A DNA stretch of 64,000 bases from Mytilisepta virgata (Eukaryota > Mollusca > Bivalvia > Mytilida > Mytilidae): the NCBI GenBank assembly GCA_028015205.1, contig CM051516.1, forward strand, positions 39,570,230 through 39,634,229, given 5' to 3'. Under the pieces are notes generated by a model that did no database searches, was not told the DNA's origin, and worked only from the letters and a program-made list of their open reading frames with translations. Every line of letters begins with the position of its first letter. Positions within the stretch are counted from its first letter, which is position 1. Shown here piece by piece: positions 1-64,000 of the stretch. Position numbers and translations under genes: made by a program.

Positions 1-2044
1 AAGAGTCCATTCTCTCATGGGTTATGATATTTTTTAACTCTCTTTAATTAAAGCTTAAATTTTAACATAAAGCTAGCCTAGCTGTTGAAAATCTATCAAT
101 AGTATAAAAATATCAATAACCTACTTAAAACAGAAGGGGAATTAACCATTCAAATAATAGTTGCTTACTGAAATAATAAAAACAACCTTGTCTTTACAAG
201 ACCCTAAGAGAAACAAAACAAAAACAATACTAAAAAAATAATTCTATGGATTTTCTGTAATCTGACTACCTGAAAAGCAAGGTGATTATAAATACCCAGG
301 TCTGTAACCCAATTACTGTGAACATCCATCAAACCCAAGTGATTAAGGTAGTGACGTAAATACACACCACAATTATACACAAAAAAAACAAACATTAATT
401 GTGATCTTTTGTCACAAAATGATACAATACTTTACAAATAAAATGTTACAAGCCAGCATTTGTTACAGAAGATGTATTAATAGAGATACAATGTCTTGCA
501 GGTTAACTTTTTTTATAACTGATGCAAAGGAATCGGCACAATGGGACTTTTGACATAAACAAATACTATAAATGTCTCATAACAAAGTTCTATTCTGTTA
601 CAGAGAAGACAATTTGTATTATTACATGCCTTGCATGGGAATATAAGTTATTAACCTTCATTCTGTTCTTATTCAATAAGCATGCAATATGCATACTATA
701 GGTTAATGACATATCATTTTTTTTACCATTAATAAGGCCAATAAAAAAAATTTTTTTGGGGTTACAGACATTTCGGAACAGAACACATGCTTTTAAATAT
801 AATATTTTTTTTAAGTTTTCATAAAAATTGAAATTTGCTTTGGCAGTTATAAGAAAACATTTCCGAGAACCTTCCATTTGAATGCCCCCTATTAAGATCA
901 CATATGTACTATGAGCAGCAAGCTGCTATTTGGAACTAGGTCTGCTATGATAAAATTTCAACTTTTCTTTCTGTTTGATTGTTATTTGTTTAATGCCCCA
1001 GTTCCAGATATCACATTCAGAAAAGTCATCTAGAAAATTAGGAGAATAAACCGTACTCAATGTAGCTAAACATTTCTGTAATTTGGGTTATTCTGTTTGA
1101 AAATTCCTTTTTAAACCATTTTGATGATTTATCACAGTACTACGTGGTTTTAATTTTTGCTGATTTTGGCTAATATGTATTTAAAAATTCTTTTGAAAAA
1201 TTTTCTGCTGATTTACCGAATAACCGATATCTTGCTAACCTACTGTGTGGTACAATTTAAACTCTATGACAATACAAACAAGTGATTTGTTCTATAAACA
1301 AAACGTTTATCAATTATCCCATGTCAAGTTAAGTTTTTATCATACATATCTCCTAACTATCTCTCAATACACATAATTCTACTGTCATATCACTGTCAGA
1401 AATGATAAGATGCGATGAATACCTGCCATTATCGCTTTCTTTTCTGTGAATGTTATGTAACTTTTCATTGATTAGGAGTTATTTTGGCATTAAAATAAAT
1501 TCTATCTGCTTAGTACCGTTAGAAATATTACAGAATTAGATTTTTTATTGTTATGACTAAAATTTTCAATATTTTCTCCATACAAGACTTGGACAGCACT
1601 GTATTAGTTTCAGAAAATTTAAATGAATAGTAAGTTAATGGTTGCTACAGATGGCTTATTTATTTATCTTTCTCTATCCAACCTTCACTTTTTGAACACC
1701 TGCACAAGACAAACCAAAAATTACACTGGAAACAATATTGTTAAAAAAGCAACAGAAGTATAACCAGAAATCCTATACATTAAACATATAAACACTGATA
1801 CATAACAACATTCTGTCTAAAAAGACCAATATGTTTCCTGTTTTATAAACATATATTTCTTTGTTTTATCTGGACAGTGTTATAACAGTTGCTATGTTGC
1901 TAGTGTATATACCAACTAATGGTTGACTGCCTTTGGCTGTTACAAGTTCAGGTAAACAAGAATAATAAACCCAATTGGTTTCTGGATCACTTAAAATACA
2001 GAACCTTTCTAAATGTACTGAAACCAAGCATTTATAATCAATAC
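1..2044. other. A+T-rich noncoding stretch, nothing recognised
   Basis: No exon, RNA gene or mobile-element end could be supported. The open frames on the minus strand (for example around 590-901) are rich in Lys, Phe, Ile and Asn from A/T runs and match no family I know. The stretch lies downstream of the last visible exon of the minus-strand arrestin gene, so it is probably part of that gene's next intron. No match to the expected missing arrestin C-domain exon (a Trp-rich stretch followed by an Ile-Pro-Pro motif) was seen. Confidence 0.5.
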
Positions 2045-2113
2045 CTGTGAAATGGATTTGTCAGGAGTATCAGTGAGATACACAACAGCTAAGGTATGTC
2101 TTCCATCTGACAT
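2045..2113 (-). CDS. Weak candidate exon, unknown protein
   Basis: A minus-strand open stretch starts with ATG at 2113 and ends at a consensus donor (CAG then GTATTG; GT at 2044-2043). It encodes 23 residues beginning MSDGRHTLAVVYLTD. An acceptor-like CTTTCAG/GTAG lies just upstream near 2130, but an in-frame TAG sits at that junction. The hydrophobic/charged alternation looks protein-like, and an SDG-x-HTL pattern occurs in the OB fold of replication protein A large subunits, but the match is too short to name a family. It does not resemble the missing arrestin C-terminal exon. It may well be chance. Confidence 0.12.
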
Positions 2114-2859
2114 ATTGAACTCTTTGATCTACCTGAAAGCTCGTTATTCAGGTGTCTTGTAAAAATTAACAACTAGGATGATTTCCTGTTTGGCAAACAG
2201 TAATCAATGAAAATAATTAGATCCATCCTGAATGTTAGTTTTGTTTAGTACCACTTGTTTTTATTTTCAGAGATGGAAACAATATGGCACCAAATTCATT
2301 ATAAGTTCATTTTAGTTCCAAACCTTCATCTCGTTCACATGCCAAAACATGTTTAAGGTGTGCTGAGATATTCAGTTTAATAAATACTCTAAAGACTGGT
2401 ACGTTGGTACGAGAATCACATCATGTGTGGACCAAAGTGAAGTTTTTCTTCATCAATATCTCATTAAAGTCATTAAATTATCAATAATAACTGTAAGTGT
2501 ACTTTTGTTTCCTTTAGTTCCCTACTGTGTAAATTAATTATTGCCTTTTCAAAATTCTTTTATGTCTCAATTTTCCACACGGTAGCAGTTTTTCTGTTTT
2601 GTATGTGCTTATATTCATTGATTGTCATTTTACTAGAAATGATTTTTGTTTCCAAAAAATTTTGATCCCTTTTAATTTTATATTACCACAAACCAGATCA
2701 TTTAAGTGGAAACAAACAAGAATATTAGTAAAGCCAATGATGATTCTATCATGATATCAGTTTCTGAAGAATAGCTGATACCTGATAAGATTGGAACAAT
2801 ATTTTACAGATTTGTATGTAACTGATATAGTACAGACAATAATAATACAGACTGGATGA

Positions 2860-3392
2860 AATTTTCCATAGGGTCCTAAGTTCGGCTGTGGTGGCCATCT
2901 TGGTAATCAGTCTCAGTCATTAGACATAATTATGAAAGAGGGCCATCTAAAGACAATTGGTGCCAACTATAGTTCTGATTGGCCAATTGGTTTTAGACAA
3001 GAAGATTTTTTAATGAATTTTCAATAGGGTCTAATTTTAGTTTTATTTTGGCTGTTGTGGCCAACTTGGATTTCCAATCAGCACCAAAGTAATAACAATC
3101 ATTAAGGACCTTTATAGAAATATATCTGTAAAGTTTGGGTTCAATCAGAGTTTTTTTCAGAGAATCAGAAATTCGCATAGGCTCTGGCGGTCATGTTTCT
3201 TGACTAATCAGCACCAGAATAACAAAACTTGGAAAAGATCATCTGAGCCTAGTTTGATCAAATTCTGTTTCGTGGTTCTCAAGAAGAAGATAAAAATGTG
3301 AATAGTTAACGAACAAACCGACAAACGGTGGATGACGGATGCCAAGTGATGGTAATAGCTCACACTGGCCTTTGGCCAGGTGAGCTAAAAAG
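2860..3392 (+). repeat. Interspersed repeat ending in a GTGAGCTA hairpin
   Basis: The block contains phrases shared with the tandem array at 46.8-47.8 kb: a 'ggctgtggtggccatcttgg'-type segment, a gatcaaattctg-type segment, and a terminal 'gatgccaagtgatgg' segment leading to a stem-loop (TGGCC TTT GGCCA) and GGTGAGCTAAAA. The same 3' end is at 47700-47770 and in shorter form at 7141-7190. I recall similar ends in many bivalve genomes. No coding capacity is evident; the minus-strand frame 2993-3178 is a shadow. Confidence 0.6.
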
Positions 3393-5197
3393 GCTAAACA
3401 GGAAGAAATTTTACTACATTTAGTACTAAAAATAAAAAGTGTTACTTAAGCAACTTTTTTAGTCCATCCCTATAATTTTTTATTCACAAGGCTTAAATAG
3501 GTTTGTGAGTTTTTCAATCATATGGGAGAGTTCATAACAGTGTACGTTGAATGTATTTAACTGTATTACTGCTATTTTAGAGATGTTTCTGATCCATCCC
3601 TTCAGTTCATTAGGTAAACCAATCGGGTTTTACAGAAATCAATATGTTTATGTATCAGTGAACTATATAACATGTAAAAAATCCTGTTATTTCCCAACTG
3701 TTGCCAAAATAATGTCCATACTTAATTGCAATCAAGTGTTTTTGGTGGGGGATACAGTCATTTAACAACATTCTTGCAGCTATTAACCAGAAAATTACTG
3801 AAATCTTTACAATGTAAAGCCAGTTAAAGAGTGCAGGTTAACACAATATAGGTTTTTGATTTATTTTAGTATGTAAATCTTTTGGTAACATTTGTTTGTT
3901 TTCAGATTAACACATTTCTTTATAAAATAAAACAGGGATTTCTACAAAAATTTTGATATTACAGAGAAAACTATTCTATGTGAGTACTTTGGAATTTTGA
4001 TTGTTCTTGAGACCATTTTGAGTTTGTCTTGTGGTGTCTCAGGGCTGTAGCTCCTGTATAGAGTTGCCATGGAAACCCTTGGATATGTAATAAATCTTTT
4101 CATGCTTAAAATTAATCAACATTTTCATGTTTAGCTAACCCAATATCATTACATTTTCATATTTCCTATAAATTTCAAAAATCATAAATTCCTGGCAGAA
4201 AGTAAAGAAGTTGCCAAATATTGAAATCAGGAAAACACCAGTTTTGAAGAAATATATAGATTGTTACAAAAATTACCAAAATCTGGAAACCTGTCATTTT
4301 ACCAAAAACTTTCACCGAATGAGAACTTTTTTTTTGATGATCAATAGTTTTACTCCAATTTCAGCTATATATCGGCTATATAACAATGCCTAATTTTTAT
4401 TGGTGGGTTAAACAAAGTCCTATGAAATAGAGCACCTATCTCTAATAATAAAGATCAAACACTCTTTGCCGAGAGATAGGTTGATCTCAAAACCTCACTG
4501 GTGACAGGACAGTGATAGATTGCAGGATGAATGAGCTGACCAGACTCCAATCTATATTCAAGTTTTGTCCCAACGATTTGACTTATACTTTTAACAGGTT
4601 GAATCAAAACTTTAAGCCTGATTAAAACTTAAGATACCATTGACAGTTAAATTAATAAACCGTGATAAATGTAATTAAAGGATTACATAACTTGAAATTA
4701 CAACAGGCAGAAATTGCTACAGATCAATATTACAGTCCTATAGGGTATTTAATCAAGGACGATTTCTCAGATAAGTTTTCTCCACATCGACAATTTCAAT
4801 GAATAAAAGATACCATGTGATGAAAGCATGCCATTTATCATTTAAAAGAAACTTGATGAACTTTAAAGTACCATAAAACTGGCTAAAATAAAAGCAGTAA
4901 TGTGGTATGGAGTTCAGCAAGTTAAAAGAAAATTTTGTTAGATGCGTATGAAGAAAAAAAGTTTTGTTAAGGCCAAAAAAGAGTACACAGCAGTTATCTC
5001 AATGCTTAATTGGCCATCAAAAATAATTCCAGATATAAGGAGTAAATATTATGCATAATCTTGGTCACAGACTGACTTTGAGATATCAGGATGTTTGAGA
5101 TAAAAAGAGTCTGAGATAACAAAACTTAACTCGACCTTGTTTTAAGGTTTTTTAAAAAAATTATGGTAGATAGATAAAATAAGTTTTTATAATTTAC
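3393..5197. other. Noncoding, probably arrestin-gene intron
   Basis: This is A+T-rich sequence between the GTGAGCTA repeat and the fourth arrestin exon. It begins on the minus strand with the donor of that exon (GTAAAT, GT at 5197-5196), so the part next to the exon is intronic. The small plus-strand open frames at 3547-3765 and 4211-4393 have no recognisable domain and no splice context. Nothing else could be supported. Confidence 0.55.
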
Positions 5198-5380
5198 CTG
5201 TATTAAGGAGACATGTGTATGTGATATCCGTCGTGTACTGAGGTTTTTTATTTCAGCGTAGACTGGTATGGCATCTCTGAGAGCAAATCCTTTTTTCTCC
5301 AGTCGAATGGAAGCAGTCACAGTGCCAGCGATACAACAAAAAGATCCCACTGTTTCAAAGGTATCATTTTCTACTGGATA
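5198..5380 (-). CDS. Arrestin-domain-containing protein, coding exon 4 (start of C-domain)
   Basis: Codes for residues 153-213 of an alpha-arrestin. Such proteins are cytosolic adaptors that link membrane cargo to ubiquitin ligases and trafficking machinery. The exon is 183 nt, exactly 61 codons, phase 0 at both ends, with acceptor TTATTTCAG before 5380 and donor CAG/GTAAAT at 5197-5196. The protein shows the family's interdomain signature: a Phe-Cys-Cys followed by Gly-Thr-Val, then an I-R-L-E-K-K-G-F strand and a 'V-Y-A-E-I-K-N-L-S-T-R' strand (the usual aeIeNxS motif), ending in a Q after beta-strand residues. The usual Pro-Gly-Glu turn is replaced by Leu-Arg-Asp. The following exon, with the rest of the C-domain and any PPxY tail, is not recognisable to the left and probably lies outside the window. 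Confidence 0.9.
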
Positions 5381-5668
5381 CTGAAATAACATATTTATTG
5401 TATTGTGTATAGACATATCAAAATACTGTCTCCATGCAGTTTACTAAGTAGGCTGGAAAAATAAACAATATTCCATTTTTAAAAGTCAGTTTCTAATGTA
5501 TTGCAAATTTAATCATAAAAGATTATAAAACAGAAAAGTGGAAGAAAATGGGGTATGCATTGAGAAAACTGACCTCCTATTAAAGTGTGCCCAATAAAGC
5601 AAATCAGGAGCCTTAAAGATGTGCTATAAAACAAAATGATAAGTAAAAACATCCCATTGCGGCCTACA

Positions 5669-5888
5669 GTAATTTGTAGATTTTTTCATTTTTGCCAGCC
5701 CCTCAAAAATCTTCCCATCACTATTTCCTCTTTTTCTTTTTGGTATAGTATTTAATTTCTGATTACAGAAACCCAAATGTAATTTGTAGATTTTTTCATT
5801 CTTGACAGCCCCTCAAAAATCTTCCCATCACTATTTCCTCTTTTTCTTTTTGGTATAGTTTTTCATTTCTGATTACAGAAACCCAAAT
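5669..5888. repeat. Two-copy 110-bp tandem repeat in intron 3
   Basis: Copies at 5669-5778 and 5779-5888 are nearly identical, differing at a handful of positions (for example 'tttttgccag' against 'ttcttgacag'). The unit begins gtaatttgtag and ends with 'gattacagaaacccaaat'. The high identity implies a recent local duplication. It is not coding on either strand. Confidence 0.85.
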
Positions 5889-8527
5889 GACAGTTAAGAC
5901 ATCCCGCTGAAATTTCCTGTTTTTGTTCATACGGTCTTTTAGACAATGAAAGTTCCCGCTGGTGTAAAAATAAAAAATTTTTAAAATCCTCCCATCTGTC
6001 CCATTTTCCTTGGCCCTAGCCCATGAAAATCTACATATTAAGTTTAAATGGAATTCTAAACATTTTTTACTTCATACTGATAACTCCTGCAACATGTATG
6101 CACCAAGTATATAACAACATCTTTTAAACAATAATCCAACTGTGATTATCAAAATAATAATACAATGCATTCTGTTGACCTTATCAATCCTGTATTTTTC
6201 TAGGTAATTCAACAGTAATTAACAAATAAAAGCCTTACAAAGAAAAAATTTACAACATTTGGCCTGGATTTTTTACTAGTGAAATAATCAATATAAAAAC
6301 TCTTAACAATATTAGTTATGTAACATTACAATACAATTAAATAAAGATTAAATCATATTACAAAACATAATTTAACAACCCCACTTCACTTTTATGTCTT
6401 CAAACATGATTCTTAAAAAGAATTTCATGAAATAGCGAATTAACTGTACTAACAAACACATTTTTTTAAGAATTGTAACAGATTGTTAATTTGTGGTTCA
6501 ACGGAATTCCAATACTGTGAATGTGTTTATTTCCAGTGTTATTATTATATTAGAGAGCAATCGATCCTAAACAATCATAAAACAGCTATTTATATGTTAA
6601 TTTTGTAAACTTTCAATTTTATCACCAAAAATATTCAGATGTAGAAGTTTAATACATCACTTTTGACATGAAACAATATTAAAGCAATACTAGTGTACAT
6701 TCTGAGAGATCTTTTCAGCTATAAAACAAGAGTGGATACTTGAACATGTCTTGCCTTTCATAGGAGCATGTTAGGAACATTAGTAGTTAAAACAATTTGA
6801 GAAAGAAGAAATAAACTCCAACCTAGATTTAATTTGCCATCCAAACATCATGAAAGATAATTAAAATATATCATAAAATCAAAGTCTGACATGTGTGCTT
6901 TTTGATGTTTTTTTTTTTTTTTTGTAATAACAGTGACCATTATAATTGCTAAATAAAAACAACTCAATCAAAGTTTGGTCTCAACGAATCCAAAGAATAG
7001 AGAATGGAAACGGTGAATGTGTCAAAGAGACAACAACCCGACCAAAGAGCAGAAAACAGTCCAAGGCCACCAATGGGTCTTCAGCACAGCGAGAAAATCC
7101 CACAATCTTACAGTTGTTTTAGAGGAGAATAATTTTAAATGCAAAGCGAGGGCAATAATCTCATGACACTTTGGGCTGGGTGAGCTAATAACAGTGTGAC
7201 ACTTCAGAGCAGAATCTTCTTAACCTCCAAGAGCACTGATATCACTTACAATTTCATGAAGATCACACTGTCTCCTATTTAGTTTAAGTGTAATGTTGTT
7301 TGTGGTTTAATTTCTGTTTAAATTTCATTTTTGCCTCTTCCCTATTCTTCAAATTTTATTTTTATTAAAAATATATTTAAACTATAAAGATAAACATCCT
7401 CAAGAAGATTTAAAAGAAATAATTCAAACTGAATCTGGATTAAAAATAAAAATCTTGTTTCCTCGAAAAATGATTATTTTGACCCCTTTAAATTTTATCG
7501 AAAAAAATTGCTTTGATTGCAAGAAAAGTTATTCAAATAAAAATACATGAAGACTTTAAATAATCAATATTTGATCAAAAGTAAATTTTTCTCAGAAGCT
7601 ATTGTGTTGATCTTGTAAACAATATACATATAGTTTATCCATAGACAACATAACTATACATGGAAATTCATGAAAACCAGTGCTTTCTTCACAAAAATCT
7701 TTTTCATTAAAGAAATAAAATCTATTCAATTCTTTGTTAAACTTACATCCTCTGTGAATCAAGTACAATAAAAATTCCAATGTATCAATGTAGCATATAA
7801 TGTAATTTTGATAAAAAAGAATACCAGACATATATATATGGCAACATATGTCATACAAGTCAGACAGACTGGCATACCTTTGTTTCTGTAAAACAGTTGC
7901 TAGTATTTGGACTCTATAGATTCAATAAGGAAGGGAATAACATATATTTGTTCCTCCTTATTTCAATCAAAGTTTGACAAGCAATTCAATAACTGCTGAA
8001 TCCAGGCATTGCAGTGTCAAAACATTTTCAATTAAAATTTACCAAACTTATTCCTATCACAAATTGTAATCAATAGTTATCAAATCTTAACCCAAACCTA
8101 CTAAGAAGACCCCTGGTCAAGTCCATGAACGTCAGAAATCAATCTTTGAAACATAAGTACCAAAAGTAGAAATTTTGCAAAAGTTTTTGCTTTTCACATT
8201 TAGCATGCATGTGAACACACCGTTTCAGTACAGAACTACTTCAGCATGCTGAAAATTTCATAAATTCAGATAAAAAAGAAAATAAGAAATGTAACCTGAG
8301 TTTTACATTTTTGCAGATATATGTATTACATTATTATGATTTGCATTTAAAACTCCAAATAAAATTCAGCAAAAAAATATCTGTGAATTTCTATCAACCA
8401 CTAAAATTAGCCCACATTAGCATCCACCAAAAATAGCCTATTATGTGATATCTGAACCTAAATTCTTATAATTCATCGGAATCGTACACACAACCAAAGT
8501 GTTCTTCCGTATTTCCTTTATACTTAC
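5889..8527. other. Arrestin intron 3 with repeat fragments
   Basis: Intron between exons 4 and 3 of the minus-strand arrestin gene. Around 6996-7110 is a fragment whose core ('gtgtcaaagagacaacaacc', followed by a gaccaaagagcag segment and 'ccaccaatgggtcttc') recurs in reverse at 43711-43835 and more weakly at 32690-32765. At 7141-7190 is a short copy of the GGTGAGCTA repeat end. The remainder is plain A+T-rich sequence with no exon I can support. Confidence 0.65.
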
Positions 8528-8754
8528 TGCAGCGTCTGGTTCACTGTTTAAATCTAAGCAGCCAATCACAGCAAACTTGCTTGTTCTTGTTGGATGGGGT
8601 CCCCCTGGGGTACAGATGGTCATTCTGGCAAAATATCTTAGCCGTCCATGTTTTCCTTTAAACGATGAAGGTGCTTTCTTTGGAAGTGTGAATTCAAATG
8701 GAAAATAATGTGAACCTGAGTGTAAAACAGCACCATCTGAAGTATCTTTCTCTC
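8528..8754 (-). CDS. Arrestin-domain-containing protein, coding exon 3 (core of N-domain)
   Basis: Codes for residues 77-152. It is 227 nt with acceptor ATTTTCAG before 8754 and donor GCA/GTAAGT (GT at 8527-8526); it enters in phase 1 and leaves in phase 0, matching its neighbours. The protein carries the strongest family signature: 'SHYFPFEFTLPKKAPSSF' followed by K-G-K-H-G and then a R-Y-F-A-R strand. This is the G-x-H-x-F-P-F-x-F-x-L-P...P-S-S-F-x-G-x-H-G-x-x-R-Y pattern of alpha-arrestin N-domains. It ends in a D-L-N-S-E-P segment, the linker toward the second domain. Human ARRDC3-type proteins have the same block order. I cannot choose an ARRDC subtype from this half. Confidence 0.93.
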
Positions 8755-11650
8755 CTGAAAATAATACCAAACACTTCAATAACCCCCTCAGCAGAACCTC
8801 TAAATAAGGCAATTCAAAATTCTATTTGATGAAGTGGAAAACTGTGCAGACAAAAATATTAAAAAAGTGCAAATGTCTAATTTAATCAATTGCATTTAGT
8901 CTAAACTGACATAAAATCATATGTATCCTAGATTTCTTTAAAACTCAAACACAACATTAATTTTTTCTTATTTACATTGTATTATATCATTAATTCAGCA
9001 AATATTAATAAAATTATTTCATCCCAATTTAGCGACAACTGATAGCCATATTAATACTCATTATTTCTACCATTAACCGCATATTTCGCAAATTTTCCAT
9101 GTCAATGTAATAAATATTTTTGAATATGTGATATAAATAATATACCATGTGTAATCTGCATTAATTGTTTATAACCTTGATCTAGTAAAATTACAAACAT
9201 TAATAATTCCAATGTTGTTTTCAAAACATCAACTGCAGTAATTTCATTGGCTAACAGCAATTTCTGGTAAAAAGTTTATAACTTGATAAATTCCTTTCGT
9301 GACGGCATGCATATGAATACGTACAGATGCAATATAGTACATGAGGAAAATGTTAATTTCAAATGGAAAACGTCCCATTTCTGCATTACATTGGAAATAT
9401 AAGTAATAAAGGTTATTTTTACAGAATTTATCAATGTGTAAACTCAGGCTTATCACTCACAAACTTTACATAAAGTCCTTCGGACTCTATTCAGTTTGTG
9501 AGTGAATCGCCAGAGTTTACACATTGATAAATTCCTTCAGAATAACCTTCTTTACTATAATATTCCCTCAAATGTTTCTGTTCTTCTAACTGAAATTTCA
9601 CCTGATCTCAACGTCGAGGGTAATGAAGGGAGATAAGTACATGGAAATGAACAGAATATGAACAAAAAATAACAATTTGGTTTCCAAATTCCATTATTTT
9701 CTCAATTTGCATGAAACATATTAGTGAAAAAAAAACCTAATTACTGCATGAAAACATGTGAAATAAAACTTAGAACAGATCACAGGAAAATAACACCTAA
9801 CCATCCTCATGGTAAAATTTCAAAGAATTCTGCCTATAAAACAAAGGCATTATCTAGGATTTAACAATTACTGATTTCAAAAAGATAATTTTAGGATTCT
9901 GACAGAGACGTATCATGAACTGAATTGAAGTATAATCTTTTCAATTATAAAGTTAAGCAAGACATCTTACAGCTATTTTAAACTTCTCTCATAAATCTTT
10001 TCATGATATTTTCCATGAAAGAAACTGTCTATAAAGACTAATACTATCTTTCTGAAAATTGTTGTATTTCAAATATTATCTGACTCCTTTATACCCTTTT
10101 GAAATGTTAACAAATTATCTTAACCATAAAAATTACTAACTTAATATTCATAATTATCCCTGACTGTGCAACTAGTATAAAATTAGATAATTAATATTAT
10201 ATGCCATATATGTAGATACTGGTATTCAAAATATTCCATTTTTAACCATTTTTACACCATGTCCTATTCACACCAAGTAAAGTTTTACAAAAAATAATGT
10301 TTGAAATTTTTGCATTTCATTTGGAAGTATATTGTCATATACATTACACATATAATTACAATGAACTTAAGGGCAACAACTACTGGTTGAAACTTTAGAA
10401 GAAGCTTAAAATCAATTTGGTCTTATTCCAGTTTTAGACATTTAAATTGTCATATCCCCAAGTAAATGTCAGTCATTTACAGTTATCATGATTCCAACAC
10501 CATCCCAGAGATTTAATGCGTAGAGATTTATCATAAAACCAGATATTTACCAAGATAACAGAGCACTGTCAGGTTACTATCATTGTGACACCAGTTTTTT
10601 GGATCAAAGATTACGACTGATATACCTTAGACTTAACTGTGATAAAATCTCTATATTTCTATACACCAAGTATGTCTGGTTCTTAAAATATGTATTTTCA
10701 TGCCTTATATGCTTGATAATGACCAATCGTTTTATAATCCCTGTGTCTTATATTTTACTTTACCTTGTAGCTGAGAAAGGAATAACTAAAGAAGGCCATT
10801 GGCCAAAAAACTGTTAATATATCCCGATTTTTAAAGATTAAACAATAAATCATATGAAATTCTTATATTTTGAGGCACCAATAATTAAAAGAAATATCAG
10901 TAAATACAGAAAGAAGATTCTGTCTGAGTGACAGAAAACTGGACTTTATCACGTCACTGTTTGCAACCAAAGCCCTCTGTACTTCACTAAAGTATTAACC
11001 TGATTTTTTTTTCTGTGGAAAATTCAGTTAACAATTAAACATAAAAACCATGGACAATTTGTTAAAGATTCTGTTTTATTGTGCATGCATGCAACTATTA
11101 TTATCTATTATTTTACCGAAAAAGTAAATCAATTTTATATAAGTGAAAAAAATATATTCCCTTCAGCAAATATAGAGAATATGTGATCAAAGAATTTAAA
11201 AACAAAACTATATACTACCATCTTACATCATACATAATATCGAACATTTACAGAACGGATAAAGTATAACACTTTCAACCAATAAAAATTATTGTCTTAC
11301 AAATAAACTGTTTCAATGGAATTTCCGTAAACCTTCACCCATTTCAGCTTGATTCAATTTTGTTGAAATTTTTATTTCTTTCCTATTGATTTATCAATTC
11401 CTTCATCTTGTTCGGATTTTCCAACATTACACAACCAAATTTTTTTATTGCATTAATGTTGTTTTATTTATGTTCTCTGCAGCAAAGAATTGCATTAGGA
11501 TGACAAAGGACTTGTAGCTTTCTTTATCTGCGTAGATCTTCATGAGATTACACAGGAAATAGACTCTACTTCCAATGTCTATATATTCAATATAAATTTT
11601 CAAATTGATAAAAAAACAAAAATTTATTTCAAATGTGCTTTAAAAGGTCT
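8755..11650. other. Arrestin intron 2, left part
   Basis: Intronic A+T-rich sequence between exons 3 and 2. Apart from the foldback element at 9398-9582 it shows no exon, RNA gene or other repeat I can define. The plus-strand open frame at 10599-10817 lacks a recognisable domain and is probably noise. Confidence 0.6.
9398..9582. repeat. Foldback (long-hairpin) element
   Basis: Two arms of about 75 bp, 9398-9470 and 9509-9582, are imperfect reverse complements; each contains an aatttatcaatgtgtaaactc or complementary segment and a tcactcacaaact/agtttgtgagtga pair. The loop has a smaller stem of its own (AGTCC TTC GGACT). The unit could form a long RNA hairpin if the intron is transcribed. It resembles a foldback MITE; I did not find a convincing target duplication. 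Confidence 0.75.
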
Positions 11651-12439
11651 ATAAAGCTGTGTAATCCGACACCGTAAGGGACTTGAGAAAAATGTCAGAT
11701 ATTTATGTAGGGTGTCGGAATTCTCAGGTTTTTGCTGAACCTTAATTATACCTGTTTAAGATCGATTGTACTTAAAACAGCATGCAACACCAGAACAAAT
11801 CATTTTATTACTGTACAAAACTTTTAAATAATGCTCATATAACATGAATAGATAAATAAATGTCGATCATCGAAATTTTTGAATCATTATCAAAATGATT
11901 TAAGCTCATGAAAACTCTTGTTTGATTTCGATTTAGACTTTCTTGTAAAAGTTTTCTTTCTATCATTGAAATGAGATTCTCAATCCGAATTGGACAATTA
12001 AGTATTTGTTCCCAATTGCAATGGTAATCTTCTTCTCTCGGTAATTCATTTTCTGCATTTGTAATTTCGTCAATGTCATTAACCTTAAAATGCGCTTGGG
12101 TAGTTCAGTATTGGAGGTCATTCTCTGTTTTCAATTAAGGGGCTAGGTAGGTAACAATTGATTAACTTAATGTGCCTCCATTGTCACCTTGTTAATCCAA
12201 CAAACAATATTTGCCCAAGCGTACTGAAATTATTGCAAGTCAATTTTGTTTTTACAACGGTTTGATGTCGAATTAAAAAGGGTAATTAATCAATATTTAC
12301 GTATACTGGGAGATACCTGAATACTGAGGTATTTTTTACATATGTATATATGAAAAGACAACAGGACCTTAGAAACAGGTCGGATAAGACAGGTATGTTG
12401 GAATACTCAGGTGCCGGATTACACAGGTTGCACTGTATA
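11651..12439. mobile_element. Possible pogo/Tigger-like non-autonomous element
   Basis: Left end: 'ataaagctgtgtaatccgac' then ACC. Right end, on the opposite strand: CAGTGCAACCTGTGTAATCC then GGCACC. Both ends share CTGTGTAATCCGRCACC in inverted orientation about 790 bp apart, each next to TATA. This matches the style of pogo/Tigger ends (CAGT...TAATCCGRCA) of the Tc1/mariner superfamily, which insert at TA. No transposase frame lies between. Sub-terminal segments at the right (acctgtcttatccgacctg) repeat the theme. Boundaries are approximate. Confidence 0.45.
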
Positions 12440-14330
12440 GAAAACTTATGTGCAATAATGGCAAACCTGACATTCAGCAAAAATCATTTTCTGATGTCAA
12501 TAAACCACATACAAGTAATGAACTGTCAAATTGACAGCAAAACAGATGTTCCTTCGTTATTGTTTGGAGCCAAAAAATCACATAGCTTAGAGCCACCCAC
12601 ATCATAAAACGACCCACATTTGTACACCAAACTCATAACTGGATCAACTTTTTCTGTTTCAAAATACTGACAACCAACAACAAACAAGAAGTTGTGTGAT
12701 TGACAGCAAACTGTATTTTTCTTGACATTGTTTGCACACAAGCCCAACTCCCCACATGTCAGCCCATGGTTCATGCAAATTCAGCCAAACTATTCCGATT
12801 CGAAAATCTGGTAAAAAATTAGGTTTAACTTGACAAAAAAGTCACAAACAAAAATGCAGAAAATAAAACATCCTGGCATTTAAAGGTATAAGGATATAGT
12901 TTGATCTTCCATGAAAATCTAGATAAATGTGTAATATTGTAATTTTGTTTCTTTGCACCAAAGAAATACATTCAATAAGATAAAACTAGTTATTTATCCT
13001 CTGTGGGATTATACTTTCCAACAAATTCTACCATCTATATAAATCTTCAGGAAAACAGGATAAATTCAAATTTAATATTGACTTCAAAAAACCTTTCAAG
13101 TATATATGCTTAAAAAAATTGTAAAAACACAGCCGCCAGAGACAATATCATAGAAGAAATCGATTTAGAAGACTTATGTGCACTTATGGCATAGTTTACA
13201 TTTGACATTTACCTCGTAATGAGGAATGAATAATAACTAATGGTTTGGATATTCCGTGTTCCAAATTACAATTTAGGCTTATTTCTTACAAAATAATTTG
13301 TTAGCTTATATAAACTGAAAGTTCTCTATTCTAGATATATAGGTATTTTTCTTTTTAAGGATATGTCAGTAGTTCCTTTTTCCTGGTTTATACTGATAAT
13401 TTCTCCATAGTTTAAATGTGCTGGACCACCTTGATCATGCATTGTTATTTGATTCTTCTCCGCAAAGCATGTGGAATTTAGGAGTAATAGCAAAGACTGG
13501 TGGCCTTAGAATCAGAATTATGCATCCAGGTGGGGAGACATGTCTTTCTGTGGACTGTTACCTCGTGAGCTACTAGTTAAAAATCCAGCTCAGTCTGTCA
13601 GTGTAGTACAAAACAATGTTCATAATCACATTTGTTCATATCAAGTTCTTTTCCTGAATATGCATAATAATACAATGCCTATGGGACTTTTAAACAAAAA
13701 TCTATCAATTAAGGCCACACGAAATTGATTATTAGTTCTCTGGAAATTTTTATGGCAAAAATAGGTGAGAGGGGAAATTTTAATTTTTTTTTTTTTTCTT
13801 GAGGACCAGTATTTTTTCCACGAACATCAATTTTTTATAACTGAAATATTGCAAAAAATGGTAAATATAACAAGACGAAATTAAAGCCCATACTTTCCGA
13901 GTTGTTACTTTGTTTGTTTTTCATGAATTCATCATCAATATTCATGAAAATTGCCATTTTAAATCCGAAAACAACAATGATGACAAACTTCAAACGACCC
14001 GCCATGTTTTGACATGCAAGCATGTGGTCGTAATCTGGATTCAGAATGGTACCTAAAGAATATTTATTTGATTTGTTTCTTTCACCTTCATATAAGATGA
14101 ATGTTAATTCAATATATAGGTTAAAGAAAAGGAATTATGAAGTAGAAATTGTTTAATTTTGTAATATTAATGTAAATTTTATCCTCGTTATCTAACGCGA
14201 AATAAGAAGCGTAGTTATACCAAACTTTAATTTTGTTGTTACTATCTTAACCTAACTTCCAGGTGCAAAAAAGTGATTAAATTTGTTTAAAATTATGTAT
14301 TTATTATGGCAAGCCGTTTTACTATTTATT
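12440..14330. other. Arrestin intron 2, middle part
   Basis: Mostly A+T-rich. The minus-strand open frame 12526-12774 (82 codons, several Cys) has no family I recognise; a related phrase, tgattgacagcaaactg, recurs as tgattgacagtcaactgc near 19190, which suggests an old repeat rather than a gene. Nothing else is supported. Confidence 0.5.
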
Positions 14331-14865
14331 TGAACTTCAAGATATCTAATAAACTTTATAAGATATCTCATATAGTTTATAAGATATCTTATATAGTGTA
14401 TAAGATATCTTATATAGTTTATAAGATATCTCATATAATTTATAATAAGATATCTCATAAAGTTTATAAGATATATTATATAGTTTATAAGATATTTTAT
14501 ATTGTTTATAAGATATCTCATAATTTATAAGATATCTTATAAAGTTTATAAGATATCTTATAAATATTTTTTATATAAGATATCTTATATAGTTTATAAA
14601 ATATCTCATATAGTTTATAATATATCTCATATAATTTATAAGATATAAAGAAAATTATATAAGATATCTTATAAATTATATGAGATGTCTTATAAACAAT
14701 ATAAGATATCGTATATAAAAAATATTTATAAGATATCTTATAAACTTTATAAGATATCTTATAAACTTTATAAGATATCTTATAAACTTTATAAGATATC
14801 TTATAAACTTTATGAGATATCTTATATAATTTATGAGATATCTTATAAACTTTATATATAGCACT
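14331..14865. repeat. 21-bp palindromic satellite arranged as an inverted pair
   Basis: About 535 bp built from units of the form TATAAGATATCTTATA plus a 5-bp spacer, period 21 bp (clear at 14735-14815, AAGATATCTTATAAACTTTAT repeated). In the left half the spacer reads AGTTT and in the right half AAACT, so the whole array is also an inverted repeat about a centre near 14600. Period 21 equals seven codons, so frames on both strands stay open and give artificial heptad proteins rich in Tyr, Lys and Ile. It lies in arrestin intron 2, about 240 bp from the exon 2 donor, and could extrude cruciforms. Confidence 0.93.
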
Positions 14866-15101
14866 GATGATATCTATTTTGCAATTAAAAATGCTAGGCA
14901 CCTGTGATGAATCACAGGAGCTCAACCACAGAGCAGCCTAGCACATCTACAGGTGGCAGATAGGGGACACCATATATCTCGTTGGGGGGTTGTCAGTTAA
15001 TAATACAGAAAGCCTATAAAGACCCCCCTTTTGAGAAAATTGAAATTTGGTACCAAAAATTTGTCTTGTAGGCGAGTATAAACGGTACTTGATATTTATA
15101 C

Positions 15102-15212
15102 CTTTGATAGGAAGAACTGTTGTGTAGTTGAAAACCTCTTCGTCTGAAGCCTGTATGTCACTGGATGTCATCCATTCTACCTTGGCCTCTCCTATTGCCT
15201 CCAAACAGACAG
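15102..15212 (-). CDS. Arrestin-domain-containing protein, coding exon 2
   Basis: Codes for residues 40-76, 111 nt, with acceptor TTTTTCTATTACAG before 15212 and donor AAAG/GTATAA (GT at 15101-15100). Joining exon 1 (phase 1) and exon 3 keeps one frame. The protein includes L-E-A-I-G-E-A-K-V-E-W followed by a polar loop and F-N-Y-T-T-V-L. This is the second and third strand region of the arrestin N-domain, where relatives have an 'h-x-G-x-A-x-V-x-W' motif and a downstream Tyr-rich strand. Upstream on the same strand lie degenerate tandem copies of this exon and its acceptor; using the next acceptor (15324-15325) would lengthen the exon by exactly 111 nt in frame (see the repeat entry at 15213-15423). 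Confidence 0.93.
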
Positions 15213-15423
15213 CTGTAATAGAAAAATCAGATATAACCAAACAGAAAATTTCCTCTTCTGAGGCCTGTATGTCACTGGATGTTATCCATTCTACCTGTCC
15301 TATTGCCTCTAGACAGATAAGAGCTCTGTAATAGAAAAACCAGATATTACAATACAGAAATCCTCATTGTTTTGAGGCCTGTATGTCACTACTAAGGCTG
15401 GGTTTATCCTACTGCTCCTAATG
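15213..15423 (-). repeat. Tandem partial copies of arrestin exon 2 and its acceptor
   Basis: The unit (polypyrimidine tract ending TTTTTCTATTACAG plus about 75 nt of exon 2) recurs upstream of the real exon. The nearest copy (15249-15323) lacks two codons relative to the exon and has no stop; its AG at 15325-15324 is 111 nt from the exon 2 acceptor, in the same phase, so the open frame runs through both copies. The next copy (about 15361-15423) is shorter, diverged and has a stop. The donor half of the exon is missing in both. These are remnants of local tandem duplication; whether the first is ever spliced in is unknown. Confidence 0.85.
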
Positions 15424-18400
15424 AAAAAGCTGAATCTGAGACGAGCGCATGTCAATAGGCTATTCCTTCAGCAAGCACTTGAAATAAGGATCAGATTACT
15501 GGTATATCATACTCATACATACATTTGTGTATCTCTTATTCTAGTCTCTAACTGGTCCAGGACTGATAGCAGTATACTGATGAACATCTTAAACATTAAA
15601 TACTGGTGTAAACTTACTCGAACATCGAAGACTTAATTGGTGGCTAAACTCATTTTTAAATTGTTGTTTAGAAATTATATCTTAAAAAGATCTGGATTTT
15701 CTGCAAAACTAATAACTCTGTCTTTTGAAAGATTTCATTTAACTCTTTCTAGTTTCAAAATTTTCAAAAAAAAGAATAAAATAGATATCTGTATTTTTGA
15801 CCTGTTAATTTTTTTTTTTTCAACTGGATAAACTAAGGAATTGATTAGCATGAAGAAAAACAGAGTGATGCTAGAAGTCACATTTCAAGTTTACAAATGA
15901 TCAAACAGACAAACAAAACCTATTTCTTCTGTTAAATTGATTTATTCTGAAAAGAATACAGAACTTTTAGTTTATACAGCTGGATAACCTAAATTACAAA
16001 TTAGAAATAGGATAAAAGCACTGATCATGATGAGAGCCGTTAACAGGCTGCTTCAAACACACAGAAAAAAGATGAATTATCCAAACCAAATTGTTGTTTA
16101 ATTAGTTTGATTAAAGTATATATCTACATGTACTTCCTGTTTGCCATTTGTTATACTAATTGTGATTTACAGAGATCAAAAGATCGCTACTTTGTAGTAC
16201 ATAATAGTCTTTCATCATCTCCTTCTTGCCGATGATCTGACTATTTCTAACATAGCTGCTCCGTTTTACTGCTGTCATCATTTAAGTGTGTTAATGATTT
16301 ATGCCAAATAAACAGATTTACAGCAGTTACTCCAGGTGCACTGATATTTAAAGTTTCATTTAACATCTGGAGCAATGGGCAAGATTACTGTTAAAAGTAC
16401 AATTCTTCTCTAATTAACAGATTTAAAAGTGCATACAACTGCTTTCCACTACCAGTTAAGTGGTTGTGAATCTGTTAATGTGAGGTCTACTAGAAACTGC
16501 AGTTTCTGGACTAATCTCAATATATATATAAACTGGCTAATCTGCAAATTATGTTGTCAAGGAGGCCAGAATTTCAAAGCAGTGTTTTGAAGCATACAAA
16601 ATTTCACATTAATTCTTCAGTAAACAGTTTTCATAACGTTTTTCAATTGTTTTATCAAAATCTTTAGATTCTACTTCCTGTAACAGTGTATTTATTGTCC
16701 ATATGAACATTCATACCAGGGTTACAGCTTGGATTAAAGGGCTGAGGGGCATTTATTGAGGATTAGGGACACTTTAACGCACTTCCAGAAATATCAATTA
16801 TTCACTTATCTCAAATGCCCTTTTAAAATTTCTGTTAGTTTCTCTGCATTCTTTAATTTATTTTCAATTAATTCAGTATTGTTTAAGTGTATTTAAAAAG
16901 TGTTTTGTTATATCTTATATTAAACTTATTGCAGAGGGCCGAAAGGAGCACTGAAAGAGCAGAGGGACACATTAGGAAAGGGGCAGGTACTGCACCCCTC
17001 TATTTTAAGCTAGCTGGAATTCTGCATACAATACAGTGGCTGATTTTGGTGCATATAAAACATCATAAATACAGACCCAGAATGTATGAGAAATAATTGT
17101 TTCCAAAAAAATATTTTGAAATATGAATATTTTAATTGTCAGATAACTTTACATAATAAAAGAAATGAAGCATAATTCAGAACAATTTTATGAACATCAA
17201 ATTTGAAGTAGAAAGATCATATAAATGATTTTTAATATTCTCCTACATCTTTTAATGCCAAAGGTTATGCTTATCTTTCTAAAATTGTGATTTTATAATT
17301 AAAAGATCAAGGTTCCTAGAAATGATTTTTACAGAAGAGGAAAAAATGACCATTAATCTGATTACCACTTTACTGTGCAATACATAAACCCTTGTAATAG
17401 TTCTAAATATATAAAGATAAAAGAATTAACAGCTGTTGATACAAAGTACCTCACTGCAGGTAATCCTTCCAGATAAAGTGTTTACCTGGCCATAATCACA
17501 TCTTCATAGATATATCAGCGGTAAATGAGAATTCTTACCTTTATCAACATGACATAGGGATCTTCGATCAGCATTTTTACAAAGTAGCTTACCTCTGTAT
17601 CATAATTAAATGTATGGCATACATTTTCTCCACTTTATGACATTTTTAGTTTGTGCATGTTGTACCCAACATGATTGATTCATTATTGTTTAATGCCATG
17701 TGACCAGTTTTAGTCACCTTATATAGCAATCTTCCTAACATTTAGTCACCTAAAATGGCAATCTTCCGTAACATGTGACCAGTTTTAGTCACCTTATATA
17801 GCAATCTTCCTAACATTGACCATTCCAAAAATGATATTATGGAGAACGAATAAATTAGAAAAAAATTGACAGGTCAAATTCTCATGACAGATTCAGGAGT
17901 TAAGTACCTTTTGTTTGCTGAGTTAGGACAAAAGGTTAGCATTTGTTATGAAGGCTTCAGTTTTCAAAGATCTAACCCAAACCAAACGCTTAGAGATAAA
18001 AGATAATATTTTATCTTTGTGACATCCTGACACTCATGGGTACTATGACACACTGAATGCTGACCTTTTAATGCTGGAGACTTAAACTATTTCAATATAC
18101 AGCTTTGAAGATTCATACTGATTTCCTAGTTTATATAACCTAACTGACAGACTGAATAGGATTTTTCATTCATATTTATTAGTATGTCACCTGACCCTTT
18201 AAATAGAGTCCATCTCTCATTAACCGGTCAGTATAATTTTACAGTGATGAATGGTCAGTGGTCGATCGGTCAGGTCTAGCCATGAAAACAATACTAATCA
18301 GACTAAAAAATAATCCAAGGTCAAAGAACTGACAATGTGACGATTAATTCTAAACCTTCAGGCCATTTATATATTGATGGTTTTGTTAATAATATCAATC

Positions 18401-20905
18401 CAATACTGCGTTTTTGTATAACAGATGTATATTATCTCTGGGCACTGTCCTGAAGTGTTTACGGAACTATAATTTGCAAGTAATTTTCAGAAGCAGAATT
18501 TAACACTAAATAGACTTTTTGTACAAAAAGAGAAAAACATTCATAATGAAACTTCTCTTTAATTCTAAAATTATCCTTCCAATCATTTATTTTCTCATTC
18601 GGTGCTTAGTATCTTCAAAGAAAACTGTTTGAAATCTCTTTAGCTGTATACATCCAGATTTTAGTTTCTTGTTGCTGATGACTAAAATCACAGCCTTCAC
18701 AAATTGCAGTGATTGGAAAAGGCAAATTTTCCATGGGCCATTGCAACCTGTTACAAAAGAATTTATGGGCAATTGCAGTTTCTTCTATTGGAAAGCATGA
18801 TGGGCCATTCTATAATTTTGTTAGCCATCGCCTTCATGCTATGTATCAAGCAGCCCATGACCCCTGCCTTTCCAAACAATGTGAGATCTATATTACAAGT
18901 ATAAAGCCATGCAGTTGAATGTCTATAATATTTACAACAAATGAATTGAGATAACAGGACTTTGAGATATATGAAATAAGTAAACATAGTTTTGTACAAT
19001 ATCTTGGGATAAACAGATTAATATTTTAAGATTGGTGAATATTTAATTTTGCACACTTCTTTCACTGAATATTCAAAAATACCAAAATATTTATTTGGGT
19101 GAATTTTTAAATTTGTTGTTTCACTACACCAACAAAAACCACATAAATTTGCATCCAACAAATAAAATCAGTGGCAAGATGCAGTCTGATTGACAGTCAA
19201 CTGCATTTTCTGGAACCTCCTAAACATCGAAAACGCATACATTTTTTAAAACATATGCTGGACTTATTTACAAAACATTTCTTAAATCTTCTTGGTAATT
19301 ATTTCTGATTTTAGAATTCTCTAGATTTTTTATTATAACTATGATGTCAAAATGTTTATTTATGTTTATACTGACAACTGTAAACTCAGTGTTATAAATT
19401 TATTTCAAAATTTTAGAAACTGTAAAAAAAGTGCTTCTAACTGAACCTAATCAAATTTATTGGGTTGAAAATAAGATTCTGAATGTATTACTAAGAATAT
19501 AGTTTTATACATGTGTTATTGAACTTCTGATGCATACTGACTTTTATTACATGCCAAATATTTTAAATTTAAATATCACCATTCAATCTATCACTGAAAT
19601 AGGAGTTATCTCCCCATTTTCCATGAATCCAAATTCTTACAACCAAAATTCCACAATAAATGGCACAAAATCCATACATACAGTAACATTAATTCAAGCA
19701 ATGGAACAGAGCTTTAATTGCTATTCTTCATCTGAAAGTGAGGTCTTCAACACAAAAAAAAGTACAAGATTGTCTCTAAGTGACAATTTGGGCAGTTTGT
19801 CACATCATTTCAATTAAAGCTTTATGACCATACAAGGTAAAATCAACAAATGTTCATGTTTAAATATTATTAGATCAGTAGTACAAATCTACTGAATAAT
19901 TAGTGTTACATTAAAATTCCATTATAATAAAACATTATAAACATACAGGTATTTATTACATTTATACAATCTGTTAATAAAGGGCTTCGCTAAGCACAGC
20001 ATGATACAACCACAACATGTCGACAGATAAAGAATTAAAGTAAATGTGGACAAATTATTAAGCTTTACCCAATAAAGGGTTTGATAGTATAATATACATT
20101 ACACAGCAATATTGGACCTTCCACAAAAACCAGACGAAATTTAGAATTCCTACTACCTTGCTTTTTTGGCCCCTTTAACGACCAATATCTCAAAAACTGT
20201 AAAGCATAGGAAAAATATGCTAACATACTACTCATCCAGATGAATTAAAAATAAAAAATCTCCATTAAAATTGGATGAAAAATAAAAAATCTAGGTTCCC
20301 TCAAAATGGCTAATTTTGGTCCTTTTAATTCCTTTTACCTAAGTTACACAAAAATGTCTTTCTTATGACAACATCATCAAAATTGGATAATAAATAAGTT
20401 TCAAAAATTAATGCATGTCCCTTTTTTGGCCCGTTACATCTCAAAAACAGTAAAAGATAGTGAAAAACAGATCTTCATTAAATTTTATTTTTCAATTTTC
20501 ACCAAGGAACACTAAAAAGCAAAAATCATAAAAATCAGAGAAATATTTAAAAAGTTACACCAAAATTATAAAATAAAACTTTCATAACCCCCATAAAAAA
20601 CAGGAGGGGCCAGATTCCCCAAAATCAATCCAACCTGTATTTCTTATGGCGGACCATTGTGGTAAAATATTAGAAGAATACATTCAATAGAACAAAAGTA
20701 AATGAGCAGAAACCTAACTGTCTATGCTGATGCCGACGTACAACTATGACAGGCTCATACCATAATACGTCTACAAAAATTTGTGGTTGTATAAAAAATG
20801 TATACTGTTGCAACATGACATATAAAATTATAAATCATCAAAATAAAACAACACAGATTTCAAAGATGACTTAACAAAAGATCAAACTTTATACAGAATA
20901 CTTAC
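15424..20905. other. Arrestin intron 1 with minor repeats
   Basis: Intron between coding exons 1 and 2. At 17698-17816 a 44-bp segment ('atgtgaccagttttagtcac' and following) occurs twice, 75 bp apart. At about 19580-19830 is a segment sharing a tattcttcatctgaaagtgagg-type phrase with 25830-25870 and 46500-46550; the open frame there (19530-19817) is repeat-derived. The rest is A+T-rich with no supported exon. Confidence 0.6.
20140..20800. repeat. Interspersed repeat of mussel type
   Basis: The block contains 'ttttttggcccctttaacg', 'tggctaattttggtcctttt', 'ggggccagattccccaaaat' and a 3' end reading 'gatgccgacgtacaactatg' then 'aaaatttgtggttgtataaa'. The order, with internal near-repeats (for example the two Lys-rich aaaaataaaaaatct segments at 20245-20290), matches an interspersed repeat I recall from Mytilus. 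No coding frame survives. Confidence 0.5.
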
Positions 20906-21023
20906 TTTGTACAAACATAGAATTTTTTAGGACGATCCATCCGTACCCAAATACGGTATCACCAGCATGGTATGTGGCAAGTGGGTTATTAAATATTATT
21001 TGGAACTTCTCTAGTTGTTCCAT
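20906..21023 (-). CDS. Arrestin-domain-containing protein, first coding exon
   Basis: Codes for residues 1-39. The ATG at 21023-21021 is chosen because alpha-arrestins begin within a few residues of this strand, here M-E-Q-L-E-K-F-Q-I-I-F followed by 'TYHAGDTVFGYGWIVLK', the family's F-x-I-x-F...Y-x-x-G-D-x-V-x-G start. The exon begins at 21038 after acceptor TTATTTTCAG, leaving 15 nt of probable 5' UTR; that stretch is open too, so an upstream start in an unseen exon cannot be excluded. Donor CAAA/GTAAGT lies at 20905-20904. The promoter and upstream noncoding exon were not recognised. Confidence 0.9.
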
Positions 21024-21038
21024 GTCCCTTACTGGTTG

Positions 21039-24000
21039 CTGAAAATAAATAACAAAAGTTTCTTCATTATTATAATCCACATATTTTAGAGTTTTTATTG
21101 ATCATTTTAATACTATGGATTGCATGAATATTGCATAATATTTTATGTGTGTATGCAATAAGTTATGCATCACTTTTCCAGAAACTGGGTCTATATAGAT
21201 CTGAGTTCCATTGTAACCTTTGTTTTTCATCCTATTAACTGATAAGAATATATGGATTGCATGAATATTGCATGCAGTGGGGATTATTGTGTGTGCAATA
21301 ATTTATGCATCAGTTCTCTTCAAAACTGTCTAGTCATTCAGGTTTAACTATTCAAACTGAATAACCACAAACATATAGGAATTTAGATGTACTTTGAATC
21401 ACTAACCACACTGTATTATTAATAGAAATTGACTCAATTCAATTATCATTTTCATTTCATTCATTTTATTAAAGGCAAACAAGCAAATATCTGATCAATA
21501 GAAACAAACAACATTATTCTAGGATTTGAAGTTAATGACATTACATGTTCAGTATATGCATAGCAGACTCTTATAAACTTAAATGATCAACAACTGTATA
21601 TGCAATAAAAAACAGATAAAAAAATAAAGGAAATGTTTAATTTGTGATATTAATATTATTATAATTCAAACCACAAATCTTGGGACTAGCATGAGCCCTT
21701 GTAGATATCAGAATTCGAGATCGAGTCTGTATTTGTAATATGAAAAAAAGGCTTTACTAAATGCTAAATACACAAGATTTTTACAAATGTTTTTTTTCAT
21801 AGTCAAATACCAAATATTCCCTTTTCTATTTCAATTATATTTTCTTCAACTGATTAGTCAATGCCTAAATAATTAAGAAAATATCCTTTAATAATTTAAC
21901 ATGAAACAACTTACTTTGTCTAAAACAAAAATGCATAAAATCGTCCAAATTTTTCTTTTCAAATTTAATATGTATAGTTTATCACTTACAAAATATCAAT
22001 TCCAGCCTAAACAAAAATTATATGTTCTGATGGTAATCAATGTTTCTGATAATAATTTAATTTATCCCTTTTTTTAAAAAATTAAAAACATTAATACGAG
22101 TACTTTACCGTATCATTAAAATGAATAACTGCTACTAACTCCATACCAAGACAAACTATATTTGCTTTCACCGAGTCTATTTGACTATTTGAAAAGTTGC
22201 ATGCATACAGTTAAATTAATTTACGTCATCAAGACTTAAGCCCCTGCTCAGTATGCTATTTATTGACGGAACCACTATATATATGTTGCACATTTCTATA
22301 AAAGGAAAGCAATAAAATTGATGATTATACTGGATAAATAAAAAATAGATCATAAGGTTAATTGATTAATTGACGCATGTAAGAATTTTTTTTTCGTGAT
22401 GAACCAGTGAAGCTGAAATATCAATGTTACTATCTAATAACTATGATACAACCGTAATTTTATCGTGTATTGGAGTGCTCTGACAAAAAAGGAATTGTCA
22501 GTATTTCCTATGCTGGTTTATTAAAGGTCATAACGTGTGATCTAAAGTCGAGAACATTCATTATTTATCTATTGCCTCTGACGCCATAAAAATATTTTTA
22601 AACAAACCAATCAACTTTGTTGAAATATATCAAATTAACACAAAATCCATGCTACGTCTGCTGATCTTCAAATTAATCCAATTATCTATTAAAAGCATTT
22701 ACATGTAGTAGAATTAGGAAAAGTGACATTTAAATTTTGAAATCAACAGCAAATTTGTCGAGATGATAACCAAACCTGAAGGATTCCTATAAATTACCAC
22801 GATAATAAACATCCCTTTACCTTGTTCTGCTAACGAGCAGGTAGAACATGTTATATTCTACAGTACCCTTGTATTTTGTCCTGCCAGCAATCATTATTTT
22901 TCATCCTGCAAGATTGCAGGTATTAAATGTTACCTTTAGGTCACATTTCAAATGAGCAAGCAAGATGATCTACTTGTGAACAAGCACGACAAAATGGTCC
23001 CTTTATGCTGCCATGCTTCTGAGCTAGTAAGATATTTTTGTTTTCATGGGTAAAAACACGCAGCCCAAGAATCAATTAGTATCTTATTCATACTAAAGTC
23101 TCAGTTTAGATATAGAATATTTCATTTTATATCAAATATTTGTTGATATTTTAAACTCTTAGTTTCAGCTTTGTAATATTCAATAACTTCAAAATAGAAA
23201 GTATATTTATTAAGAGATATAAAAGAAAATACGGTAATGTACGTTTTATGTTCCAAACTAATTCTACATTGTACATGTGCATCATATTTTTAATTAAGAC
23301 ATTTACAGAAAAAAAATCGATTCTGAAGCTTGATTTAATATTCTTATCATTTACAAATTTTATATTTTTTTATTTTTTTAGTAAAGCTTAAAATAGATTT
23401 ATATAAAAAATACGTAAATCTGCGTCTGAATTGAACATGAGACCAAACTCACGTTTCTTTAAACAAACCTTGAAGCATGAATATCTGTTGACTCCATTGT
23501 TCCTATAGATAATCTCCGACATACTCGATAAATTGAACCTATAAGGTCATCACCGTTTAGATAAACATAATTTGGTTCAATGCCTCTTTGTCCTTAAATG
23601 TTTTTATATTAACAATAGGAAACAATAACAAAGAATATATGTAAATATTACCAAGTATCATTTAAGGTGAAACAGACCCTATTACAGCTGATTTCTGTTT
23701 ATGTTATTGAAATTCGGTAAAACTTCAAAAAATTTAAAGTGTAATTATTACATAATTTTAGAATAATGAAACCAAAACAAATTTGAACAGGAGCTATGAT
23801 AAAGGTGTGAAATACAATTTCTTATGACTTGACATGTTTAGTATAAACTGTAAAGTCCCAAGTTTTCAATTCTGCCAAAATTTTGACAAGCATATCAATA
23901 ATTTGAATATCTATGAAACAAATCAATGCTTGTTAAGATAATTTGGAACGTAATTAGCAATAACAGTTCTTAATTTCACTAGAGCCTTAATTATAGGCCA

Positions 24001-26192
24001 ATCTTTATTTCTACTGTGGGATTAATTAAATTTTACTATACACAAATTTTTTCGGTGTAGTTTTTCGATAAATTCAAGTACTCCAGGAATTGCACATATT
24101 CTATTGTGTGTTATAAGACTAACAAATTTATAAAAACACTAAATTATAGCTATAGCAAAAATAGCTAATTTTCACAAACCAGAAAAATTAATTCCCACAA
24201 AAATAAATGAATCCACAATATGTTTACAATTTCTATAAAGTAGACCAAAGATTTTATGACATCTTTTTCTTTATAACCTGTAAAAATGATAATTTATGTA
24301 TTGTGTTTTTCTGAATTTATTAAACTGTGATGACAGAATGTTTCTTTTGCAATTCTATCTCTTGTTACTTATAGTTACTTAAAGCTAAAATACTTTTTTT
24401 AATGATTTTTAAAAATACCGACGAGATGTTTGAAATTGTCCTATTGCTAAAAACTGTGAATGTTATGACATATATGAGTATTCCAAATGAGATACAAATG
24501 AATTTATAGAGTAGTTTCATCAGACTGAAAATATAGAAACTTTTCTCTCAATCCTCTTTAAATTCATACCATATGGAAAAAAAGATGATCGTTTCTATAC
24601 ATGTGACACGTACAGCTACAAGATAGATGCAGCATACTTGTATACTGTTTATATGTATCATATTGGTTTCTTTATAATAAAATTCTCAAGTATACCAATA
24701 TAGATCTATATTTCAGTTTTTTTGGTTCATTGAAAATTTAACGTTCATGAATTCTGTCACTTTTTTATTTTCCCCCGATAAAGCATAATGAAAAATTTAC
24801 ATTTTTAATTCTTGTTAAAGATTTTATATTCCTAGTCTCACAGTATACATAAAAACTGATATTAAATCAAGCAGTAACTGAAGTTTTTTTTTTGTTACAA
24901 GATTCGACACACAGCAAACAAGCTCTTCATGCTGTGACTATGAGCATGATATTTGAAAATATATGTATATGGTATGAAGAAAATCAAATTTTATATACTT
25001 ATCGGTTACCCTTGTTAAAAATTATCATAATGTAGTTCTGTTTGACATTCTGAAAGTTGGTATAAAAATACTCAAATATAAACTTTCTTTACTAAAGACT
25101 TGTCAGAGTTTTATATGGAAGCTGAAAATTAAATGTGTCTTAGTCTGATCAAATCTTCCTAATAAATAAATCAATTTAAAACTCATTTCCCCAAAGAGCT
25201 AACTAATTTGATGGAACGTTTCCAATGTCCCAACAACTGAATGAATATTTAGATTTAACAACTGACTAAACGCTTTAAAGGTTAAAAATCTATAAACTAA
25301 TGAAATTTATAAAAAAAAAAATCATGTCTTTAAAAAAGAATTTCTTTACCTCACAAGAATCAAAATTTTTCATTTTTCATATTTTCCAAAGAGACAGCAC
25401 TACCTCACTGCTCCATTCATTCATCAATATCTTCTTATATTAAATACCTGTATAGATGTATAATACCTGAAGAGCTGTTATTGATCTATAGGCAATACAC
25501 ACTCAAGATCAGTATACTTCACAGTAGGTAAATCTTTAATCATAACTGTTTTATATACTATTCAATCATTAACAAAGCTGTAACAAAGATTATTTTTGAA
25601 AAAAATAAATTGAACCTGTACATCAATTCAAGGGGGTGTTGAATAACTATCTCTCTCAATCATAAGTGTAATTAACGATCATAAAGAAAAATAGTTCTGG
25701 TGTATAAAGTTAAAGAGAATCAGCGAAGAAAATGAAAAGTAATGTTCAGGCTAATGTTTATCCATTTGACTGAAAGGGCCATGATATGGGTAGTTTCATT
25801 CAGCAAAGGAATATTACTTTTACTGCTATTCTTCATCTAAGAGTCAAAGTGAGGCCTTCAACACAGAGAAAAATCTTGCACCAACTACCAATTCAAGACA
25901 TCGTATACATACAGACTACTTTGGAGTCATCAATTTTCCATGTTCCTAACAAAGTTATATAATTACTATCAATGTGACATATTTTTATTGTTTTAGTAAA
26001 TTTGCAAATTTAATAAATTTTTAATAATCTACTCTAATTATATAAATTCTCTATCAACAAAATGAAAATAATAGACCTAAGGTTTGCAAAAAAAGGTCAA
26101 GTTTTAATGTGAAATAGTTATTGTTTTGTACTTTTGTAATGAGAATATCATTACAACTTATGTTTATTATTCTGAAATTTAACATCATTGTT
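21039..26192. other. Noncoding, 5' side of arrestin gene
   Basis: It begins with the intron upstream of the first coding exon. A 65-bp segment containing atggattgcatgaatattgcat is duplicated at 21113-21175 and 21251-21315. Otherwise it is A+T-rich with no recognisable exon, promoter motif or mobile-element end. At 25780-25880 is a fragment of the same repeat seen at about 19720 and 46500. Confidence 0.55.
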
Positions 26193-26482
26193 TCAATATT
26201 TAATTGGGGGCCTTTGTGGCCGAGTGGTCTAAGTAGTTCGTCATGACTACTAATGATCACTAGTCTGTCAATGCTGGGGTTGTGAATCTAACCTGTGGCG
26301 GGGGGTGTTCGACTGCGATCTTAATTGACAAGGAATGCCAATTTTCCTACCAACGGTTGGTGGTTCTCTCCAGGTACTCCGGCTTCCTCCACCAATAAAA
26401 ACTGGCCACCGTGAAATAGCCAAATGTGCTGAAAACGGCATTAAACCCCAACTAAACAAACAAACAAATCAATATTTAATTG
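26193..26482 (+). mobile_element. tRNA-derived SINE, copy 1, with 14-bp target duplication
   Basis: The SINE body is 26207-26468, flanked by perfect TCAATATTTAATTG at 26193-26206 and 26469-26482. The head is tRNA-like: a box A-type GTGGCCGAGTGGTCTAAG and a box B-type GGTTGTGAATC. A central part contains ggttctctccaggtactccg and the tail is ATTAAACCCCAACTAAACAAA with (CAAA)n. Three more copies occur at 36178, 44469 and 45584. The arrangement fits V-SINE-type elements of molluscs such as RUDI, but I cannot confirm the family name. It would be transcribed by RNA polymerase III and moved by a LINE. Confidence 0.92.
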
Positions 26483-27452
26483 ACAAAATTTTACCTGAAG
26501 GAAATATATATTTGTTATCAGTGACATGTGTTTCTGTAATAGCTATCAATTAACTTCTCTAAACATTCAGACTGATTTGAAATAAATATATTGTTTAAGT
26601 GACAGATTGAATTTGTATTTTAATTTTTTTTTTAAATAGAAAATTGAAAATTCACCCATAAATTTCAAAATTCATTAATGTAACTTGTTTGCCTAACTTG
26701 AACTACAAACTTTGCTTGAAGCAAGAAAAAAAAAACCCTTACCTCCATACTGAAAATCTAAAACTGAAATTGTTCTTGTCCAAGAGATCACAATGACCTA
26801 ATTAATGACCTAATCTTTATTTAATAAGTAATGTTATGATTTAACAGGGATCTGATTATGTAACGAAGTATTGAAATATAAAGGCCCTAACTGTAATACT
26901 TGATTTATTGATATCTCATAGACGAGCATTAATATTTTATCTTATTTACAAATTAACTTCTGGGGAAATATTATTACTATCACAATGAAACAAATTATAT
27001 CCTATTAAAATATAACATTTAGATTTCATATTAAAAATTATATTGTAACATTTATTTGTGATACATGTATATATAAGCTTATTGATATAGCTATACAATT
27101 GTAATAATTAATATGTTATAAAACGTTTATTTTTGCATATGTAATCATTTTGATAATCTATGTAATTAACTTAATACATGATCCCAGTTATATTAATATC
27201 TTTTGTTAGGCTTAATACCATGACAAGGATTGATACTTATAGAATTTAATTCAAAATGTCCATGAACCCAGCACACTGCTTTCTTTACATAAAAAGAAAG
27301 TAGTAAACAAGATTATTAAATATTATGATAAAAAAAAAGCCTAAATATGGCAAATTTGGCAAGACCAATATTTTTAAGTTGCTCTGGTCTTTATAAATTT
27401 TGGTATTTATATGTGTAACAGTAGAGCATGTTTCGAGTCCCAAAATTACATG

Positions 27453-27526
27453 CCGCATCAACTGGGGATCGAACCAGGAACCTTTGGGTTCAGTAGTCCA
27501 CCACTCTACCAACTGAGCTAAAGGAG
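27453..27526 (-). repeat. tRNA-like SINE head or tRNA pseudogene
   Basis: On the minus strand the sequence reads TTTAGCTCAGTTGGTAGAGT (D arm, box A) and later GGTTCGATCCCC (T arm, box B) with the usual spacing. The acceptor stem halves do not pair and the anticodon stem is broken, so it is not a functional tRNA. It is probably the head of a second SINE family or an old tRNA pseudogene; only one copy was seen here. Confidence 0.6.
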
Positions 27527-27799
27527 TACTCCACTAGCCCAGCTAATGGAGGGTGGTTATAGACCAGTTACAATTCTGTAACTTCTATATTAATCAAGGG
27601 AAGCCCGTTACTTATGAAAATTGATCTCAGGTTAATAATTTAATACAGATTTTTGGCCAAATTGGGCAATACGGAAAGTGATATTGCCCCGTTACGCATC
27701 CAATAGGGCAATACAGTTTCCAAACAGGGCAATATGGAATTCCATACAGACAGTTTTACAGACAGGTTAATAATATAATAAAAAACTAAGTATGTTGCG

Positions 27800-28110
27800 A
27801 AACAGCTCATGCGACAATAGATAACAAGAAAAATAAATGGAAATGGTGAGCTGTCAAAAGGGGCATAAAACGACTAAAATGTATGAAATACACAAGTCGA
27901 ACAAAACCAAATATAAAATCGTAAAAAAAACAACAAACTAAAAAGTTTAAAATACCCAACGTTTCAACCAATATGGTCTTGATCACAAGCATGTAAAAAA
28001 TAAAAATAAAAAGGTGTTGACTCTTTGAAACCCAGAAAAAGACCTCTGGCTTATATTGGTTACTTGGGTTGATACGGCATGAGATAAGAATTTTGTCATG
28101 CATTATTTTC
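27800..28110. repeat. Probable interspersed repeat fragment
   Basis: Contains cgactaaaatgtatgaaatac and a cgtttcaaccaatatggtctt segment, wording I associate with 3' regions of bivalve retroelements. The open frame on the minus strand (27807-28103) has no reverse transcriptase or nuclease motif. Identification is tentative. Confidence 0.3.
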
Positions 28111-28972
28111 TAGATATCACAAGTTCAGCTGGTGATAAAAAGGACTTTCCTTCAAATGCTTATTTTTAAGCCTTAGTAATATTTCTTGTTCAGTGTATAA
28201 CCACCCCAAGTGTTTGAAAAAAAAAGATTTTGGCATAGAATTTTTGGCAGAAATTTAAAAAGCTGACAGCAATCAGACAAGTAGAAATATGGATGATTCC
28301 TCTCTCCCATTTGTCAACACACCTGTATCCTCCCCCATAATATGCAGACAGGTACATCTTTATCAGATGAATACATAAACACTGCCTGTTGCAGATAAGT
28401 TATCTTTAAAGGAAACAAATGTTAATAAATTGACATCAACCACCTGTGTAATTGATCCTTACTTCAAAATTAGTTTACTATCAGATGACAGTGTCTATTT
28501 TGCAGATATATATGATGAGTTTCAATTAATTTTCAATTGATGATAAATTCAAAATTGCCACTTTACCTAATTTTCCACCCACCACTTACTGAGAAAAGTA
28601 CTGATGTCAGTGAACAATTTTCATTTGACGGACTCTGATTATTCAAGCATGACAATTTTTTTTTCATATAAAATCAAAGATAAAAAAAAAGAAATTTTGA
28701 CTACATTATACAATTCAAAACTATGTATATCTGTTATCCTTTTGACAAACAGTAAAACTTAACAAGATATATTGTGAGCCATTGCACACTATAATGATAA
28801 GGTCGAAAATAAAACTCATCAATCACGAAGCTGATGTCACCTTGGTCCGAAAATGTATCCCCAAATATGGCCTACCTATAGAAGGCTTGTGACAAAATAT
28901 CAAGCAGCTGTGTCTTAGTAGTAGTTGCAGAGAAAAGTGTGACGAAAAATTTTGTTTCAGATAGACACATGA

Positions 28973-29085
28973 ACGGATGGAACCACAAGGGTAAAATAGT
29001 ATACCCCCCTCTCCTTTAGAGTGGGGGAATAACGGATGGAACCACAAGGGTAAAACAGTACACCCCCCTTTCCTTTGGAGTGGAT
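28973..29085. repeat. 59-bp tandem duplication
   Basis: Two copies of acggatggaaccacaagggt followed by aaaa, a C-rich run and ctttggagtgg-type sequence begin at 28973 and 29032. They are over 85 percent alike by eye. Noncoding. Confidence 0.85.
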
Positions 29086-31009
29086 TTATAAAAATACAAC
29101 TGTATATTTTGAAATTATTACATGATTATGGAAAATTGTGAAAAATGTGAGTTTTTATTATTGCAATCTAAAACTTAAGAAAACATTGCATTCATTTGAA
29201 AATTTGCAAAATTTTGTGTTGTACAATAAGGAGGGGGTTCATGAATCCAGTGGCTTAAGAAGAACCAAGGGTCAAGTGATTAGGAGGAAAGTTGGAGAAA
29301 GGATAAAGAAATTTGTATCAATAACTCATGGGAGACATGAATTTTTCTTTTTCTTTTTTTTTGGTTGGGAAAATGGGAGTAGGGAATTTAAAAGTTGTTA
29401 TCAGCACTTGAGAGAAAGGGAAGTTTGATTAATGTTACACCTGTAAGTGTTGTAGGTATAATAAGTTATTTGCTTTAATTTTACTCTGATGGTCAGTGGC
29501 CTTCAATTCGTCAGCTGTTTGTTTGGTCAGTTATCTCCCATTAATATGATAAAGGAGGCTAATTACCGTTCATCATTTGATTGTTACCAGATATATACCT
29601 GTCAGCATAATTTATACTGATGAAAGCAGTAATTACAACTTAGCTAATTTTCTACCTACATCTACAGGATCTTATAACTGAGGTCTTATTTCTACTTCTA
29701 ATGTTTATTCTAAATTAAAAAATAAAAAAAAGCGGCCAAATTAATGGATATGAGATATAACCAGATCAAAACACTCCAAACAGCCAGTGTTTTATTAGTC
29801 CAATTTTTTTTTTTTAAATTTGAAAGTGAAAAAATTATCATTTAATTAAAGAGTCCATTCTGCACTGAAAGTGTGAAATACTAAGTAAACTATCACAATA
29901 AACCGAAAAAACATTGGAAAGATAGAAGTCATCAAAACTTTAGTTTATCGATACAATTAAAAGATCATAAATATGGTAGCAAAAACCCAGATAAGATACT
30001 TTTTTGCATGCAAAGGCTCTGTTAACAGTAATGAACAACAAAACATTTTACAAATCAAGTTTCATCCGAAAGTGAGCACAAAATTCAGAAAATTATTCAT
30101 GAAAAATAAACTGCAAAGCAATTAATTTATTCTCAATTTCTGTAGCTGTTAAATTAATGGAGAAAAAAATATCATTGCCTTTACCTTACAACGTGTCCAC
30201 TTCATTAAATGCTCAAGAAAAATCGTAGGAAAATAACTTTCTTTTGATCGCTCAATAAATTTACATTATACTAATACAATAGGAAAACTAGAGCTAATGA
30301 TACACTGCACAAACGTCAAATTAGTCAATCCTGATTGTTACAAACATCCCAAGGCATTGTATCCTATTAAACATTAATATCACCAAAGATTACAAAATGA
30401 CGATTCTGCTCACCTTTTTCTCCTCCTGGGGTTCATAAATGGACAAGGCTCTTTCCTTTATAATTGTTAAAAATCAAAGAATATTATATCAAAGTTTCTA
30501 CCAAGCAGAAATCAATGTAAACCAACAGATTTAGTATAAGAATTTTCAATGGAATAAGAGAATTTGTTGTTTTATAACATAATTACAATCGCAGGCGATA
30601 TATTGACTCGATTCTTTAATGTAACCGTGATAGGAAAATGGCAAATTGAAATGTCAAGTGGAAAAATCTTAAAGGGAATTACAATCCAACTGGTTTTATT
30701 GAAATTGTATATTTGCACAAAGGACTGGGGTAACAATTATTGATTCCTGTATACAACACATATAAACAGGGGAAATTAAAAATCATATTACAATTATCAT
30801 GTTACTTCGGAAAGTTAACAATTAGTAAGGTCAAATTATAATATAATTTATAGTTTCTTATTAAGTAAATCTTTCATTTGGTACTATTAATATCTGTAGA
30901 TTTCTGCACAATGAATTGGACCTTGTTATGGAGTTTTAAAGACCTTGTTTTTGTAATGTTGGATTCTGGTAAATGCTTGCCATTTCATCGACATTTAACT
31001 AAGTAAAGT

Positions 31010-31195
31010 CAAGAAACACCAAAGGGATATTCGAAGGAGAGAAAAATCGTTACAACTGACAAACTCCGGAGAACAACGAAGACAAGACCAAAACAATACA
31101 TGCACTACAATTAAAAACTAAAAACGTATGAACAACATGGACCCCACCAACAAACCAGGGGTAGACTCAGGTGCTCCGGAAGAGTAAGCAGTCTA
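31010..31195. repeat. Interspersed repeat of mussel type
   Basis: Includes 'gacaaactccggagaacaac', 'aacaacatggaccccaccaa' and 'ctcaggtgctccggaagagt' followed by aagcag. I recall this combination as a high-copy repeat of Mytilus genomes. It has no coding frame here. It is one of the main reasons for suggesting a mussel source. Confidence 0.55.
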
Positions 31196-33462
31196 ACATA
31201 TCCTATTTCTATTGGTCATATTTAGTATCACATTACAAGTAAATTTATATAGAGTCAGGAAGTTTGACTACATCATCTTTAATATTTTCATTTAGCACTA
31301 TTTACATGTGTAGATTTCTGTACAACTAATTGGACCTTTCATGGAGTTTGGGTACTATACATGCTGGGTGCTAAAAGCTGTAACAACCTGTCTTTATACT
31401 TTTGGACTCTCTTAAAGGGTTGCTTAGTCAGTTTCATCTAAGTTTAACCCAATATAACCTATTTCTATTTACCACATTTAGTATCACATTACAAACTTAT
31501 AAATAGTCAGGACGTTTTTACCAAAACAGATTTTCTCAAGACAAAAAGAATTTCTCCAGTTCATAAAATTATCTAGTTATCCACATTCGTTCATTTAGGC
31601 AATTATCCTGATTTGGAGATTTTTTACTGAAAGAGGAATATATAAATATAAGCTACAGGTATTGTGGTATTTTCATTGCATAAGGTGGAATTTATGATTT
31701 ATCTGAAACAGTATAACATTTTAACAAATGTACTAAAAATTTAATATGAGTACTTTTAAAACTAGTTCTTAAGGCCTATTTATCATTACCATACCTACTG
31801 TTTTTGGAACAAGCTAAGTATCTACAGTTAATCCTAATTCTATTATATATTTTACAGCAGAAATGTCCAAAACTATATTTTAAAGTTCACTTTCTAAAAC
31901 ATATATTTTTAGAAATAGTTATTTTGGAAATTTACATAACTACAAAGACTTACACTCATATTGACTGTTTACCGGTATTCACATTTCAGTAAACACAATG
32001 CACATTTGAACCATTATAAAACAATTAACAAATAATTATAAATTACAATTAATTTAAATGGTCTTTATTTAGTGTTAGTTTATTGTTGTATGACAAAGTT
32101 ACTTTTGTCTAAGTTCAAAAACCATGTAACAACTGGGAAGTATCGGATTATAATATCTATTATAAGTGTCTTATCTATACAGACTTATATCTACTTCAGA
32201 TCTTATATAAAAATATTATAGATAAATATCTATATTAAAGGTACCTGTCAGACAATTAAACATGCAAGTTAATGGCGTGTCTAGATATAAATCTAAAATT
32301 CTATATCCCATCTAGCTTATACCGAAAAAAAAAACAAAAGGCACTACTATTATACTATTATTGTCTGATTTATCTCCCCTGTTTTAACTTGCACAACAGT
32401 TGTTTGTGCATTTATAAAATATTCCAAAGCCAAATTTTTTAAAATTTACACTCAGAAAATTTTAAAATTTTTCCAACTTACAACAAGAACAACCGCAAGG
32501 ATAGCAAAATTCATGTTCTCCAGATGGCAGTAAATAAATAGGATACACCTAATATCACCCAAAGAAACCTTTAATTTTAGTGATGGCAGCTTTTGGAAAT
32601 TTTTTTAGTATGTTCCACCTATTCAAAACAATTTTATACTTATACAAGGAACAGATAAGATGGCATACAGTGTTTTATGCCAGTAACTAGAAAGGACCGT
32701 GTCAAAGAGACAACAACCAACCAAACAGCAGACAACAGCTCAAGGCTACCAATGGATCTAGTCAGGAAACTGTATATTCATTAGGTCTAGGACCTTTATT
32801 TTTCTTGATGTTGACATTTTAGCACCAAATCGTTCCAGAAAAAATACTAAAGGTTTACTTTTGACACAAACATTCATCTACAAGATCTTCTTTTTTTTAA
32901 ACATGTGTACAACATATTTCTATCAAGTGCTGTTTACAAAACTATAATTAGATGACGTATAGAACTGTCAGGTACTGATACATGTAGCACAAAGAATCAA
33001 AGATGTATATCAGAGGCACAAATAGAATAGGTTATCTTTGTAGCAATACAATACATACATAAATGTCATAACATTTTACCCTTAACAAATTTATATTTAG
33101 TTTTTTACATTATAAACATCACTATTTGTCACATCAAAAATTACTGTATGCAAGTCTTAAGCCACGTAAATAATCTGCATTTGATAACATTTGCCATCCA
33201 TTTTACAATCAAACTAGTTTCATGACAGCCACTGACCCTCACACTTTCAAGATAAACCTTTTACAGAAATAAGACCTCTTTTTACCATCTAGTCATATTT
33301 TACCAAGATAATATTAGAAAGATTCAATATTTGTATCTACCATTAAAAAGGCTTAAACACATGCAACTATTTTTGAGAATATGTAAAGCCATTTTTTTTA
33401 AAACTTTTTCTCCAAACAAAGGGTAGATGAAGTGCATATATTTTTTCTAAATCTATCATAAC

Positions 33463-33665
33463 TTAGGCCAAAAAAAAATACATGTGTTTAGGGTAACACA
33501 CTGAAAAAAGTTAGGTAGGGTAGGTAGGGAATTTTTTTTTTACATTAATTTTTTTAGTTAGGTTGTTAGGTTGACTTTAACAGTGCTTGTTGAAGAAAGG
33601 TTATAAAAAATTTAGGGTAGGCACTCGGGTTACCCTAAACACAATTATATTTTTTTTAGGCCTTA
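33463..33665. mobile_element. PIF/Harbinger-like MITE, 197 bp, TTA duplication
   Basis: Element 33466-33662, flanked by TTA on both sides. Inverted ends start GGCC, pass an A/T run and continue TGTGTTTAGGGTAAC on the left and GTTACCCTAAACACA on the right. A second copy lies at 49677-49904 in opposite internal orientation with a TAA duplication (the same target read on the other strand). Three-base TWA duplications and GGSC-type ends are typical of PIF/Harbinger transposons. No coding capacity; it would depend on a transposase elsewhere. Confidence 0.82.
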
Positions 33666-33997
33666 TGTATAGTAATGAGGACATTTCTGAAATAGTTTTG
33701 ATTCAGATCAATACAAACTGTTCATGCCTGCTGTCGGAATATGAATAAAAACCTATGTTCATTTAATGATATCTACTATGATAGAATAGATTAAATCACT
33801 TTTTCAGGGTTTTAATTTGTGTCAGCATGTACGTCAGTATGGTTAGAAAATATAACATACTGGTCAACTTTTTATTCATATGCTTAAGCTTAAAAGTTCA
33901 ATATCACCTTTGACACTAGAAAATCAATGAATTTGAAAGAATCCTGCAACCTTATTCCCAATACCCTCCAATCCCTCCCTCTCCTAATCTGATCAAA

Positions 33998-34167
33998 AAT
34001 TTAAGAAAAGGAATGAATGTCATTTTTTTGTTCATGAAGAAATAACATCAAAATTTGATGCACACTAAATGACACACGAAGTGGGTTATGTTCAGTTTAC
34101 ATAATTTTTTACGTTATTTCGAATGAACAAAAAATAATGACAGTCATTCCTTATAATTTAATTTAGA
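33998..34167. repeat. Foldback element
   Basis: Imperfect inverted arms: 33998-34054 (containing aggaatgaatgtcatttttt and ttgttcatgaagaaataac) and 34110-34167 (containing gttatttcgaatgaacaaaa and atgacagtcattcctt). The loop is about 55 nt. It resembles a foldback MITE; no target duplication was defined. Confidence 0.7.
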
Positions 34168-36166
34168 TATAACATGTGAAGTCCCCCAAAAATTGACTTT
34201 TAAGGCGGCGTGACATCACAGTCAAGGAACAATAAACACAAAAACCTTCACCAATCAGAAACTATGTTTCATCCTAAATTAAATCATTGAGTACTAAATT
34301 CATAAAAACACATGAAAATAATAGGATGGCGGTAGATTTAAGCAGGCTGATTGCATCAACATCTTATAAGAGACCTGTTTGTAATATATGATGATTATTT
34401 GCAACAACCAGAAGACAAACACAAAACAGCCCAATTCCGTTATTCCAAGAAATTTAGAAATTAACATGAAAAAAACTGAAAGAACTGATGTTTATCATGA
34501 AACCCCGGTAACCCCTTGCACTCGTTAACTGACCAGTGTCATTAAAACAGCTCTTGGCTTCTGTTTCTTTCTGTATGTCAATGTGTATTTTCTCCGATTT
34601 AGTCCAATCTTTTAAGTTATATAATATTATGGAAGGTCACCAAAGTTTCATATCTGAGGCAGAGACATGTACTTTTACAAGAGTTCCCATTTCTCTCCTT
34701 TCCCCTCCCCCTCCCTTAAAAATATTATCTTTTTCAATAAAAATAATTTTTTTGATTCCCACTGTTAGTTTTTCTTTTCTGTGCATTATGTTCTGAAGCT
34801 TCTATCAATATATATATCATATAGAAATTTATCACTTTAAAAATTATTACCAAGCATTTTCTTAATCAATTGAACCAAGTGATTTTAGAGAAAAAACTTA
34901 CCTTTTTTATCATTCAGTAATCCCAAAACTGCTGTTAACCCATCAATACCATTTCTTTTCCTTTACACTGTAAAAACAAATACAATCTTATTCACATGTG
35001 TAATTCATTGGACAATAACAGCACATGTTATACTTAATAGATAATAATTATGTCACTTATATGCTTCTATTGTCATATATAGTTAGGTCTATATAACAAA
35101 TAAATACATTTGGCCTTGGGTTTACCATCGATACCATGTCAATATCATTGAAGGTAATAGTTTTTAAAAAGAAAAATTATCATTTAATAAATTCTTTTGA
35201 ATAATTGATTATCTTCAAGTCTAATGTACAATCTGGCAATATTATAAACGTTATAAGACCATTTTTTTAAATTTTTTATTTTTTATCATTCTGGTTATAC
35301 AATTGTTAAATGCCAAACATATTAGGATATTAATCCATGAATTTATAAACAAAGATTCTGTTTGGAAATTTTCATGGCTATTGAGAATGCACCATTGTTA
35401 TTTTTAATTTTTTTTTCATTTTATCTTATTTTCTAAAAATATTGAAATTAAAAGAGGTAATCAAAAACCAAAATAAATTTCTTGCTAAGTATCGGTGGAT
35501 AAGGATGAGATAAAGTTATTTTGCTATACAGGTTATATGTAGGTGGGTAATAGTTTTCTAAATATAATTTTGATGAAAATGGTCCAATGATATTTTTTAT
35601 TCCTATAACAATTAATCTGTGAACCTGATATCAGTTGTAATTGGATGTCATTGTCTTTTACACATGTATGCATAAATAACTTTGTTTGATAATTTCAATA
35701 GCAGTTGCACTAAGATCTTCATTCAAGGATCTCCATTGAGATTTTCAATTTTCCACATACTAATGGGTTCAATCATTACAAGTTCTATAAGTTCACAAAA
35801 ACTATTTACTAAGAATGTACCAAATAATTAAGTTATTCCATAAATAATTTACCACACTTAAAACCTTTGTTCAAAATGTCAACCTCTCCTAATGTTTACA
35901 CAAAAGATAATAAAATTAAATCCAGAAAAAAATATTTTTTACGTCACTACCTAGGGTATTTCGTTCCAAAGAAGTTTCTAAAATTAGTCTTAAATTGATT
36001 TGCTGATGATTATCCGATACTTTTTTACAAATTCAAATCAATAAACCTTTGAACATTAAACTTATGTACTATACTTAGTTCTGACACAAATGTTGACATT
36101 TGAATCTCTTATACAATATTTTGGTTTTCTGATTCAGTTTACCATATTTTATATTAGTTGTGTTTC

Positions 36167-36422
36167 AAGTAATGGTAGGGGTTTCAGTGTAGCTAACTAC
36201 TAATGATGAAGAGCCAGTCGACACTGTCATCCCGAGTTCAAATCCAGTTCATGGCAAGGTGTGTTAGGCTTCCTTCTTAATCAACAAGGATTGCCAGTTT
36301 TCCTGTCATAGCTGGGTCGTTCCTCCACTGGTTCTCCAGCTTCCTCCAGAAAAAAAAGCCAGTTGCCATGATAATGTACTGAATGTGTCATTAAACCCCA
36401 ATAAATCAATCAAATAATGGTA
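36167..36422 (+). mobile_element. tRNA-derived SINE, copy 2 (diverged head)
   Basis: Body 36178-36411, flanked by AAGTAATGGTA (36167-36177) and AAATAATGGTA (36412-36422), ten of eleven alike. The box B-type GAGTTCAAATCC, the 'ttgccagttttcctgtcata' core and a tail with ATTAAACCCCAATAAATCAAT match copy 1, but box A is degraded and several segments have drifted, so this is an older insertion. Confidence 0.82.
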
Positions 36423-37281
36423 ACAGATGTGTTTAAATAGAGAATAAGAGATATTTGGACAACTGACTGACATTTTTGGGAAAAGTAAGGGTACAAAGTG
36501 ACTACTCAAGAAACTCAGTGTTTTTATTAAAGCTTAAGGGTTAGTGACTTTTTCTCCCAATTTTGGGAAGAAATTTGGACCATTTTTGGGAATTCATCAT
36601 TTTTACATAACAATTTCCACTGGGAAAAGTCCTTATAATGGACCCAAATTGGATATAAAAAAAATCCCTGTAACTCTAATACAATATATAAACCATCTCC
36701 TTATGGTTAACACTATTTTAACCAAGGAAACTGATCCCTTCATCACGTAACAGAAATATTTATATATATATATATACAAGACATTGAACCCGCGCGAGCG
36801 CGGGAAAATAAGCATTTTTTTTTTTTTGGTGGCCATGTTGACTATAAAAAGTTGTTGCGGCCATGTCATTCATGGAACAGTGACTCAATATGGATGTTGT
36901 AGCAGGCTTTCCATAAACTTTCCTGTCAAGTGGGTGGTATCAACTGATAATTTCATGTCTTTATATGCCGTAGTATTCCAGAAATGGATGTTAATGCAAA
37001 CTTTAACCAAAGTCAATGAAGCGTGAAATGTAGGTCAACGTGACCCCATTGTCATATGGCTGTTCGTTACTACCGAAGATGTATCCACTGATGAAGTAGA
37101 CTGTATGCCACGTAGAATTACCAAAATGGACCTTAAGGTTCCATCAAAGTCAAAATCTATGACGAAAACACGACCACATAAATTGTCAATATTTTTATTG
37201 TTACAATTAATTCTGAACTGGAACTTGATGAAAAGCTTTCATTAAATACACATTTCATAATGCATTACATTTTTCCTTCAG
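36423..37281. other. Noncoding with (TA)n and a GC palindrome
   Basis: A (TA)n microsatellite lies at about 36758-36776. At 36789-36804 the sequence CCCGCGCGAGCGCGGG is a perfect 7-bp stem around GA, in otherwise A+T-rich surroundings. From about 37047 to 37190 both strands are open for 40 codons or more with protein-like composition, but neither has an acceptable start or matched splice sites. The plus-strand frame 36784-37026 begins inside the palindrome and has no recognised domain. Confidence 0.5.
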
Positions 37282-37632
37282 AATAAATATGAAAATGAAA
37301 TTGTAGATGTAACCATTTCCTTAGTGACGGATGAATTTTTCAAAAGATGCCATGAGTTAGGTAGAGCATATGTTTGGAAAATAATTGTTCCAATTGTTCC
37401 ATTGTCATCATGGGCAGGGCATGCGATGCTTAATTTCACAAATATATCCAATAATCAGACGATAAAAGCATTTTTTGTGTGTGGATGTGTGTGCTGTCCA
37501 CGTTTATATTTATCAAAGATGTCCGAGATAAATTTCGTCATTAATGATAAAGATGACCATTTGTTAAAAATAGTTTTATCTAGGACTTACAGGGAATTGT
37601 ATGGTAGAGATATATTTAGACAGGTCACATGA
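37282..37632 (+). CDS. Unrecognised open frame, possible terminal exon
   Basis: The frame is open from a consensus acceptor (TTTTTCCTTCAG, ending at 37281) to TGA at 37630-37632, 116 codons. The protein has mixed composition with 'VTDEFFKRCHELGRAYVWK' early, a Cys-rich G-C-V-C-C-P segment in the middle and a charged end with 'SRTYRELYGRDIF'. Composition is unlike the A/T-run frames elsewhere, so it looks like real or recently real coding sequence. I do not recognise the family. A run of 16 A (37699-37714) lies 66 nt after the stop, which could mean a processed-copy 3' end. Upstream exons were not identified with confidence. Confidence 0.4.
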   Translation, partial: NKYENEIVDVTISLVTDEFFKRCHELGRAYVWKIIVPIVPLSSWAGHAMLNFTNISNNQTIKAFFVCGCVCCPRLYLSKMSEINFVINDKDDHLLKIVLSRTYRELYGRDIFRQVT

Positions 37633-37714
37633 CAAATAATGTAAAAATAGATAATTGTTGGTTTAATCACTTTGTGCAATGTAAACATCCGAGCAATCAA
37701 AAAAAAAAAAAAAA

Positions 37715-40700
37715 CTAAGTTAGGAATTCCTCTGAACTTTACCTTACTTCTTCATATAATCTTGAAAGTTCATAGCCTTTACAGTTAGGAGAAATTGCGT
37801 TATTGTAGAAAAACAATCCTGAATACATGAAGCGGAAACATCCCACTCGAAGGAGAATGTTTTTAATTAGTTTTATTCTTCTTCCGTAATTTCAAACAGA
37901 AATACATTTAAAATATGTGCATTCTTGTTTATTTAAATCAATGTGTTAAAATGATGCATTCGAGAACCTTCTAAGGGATATGTTGGGAGAATTCATATAG
38001 GAAAAGTGCATACAAATTTCATTTGCACATAAACAAAACTGCAGTTGAAATTTATAAATGCAGATTGTCAAATCCGATAATAACCTTTATAATCTGAACC
38101 ATACATCGTTTATTTTGAACCACGCGTTTTGCCGCCTATTCGGCTAATTCGTAAATTTAGTATTATAGATATATATTTTTATATTTTATAATTCAAACTG
38201 AAGTAATTTCATATCAGATTTTTGCATGGAAAAAGACTACTTACAGCCCGCTTCTTGTCCTTCAGCTTAAAACAGATGACAAGAAAGGTACTACTGAAAT
38301 TGTAAAATCTTCTGAATTTTGTTCAGAAGCCAGGAAATGTCCTGAAACATCTATTAACAATCCTCATTTCTAAAATATCAGTGTTCTATTCTGACATTTG
38401 TTCCTGAAAACCTGTCCAGTGTCTAATCGCAAATAGGAGCAAAATATTTGTGTAAAAACCAAATTATTTTTGCAAATTCAGCCAAAGTATGAAACTGGGT
38501 GACAAAGTTGGTCATGTTATACTAATATTTTTGTGATTCACACATATATATTTATGTTTGTGTTTTGATAGAGTATTCAGACATTGACAAAAGTAAAATT
38601 GATAAAAATATTGGTATAAAGATATCAGTCCTTAATTCTTTACTTGGTGGATATACCAATTATTCAACTACTAGAAAATTATACAGAAAATACCCAAATG
38701 CTCCAAATCTTATCTAGACACTCACTAACTGAATTCCAATATACACAACCAATTCTGATGTTGTAATTGACTTTTGTCACAAGAAACAGAATTTATTGGC
38801 CATTCATACACATTAACTGCTAAAGCCATTACAACCTGATGTTACATACAGGAAAATAGTTCTTGTTGTGGCTTAAATGGAATTTATTATAAATCAAAGT
38901 AGGAATTATACTGGAAAACAGGCATTTAGCTCTGACAAATTACACATCGAAATAGGCATTTAGGTTAGCACAAAACTTCTTTCTGCTTATTAAATGAAGG
39001 TCATATGGGTAAGAGGGTTTTTGACATGGGCATACGAGAAATAAAATTGAAAATTTATATATCATGTATATAATTGAACAAAAAATAAGAATTTGGCCTG
39101 CACACTGCATTTTTCCCAGTTTGCAAGAAACACCGTTAATAACAACCTACCGGGTATCATCATGGCAACAGATGAAATAAAATTTGTCAAAAATGACCCT
39201 GTACCCCCTTTTTAAATGTATGTTCTAGAATTATTACCATTGAGTAGACTGGCATCAATGAGCTTGGGGACAAGAATACAATTTTACATATAAAAATAAA
39301 TTTCTAACTTCAAAGCTGAACACATCCTGTTAAACTTTATCTTTTTTGCATGAAAACTTATTAAACAAAGCAAAACATATTTATGATAAATAGAAAGGAT
39401 ATATGAAGGTATGATAACTTGAATCTGAACTCCATAAAAAAAAACTAACTGAATTAAAGCTAAACAGATTTTCAACTAAAAAATCTGCTTTAAAACTAAG
39501 TAACTTTTACTCATGTATTATCGTATTGTATTGTAGCATATTATATTGTACTTTCACCAATAAACTATTGTAATGCAATACTGATTGTAAAGTCAATTCT
39601 GATTGGACAAAGTTGAAAATCTCATGGCATCAAATACACAATTGATGCCATGAAATTATTTCGCAAGCGCAGATGTTACTTCAGAAATTTTGAAAATTTT
39701 CGTTTTAAAGTGATATTTTGACATCTGCATTACAATAGAGAAAACAGTATTTTATTTTATTATTAGATGTAATCAACCGATGATTTGATGGTCGTAAATG
39801 TCCGTTTACTGGCTCCGCTAACGCGTCGGCAGTAAACTCAATTTACAACCATCAAATCATTCAACTGATGCCATCAAATAATAAATAAAATACAGTTATC
39901 TCCTAATTTGAATTAAAAAAAGTTTTTCTACAAACTGTTAGCCTTCAAACAAATGTATTTTCATTACTGTATAAAAGTAATTTTATGGTACACTTTCCTA
40001 TCATCTCTTCTATCATGTGAGAAGTCATACATATGTGTTATGATTGAAGTGTTTACATTCATGTGAACCATAATTTCATTCAATTCTCATTTCACATAAA
40101 TATACCCTCAGTTTTATTTGTGCAAAGCAATCCTGGTGCTCTAATACGACAATCCTTATGAAAATTTCACAGCTAGACATAAGTGAGCTGTAGAGATTAG
40201 AGCCTATTAAGGTAAAGAAAGTGTTTTCCAAAACATTTGAAAAACTATAAATTCAGGATTAAGGTGTAGTTTTCACATGCATCAATGCCCATTTCTTGGT
40301 GAAATCTGCTACCAGTAATGACATTTCACAGAATGTTCTCTTGTTTCATGTTAAATAAAAATTTTAAGAGCCTGTTGTAAAAGCTTTCTTCCTATCCTAG
40401 ATTTTATGTATGAAAGTTTAGTAAAAAGCTACATGTAAATTTTTCAGTATATCAAAGGACAGTAACTCCATATCAATTACAATTAATAATCAAATCTCTA
40501 AAACAAAAACTAAATAATAAATGTATACCACTTTCAAATTATTAAGCAAAATTGTAATATATAAATAAGCAATACATTTTATCAAGTGATGCCAAAGGGC
40601 AATAACTCAATTAAGATTAAAATTGACAAAAACAGATCGTTTGAGGTAAAAATATATTAGTGTCAAAGATGTGTGGAAGAGGGTTAATATTTTCAGATTT

Positions 40701-42499
40701 GATTTGAAAAAAATCATAATGAACTGTGAATTTGTGTATGCAATAAAATTCCCTGTTATGAAATCTGACTGTACATTTAAATCTCTATTATAGATGCCAT
40801 AACATAAGATGAGCAGATTATTTTGTATTTAGTGCCTAATTATCCAGAAAACTTATTTTTATTGTGAGTGAATTTAATAATACAAAATTAAATTGAATTA
40901 AAAAGTAATTTCATGACAGCAAATAAACTATATGGAACAGTGCACATCAAAATTCAATTATGACAGAAGACTGAAATTGAAAATTACCAAGTATTTACCT
41001 TGAATAGAATTTAAATATATGTAAATACTGTTTATGCAGGTCCTTGAGTCTTCTCGCAGGTGTAAAATATTCTTAGAGAACAAGAAAAAAATGTTTCAGC
41101 TAACACAAGAGACCTTTTTTTAATATTTTTCAGTAGCATTAAACCAGTTACAATTTCAAAAAAAAATTTCTAAGCTTAGGTAGCAATGTGCCTAATGGAA
41201 AGTCAAAAATATCTTTTCTATTACAGATAAGTGTCAAAAATTGCTCGAAAAAGGCTTCTTGTAGTATATTACATGTATTAATGCATAAATGAGACTCACC
41301 TTTTTCGTCCAATTAATGGTTTGCATTAAAACCCCTATTATTCTTTAATTATTCTTTGTTAATTTTCAGAAGCTCTCACATAAATTAAGACAAATCTTAT
41401 CCTTGAATATTTAAAAATATTCCACAAAAATGTGTACCCACTACTACTAGAATTCTGAACATTAAATTTTTTTCTCAAAAAAAAGCAAATAACAATGAAA
41501 TAAAACAAAACATAAATTATTTACTGTACCTGAATAAGAATAAAATGTATTGATAGAAATCCTAGAACAAATGAAAATTTAAACTGTACGACACACAGTG
41601 ATGAGAAATACGTAAGATAGATACTGTGTCAAATTCTCCCTATTATCCTACTATTGACTACAAATTACCTGTGAGTGACCACTAATGTTTCTATCAATAT
41701 CCAATAAAAACACTATGATTACAAAGGCGATTGTCCTGGTCTCAGAAAAACTCTCTTAATGATGCAGCGAACCAGTCTGATCTTTACACGGAAATATGGA
41801 GAAATAAAATATGAAAATATAAGAGGATCATTTAAATCATTGAAGCCTTAATCAAACTATTGACAGCTAATAACAAATAGTTATAGGGATATTCGAATTT
41901 TTCCGGACTTTTCCATTAAGATCAATGACAAAAATCACTTTCCGTTAGTACCCTGGAGACAGAATAAATCACGGGGTGTTGATTACAATGGAATTAGCAT
42001 CCATCACATTGCTTCCAGGCAATATTCAATGTGAACAATGATAAATGAAAATGTTTCGTGACCAGGGGCTAAATCTAAAATTTTTCATTATTATATAGTC
42101 GATCTATATAACAATCAATCAGCGTTATAATGATGTGCAGTGTAATGACACAAACTGTCACATTTATCTGCTGTTATTACTTAGCCTTAATTTATTTAAT
42201 TTTTTCAAAGTCCATAATGAAATATGGTTATGGATTTAAAAATTAAATGTTAATAAGTTAACCAACTGTTGTGTTAGCTATTTTTTAAAAAGATTAACGT
42301 GAGTTTAATTTTATTAAATTAATATGATTTTCATCCTGTTGCATTTTTTAGATTTAAAAAAACTTAACTAAAGCTTTAATTTTTATATTTATTTAATAAT
42401 TTTTTTACACTTTTTGTATAATTTTAAGAGTATTGTTATACTTATTGATTTTAAAATCATTGCACTGATTTCTGAATTTACATATGTTTCCTGGTTTTT
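37715..42499. other. Noncoding stretch
   Basis: A+T-rich, with the hairpin element at 39748-39897 as the only definable structure. No exon, RNA gene or transposon end was supported. The minus-strand frame 39284-39475 has no domain. Confidence 0.6.
39748..39897. repeat. Near-palindromic element, about 150 bp
   Basis: Arms contain tgatttgatggtcgtaaatg and tttactg on the left and cagtaaa and tttacaaccatcaaatca on the right; outside these, attttattttattatta pairs with aataataaataaaat. The loop is GC-rich for this region (gctccgctaacgcgtcgg). It could be a small foldback transposon; flanking duplications were not resolved. Confidence 0.78.
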
Positions 42500-42955
42500 G
42501 AAGCAGGTAAAAACTAGAACTGTGAGGGGACTTCACTCTAGGAAAATTTAATGGACTAGGGCATATTGTCTCACAATTTCTAAGTGCAACTGGGTATAAC
42601 TGAGGGAAAAATAAATGGACCAGGATATCCTTCACATGTGCACATCTACATATTAGGATCTTGCAGTATACAAAGTTTCATGAGCTTCTGATGAAGCATG
42701 TTGGAGAAGTCGCAATGACAAAAAGCATGGTGAATAGTCTCACAATTTCTAAGTTCAACTGGGCAGAACTCTGTGGAAAATTGATGGACAACAAAATCCT
42801 TTATACAGCAGAGTTTACTTGTCATTATCTTAAGTTATACCAAGTTTAGTTGAAATATGACAAAAGATGTGGAAGTTTGTTTGGACAGACAGACAGACAG
42901 GCTGATTCCTATATACCTCCCCAGACTTTGTTTGCGGGGGGTATAATAGCTCAAA
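42500..42955 (+). repeat. Interspersed repeat with a (GACA)n tract
   Basis: The phrase gtctcacaatttctaagt occurs at 42569 and 42738, so the block contains an internal duplication. The 3' end has GACAGACAGACAGACAGGC, 'gattcctatatacctcccca' and 'gtttgcggggggtataatag', an ending I recall from bivalve interspersed repeats. The plus-strand frames 42661-42849 and 42850-43155 derive from it. Confidence 0.6.
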
Positions 42956-44456
42956 AACTTATATATCTGACTACAATGCCCTTCCTAGAAGTTATTTCTC
43001 ACACCCATAACTGTCTTGTATTATGTATACATGTAATGTCAAACACTTTAGGGTTAAAAGACTTTTTTTTGTCCTACAATTGTCTTGCTCTTTTTAATAT
43101 TTCAAGTTCTGTCATAATGATCAAAATTATATATTTAAAATCTCTAATTAATTAAAGACCTAATTAATAACATGTCTGACATGATAGTCCATGTAACATT
43201 GCTGTTGTTTCGAATTTGGCAACAGGAAAGACATGTTACATATTAAATATTCTAAAATACATATGTACCAATATTGATGCACAAAATGCACATTTTGACT
43301 GATTAGTTGTTCTCAAGGCATAAAAGAAATTTTTTGCTCCAAAATGTGAATACCAGATTAATTACAGAATTCTATTACATTATTTTGGACAATTTTAACA
43401 ATAATATCCTTATTTGTGTTGATTTTAATACCTTGTTAACATTCTGGCATATAATAAAAATTTCAAACAACTATCTGGGTATCATTATATAATTTATTCA
43501 AATATACCTTTCTCCTTAAAACATAATTAGGAATTTCTAAAATCACTATATCATTACTTAATTTGGGTTTATTCTTAAGATAAGGGGAATAACTCACTAT
43601 CTTTTACTATGAACAAGAAAATAGCTTACCTGTTCCTTTTATTGCAGTTTCCTTTAAAAATTAACTGACTGCTCTGTATTATATTCTGTAATGAAAAGAA
43701 TGAAATTAAACATTAGGGGCAGCTGAAGCCCACCTCTGGGTGCAGGATTTTCTCTCTTCATTGAAGACCCATTGGTCTTTGCTCTTTTGGTCGGGTTGTT
43801 GGGTCTTTGACACATCCCCCATTTCCATTCTCTATTCTACGAATAAAGTTAGTATAAAAATATATATTGAGATTCACTTTAAATATGAGGCTGGTTTAGT
43901 TCCAACTGCTAAAGTGACTTTTGTGGAGAATTTTGTAATTGATTAGTCTGAATTTCCTCCGACCTAAGTCTAAAAAATTCTTCCTGGTGGAATATCATTT
44001 AAAAAAACAATGTTATTAAAGAGGTCAGAGAAAATTATGAGATAGCATATGGCCATTTAGGTCAGTTTGCTATTAAAACTAAGGATTTTTTATGATGCAT
44101 GCATAAAATTGTTTTATTCATCATGTGTTCATTACAAAACACTTTCTTTTCTTGGACAGAGTGGTTATACAGTATGACACTGTCCAGCAGTATGTCAACT
44201 TTTTTTTCAGAATATGCTTTTTCAGTTTGGGTAAGTGTTCAATTATTCTGGCTAGTGGTCACTAGGTTGGATATCATATTGTATTGGGTATTAAATGTTT
44301 TTTTACACCACCAAAAGTTCATATTTGACATTTGTGTATCACAAATCTGTTAGACCGTGCATGTCAAACTATGCTGACCCCCTGCTGTATCTGTGTTTTG
44401 GATTTGCTGTCTTTTTCTGTTGAGAGTCTGGATGGATGTGTTATATTGTTTATTTA
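42956..44456. other. Noncoding with a reversed repeat fragment
   Basis: At 43711-43835 is the reverse complement of the repeat at 6996-7110 (gacccattggtctttgctct, followed by gtcgggttgttgggtctttga). The rest is A+T-rich; plus-strand open frames at 43307-43492 and 44099-44353 show no domains. Confidence 0.6.
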
Positions 44457-44654
44457 TGTTTCATTGTTTGTTTAGTTTGTTTAGTTCGGGTTTTACGTCA
44501 TTTTCAGCAGATTTGGCTGGAGGAAGTTTTTAGTACCCATAGAGAACCACCATCCTTCGGTAGGAAAATAGGGCATTGACAGGCTCGTGGTCATGAGTAG
44601 TCATGAAGAACTACCTAAACCACTCTGGCTACTCAGGCCCCGTGTTTCACTGTT
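44457..44654 (-). mobile_element. tRNA-derived SINE, copy 3 (internally deleted)
   Basis: Body 44469-44642 on the minus strand, flanked by TGTTTCATTGTT (44457-44468) and TGTTTCACTGTT (44643-44654), eleven of twelve alike. It retains the tRNA-like 5' region ending near GGCC, the ccttcggtaggaaaat core and the GTTTAGTTcGGGTTTTA tail, but about 85 bp of the middle, including the box B area, is missing relative to copies 1 and 4. Confidence 0.82.
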
Positions 44655-45574
44655 AACTGTTTTCTGTTATCTTTAATTTTTCATTGTTAATGACATGAGT
44701 TGCCAATTTTAAGCTTTTGGGAAGGACTCTCTGTAAGTACACGTTATAGTCAGATTTCTACCACTGATATAACTGAACCCAAAAAATAAAAGTAACATTA
44801 ATATAAAAGCAATAATTCAAGTGCATCCGGCCTCATTGTCTCCAAGAAAATTATCACTACTTGCATGACTTGTCATACTTTCAGATCAATTTCAAGTTAA
44901 ACTCCATGCCTATTTCAAATAAAATGCTGATGTGTCAAACCTGACCATTTCTTCAATCATAAATTTTAATTGGTTTCTAAAGTTAACCACAAAAGTGTGG
45001 TATTTTATATCGAAAGTCAATTACAACGAGCAACATTTCTCCAGAATATAACAGAACCAATCATCCCTTAAATGTCAAAATAAAACAATTACAGGACCAA
45101 TCCTTGGAATTATGACAAAATCTGTAGACATATCGTTTTAGATATTTCTATTGGGATATTGTTCTGAGATTAGAATAAAATTTATATTCTTAGATCATCA
45201 ATTCTGAAGATAGATCTACAAATATACTTCTTCGTGTTTCCAAATATAGAAAGGAAATTTTACTTTATAGAGACAGTAAATAAAGAGAAGATGGAAATTA
45301 ACATCTAGTCTGCAAGTCCAATGAATTACTTTCTTTGAAACAAGAACAGTTTATATATTATATAAAATAACATAAATGGAAGGATATGTGGAATAATAAC
45401 ACGGGAATAGAATTTGAAAAGTACAAAATGAGATGGTCATAGTCTTAAATATGTGACATGTGCCCACAGGTTTTTAATGGCCCCATATTTAAGAAATGAT
45501 CAAATTCAACATGAAATAACAGAATGTTGGAAATAATAACACAAATTTTTCAAATGACAAAATAAAAATCTGAG
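44655..45574. other. Noncoding spacer between two SINEs
   Basis: A+T-rich sequence with nothing recognised. It separates two minus-strand copies of the same SINE family, 920 bp apart. Confidence 0.6.
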
Positions 45575-45853
45575 AAATATGGTTTGTTTGTTTGTTTGTT
45601 TAGTTGGGGTTTTATGTTGTTTTCAGCACATTTGGCTATTTTGTGGCGGTCAGTTTTTATTGGTGGAGGAAGCCGGAGTACCCGAAGAGAACCACAGACC
45701 TTCGGTAGGAAAATTGACAATCCTTGTCAATTAAGATCAGAGTCAAACACACCCCGCCACAGGTGAGATTTGAACTTATTTCAGCGTTGACAGGCTAGTG
45801 ATCATTAGTAGTTATGATGAACTACCTAGACCACTCGGCCGCACAAATATGGT
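45575..45853 (-). mobile_element. tRNA-derived SINE, copy 4
   Basis: Body 45584-45844 on the minus strand, flanked by perfect AAATATGGT (45575-45583 and 45845-45853). It is full length: the complement shows GCGGCCGAGTGGTCTAGGTAG (box A), the box B-type region, a 'ggtggaggaagccggagtac' core and the AGTTGGGGTTTTAT tail with (TTTG)n. It is close to copy 1, suggesting both are young. The open frame 45584-45766 is a by-product. Confidence 0.9.
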
Positions 45854-46809
45854 AAAATGACCTGTACACTTTTATATTAACCATCAGATTAATACAACAC
45901 TTTGGTCTGGTGCAATACAGCAGAAAGTGATATATGCTTTCCATATTTTTAAATGAAAGTGTTATTAACTGGCTGTTTCTTAATTGGCCCTGGTATAGAT
46001 TTGAGGTTGGCTGTATTTGTACCAAGGGAAATACAGCTATAGCATGAAATATCGAGTTAGTAGTAACAATATGATATAACATATCGCAATAGAATCTGGA
46101 TTGATATTATACAAATACTTTGCTCCCAGGAAAAGCTGGTGTTATTTTAAAATAAGTGAATCATGTTGAATTATTGGATAAAAACAATCTATGCAACAAA
46201 TATCACCATAACTTTAATTTCTATTACAATATCTGTCACAAATGTTTTTTTCTTTCAATTACATCAAAGTGTTTCAGTTGTGTGATGTTCTACCTGAGGT
46301 ATCCAATTTATAACCATTTTGAGTTAAATATATATGATTAACTGTTATAATTTATATGAAGTTTAATCAGCACAGCTGAAGCATGTTTTGGACGAAAAAA
46401 TTAGTTATATATTGATATCTGGTTAGGGTAGATAATATGAAAGTGAGATATTTTGATTTAACTTGACAAGAAATGCCAAAGTAACATATGATGGAAGTCC
46501 AAGCTAAGGGACAGAGTGAGGCCTTTAACACTGAGAAAATCTTCCCTTTAAATGTAAGTTAAAAACAGTCCCTAGAAGGACCACTAAATGTCAACCATAT
46601 CTGAGGAAATTCCAAAATTTACACACAATAAAAAGGAAAACAAATCTAACAAATACATTCCCATCATATTTATGCACAACAATTTCACAATGCATGTCTG
46701 AAAAATACCAAAAATACAAATAATTGTGGGACATATTAAAAAAATATGTTAGAGGAAAAAATGCAGTATAATTTGGGCAAATATTTATTATTGGGGAGGG
46801 GAGGGCAGA
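45854..46809. other. Noncoding stretch
   Basis: A+T-rich; at 46500-46550 is a short fragment (gacagagtgaggcctttaac) of the repeat also seen near 19730 and 25850. No gene supported. Confidence 0.55.
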
Positions 46810-47770
46810 TTCATCCAATGCTTGTTCATACATAAAAACATTTCAATTGGCTTGGTACATGTAGTTTCTGACATTAGACCTTTGTACAAAATACCCCATA
46901 GTCTCCAATGTTTAACTAAATCTGGCTGTGGAGACCATCCTGAATTTCCGATCGGCACAAAAAACATATATATTGTAGAGGTTCATCCAATGCTTGTTCA
47001 TACATAAAAATATTTCAATTGGCTTGGTATTTTCTGACAAGAAGACCTTTATACAAATTTCCCCATAGGGTCCAATGTTAAACTTTGTCCGGCTGTGGAG
47101 GCCATCTTGAATTTTCAATCGGCACAAAAACATAAATTTGTAGAAGTTCATCCAAGGATCATTCATGCAACAAATCAATTCAATTGGCTCAGTAGTTTCT
47201 GACAAGAAGAGTTTTAAAGATAAGTCCAATCATAATGAATTATCTGCCCTTGGTAGCCATGTTGAATATCCAAACGGCACAAAAAACATATTTTTGTAGT
47301 GGTCTATCAAATGATCATCTACACATCAAAAACATTTCAATTGGCTTGGTAGTTTCTTACAAGAAGACCTTTATACAAATTTCCCCATAGGCTTCAATGT
47401 TAAACTTAGTCCGGCTGTGGTGGCCATCTTGAAATTTCGATCGGCACAAAAAACATACATTTTGTAGAGGTTCATCCAAGGATCATTCCTGCAACAAATC
47501 AATTCAATTGGCTCAGTATTTTCTGACAAGAAGAGCTTTAAAGGTAAGTCCAATCAGAATGAATTATCTGCCCCTGGTAGCCATGTTAAATATCGAATCA
47601 GCAACAAAAAACAACCTTTTGTACAGAACCATCCAATTAACATTCCTGCCAAGTTTGGTTCAATTTTAACTGGTGGTTTCAGAGAAGAAGATGAAAATGT
47701 TTAATGTGGACGGACGACGGACGCAAAGTGATGGCAAAAGCTCACATTGCCTTTTAAGCCAGGTGAGCTA
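46810..47770 (+). repeat. About 160-bp tandem repeat ending in the GTGAGCTA hairpin
   Basis: Five units are marked by CGGCACAAAA-type phrases at 46953, 47120, 47275, 47442 and (as CAGCAACAAAA) 47599; spacing alternates 167, 155, 167, 157, so the true higher-order period is about 322 bp made of two subunit types. Each unit carries tttctgacaagaaga, 'ggctgtggtggccatcttga'-type and ttcatccaaggatcattc-type phrases. The 3' end (gacggacgacggacgcaaag, then GCCAGGTGAGCTAAAA) matches 3310-3392. Minus-strand open frames of 60-105 codons repeat with the units and show no domain. Confidence 0.85.
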
Positions 47771-48413
47771 AAAACAGGAGGAAGTAATAGAAAAGAAGAA
47801 GAAGCTTAGAAATAATAATCGAAACCATAACGGAACGGGAACAAACCACGGAAATCGAATCACGAATAATTTGGGTTTATTAAATTAAGCTACGTTGATT
47901 AAAGCAAATACTATATGAAATTAGAAAGTATATTACATGCACTAACTATTTATTATTATATAATATTTCTGACGATTATTGGCTCGGGGGTAAAATGGCT
48001 AATAAATTTCAGTCCACAAATTTAATAGTATAGATGTGCTGTATATTCTTTTTCCATTATAGAAGTTCATAATCACACAAAAATGGTAGCACTCAAACAC
48101 GGTAACACACAATCGACTATTAATAGGGCAGTTTGGTTAATTGAAGTTCAATGATGGGACTTAAAATGAAGTTTGACATACCCACAGTGTTCCAGCCATT
48201 TCAGTTCCATTGATCAAATTTTTGATGTATATGGTAATAAAAAGGTAAGCTTTGGGGTAAAACTTTTGATACTCTGTTACTGAACAGAGATAAATCATGA
48301 GTTAAATCTGGATGAATATTCCAATTAATGCAGAAAAATCTTTCTTTAATAGATTGTATAATTAGTACGAAAATTGTTTGATTCTAAAAATATATTTTAT
48401 ACATAATTTATCT

Positions 48414-48692
48414 TTAAGGTATCCGGACCATAATAGTTCATGTTCGAAAATTTTATCTCGTTTTGGCCGTGAATGGCTGAACCAAACAATTTAAAACTGG
48501 GATTTTGTATATATATTTTTCTCAAGTTGAAACACACTTTGTTGCTTATATGGAGAGTCTGTAAAAATAAGTTAGTTATATTGACATTTCCGAAGTTTGC
48601 CGATAATTACCGAGGTCATTTCACTTGCGTTGTATGGAACATCCGGGAATTTTGGAATAATCACGTGGTCATTTATGGTCCGGATACCTTAA
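48414..48692. mobile_element. piggyBac-like MITE, 271 bp, TTAA duplication
   Basis: Element 48418-48688, flanked by TTAA at 48414-48417 and 48689-48692. The inverted ends are perfect over 16 bp: GGTATCCGGACCATAA at the left and its complement at 48673-48688. TTAA target duplication is the hallmark of piggyBac-superfamily insertion; the end sequence itself is not the classical piggyBac end, so the assignment rests on the duplication. No transposase inside; the frame 48473-48712 is a shadow. Confidence 0.85.
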
Positions 48693-49673
48693 GTGTTCCA
48701 AACCAAAGATAAAATATAGACTGATTTAAATGTGTTCAATCCCATTTTTCTTGAATTTTATTGAGAGAGCTTATCTAAAATTATCTTCAATTTTTGAAAA
48801 ATACAAAGATAGTCGTAGAGAAACAACTTGCAGCAGGGAAATCAAATCATATTGTGACATTCACTGAGAGTTACCTCGACACTATGCATGTTATTAGACA
48901 TCACTTATAATCAGCCAATCAGCTAACATCTACGGCCAACATTTAATAAAAAGATGCGCAACAAAAACCTAGCCAGATGCACTGCCTGGTTTCCTTAGAT
49001 GAAAAAAAAAACAAATTCAAAACTGTTTATTTAAGCAAAGGCTTTTTGCAACTCTACAAACAGCTGTTGTTTACTTCAATAAATCTTATTTGACAAGTTC
49101 TACCAATACACATCCTGACTTTTGACCCAGTTGGACTGTGATTGACAGTTGGATTTCTCACTAATCAATATTTAATTGACTATAATAAGAATCCAAGTGC
49201 AATAGTATTAGTGGTTACTTTAACAAATTACTTCAGGTCATCAAGTCAATCTTTTCTATGATGCTTGATTTGAATTACAGCTGCTAGATCAAAGGTGGAT
49301 AACTCTAAACACTTTTGTGGACACAAAAATGGACATGTAAAAATAATGAACATACTCAAAAATGAAAAAACATTAAACTGACATTTTGAAAATGAAATTT
49401 AAATATAAAAAATTTTTCCGTAGTAATTATAAAGTCTGATTGTCATGAAATATTAATTAATGTTTGTGAAAAATATTAATACTATACAGCAAAACTCTGG
49501 CTAAACCACATCTAAATTCATTTTTGTGGCTATAAACATCTTACAATAAATGTATTTCATGGCATTTTAAATATTCATGGTAAAAACTTCTGAAAGAGTC
49601 AGCTGGTGTGATCTACATATCAATATATTACAAATAAAACAAAGAGTTGTTAGAAATCTTTAACTTTAATCAG

Positions 49674-49907
49674 TAAGGCCTAAAAAAAATATAGTTGTGT
49701 TTAGGGTAACCCGACCCTACCTAATTTTTAGTGCCTACCCTAAATTTTTTATAACCTTTCTTCAACAAGCACTGTTAAAGTCAAGGTGACTCCAGTATAC
49801 AACCTAACTAAAAAAATTAATGTAAAAAAAAAAAATTTCCCTACCAACCCTATCTAACTTTTTTCAGTGTGTTACCCTAAACACATGTATTTTTTTATTT
49901 GGCCTAA
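49674..49907. mobile_element. PIF/Harbinger-like MITE, 228 bp, TAA duplication
   Basis: Second copy of the element at 33466-33662, in inverted orientation. It spans 49677-49904 with TAA on both sides, GGCCTAAAAAAAATATAGTT at the left and TGTATTTTTTTATTTGGCC at the right. The internal part is about 30 bp longer than in the other copy. Each end carries TTTAGGGTAAC, which includes a telomere-like TTAGGG. Confidence 0.83.
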
Positions 49908-52128
49908 CCAAAACTCTGCAACCTTTAATACTTCATCAGTTCTTAAATCAAACAGCTATTTTGTGTACCAAATTAACTCAAAATTCTATCTAAATTTTGA
50001 ACTTATTCCACTGATTCAGGCTACTGCAATTAATTGTTTGTTGTAATGAGAATTGAATATGTCTGTGCATGTATATGTATCAAATTATTGTTTCTAGCAA
50101 TCTTTTACAAATAAATCAATAATCAAATGAAATAAATGAGACACATTGAAAATGCATTAAGCTTTATATTTTAAAGATGGAAAAAAGGAATGCTCTTAAG
50201 GTAAAATTGTTCTTGAAAAAAGTGAAAAATTTCATTTGGATATTTTTATGTAACACTTTTCCAAAATTCATACCAGAATCATCATCAGATTCTAAAATTA
50301 TAATTTCATACAGAGTTCTTTCACTTATCAGTAAGTGAACTAGTTGGCTGACTTACATAATTGATAGCTCCCAATGGTAAGAAATTATTTTATCCCCATT
50401 CAGTTTAAAGTAATCTATGCAATGTTAAAATTCTAAAACTGCAAGTATTAAGAAATTTATGCTTCAAAGACATTTTTGATGTAGCTTATTTATGTTGAAA
50501 ATATTAAATATGTATATTCCTAGGTGGTTAAAATAGATTTTCAAACAGCAGCCAACCGTCATAATTATTGCCAAGGAAAACAAGTCCTAATAAATTTCTA
50601 GAAATTTAAATTTTTTTGTTGGATTGGTGATTCCAGAAAGTTTTTGGAAAGGGCTACACAAGGGAAGACATTCTCCAACAAATTTTAGGCATACTTAGTA
50701 CAAATATGGTATTGTTATTTATTTGACATACAATAATACTTCACACTCTAAGCTGAAAGTGACATACCGGGAGTATGTATTTTATTTTAAATAATGAAAG
50801 ATTACCCTTTCAAAAATTAGTCCAACTTTAAAGGAGGTCTATTATCATTTGTTTATGTTCAATTTCATCTCACCCTCTTGCATAAAATTATTGACTTAAA
50901 TATGACTTAAAACGCTCATCCTCTTTCATAAAATCATTAAAACACAACTGGCAAATCCACATCACATTACATTGTTGTCAATTTACAATTATTTCTATAT
51001 TTGAATAATTTTCCCCCAAATTTCTCAAATTATTGTTCTAATTAAACAAAACTTAAAATTTGCTTCCTTTAGCCTAATAAGTAATATGCTGTGTCTTAAT
51101 TTTACAGGTTTTAATTTAATGCTTCATCAAATAAGCATGTCAAAACATAATTGGATGTGTCTGTTTTAAAAGAATCTTGCAGAAAAAAAAGAGAGAGATG
51201 AAAAATGAAGTGAAAATGCAGCTGATTTTAAAAACAGATGGAAAAAATGTTGATACAAGATTCTAAATCATTTGTATTGTTGATTTTTGGTCGTTAGCTG
51301 TGTTTTGAAGTATAAACATACAAGATAAGATTTATGATGATTACATATTAAATGCTGATATAAATGGTTTTTAATTACGATTTTAAGAACAAGACACTTA
51401 ACAGTGTTATTAAATGAATTTTTTACCTCCCTAACTGAAGTACAATTTTGTCGTCAACAGATTCTAACAAAAATTCTTGAATTGAAATCAGGTATAACAT
51501 TTTATAACATGAAGTCTTAAAGAAACAGCAAAGTTATTGCTTTTATTCATAATGTCATAGAAAGAGCAGCAACTGATTAATCAAGCTTGGTGAGGAGGGA
51601 GAAGGGGTGGATGCAGGAAGACGTAATCTTGGATCCTTAATTTTTTATTTTACTTTTATTTTAATTTTTATGCTGCAACAGGGATCATATAATACTAACT
51701 TCATATACAGTTCCTGGCTGCACCCATAAGCCCAGTTGGATTCTTTTCAGCATGCAAGGATGTCTTATTGGTCACAATGCATGTATAATATTTAGGCCCT
51801 TAATTCATATTCATTCATGGTGGTCTAAAAATCGATTAAGGGTCCACAGAAAAATACAATTTTTTTATTTTATAATTGTGAAATATGATAAACCTCACCC
51901 TTAAAGCCCCATCTACGTCTGGATGAGAAGGTGGTCAGTACTTTTTAGGGGCAATTTTTGGTCCCTTTCTACTTCTACTTCATAATTGGCTGCCTTCAAC
52001 TGTCTGAAGTTTATGCCAATGTGTGTGTACTGTGCTGCGAACGCTAAATATAATTTAACATAATTTAACCCCCCCCCCCAAAAAAAAGAAGGTTTTTTTA
52101 ATTATTTTATTTTACTATAAGATAAAAC

Positions 52129-53674
52129 TACACTGAACCGCAAAAGAAATCTCGCACAAAATGACATGTTCACATACATTTATTTCAAAGTGACATTTAT
52201 ATATTTTAAATTAATTTTTACAAAATTTAATGAATGATTTACAGTCTTTTGGTTACAATGTTCACAAAAACGTCACAATTGTCGCAACGTCACATGTTTT
52301 CAATGCTGTGCTCCCACGTCCGTTAATAACGTGTATGTCCTCCACCGGCACCAATTACTGCGGCACATCTTCGGTACATGGAGTTGATGAGCCGATTAAT
52401 AAACGCCATCAGAATACGTGCCCATACTCTCTGAAACGCTTGTGAAAGTTCAGCTGCAGTTGTCGGACTTGGCTGCTCATTATTCAACCGTCTTTGAACT
52501 TCGTCCCATAAATGTTCAATAGGGTTTAAATCTGGACTCAAAGCCGGCCAATCCATAACAGTAATGTTATTCTGCTGTAGGAAGTCTCTTGTGGCTCTTG
52601 CGGTATGCGCACGTGCATTGTCCTGTTGGAAAGTCTTGTTTTGATGACGTGCGAAATGGGGCTGAACATGGGGTGTCAAGACTTGGTCGATGTAACGGGC
52701 AGCTGTTACGCCATTTCCTCTGCCTGGGCCAAGGTTCTGAAAGATGACTGGACCAAGTTTAACGTTAAGGCCGATTCCACCCCATACCATGATGCTAGGT
52801 CCTCCCCACGCGTCTGTTTCCAGAATGCAGCTGTCTTCGTAACGTTCCCCGCGTCTTCTCCACACTCTGGTTCTGCCATCGGCTGTTGAAATGCAGTAAC
52901 GGCTTTCGTCAGAGAAGATGATGTTACGCCATTGTCGATTTCGCCAATTCTGTCGCTGAGTGGCCCACTGAAGACGAGCTTGACGGTGTCGAGGAGTAAG
53001 AATAGGTCCTCTTGCTGGACGGCGACATCTCATGTTTCTAGCAGCTAATCGCCGACGAACCGTATCATCACTTATGGGTCGTCCATGTGTTCCAACAGTG
53101 TTTCTGGCAGTTTCGGCAGCTGGGGTGAACCGATTCATCAAATGGTGACGAACAATGCCTCTATTCTGTCTAAGGGTAGTGACTTGGGGTCTACCACTCC
53201 GTGGACGGTCATTTGTGCTGTTTGTTGCATTGTACCGTGTCCGTAGACGTTCAATTGTTCGAACAGCACAGTTGAAGTCGTTGGCAATAACTCTGGCAGA
53301 TTGCCCAGCATCCAATCGACCAATGGCCTGTTCTCTCTGTTGTGGAGTCAGACGTGGCATACCTTCTGTGTCAACACTGATACTAACACTCTTTAATTTT
53401 CTCCAGCCTTTTATACCCATAAAGGAGCATGAATTTCACGAACATTTAAGATTTAAGAAAAATTACCGCCAATTGTGTCCCACGAGCGGTTTTAGGTACG
53501 GTCGCTCTACGATATCAACTGAAAATTATTCAACCGAAAATTTAATTCACAGGTAATTTAATCTTACCTGGTGATGTAATCGTAATACTGATTATATAAA
53601 AATCATTAAATAATATTTATTTTGAATTTTGCTAACATTTTGAAAAAGCGACGTTTCTTCTGCGGTTCAGTATA
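52129..53674 (-). mobile_element. Complete Tc1-like DNA transposon (DD34E), 1542 bp
   Basis: Element 52131-53672, flanked by TA on both sides. Terminal inverted repeats of about 24 bp: CACTGAACCGCAAAAGAAAT at the left against TACTGAACCGCAGAAGAAAC read inward from the right. The single gene inside is on the minus strand and uninterrupted. Complete ends, a proper TA target and an open transposase suggest a recent and perhaps still mobile copy, although some terminal mismatches are present. Confidence 0.92.
52323..53360 (-). CDS. Tc1/mariner-superfamily transposase, DD34E, apparently intact
   Basis: Cut-and-paste transposase, 345 residues from the Met at 53360; the frame is open a further 20 codons upstream, but M-P-R-L-T-P-Q-Q-R-E is the usual start of this family and the length fits. 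Residues 5-45 form the first helix-turn-helix, followed by a GRPR-like motif ('DRPRSGRPQV', 51-60) and the second DNA-binding domain to about 125. The catalytic core shows Asp151 (IIFSDESRY), Asp247 (FQQDNARAHTA) and Glu282 (SPDLNPIEHLWDE); there are 34 residues between Asp247 and Glu282, hence DD34E. It is GC-richer than its surroundings. The overlapping frames on both strands are shadows. Confidence 0.96.
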   Translation of the reverse strand: MPRLTPQQREQAIGRLDAGQSARVIANDFNCAVRTIERLRTRYNATNSTNDRPRSGRPQVTTLRQNRGIVRHHLMNRFTPAAETARNTVGTHGRPISDDTVRRRLAARNMRCRRPARGPILTPRHRQARLQWATQRQNWRNRQWRNIIFSDESRYCISTADGRTRVWRRRGERYEDSCILETDAWGGPSIMVWGGIGLNVKLGPVIFQNLGPGRGNGVTAARYIDQVLTPHVQPHFARHQNKTFQQDNARAHTARATRDFLQQNNITVMDWPALSPDLNPIEHLWDEVQRRLNNEQPSPTTAAELSQAFQRVWARILMAFINRLINSMYRRCAAVIGAGGGHTRY

Positions 53675-54310
53675 TATACAAATGTTAATGATGATTTAAC
53701 GATTTATGGCCGAAACAGCTGCTTTGAATGACTCCACGAGTCACTCATTACAGTGTTCAGTGGGAGACTCTTTCAGTTGCGAATAGTTCGAATAGTTCGT
53801 GGAGAGAAGGATTGCTGTGGTAGTTGTAACCGTGTCGATGATATTTGATATGAGAGGGGATGCATGTTACGAGTAAGTCTGGTTGATGGTACGAGTTTGT
53901 CTATTTTTGAATCTTAACTCAGTTAAGGTAGGGTCTATAAGGTAAGATAAGGTGCCGTGCCATTTTTGTATATTTCACCTTATATTAAAAGATTATCGTT
54001 ATAACAGATGTCTAGTAGATACCTACACAAACACTTGAACTGGTAACGCTTAATGCATAGGAGCATTGTAATAGTCGCTAATTTTCAGAAACCAGTCCAC
54101 GGCTAAGTTCAAACGCGCGTCTGGTGTCCGGGTCTGAACAACTAGCTTAAATATGTCATTTTTCCTGTTCAAAATATATTTTCTTTTATAGACCACAACA
54201 AATCTGAAAGGACCCATAAAATGGCTCAATTGATTATAAAAAATGCACCATTTTAAAATTTACTTTATGAGGGCGCACTCGAACACACAAATACAAATTA
54301 AGATTTATAA

Positions 54311-54930
54311 TAGAAGTACTAAGGGTTCATTCCTTGTATTGCACATGGTAGATCTCCTTAGCTGAAATTTGGCTTCCTATTTCGGTATATTTGGTTATGA
54401 GTACTTCTTGTTTAAAACAAGTTTGGTTTTTGGTCTTCCAAATGTTTCGGTTTTAATGCTCTGATGATCGGTAACTCCATGAAATGCAGCACAGTATCTA
54501 ATATTAGTATCTTTGGATTGTTATTTTGAAACTCCTGGGACGATGCCTCTGCATGGTGGATCCTAGGTCCCCGAGGGTATTCGCCAACTCAGTCGTCAGA
54601 CTTGTCTGTCTGACATGATTATTCAATGATTTGTTACAGAAATTACCAGTATTTAGCAAAATTCAAAAATAATAGAAATACTCAGGGTTCATTCCTTGTA
54701 TTGCACATGGTAGATCTCCTTAGCTGAAATTTGGCTTCTTATTTCGGTATTTTTTTATTATGAGTACTTCTTGTTTAAAACAAGTTTGGTTTTTGGTCTT
54801 CCAAATGTTTCGGTTTAAATTCTGCTGATGACAGGTAACCAACCCCTTGTACTCCTTGAAATGGGTTGTATACAGCTAGTACAAATTTACTATATCTAAT
54901 ATTAGTATCTTTGGATTGTTATTTTGATAA
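54311..54930. repeat. Direct repeat, two copies of about 225-260 bp
   Basis: Copies at 54311-54534 and 54672-54930 share long near-identical runs, including gggttcattccttgtattgc, tggtagatctccttagctga and atctaatattagtatctttgg. The second copy has a roughly 35-bp insertion containing ccaaccccttgtactccttg. This may be a duplicated end of one element or a local duplication. No coding content. Confidence 0.85.
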
Positions 54931-55146
54931 TTTAAAGTCCCAGAAAAGTTGTATTCCTTCAGATTCAAATGCCCTACATTAAATGCCAGCATTTACAAGA
55001 GAAAATACATCAGACCTATATAAACCAACATTTACAATAGAAGTCATTGCCGTAAATTCCATTGAGAAGAAGGCAGCTCCCAAGTTTGTATAGTCCCTCC
55101 AGTAAAGGAGGGGTGAGATCTTTTACATTAAGTATTTATGCAGAGG

Positions 55147-55444
55147 TAAGGGAACAACCATTTGATTTGTAATTGGGGGGGGGGGGTGCTAAGATCAAAT
55201 GTTTGGTCCTGCCTATTTTGATCGTCAAAATTTTGGTCCTGTATTTTTTTTTTTTTTTGCAGCCTAAATTTTTCTTTTTATTTAAACTGACCGAAAAAAC
55301 ACCTTGATTGACACAGGTCCTGCATTTTTTTCATACCTAAAGTGATCCTGTCTTTTTATTTTGCCAAAATCCTGATCCTGCTTTTCTATTTCAAATTTGA
55401 TCCTAGACCCCCTCCCCCATAAAAATCAAATAATTGCTCCCTAA
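55147..55444. mobile_element. PIF/Harbinger-like MITE with G/C-run ends, 292 bp
   Basis: Element 55150-55441, flanked by TAA on both sides. The left end, GGGAACAACCATTTGATTT, is followed by a run of at least ten G; the right end reads back as GGGAGCAATTATTTGATTT followed by G-runs. Inside are several gatcctg/ggtcctg phrases. A diverged relative with the same internal phrases (ggtcctgcatttttcactcc) lies at about 60809-61020. Non-autonomous. Confidence 0.72.
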
Positions 55445-56927
55445 ACACTTGAAACTAAGAAATCCGAAAATGCTCAGTAACGCCTTTAAGTATGCATGCA
55501 AGATTATTCATGTAAAGTATATAATACCAGACAAAATTCTTACTTAAGTTTGTGTTTAAATAAAATACATGTCGGTATTTGATTTCAAAGGAATATTTTT
55601 AGATCATCACTCACACCATGAATATGTTGCCTTCTTGCCTCTGTCATATTTATTATTTTAAAGCAATATAAGAACAATTTATTGGTCTTTTTCACTAATA
55701 TAGCAGTTCACGTATACTATTACTACTATTATCTGTAGACTTACCGAAAACGTGTTCTTCTTCCAGTTATCAGTATGAACGAAATAGGCGCCAAACAATC
55801 TGATTGAATAATAAAACCGAGATTGTCAACAAAGGTAACATATTTTTAAATAATTTAAATTTAAACGTTTGTTGACATAAACGCATCACATGGTTATAAA
55901 TTTTTAAAATAATCCACTTTAGGGAGACCCCGGTCGAAAACTCGTAGTACTATCTCGACTGCTGCTTTTAGAAAGTTAAGAAAAGTTGTTAACAGCTAAC
56001 AAGGGAGGCAAACAAGAGATTTGATTACAATAGCAGATGTATAATTATTGCGAAACAGCAAACTATTAACGCTTAATCTAGATCGATCTTATTTGGGTCA
56101 AAACATCCCAGAAAAAAACTTGATTATTATTTTGAGATGATAGTCAAACAGAAGAAAGTATAAGAACAAAAATATCTTATCATACACAAAATTAAGTTTG
56201 CAATAAATATAATTACCTATAGGTATTGCACGTATGTTGTCTCATAAAAAGTATACAAAGAAATTTCTATGTAAAAGTTAGATTAAATAACTTCTTTGAT
56301 ATATTAAATAAATCAGATTTGGTGCCACAAAACTACAAATTACATCGACTAATGTTTCTCTGAAATGGAAATTACAAAACTTCTTGGCTTTGTTTTTCTA
56401 AACCTGATCAAATAGAAGACTGGAGCAATCAAAACGGCGAAGATTTGTGACATTAAAATACTAATGAACAGTAACGGAAGCAAGTCTCTACTATCAGTTA
56501 TACTGCGCCAGTGGATAGTTAGATCTGGCTTTAGCAGGAAGATGAAATTAACAATTAGGAAACACGATACAAAATTTAGAAAGTGTGAAAAAGACGCGAA
56601 ATCAGGAGTATGACTGACGTCTGTAACATACTCTGCTTATCTAGTACATGTACTCTGGTGCAAGTTACCATGACCTTCGATTGAGAAATAAATAATTTCT
56701 GGTACAAAAGTTTAATCAGGCTCTAATCAAGGATATATACGGTAACCGTTGTCATCACAAATTGATTCAACATTAAAACGTTCCAATATCAAAAAGACTA
56801 TTTGTTTTCGCTGTCAGAACATATGCTCCTCCACAATAATGTGACTATCATAGGATACCTCGATGGAAGTTAGGTGTTCCGAGTCTACTTCGTTCCCTCT
56901 AACGATTTTGGGAGGTTGATTAGTGCA

Positions 56928-57522
56928 AGTAGTATATGGGCACAGGCAAATTAATATATAGAAAGTGACGCCATTGAAACCGGAAGTCACGTGACGGGAA
57001 CAGAAGTACCCGGAAGTGGTTTGCGCGCATGCGCAACCGGAAGCGATGGATTTTCGCGCCATTTCTCCTTTATTTGTTTACGGAAGTGACATAAGTCACG
57101 TGCTTGGACCAGGATGTGTCATCTGCGCATGTTCAGGCGGAATCGGAAGTGGTTTGCGCGCATGCGCAACCGAAAGTGATGGATTTTCGCGCAATTTTCC
57201 CATTACTTGATAAAGGGAGTGACGTAAGTCATGTGCCCGGATGTGTAGTCTGCGCATGTGTGACCGGAACCGGAAGTAACCGGAAGTGGTTTGCGCGCAA
57301 CCGGAAATCGTGTATTTTTCCGGAATTTTCCCTTTATTTGTTTGGATTATCTCCCCTTTTTCCGCGCTTCCCGGACGTCTCTCGGCCTTTCATGGGTATG
57401 TATAGGGGTCTCGTATCGAGTCTCTACGGACTGATACTCTCACTGTTATGTCGGAGTCCGAGAGTATACGAAGTACAGAGGTACTGTTGGATTATCTCGC
57501 CCTTTCCGGCGCTTTTCACCAC
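56928..57522 (+). repeat. Left long terminal inverted repeat of the Polinton-like element
   Basis: Inverted relative of 60119-60727. After 37 bp of A+T-rich end sequence it has two clear tandem units of about 133 bp and a partial third. Each carries CCGGAAGTGGTTTGCGCGCA(TGCGCA), a gattttcgcgc segment, a kggaagtgacrtaagtcacgtg segment and tctgcgcatgt. These match NRF-1 (GCGCATGCGC at 57025 and 57158), ETS (CCGGAAGT), E2F (TTTTCGCGC at 57051 and 57184), CREB/ATF (TGACGTAA at 57220) and E-box (CACGTG at 57097) consensus sites. The inner part has ggggtctcgtatcgagtctc and ctgatactctcactgttatg, shared with the right end. Confidence 0.85.
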
Positions 57523-57689
57523 GGGTTATGTTTTCCGTTCGTTCAAGGGTGACCAAATGTAGAATTTGATTATATCCCTTACGCACAGCTGTTGCTGTTA
57601 AAATTAGGTAAATGGAGGGGTGTACTTAGCAACCGCCTTACCAACGGCGGCCCATTTCATTGCTCTATGATGCACTTCGTTTCTCTTCT

Positions 57690-58260
57690 CTTGCTCCATG
57701 CCGCTCTTCGCTGCTTGTCGCTGTTCATCGCTACTCATGACTATACTCGCGTGCTCATTTTGGTTTTTTGGTGCTACTTGTCGCTGTTTTTGCTGCTGCT
57801 CCTGCTGCTGCCTCTGCTTGTTGCTGTTCGTCATCGCGGCTCTTCTCTTGCTCATCGCTGTTTTTTCTTACTCTTTGCTGTTCATCGCTAATCATGACTA
57901 TACTCATGTGCTCATTTCAGTTTGTTTGGTGGTACTTGTCGCTGTTTTCGCTGCTGCTTTTAGCTGTTCGTCGTCGCTGCTGTTCTCTTGCTCATCGATG
58001 TTTTTCTCTTGCTCTTTGCTGTTCATCGCTAATCATGACTATACTCATGTGCTCATTTCAGTTATTTTGGTGCCACTTGTCGCTGTTTTCGCTGCTGCTT
58101 TTTGCTGTTCGTCATCGCTGCTCTTCTCTTGCTCATCGCTGTTTTTCTCTTGCTCTTTGCTGTTCATCGCGACTCTTGACTATACTCACGTGCTCATTTC
58201 GGTTTTTTGGTGCTACTTGTCGCATTTTTCGCTGTTGCTGCTAGTGGTGGTCTATTGTCC
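57690..58260. repeat. 141-bp tandem repeat, about four copies
   Basis: The phrase gactatactc starts at 57739, 57896, 58037 and 58178: spacings 157, 141 and 141. Each unit contains tgctcatttcggttttttgg-type and cgctgttttcgctgctgctt-type sequence. 141 is a multiple of three, so plus-strand frames stay open for up to 188 codons, giving a Cys/Leu/Phe-rich low-complexity product; on the minus strand the repeats encode Gln/Glu/Lys-rich sequence (57604-57855 is open for 83 codons) but are broken by stops. Which strand, if any, was coding is unresolved; the Gln-rich minus-strand reading agrees with the orientation of the other frames in the element. Confidence 0.85.
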
Positions 58261-58540
58261 TTAGTCAAAGATTGGATCTGTGCGAGAGCACCCTTACATC
58301 CGGGTCATTTATCCAGGCTTGTGACTGGCTATCATAAGATAGGCTGCATTAGCCCTCCTCAATTTTTAAGGCCACTCTGCATTTGTCCAGGCTTGACCGG
58401 TTATATATATGTATAAACATGTATAGGCTACATTACCCCTCCTTCCATTTTTAAATTTTTTTTAAATTTTTTAATTTTTTAAAATATTTTATTTTTCTAT
58501 TTTTCTTTGTAATATGTCAATGTTAGTGCCAATTCCTCCG

Positions 58541-59006
58541 TCACATAGAGCCACTGCTGTCTTCAGCTGGTGGTGGGTCGTAGTCGTTCAATACAGGGTT
58601 AAGCAGATATTTTTGTTTTCCTACGGTATATTCCCATGATTCTTTTGATTCGTAATCTTCCTCTTCTCTCAAGTGTTTAGCCGTTTTCTTGATGTTTCTA
58701 TGTACGGGGTCTTTATTCAAGTTTTGATGCCAGGACATCAGTCCGAGGTAATGCTTTGGTATTTCGTCTCTGTACGAGTCAAACATTGCTGCCAAGCGTG
58801 CCTTGTCTTCTTCCATTCCGGCTTCGACTAGTTCGTTTACTGTCTGTGAGTATTCCGATTGATGTACTAAATGTTCTATTCAAAATGACATCCCATGGAG
58901 ACGGTCCGCATTGCTCTTCGGAGTCTTCGTTGGATCTATGGTCACTACTTTGTTCCGATTCCTCGTTATCGGCTTCTGTGGTGGTGTCTGAGACTGAATC
59001 ACTTTA
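58541..59006 (-). pseudogene. Decayed element gene: acidic segment plus conserved-looking domain
   Basis: Reading leftward, an acidic Ser/Glu/Asp-rich frame (about 59003-58880) ends in C-G-P-S-P-W-D-V-I. A frameshift follows and the sequence continues in another frame open to 58541, containing an Asp-Glu-Ile-Pro-Lys segment, a 'LGLMSWHQNLNKDPVHR' segment and a K-Q-K-Y-L-L-N-P motif. The 'helix, W-H-x-x-x-K-D-P, later K-R-K-F-L-L' layout is one I associate with zinc-finger proteins of metazoan mobile elements, recalled rather than checked. It is separated by one in-frame stop from the C2H2 finger at 59007-59090. With a frameshift and a stop it is presumed non-functional; the 91-codon frame 58541-58816 is its longest remnant. 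Confidence 0.55.
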
Positions 59007-59090
59007 GTCTGTTGAATCCTCTTCCATACCGTGTCGCTCTAGGTTGAAGTTTCGCTTGGACTGGTATTCACATATGTCACAGGTATACAT
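59004..59090 (-). pseudogene. C2H2-type zinc-finger fragment
   Basis: A 28-codon frame starting at ATG 59090 directly after the stop of the preceding frame (TAAATG). It encodes Y-T-C-D-I-C-E-Y-Q-S-K-R-N-F-N-L-E-R-H, a clear C-x2-C-x12-H first part of a C2H2 finger; the second His is not in its usual place. It ends at TAA 59006-59004 and the same frame continues as the acidic segment beyond. The context indicates an N-terminal finger of one decayed protein rather than a separate gene. Confidence 0.6.
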
Positions 59091-59577
59091 TTAAGTCGTC
59101 TTTCTTTCCTGGGATTCGATAGTAGAATGAGCCCCGGTCGTCCTGCAAGTGCTTATATTAGCTATAGGTTTCTCAACGGCATGTTGATTCATACACAAAC
59201 GTTTGGCAAAGTATTCGTTTCGAGATTGTTGCAGTTCAGATTTCACTTTCCTGATGAGGTCTCTATTAAGTCTTTTCCACTCGTTGTCAATCCTGATACA
59301 TCCCTTGCAGATATTCATGTTTTTGTAGAATTCAGCAAAGTTCCTGTTCACTTGACACTTTGTACATTTTTTTGTTTGGATCCACTTTGCTGGGTCCCCA
59401 ACTTGTGTTTTCCAGCCGTTTGGTTCTCGTCACTTTGGTTGGATGTATTTTCCGTTTCTTTTCCGGTTTTGTTTTGGCGTTAGAAAAATCCACAGGTATT
59501 AAATATCTAGCAGGAACCAATAAATCAACCAGAGGCGTTTTCGATTCTATTGATACGTGTGTGTTGTCTTCAAACAA
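59091..59577 (-). pseudogene. Decayed element gene with a C-x2-C...C-x2-C zinc motif
   Basis: Two overlapping minus-strand frames. The first (59577-59332, 81 codons) has a basic 'KTKPEKKRKIHPTKVTRTK' stretch. The second, reached by a one-base shift at an A7 run near 59377, carries K-C-T-K-C, then N-F-A-E-F-Y-K-N, then C-K-G-C: the small zinc-ribbon style motif seen in many phage, algal-virus and large-DNA-virus proteins. It ends in stop at 59091. Frame change at a homopolymer suggests mutation or sequencing error; programmed shifting is less likely. Function unknown, perhaps nucleic-acid binding. Confidence 0.5.
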
Positions 59578-59654
59578 CTGACGAAATTAAACAAAACCTC
59601 TGATTATATTTTCGTTAAAAGCTTTCTATTGGCGTCATGGTGACGAGGAGTGGT

Positions 59655-59893
59655 CTCGTTGATGTTATGATGAACAGCAAAGATGGCTGCGTCCATTTAT
59701 CACGGATCTGAAACAGAGCACCCTTATGAAACAGAAGTTTTAGATTCTTTCCGGACGGAAACGAATGTTCTCGGTCTCCTTTATGTTACGATGGACAGTA
59801 AAGATGGCTGTGCCCATATAACGCGGACCTGAAAGAGAGCACCCTTATGAAACGGAAATTTTAGAGTCTTCCCGGACGGGAATGAACATTTAC
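59655..59893. repeat. 120-bp tandem duplication inside the Polinton-like element
   Basis: Two units of about 120 bp, roughly 59659-59773 and 59781-59893. Shared phrases include 'gatggctgygyccat', gagcacccttatgaaac and ttccggacggraa. The motif gagagcaccctta also occurs at 58284, at the other side of the interior. It could be a duplicated promoter or leader; 'aagatggctg' contains an AAGATGGC sequence like a YY1 site. Confidence 0.75.
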
Positions 59894-59924
59894 GGATTCC
59901 AGTCCTACTCCAAACCCTTACTCG

Positions 59925-60040
59925 ATCCTAACTCTAACCATAACTCTACATCAACCCTAGTACTAACCCTAACCCCCAACTCTAACCCTAACCTTAGTCC
60001 TGCCTCTAACCCTTATCGTAGGTCTGACTCGTACTCTTAC
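59925..60040. repeat. Degenerate telomere-like (TAACCC)n tract
   Basis: Repeated phrases of the CTAACYCTAACC type: actaaccctaacccccaac, tctaaccctaacc, cctctaaccctta, ctctaacc. The canonical metazoan telomere unit on this strand is CCCTAA. The array is imperfect, about 115 bp, and lies just inside the right terminal repeat. Confidence 0.8.
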
Positions 60041-60071
60041 TCTAACCGATCATACCCCCACGTCGGTGGTT

Positions 60072-60123
60072 CACTGGTGCAAGCGTGACTGTTCGCCTCC
60101 TGTTTTTTACACTTGCACCAGTG
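60072..60123. other. Perfect 12-bp hairpin at the inner edge of the right TIR
   Basis: CACTGGTGCAAG (60072-60083) and CTTGCACCAGTG (60112-60123) are exact reverse complements with a 28-nt loop. The stem straddles the point where similarity to the left terminal repeat ends; the left repeat keeps only CACCACGGG there, so the hairpin is unique to this side. Confidence 0.85.
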
Positions 60124-60727
60124 GTGAAAAGCGCGGGAAAAGGGGGCGTTAATCCAACAGTAACTCTGTACTTCGTATACACTCGGACGTCGACATAACA
60201 GTGAGAGTATCAGTCATTAGAGACTCGATACGAGACCCCTAGCCTATACAAACCGATGAAAGGCCGAAAAACGTCCGAGAAGCGTGGGAAAAGGGGAGAT
60301 AATCCAATCTAAATCCGGGTCCGAGCACGTGACTGACCTCACTTCCGTAAACAAAAGAAAAATCCCGGGAACATATACGATTTCCGATTGCGCGCAAACC
60401 ACTTCCCGGTACCTCCTGTTCCGATCACACATGCGCAGGCGACTCATCCGGGCCCTGGCACGTGACTTACGTCACTTCTATAAACAAATAATGGAAAAAT
60501 GGTGCGAAAATCTATCACTTCCGTTTGCGCATGCGCGAAAACCACCTCCGGATACTTCCAGTTCCGGTCACGCATGCGCGGTCGACATATCCTGGTCATG
60601 GCACGTGACTTACGTCACTTCCATAAACAAATGGCGGGAAAACCTACTTCCGGTTTCGGTCACGATGACGTCTTTTCCGCCACTACCACCACCAAAAATA
60701 ATAATTTGGATGAGCCCATATACTACT
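60119..60727 (-). repeat. Right long terminal inverted repeat of the Polinton-like element
   Basis: Reverse-complement relative of 56928-57522, diverged by point changes and small indels. It carries NRF-1-type GCGCATGCGC (60527), paired CACGTGACTTACGTCACTTC blocks (CRE-type TTACGTCA at 60467 and 60610, 143 bp apart), ACTTCCGG/ACTTCCGT ETS sites, and a final acttccggtttcggtcacga segment with TGACGTC. It ends with GCCCATATACTACT. As the decayed genes inside read leftward from here, this copy is the one placed to act as their promoter. Confidence 0.85.
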
Positions 60728-60733
60728 AGTGCA

Positions 60734-61764
60734 TGCTTACAAGTCAAGGATCCTGCGCCCTAATGCGTCCATCGAGTTCATGTTTGTTAGGATGCGATGG
60801 GTGCCGCGTGCAGAAAATGATGTGATTATTTTTCCGGGGTGAGGGGCTAGGCTGAAATGTTTGATCCTGCCCTTTCATCGCGGTCTAAATTTTCATTCAC
60901 ATTAAAACCAACAAATTTCCTAGTTGATACAGGTCCTGCATTTTTCACTCCTAAAATGATCCGCCAAAATCCATCATAGCCCCCTCCCAACCCCCCAACC
61001 CCCAAAAAAAAATAATAGATCAAAGTGTGCTTCTCTTTCTCAGCACTGGCCTGTAGAGCAATTGTCGAAGCTAGATCTTATGGAACTAGAATGGGTTTTT
61101 AGCTTCTCTAAAACTGATATGCTGTTTTCGGGGCAAATTTGTTGTTATCTGTTATGAACTGTAATTAACTAGTTTCATTTTACTGTTATCTGTTATTGAT
61201 TTTCATTTACTGTTATCTTTTTTCAGTAGTTTCAATTCGAATTTTAAGCAAATTCCATTTGCTGTTTTGCTGTGATTTGACCCCGTGCCCACTACGGCAT
61301 GTTCTATTTTTAATCTTGCGTCAAATATCTTTTTATAAATTAGAAAACCCCTAATTTATATTTAAAGATAGTTGATCTAGTTAGGTATATTTATAGGTGG
61401 AATGTCATTATGTCATTGCTTAGCATATTAAATTGATCATCTTAAAACGGAGAAGTCTTGTGAAGTCACCAGTTCCATAATTAAGTAAGTTTATTATTGA
61501 AATGTTTCTGTTCGTAGGACTATATTAATTTTCGAAACAATTCCAGGTATAAACAACGATTTTATAAAGTCAAAGTCAAATTCCAAGATTTTATTTATAT
61601 AAAATCCAGATTCAACGCACAAACAAAGAAAATTAATCATTACAATCAATTTATGTACATCAAATGTAGTATATGTTTATATCAATACAGAACAAAAAAT
61701 ATAGAATCTTGTATTTTTGTTCTTTCTATTTGACTGAGGTGGTATAAAAATTCGATTCATGGCT
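60734..61764. other. Noncoding spacer with a diverged MITE relative
   Basis: At about 60809-61020 is a diverged relative of the 55150 MITE (aggtcctgcatttttcact, C-rich right side). Several atctgttat phrases recur at 61145-61210. No gene supported. Confidence 0.5.
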
Positions 61765-62976
61765 ATGGGAATTGGCATATTGTAAAACATTGAGTGGAGT
61801 CTGGTGTCATATTTGGAGTGGAGTTTGGAGTCATTCTGGAGTGGAGTTTGGAGATTAACCTACCCCTTTTTATTCATTTTTGCTTATATGTGGTAGATTT
61901 TATATCATATATTACATTGATTTATAAACAAAAATACTTAATTTCAGTAAACTGACATCATTGTGAATTCTCACATAAATATTTTATATATCAACAGAGG
62001 TATCTTATTTCAGTAAATTTATAATGCTTTGCAAGCCCTGCGTGTAACCACATCCTGTAGTTGAATAACTGATGACAGCCCAATCAAAACAAGAATAATG
62101 ATATAAAACATGGAGTGGATTTTGAAGTCATTTTATTACTAGTACAAAATTTGTTCACCTCAGCTAACTGACGATCTGATGACATAAATATGAAAATATG
62201 AAAATTCTGGAGCTGCCGTAATTACACATACAAATCTGTTTTCTTCTTTTTCTTTTTGTTTAGCCATATCTGTAAATTCTATAAATGGGTCATTATGTCT
62301 CCCCCACTGAGGTGGGGAAACTTTTTGTTTTTGTAATGTCTGTCTGCCTGACATACGTTTTTGTGTACAAAAACAAATTTTAATTGAATTTCTCTTCAAC
62401 TGATTTTTTTCTTCAGGATTTTAGAAATCAGACTCCTGTGGGCCCAATGTTTTGAAAATTAAAATTCTTAAACTTTATTGAACATCTAAGCTGTCCACCC
62501 TTTTGACAAAAGTATGAAGTTGTGCAATAAGGTTTTAGAAATTTAATTTTCAAAACTTTTGGTCTCATATATTTTCTTACTCGTTATGAGAAGATGCATA
62601 ATATTTTTAGATTTTAAAATTATGTTTACCTTTTAAATATTGTGAGAACGTTGTTTGAGAGTTGAGTAAGGCAATGCACTATACATTTACTGAAATAGGA
62701 TACTGCTGCTGAAATATATAATATTTATATGTCAGAATTCACGATGATATCATCTCAATGAAATTAAATATTTCGGTTTATAAATAAATGCAATATAAAG
62801 TATGAAATATACTTAACACATACAATTAAAAATGATAAAAAGGAGGTAAGTTAATCCAAAAGTCCACTCCAAACTCAATTCCAAAAAATGACTCCAGACT
62901 CCACTCCAGAAATGACTCCAAACTCCACTCCAAATATGACTCCAGACTCCATGTTTTACAATATGCCATGTGAATT
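61765..62976. mobile_element. MULE-like non-autonomous element, 1194 bp
   Basis: Element 61774-62967, flanked by ATGGGAATT (61765-61773) and ATGTGAATT (62968-62976), eight of nine alike. Inverted ends are about 90 bp at the left and 130 bp at the right, beginning GGCATATTGTAAAACAT and continuing into tandem GGAGTGGAGTTTGGAGTCAT-type units; the right end has about one extra unit pair. Long TIRs and a 9-bp duplication point to Mutator-like elements, though an 8-bp (hAT) reading is possible. The interior (for example the tccccccactgaggtgggg stem near 62299) is noncoding. Confidence 0.78.
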
Positions 62977-63174
62977 ATGATTCAGAGAGTGAAAAATTCT
63001 TTGCATAAGTCTATACGAAACCAAACTTTCAACATAATGACTTCAGAAATATATCATGTATGTACAATGATTTCCCAACGTGTACAGCTAACACTTTTGT
63101 TCCGATTTTCATTTATGAAAATATGTTTACACCGGTCTTTATACGTTGATAGGAGAAAACCCAGCTATTCGTAA

Positions 63175-63304
63175 ATGTGGGCGTGTCGAAGATGCACTTT
63201 GGAAAATCCACAGAATTTGGATGTCTGTGATGCTTGCTGTGCACCAAGATGTCAGGACGACTTTGGTGCTTTTATTTCTGAACAGGAATACACAAGACAA
63301 AGTG
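63175..63304 (+). CDS. RanBP2-type zinc-finger protein, first coding exon (partial gene)
   Basis: Begins at ATG 63175, directly preceded by an in-frame TAA, and runs to a consensus donor AGTG/GTATGT (GT at 63305-63306): 43 codons plus one base. Residues 2-22 match the RanBP2 finger, W-x-C-x2-C-T-x3-N-x6-C-x2-C: M-W-A-C-R-R-C-T-L-E-N-P-Q-N, then V-C-D-A-C. Such fingers bind ubiquitin or single-stranded RNA. A charged tail, 'DDFGAFISEQEYTRQSG', follows. With an N-terminal finger it could be a ubiquitin-system protein, but no subfamily can be chosen. The remaining exons lie beyond the right edge or are unrecognised. The MULE-like element ends about 200 bp upstream, inside any promoter or 5' UTR. 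Confidence 0.75.
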
Positions 63305-64000
63305 GTATGTTTCAAACAATGAACTATAGTGGACAAAAATGTACTTTGATTCTGGTGCAATATGTCACATTTTAACCAAGCCCTTGCGCCTTAAACAAGA
63401 ACTATATCTTTATATAAGATATCCGACGCATGTTTCTATGTACAACTTTTCTTTCATCGGTGTTAATTTCTTAAAAAAAACAACACGTATGGAAAGGTCA
63501 GCAATGGCATACATGTACCAATCAATCAACTCCACTAAAAGACAGAACCCCGGACATAACACTAACATACAAATAGCACAAATCACAAACAAAAACACGA
63601 GAGAGAGTGAGGATAGTCTGACCTTGTAAAGATACTGAATAGTGGTGCATGGGGTTAAACCGATTTTATGGGAACCCAAATCTCCTTATATGTCCTGACA
63701 CTATTTTGTATAAAACCTACTACAGTGTGAGGGCTTGATAGAAGGGTAAACATTGGTTGCACGATCTCATAGCCGCTAGTTGGATTCTATTGCTGTATCG
63801 AAAGGAATTAGTCAGAAATAGCACTAACATCAAGGGTTTTATGCTATCTCTTCATGGGGTTCAATAGAATTCGACAATATTATTCAGAGGCCAGTATAAA
63901 TTTAAAGTCTTCAAGTCAACGGGAGAAAGAGCGTTTTTGCAGAATTACACAAAATAATATTTTTTAGCCCTTACTATGAAAAGATTTCTGCGGCTTATAA
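63305..64000. other. Presumed first intron of the RanBP2-finger gene
   Basis: Starts with GTATGT. The plus-strand frame 63339-63629 and minus-strand frame 63410-63679 have no recognised domain. At 63480-63625 the phrases caatcaactccactaaaaga and acataacactaacatacaaa resemble interspersed-repeat sequence, not confirmed. No further exon seen. Confidence 0.45.

Follow-up and report, generated by a model that had tools for sequence, protein, structure and literature searches.

We identified, within the 64,000-bp stretch of Mytilisepta virgata DNA that was analyzed (hereafter, the window), a 3,800-bp mobile element that is almost certainly a non-autonomous Polinton (Maverick), and that is best read, as far as its sequence goes, as a putative satellite of the adintovirus-type Polintons that this genome also harbors. 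The element occupies positions 56928..60727 (no strand assigned); its left end reads AGTAGTATATGGGC and its right end reads GCCCATATACTACT, so that its terminal motif is AGTAGT...ACTACT, and the hexamer AGTGCA flanks it at 56922..56927 (direct reading) and at 60728..60733. The 3.8-kb length with intact ends, the exact 6-bp target-site duplication (TSD) with both flanks identical, and the terminal inverted repeats (TIRs) of about 600 bp at both ends, as given in a preliminary description, were all recovered in our analysis. A perfect 6-bp TSD is present in 10 of the 11 same-end copies for which both ends were read, the eleventh (L016) having a damaged left end and a TSD matching at 5/6 positions. 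Since the same ends and exact 6-bp duplications recur in this way, those of the window element are beyond chance.

The left TIR (56928..57526, + strand) carries 133-bp subterminal repeats and has a CpG observed/expected ratio of 1.36, and the right TIR occupies 60117..60727 (- strand); the TIRs of the element are CpG-rich. The arms align (element 145-599 / 96-611) with 75% identity and with indels, and the longest ungapped inverted blocks are 70-148 nt long and 78-91% complementary, some of them being out of register due to the tandem repeats. The left TIR contains motifs that we take to resemble the NRF1-, ETS-, E-box- and CRE-types, and no YY1-type motif was found in the 10 TIRs searched. 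The preliminary description had also inferred a recent insertion from the TSD. We reject this inference, because the inner arms of the window element are identical at 169 of 190 positions (88.9%), thus differing by 11%, whereas the arms of two young copies, C13 and C14, are 97% and 99.8% alike, respectively, and because the core of the element is only 76-89% like other copies. A perfect 6-bp TSD is no proof of recent insertion, and the window element does not look recent; its divergence suggests an old, decayed copy.

Searching the genome, with 40 of the 3201 first-look candidates scored, we obtained at least 72 matching stretches. Copies of the same family range in length from 1.06 to ~15 kb, and several of them, including C14 and C2, are long palindromes, some of which reach 15 kb. 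The genome search for long copies with the same ends, suggested in the preliminary description, yielded the 14.96-kb copy C7, which encodes an integrase and an A32-type ATPase. The first 26 bases of its left end are identical to those of the window element, the subterminal repeats are common to both, and C7 carries a 6-bp duplication of its own. Pfam matches in C7 are rve (6.2e-15), Chromo (7.8e-10), Pox_A32 (4e-5, the A32-type ATPase) and PC4 (1.5e-18), the 351-residue integrase having rve at residues 63-152 and a C-terminal Chromo domain at 306-346. On thinner evidence, C7 appears to encode a DNA polymerase region as well: one piece of C2, a copy that is 94-97% like C7 at the DNA level, has a PHROG DNA-polymerase match (5.7e-6). 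Pfam applied to all polymerase pieces returned no polymerase and only C2H2 fingers, a PDB search with the polymerase piece gave no match at E <= 1, and the sole match of a longer C2 frame (L019) was a PHROG endonuclease (2.9e-4). In the putative PolB of C7 we saw by eye letters that we presume to be OTU-like; Pfam found no OTU. A putative capsid-like frame of 485 aa had no match in Pfam, PHROG or PDB (E <= 1 for PDB), and one of the two protease-like pieces of C7 matched Peptidase_C5 at E 0.13, under the cut-off. C7 itself looks damaged, as its polymerase is split over two frames, ~350 bp present in C2 are missing, and its protease-like stretch is interrupted by a stop; we therefore speak of it as a putative helper.

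The classification of the window element as a non-autonomous Polinton follows from C7, which combines the same ends with integrase, ATPase and polymerase regions, and from the perfect TSDs described above; the C7 genes, common ends and recurring TSDs likewise support the earlier designation of a non-autonomous Polinton-like derivative. The preliminary description had staked this designation on two further points, and here C7 encodes no unrelated transposase, and other copies do have 6-bp duplications. Polinton-like ends might also occur by chance in a cut-and-paste transposon from a different superfamily, and foldback-like elements such as Galileo likewise have long, internally repetitive TIRs (PMC3573991). 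However, C7 unites the same 26-base end, the subterminal repeats and a 6-bp TSD with an integrase bearing a chromodomain, an A32-type ATPase and a polymerase region, which makes such an origin extremely improbable, and because of C7 we set aside both the foldback-type and the other-superfamily readings.

The interior of the window element contains a 141-bp tandem array of three copies (57814..58239, + strand), also found in many relatives, a 121-bp tandem repeat (59652..59886, + strand) related to the centre of the palindromic relatives C14 and C2, and a degenerate CCCTAA-like repeat read from the sequence (59888..60060, + strand). On the - strand lie the remnants of two genes: ORF1 (59091..59577), with a CxxC...CxxC motif recognized by eye, and ORF2 (58541..59070), with a C2H2-like finger, an acidic linker and a helical domain. 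Both frames are disrupted in this copy, in agreement with the broken interior genes noted earlier. They are followed on the same strand by an A-rich tract (58448..58508, limits approximate), which separates the twister from the stop of ORF2, and by a twister ribozyme match (58313..58381, Rfam Twister-P5) that straddles two damaged tandem type-P1-like copies, the first (5') of which lies at 58365..58440 (limits approximate). PolB, integrase, ATPase and capsid genes of its own are absent from the window element, and for this lack of core Polinton genes it is filed solely as a non-autonomous member. Matches of the window ORFs to the Pfam families Ntox23 and PCB_OB were far under the cut-off and were taken as chance. 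The cassette, the ribozyme matches, the tandem arrays, the CpG-rich TIRs and the palindromes are additions to the preliminary description.

The ORF1, ORF2, A-rich tract and twister matches form a conserved cassette in the interior of the short copies (minis). ORF2 was found in at least 12 elements, namely, the window element, L009, L010, L012, L013/L014, L017, L021, L022, L023, L026, L028 and L033 (the last contributing only 178 bp of it), and its frame is open in four of them (L009, L010, L012 and L021). A search with the open L009 copy returned seven database homologues at 36-56% identity, four of which, from other datasets, are full-length with 51-56% identity, two of these four, P0003 and P0004, being 99% alike. 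A single-frame piece of the window ORFs gave 19 candidates in the protein search, none at E <= 0.01; the ORF1 protein search gave no match, and no ORF2 relatives were found in IMG/VR. An AlphaFold model of the ORF2 family (mean pLDDT 77.2, pTM 0.50) matched nothing in BFVD or PDB at E <= 0.001. These data bear on whether the window element is no more than an autonomous Polinton shortened by deletion, that is, TIRs plus leftover interior moved passively and with no biology of its own, a reading to which we give roughly one chance in three and which is compatible with both the non-autonomous Polinton assignment and movement by a helper. Pieces of the helper PC4/ATPase region are indeed kept in the minis L009, L011, L013/L014, L016, L020 and L021, the window frames are broken, copy lengths vary as widely as given above, and the dN/dS of ORF2 averages only 0.55 among the four open copies within this one genome, which is weak evidence that selection may have acted. 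On the other hand, the cassette is missing from C7 and retained in 12 elements, and ORF2 has the full-length homologues in other datasets. Whether the satellites constitute a lasting lineage rather than debris is, in our judgment, an even question.

Rfam twister-clan matches occur in all 12 ORF2-bearing elements, on the ORF2 strand (L030 and L031 lay outside the Rfam scan). The window match scores 39.5 bits against the Twister-P5 covariance model (cut-off 37.6), and relatives score 48-66 bits to type P1, with a best E of 1.1e-12; every type-P1 match is below that family's cut-off of 67.2, and only Twister-P5 matches passed a cut-off. An A-rich tract precedes the first twister in 12 of the 12 ORF2 elements (A at 48-77% of 62 bases). 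C7, with a twister match of 61.7 bits, shows the same order after its protease-like stretch as the minis show after ORF2, namely, stop, A-tract (74% A, including a run of 32 A) and twister. Three displaced twister copies (L012 +, L015 and L023 -) have no A-tract, and L020 has an A-rich stretch upstream of sequence with no Rfam match. A degenerate twister pattern gave 55 raw matching stretches in IMG/VR, none of which was used for any conclusion. A-tracts are typical of retroposed ends, and we count them in favor of the possibility that the twister and A-tract came with an inserted retrotransposon (RTE-type) or retrozyme and have no Polinton function. Twisters in retrotransposons are described in PMC7761336. 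RTE-type elements are reported to have them at the 5' side. However, the ribozyme is identical between C7 and L013 (53/53 bases), the likeness between C7 and the minis is confined to it, plus a few bases after it in some minis, and its neighbours differ, being the 141-bp repeats in the minis and a CARD gene in C7; moreover, the stop/A-tract/twister order recurs after two unrelated genes. We thus regard a retrotransposon origin as unlikely, at about one chance in four.

Under the satellite reading, the helper integrase would join the AGT..ACT ends of a mini to a staggered cut, giving rise to the 6-bp duplications, and the helper polymerase would copy the mini starting from its TIRs. That minis are moved in trans by a helper is highly probable, the joint claim of a non-autonomous Polinton so moved is very probable too, and it is plausible that the window element moved as a passenger. 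The palindromic copies might arise when one end is copied by fold-back, though we lean slightly against this. The twister may cleave transcripts immediately 3' of the encoded A-rich tract, in which case transcript 3' ends would be formed there; such a 3'-end module is conceivable but rather doubtful. Similarly tentative is the full proposal that adintovirus-type Polintons and their satellites use a common A-tract/twister module to make the 3' ends of late and cargo mRNAs, with a lasting satellite lineage that has its own DNA-binding-type protein and exploits helpers.

One survey discarded Polinton-like elements shorter than 10 kb as incomplete (PMC4028283), and the short Polintons found here constitute a family whose members have their ends in common with the helper and contain a conserved cassette as well as ribozyme motifs. 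Should the satellite reading be true, animal genomes would contain helper-satellite pairs comparable to virophages, and the helper integrase and the ends would be directly testable; a functional A-tract/twister module would be a natural example of mRNA 3' ends made by a ribozyme, in this instance in a virus-like DNA element from an animal. What is new is the mini-specific conserved ORF cassette and the A-tract/twister order, the Polinton ends and TSD being already known.

Compared with known systems, the window element shares (AGT)2//(ACT)2 ends, a perfect 6-bp TSD and TIRs with the vertebrate Mavericks (PMC8097293), and its relative C7 also has the integrase, ATPase and polymerase region of Polintons/Mavericks, but the element itself, at 3.8 kb, lacks the core genes. 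C7 resembles adintoviruses (as defined in PMC11071296) in its rve integrase with a C-terminal chromodomain, and it also has putative capsid- and protease-like frames and a CARD gene; it differs in that Pfam found no OTU in PolB and the 485-aa hexon candidate had no match. A twister is not among the adintovirus features in the passages of PMC11071296 that were consulted. Similar to MITEs and other non-autonomous DNA elements, the minis are short, have ends in common with a full-length relative and presumably use its enzymes, but unlike MITEs they carry a conserved protein cassette and ribozyme matches, and some palindromic copies reach 15 kb. Finally, they resemble retrozymes (PMC7761336) in having small self-cleaving ribozyme motifs within a mobile element, but differ from them in being DNA elements with TIRs and TSDs, whose ribozyme is a twister preceded by an ORF and an A-tract.

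The element in the window occupies 56928-60727 (3,800 bp), and direct reading together with arm alignment confirmed the limits, the ends (AGTAGTATATGGGC...GCCCATATACTACT) and the flanking AGTGCA target-site duplication (TSD) reported in the preliminary description. Its terminal inverted repeats (TIRs) can be aligned over about 500 bp at 75% identity with indels, and the inner arm is 88.9% identical (169/190). However, the recent insertion that had been deduced from the near-exact duplication was not borne out: a perfect 6-bp TSD can persist for long, and since the arms are 89% alike and the core has diverged, this copy would be placed among the older ones, assuming that the arms were alike at insertion. 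Copy C14, with arms of 6.5 kb at 99.8% identity, is by that measure a young one.

The left TIR has at least 72 matching stretches in the genome containing the window (1.03 Gb, 109 contigs), a lower bound because 40 of 3201 first-look candidates were scored. We fetched 20 and then 6 more stretches (labelled L) around part of the scored places. The 6-bp duplications expected at further copies were found, and were exact in 10 of the 11 elements with both ends read, a count that excludes one-end elements and L023, which has no left end; the exception is L016, whose left end is damaged and whose duplication matches at 5/6 bases. Besides the window element, the exact TSDs flank C9 (L009; 6,662 bp, AACGGC), C13 (L010; 8,583 bp, ATGGAA), C5 (L011; 6,720 bp, GTCATG), C1 (L012; 7,866 bp, AATCTA), the L024 copy (1,057 bp, CAGGTC), C14 (L013/L014; ~15.1 kb, ATCGTG), C2 (L019/L031; ~26.4 kb including a foreign insert, TTTATT), C7 (L025/L032; ~14.96 kb, GTTAGG) and C30 (L018/L034; ~9.7 kb, GTGATA). 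There is good support for reading the window element as a non-autonomous member of the Polintons. A search of mainly non-subscription literature found "Polinton-derived", and not "non-autonomous Polinton" or "non-autonomous Maverick".

C7 comes close to the expected 15-20 kb copies with the same ends and Polinton core genes. From one TIR it runs through a C2H2/polymerase region, PC4 (E 1.5e-18), an A32-type ATPase (Pox_A32 4e-5, 23.6 bits, just above the cut-off of 22.8), an unmatched 264-aa frame and an integrase (rve 6.2e-15, Chromo 7.8e-10). Capsid-like frames with no match in any database searched come next, and after them a stretch that looks protease-like, where one piece gave a sub-threshold Peptidase_C5 match (E 0.13) and the assignment is otherwise visual. 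A twister scoring 61.7 bits and a CARD gene precede the other TIR. The polymerase call draws on one PHROG match of a C2 piece (5.7e-6), on the 94-97% identity of C2 and C7 DNA in that region, and on visually identified motifs that we take to be those of a polymerase; Pfam and PDB searches yielded no polymerase match. C7 is not intact: the polymerase is broken into two frames and falls short of the length seen in C2, and a stop interrupts the protease-like stretch. C30 and C2 also have the polymerase, and C7's ATPase-integrase or capsid stretch was not matched in their fetched parts (for C2, by DNA comparison only). The CARD gene (L032 7705-8673, plus strand; 5.4e-11), which resembles the CARDs of CED-3 and Apaf-1 in the PDB and ends in a sub-threshold PC4-like portion, is possibly a cell-death modulator.

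The interior block of the window element (58112-59652) recurs in the short copies at 76-89% DNA identity and is absent from C7. On its minus strand ORF1 is followed by ORF2, then by an A-rich tract and by copies of the twister. We detected ORF2 in 12 elements (in L033 as a 178-bp portion only); it is open in L009, L010, L012 and L021, the mean pairwise dN/dS of these four being 0.55 on few changes. Among seven database homologues, four are full-length at 51-56% identity, two of them 99% alike. C2H2 matches lie under the cut-off (PF00096, E 0.023 in L009 and 2e-4 in the homologue P0006), and in another homologue, P0004, the start of an upstream extension resembles by eye the end of ORF1.

The Rfam twister clan was matched in all 12 ORF2 elements; in ten there are two neighbouring type-P1 matches whose starts are 75-89 bp from each other, and L010 has a single one. 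The type-P1 matches reach 48-66 bits, short of that family's cut-off of 67.2, with E values between about 1e-7 and 1e-12, C7 having an additional stray match of 29.8 bits; the Twister-P5 cut-off is reached in the window, where the match straddles two damaged copies, and in L010, L015 and L021. The 23 aligned copies say little on covariation, as they are alike in most columns. No twister match at E <= 0.05 was found by the Rfam scan in L011, L016, L018, L019, L020, L024, L025, L027, L029 or L034; L020 has an A-rich stretch followed by a short twister-like sequence. An A-rich tract separates the ORF2 stop from the first twister in 12/12 elements (48-77% A over 62 bases, lowest in L021), and in C7 32 consecutive A separate the protease-like stop from the twister; displaced twister copies in L012 (plus strand), L015 and L023 (minus) have no such tract. 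Ordinary polyadenylation is a possible alternative at these sites, since AATAAA or ATTAAA lies within 130 bases upstream in 8/12 elements and in C7. We hypothesize, on structural grounds, that tract and twister may form a 3'-end module and that the short copies may act as satellites. The mainly non-subscription literature searched had no joint mention of twister ribozymes and Polintons, nor of twister ribozymes, transposons and bivalves; such papers may exist elsewhere.

The TIRs of the window element and its relatives are CpG-rich arrays of motifs resembling those of housekeeping promoters. CpG observed/expected is 1.21-1.38 in 10 TIRs vs 0.46 in the remaining window, and every TIR contains, one or more times and without mismatch, what we take to be motifs of NRF1, ETS, E-box/CLEAR, CRE and E2F type, whereas 200 dinucleotide-shuffled versions of each gave means of 0-0.2; these counts are interdependent as the motifs lie in tandem units; YY1-type motifs were absent from all 10. 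A promoter or origin role would be a guess. Elsewhere in the window lie a 370-aa open Tc1/mariner-type transposase frame (52326-53435, minus; DDE_3 1e-16, HTH_Tnp_Tc3_2 1.6e-12), an Arrestin N-terminal domain exon (8444-8821, minus; 1.5e-17) and a weak SECIS_1 match (63798-63864, minus; 29 bits, under the cut-off of 35). Reverse-transcriptase-like frames, presumably Penelope-type by eye, adjoin a Polinton end at L027 6150-8663 (minus).

Several copies, namely C13 (2.9-kb arms, 97% identity), C14 and C2, are mostly inverted repeat. In C2 (L019/L029-L031) the polymerase gene lies on both sides at 97-99.9%, the outermost 450 bp being only 83% identical; one arm holds the foreign insert of ~11.7 kb (L029 4417 to L030 6282), with a 1,462-aa open stretch. 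Fold-back during assembly could give such palindromes, and is argued against by flanks that differ while the TSDs match. Copying of one end by fold-back may instead account for the palindromic copies, which may be likened to defective adenovirus genomes. The C7 integrase, with its C-terminal chromodomain, fits the definition of adintoviruses in PMC11071296.
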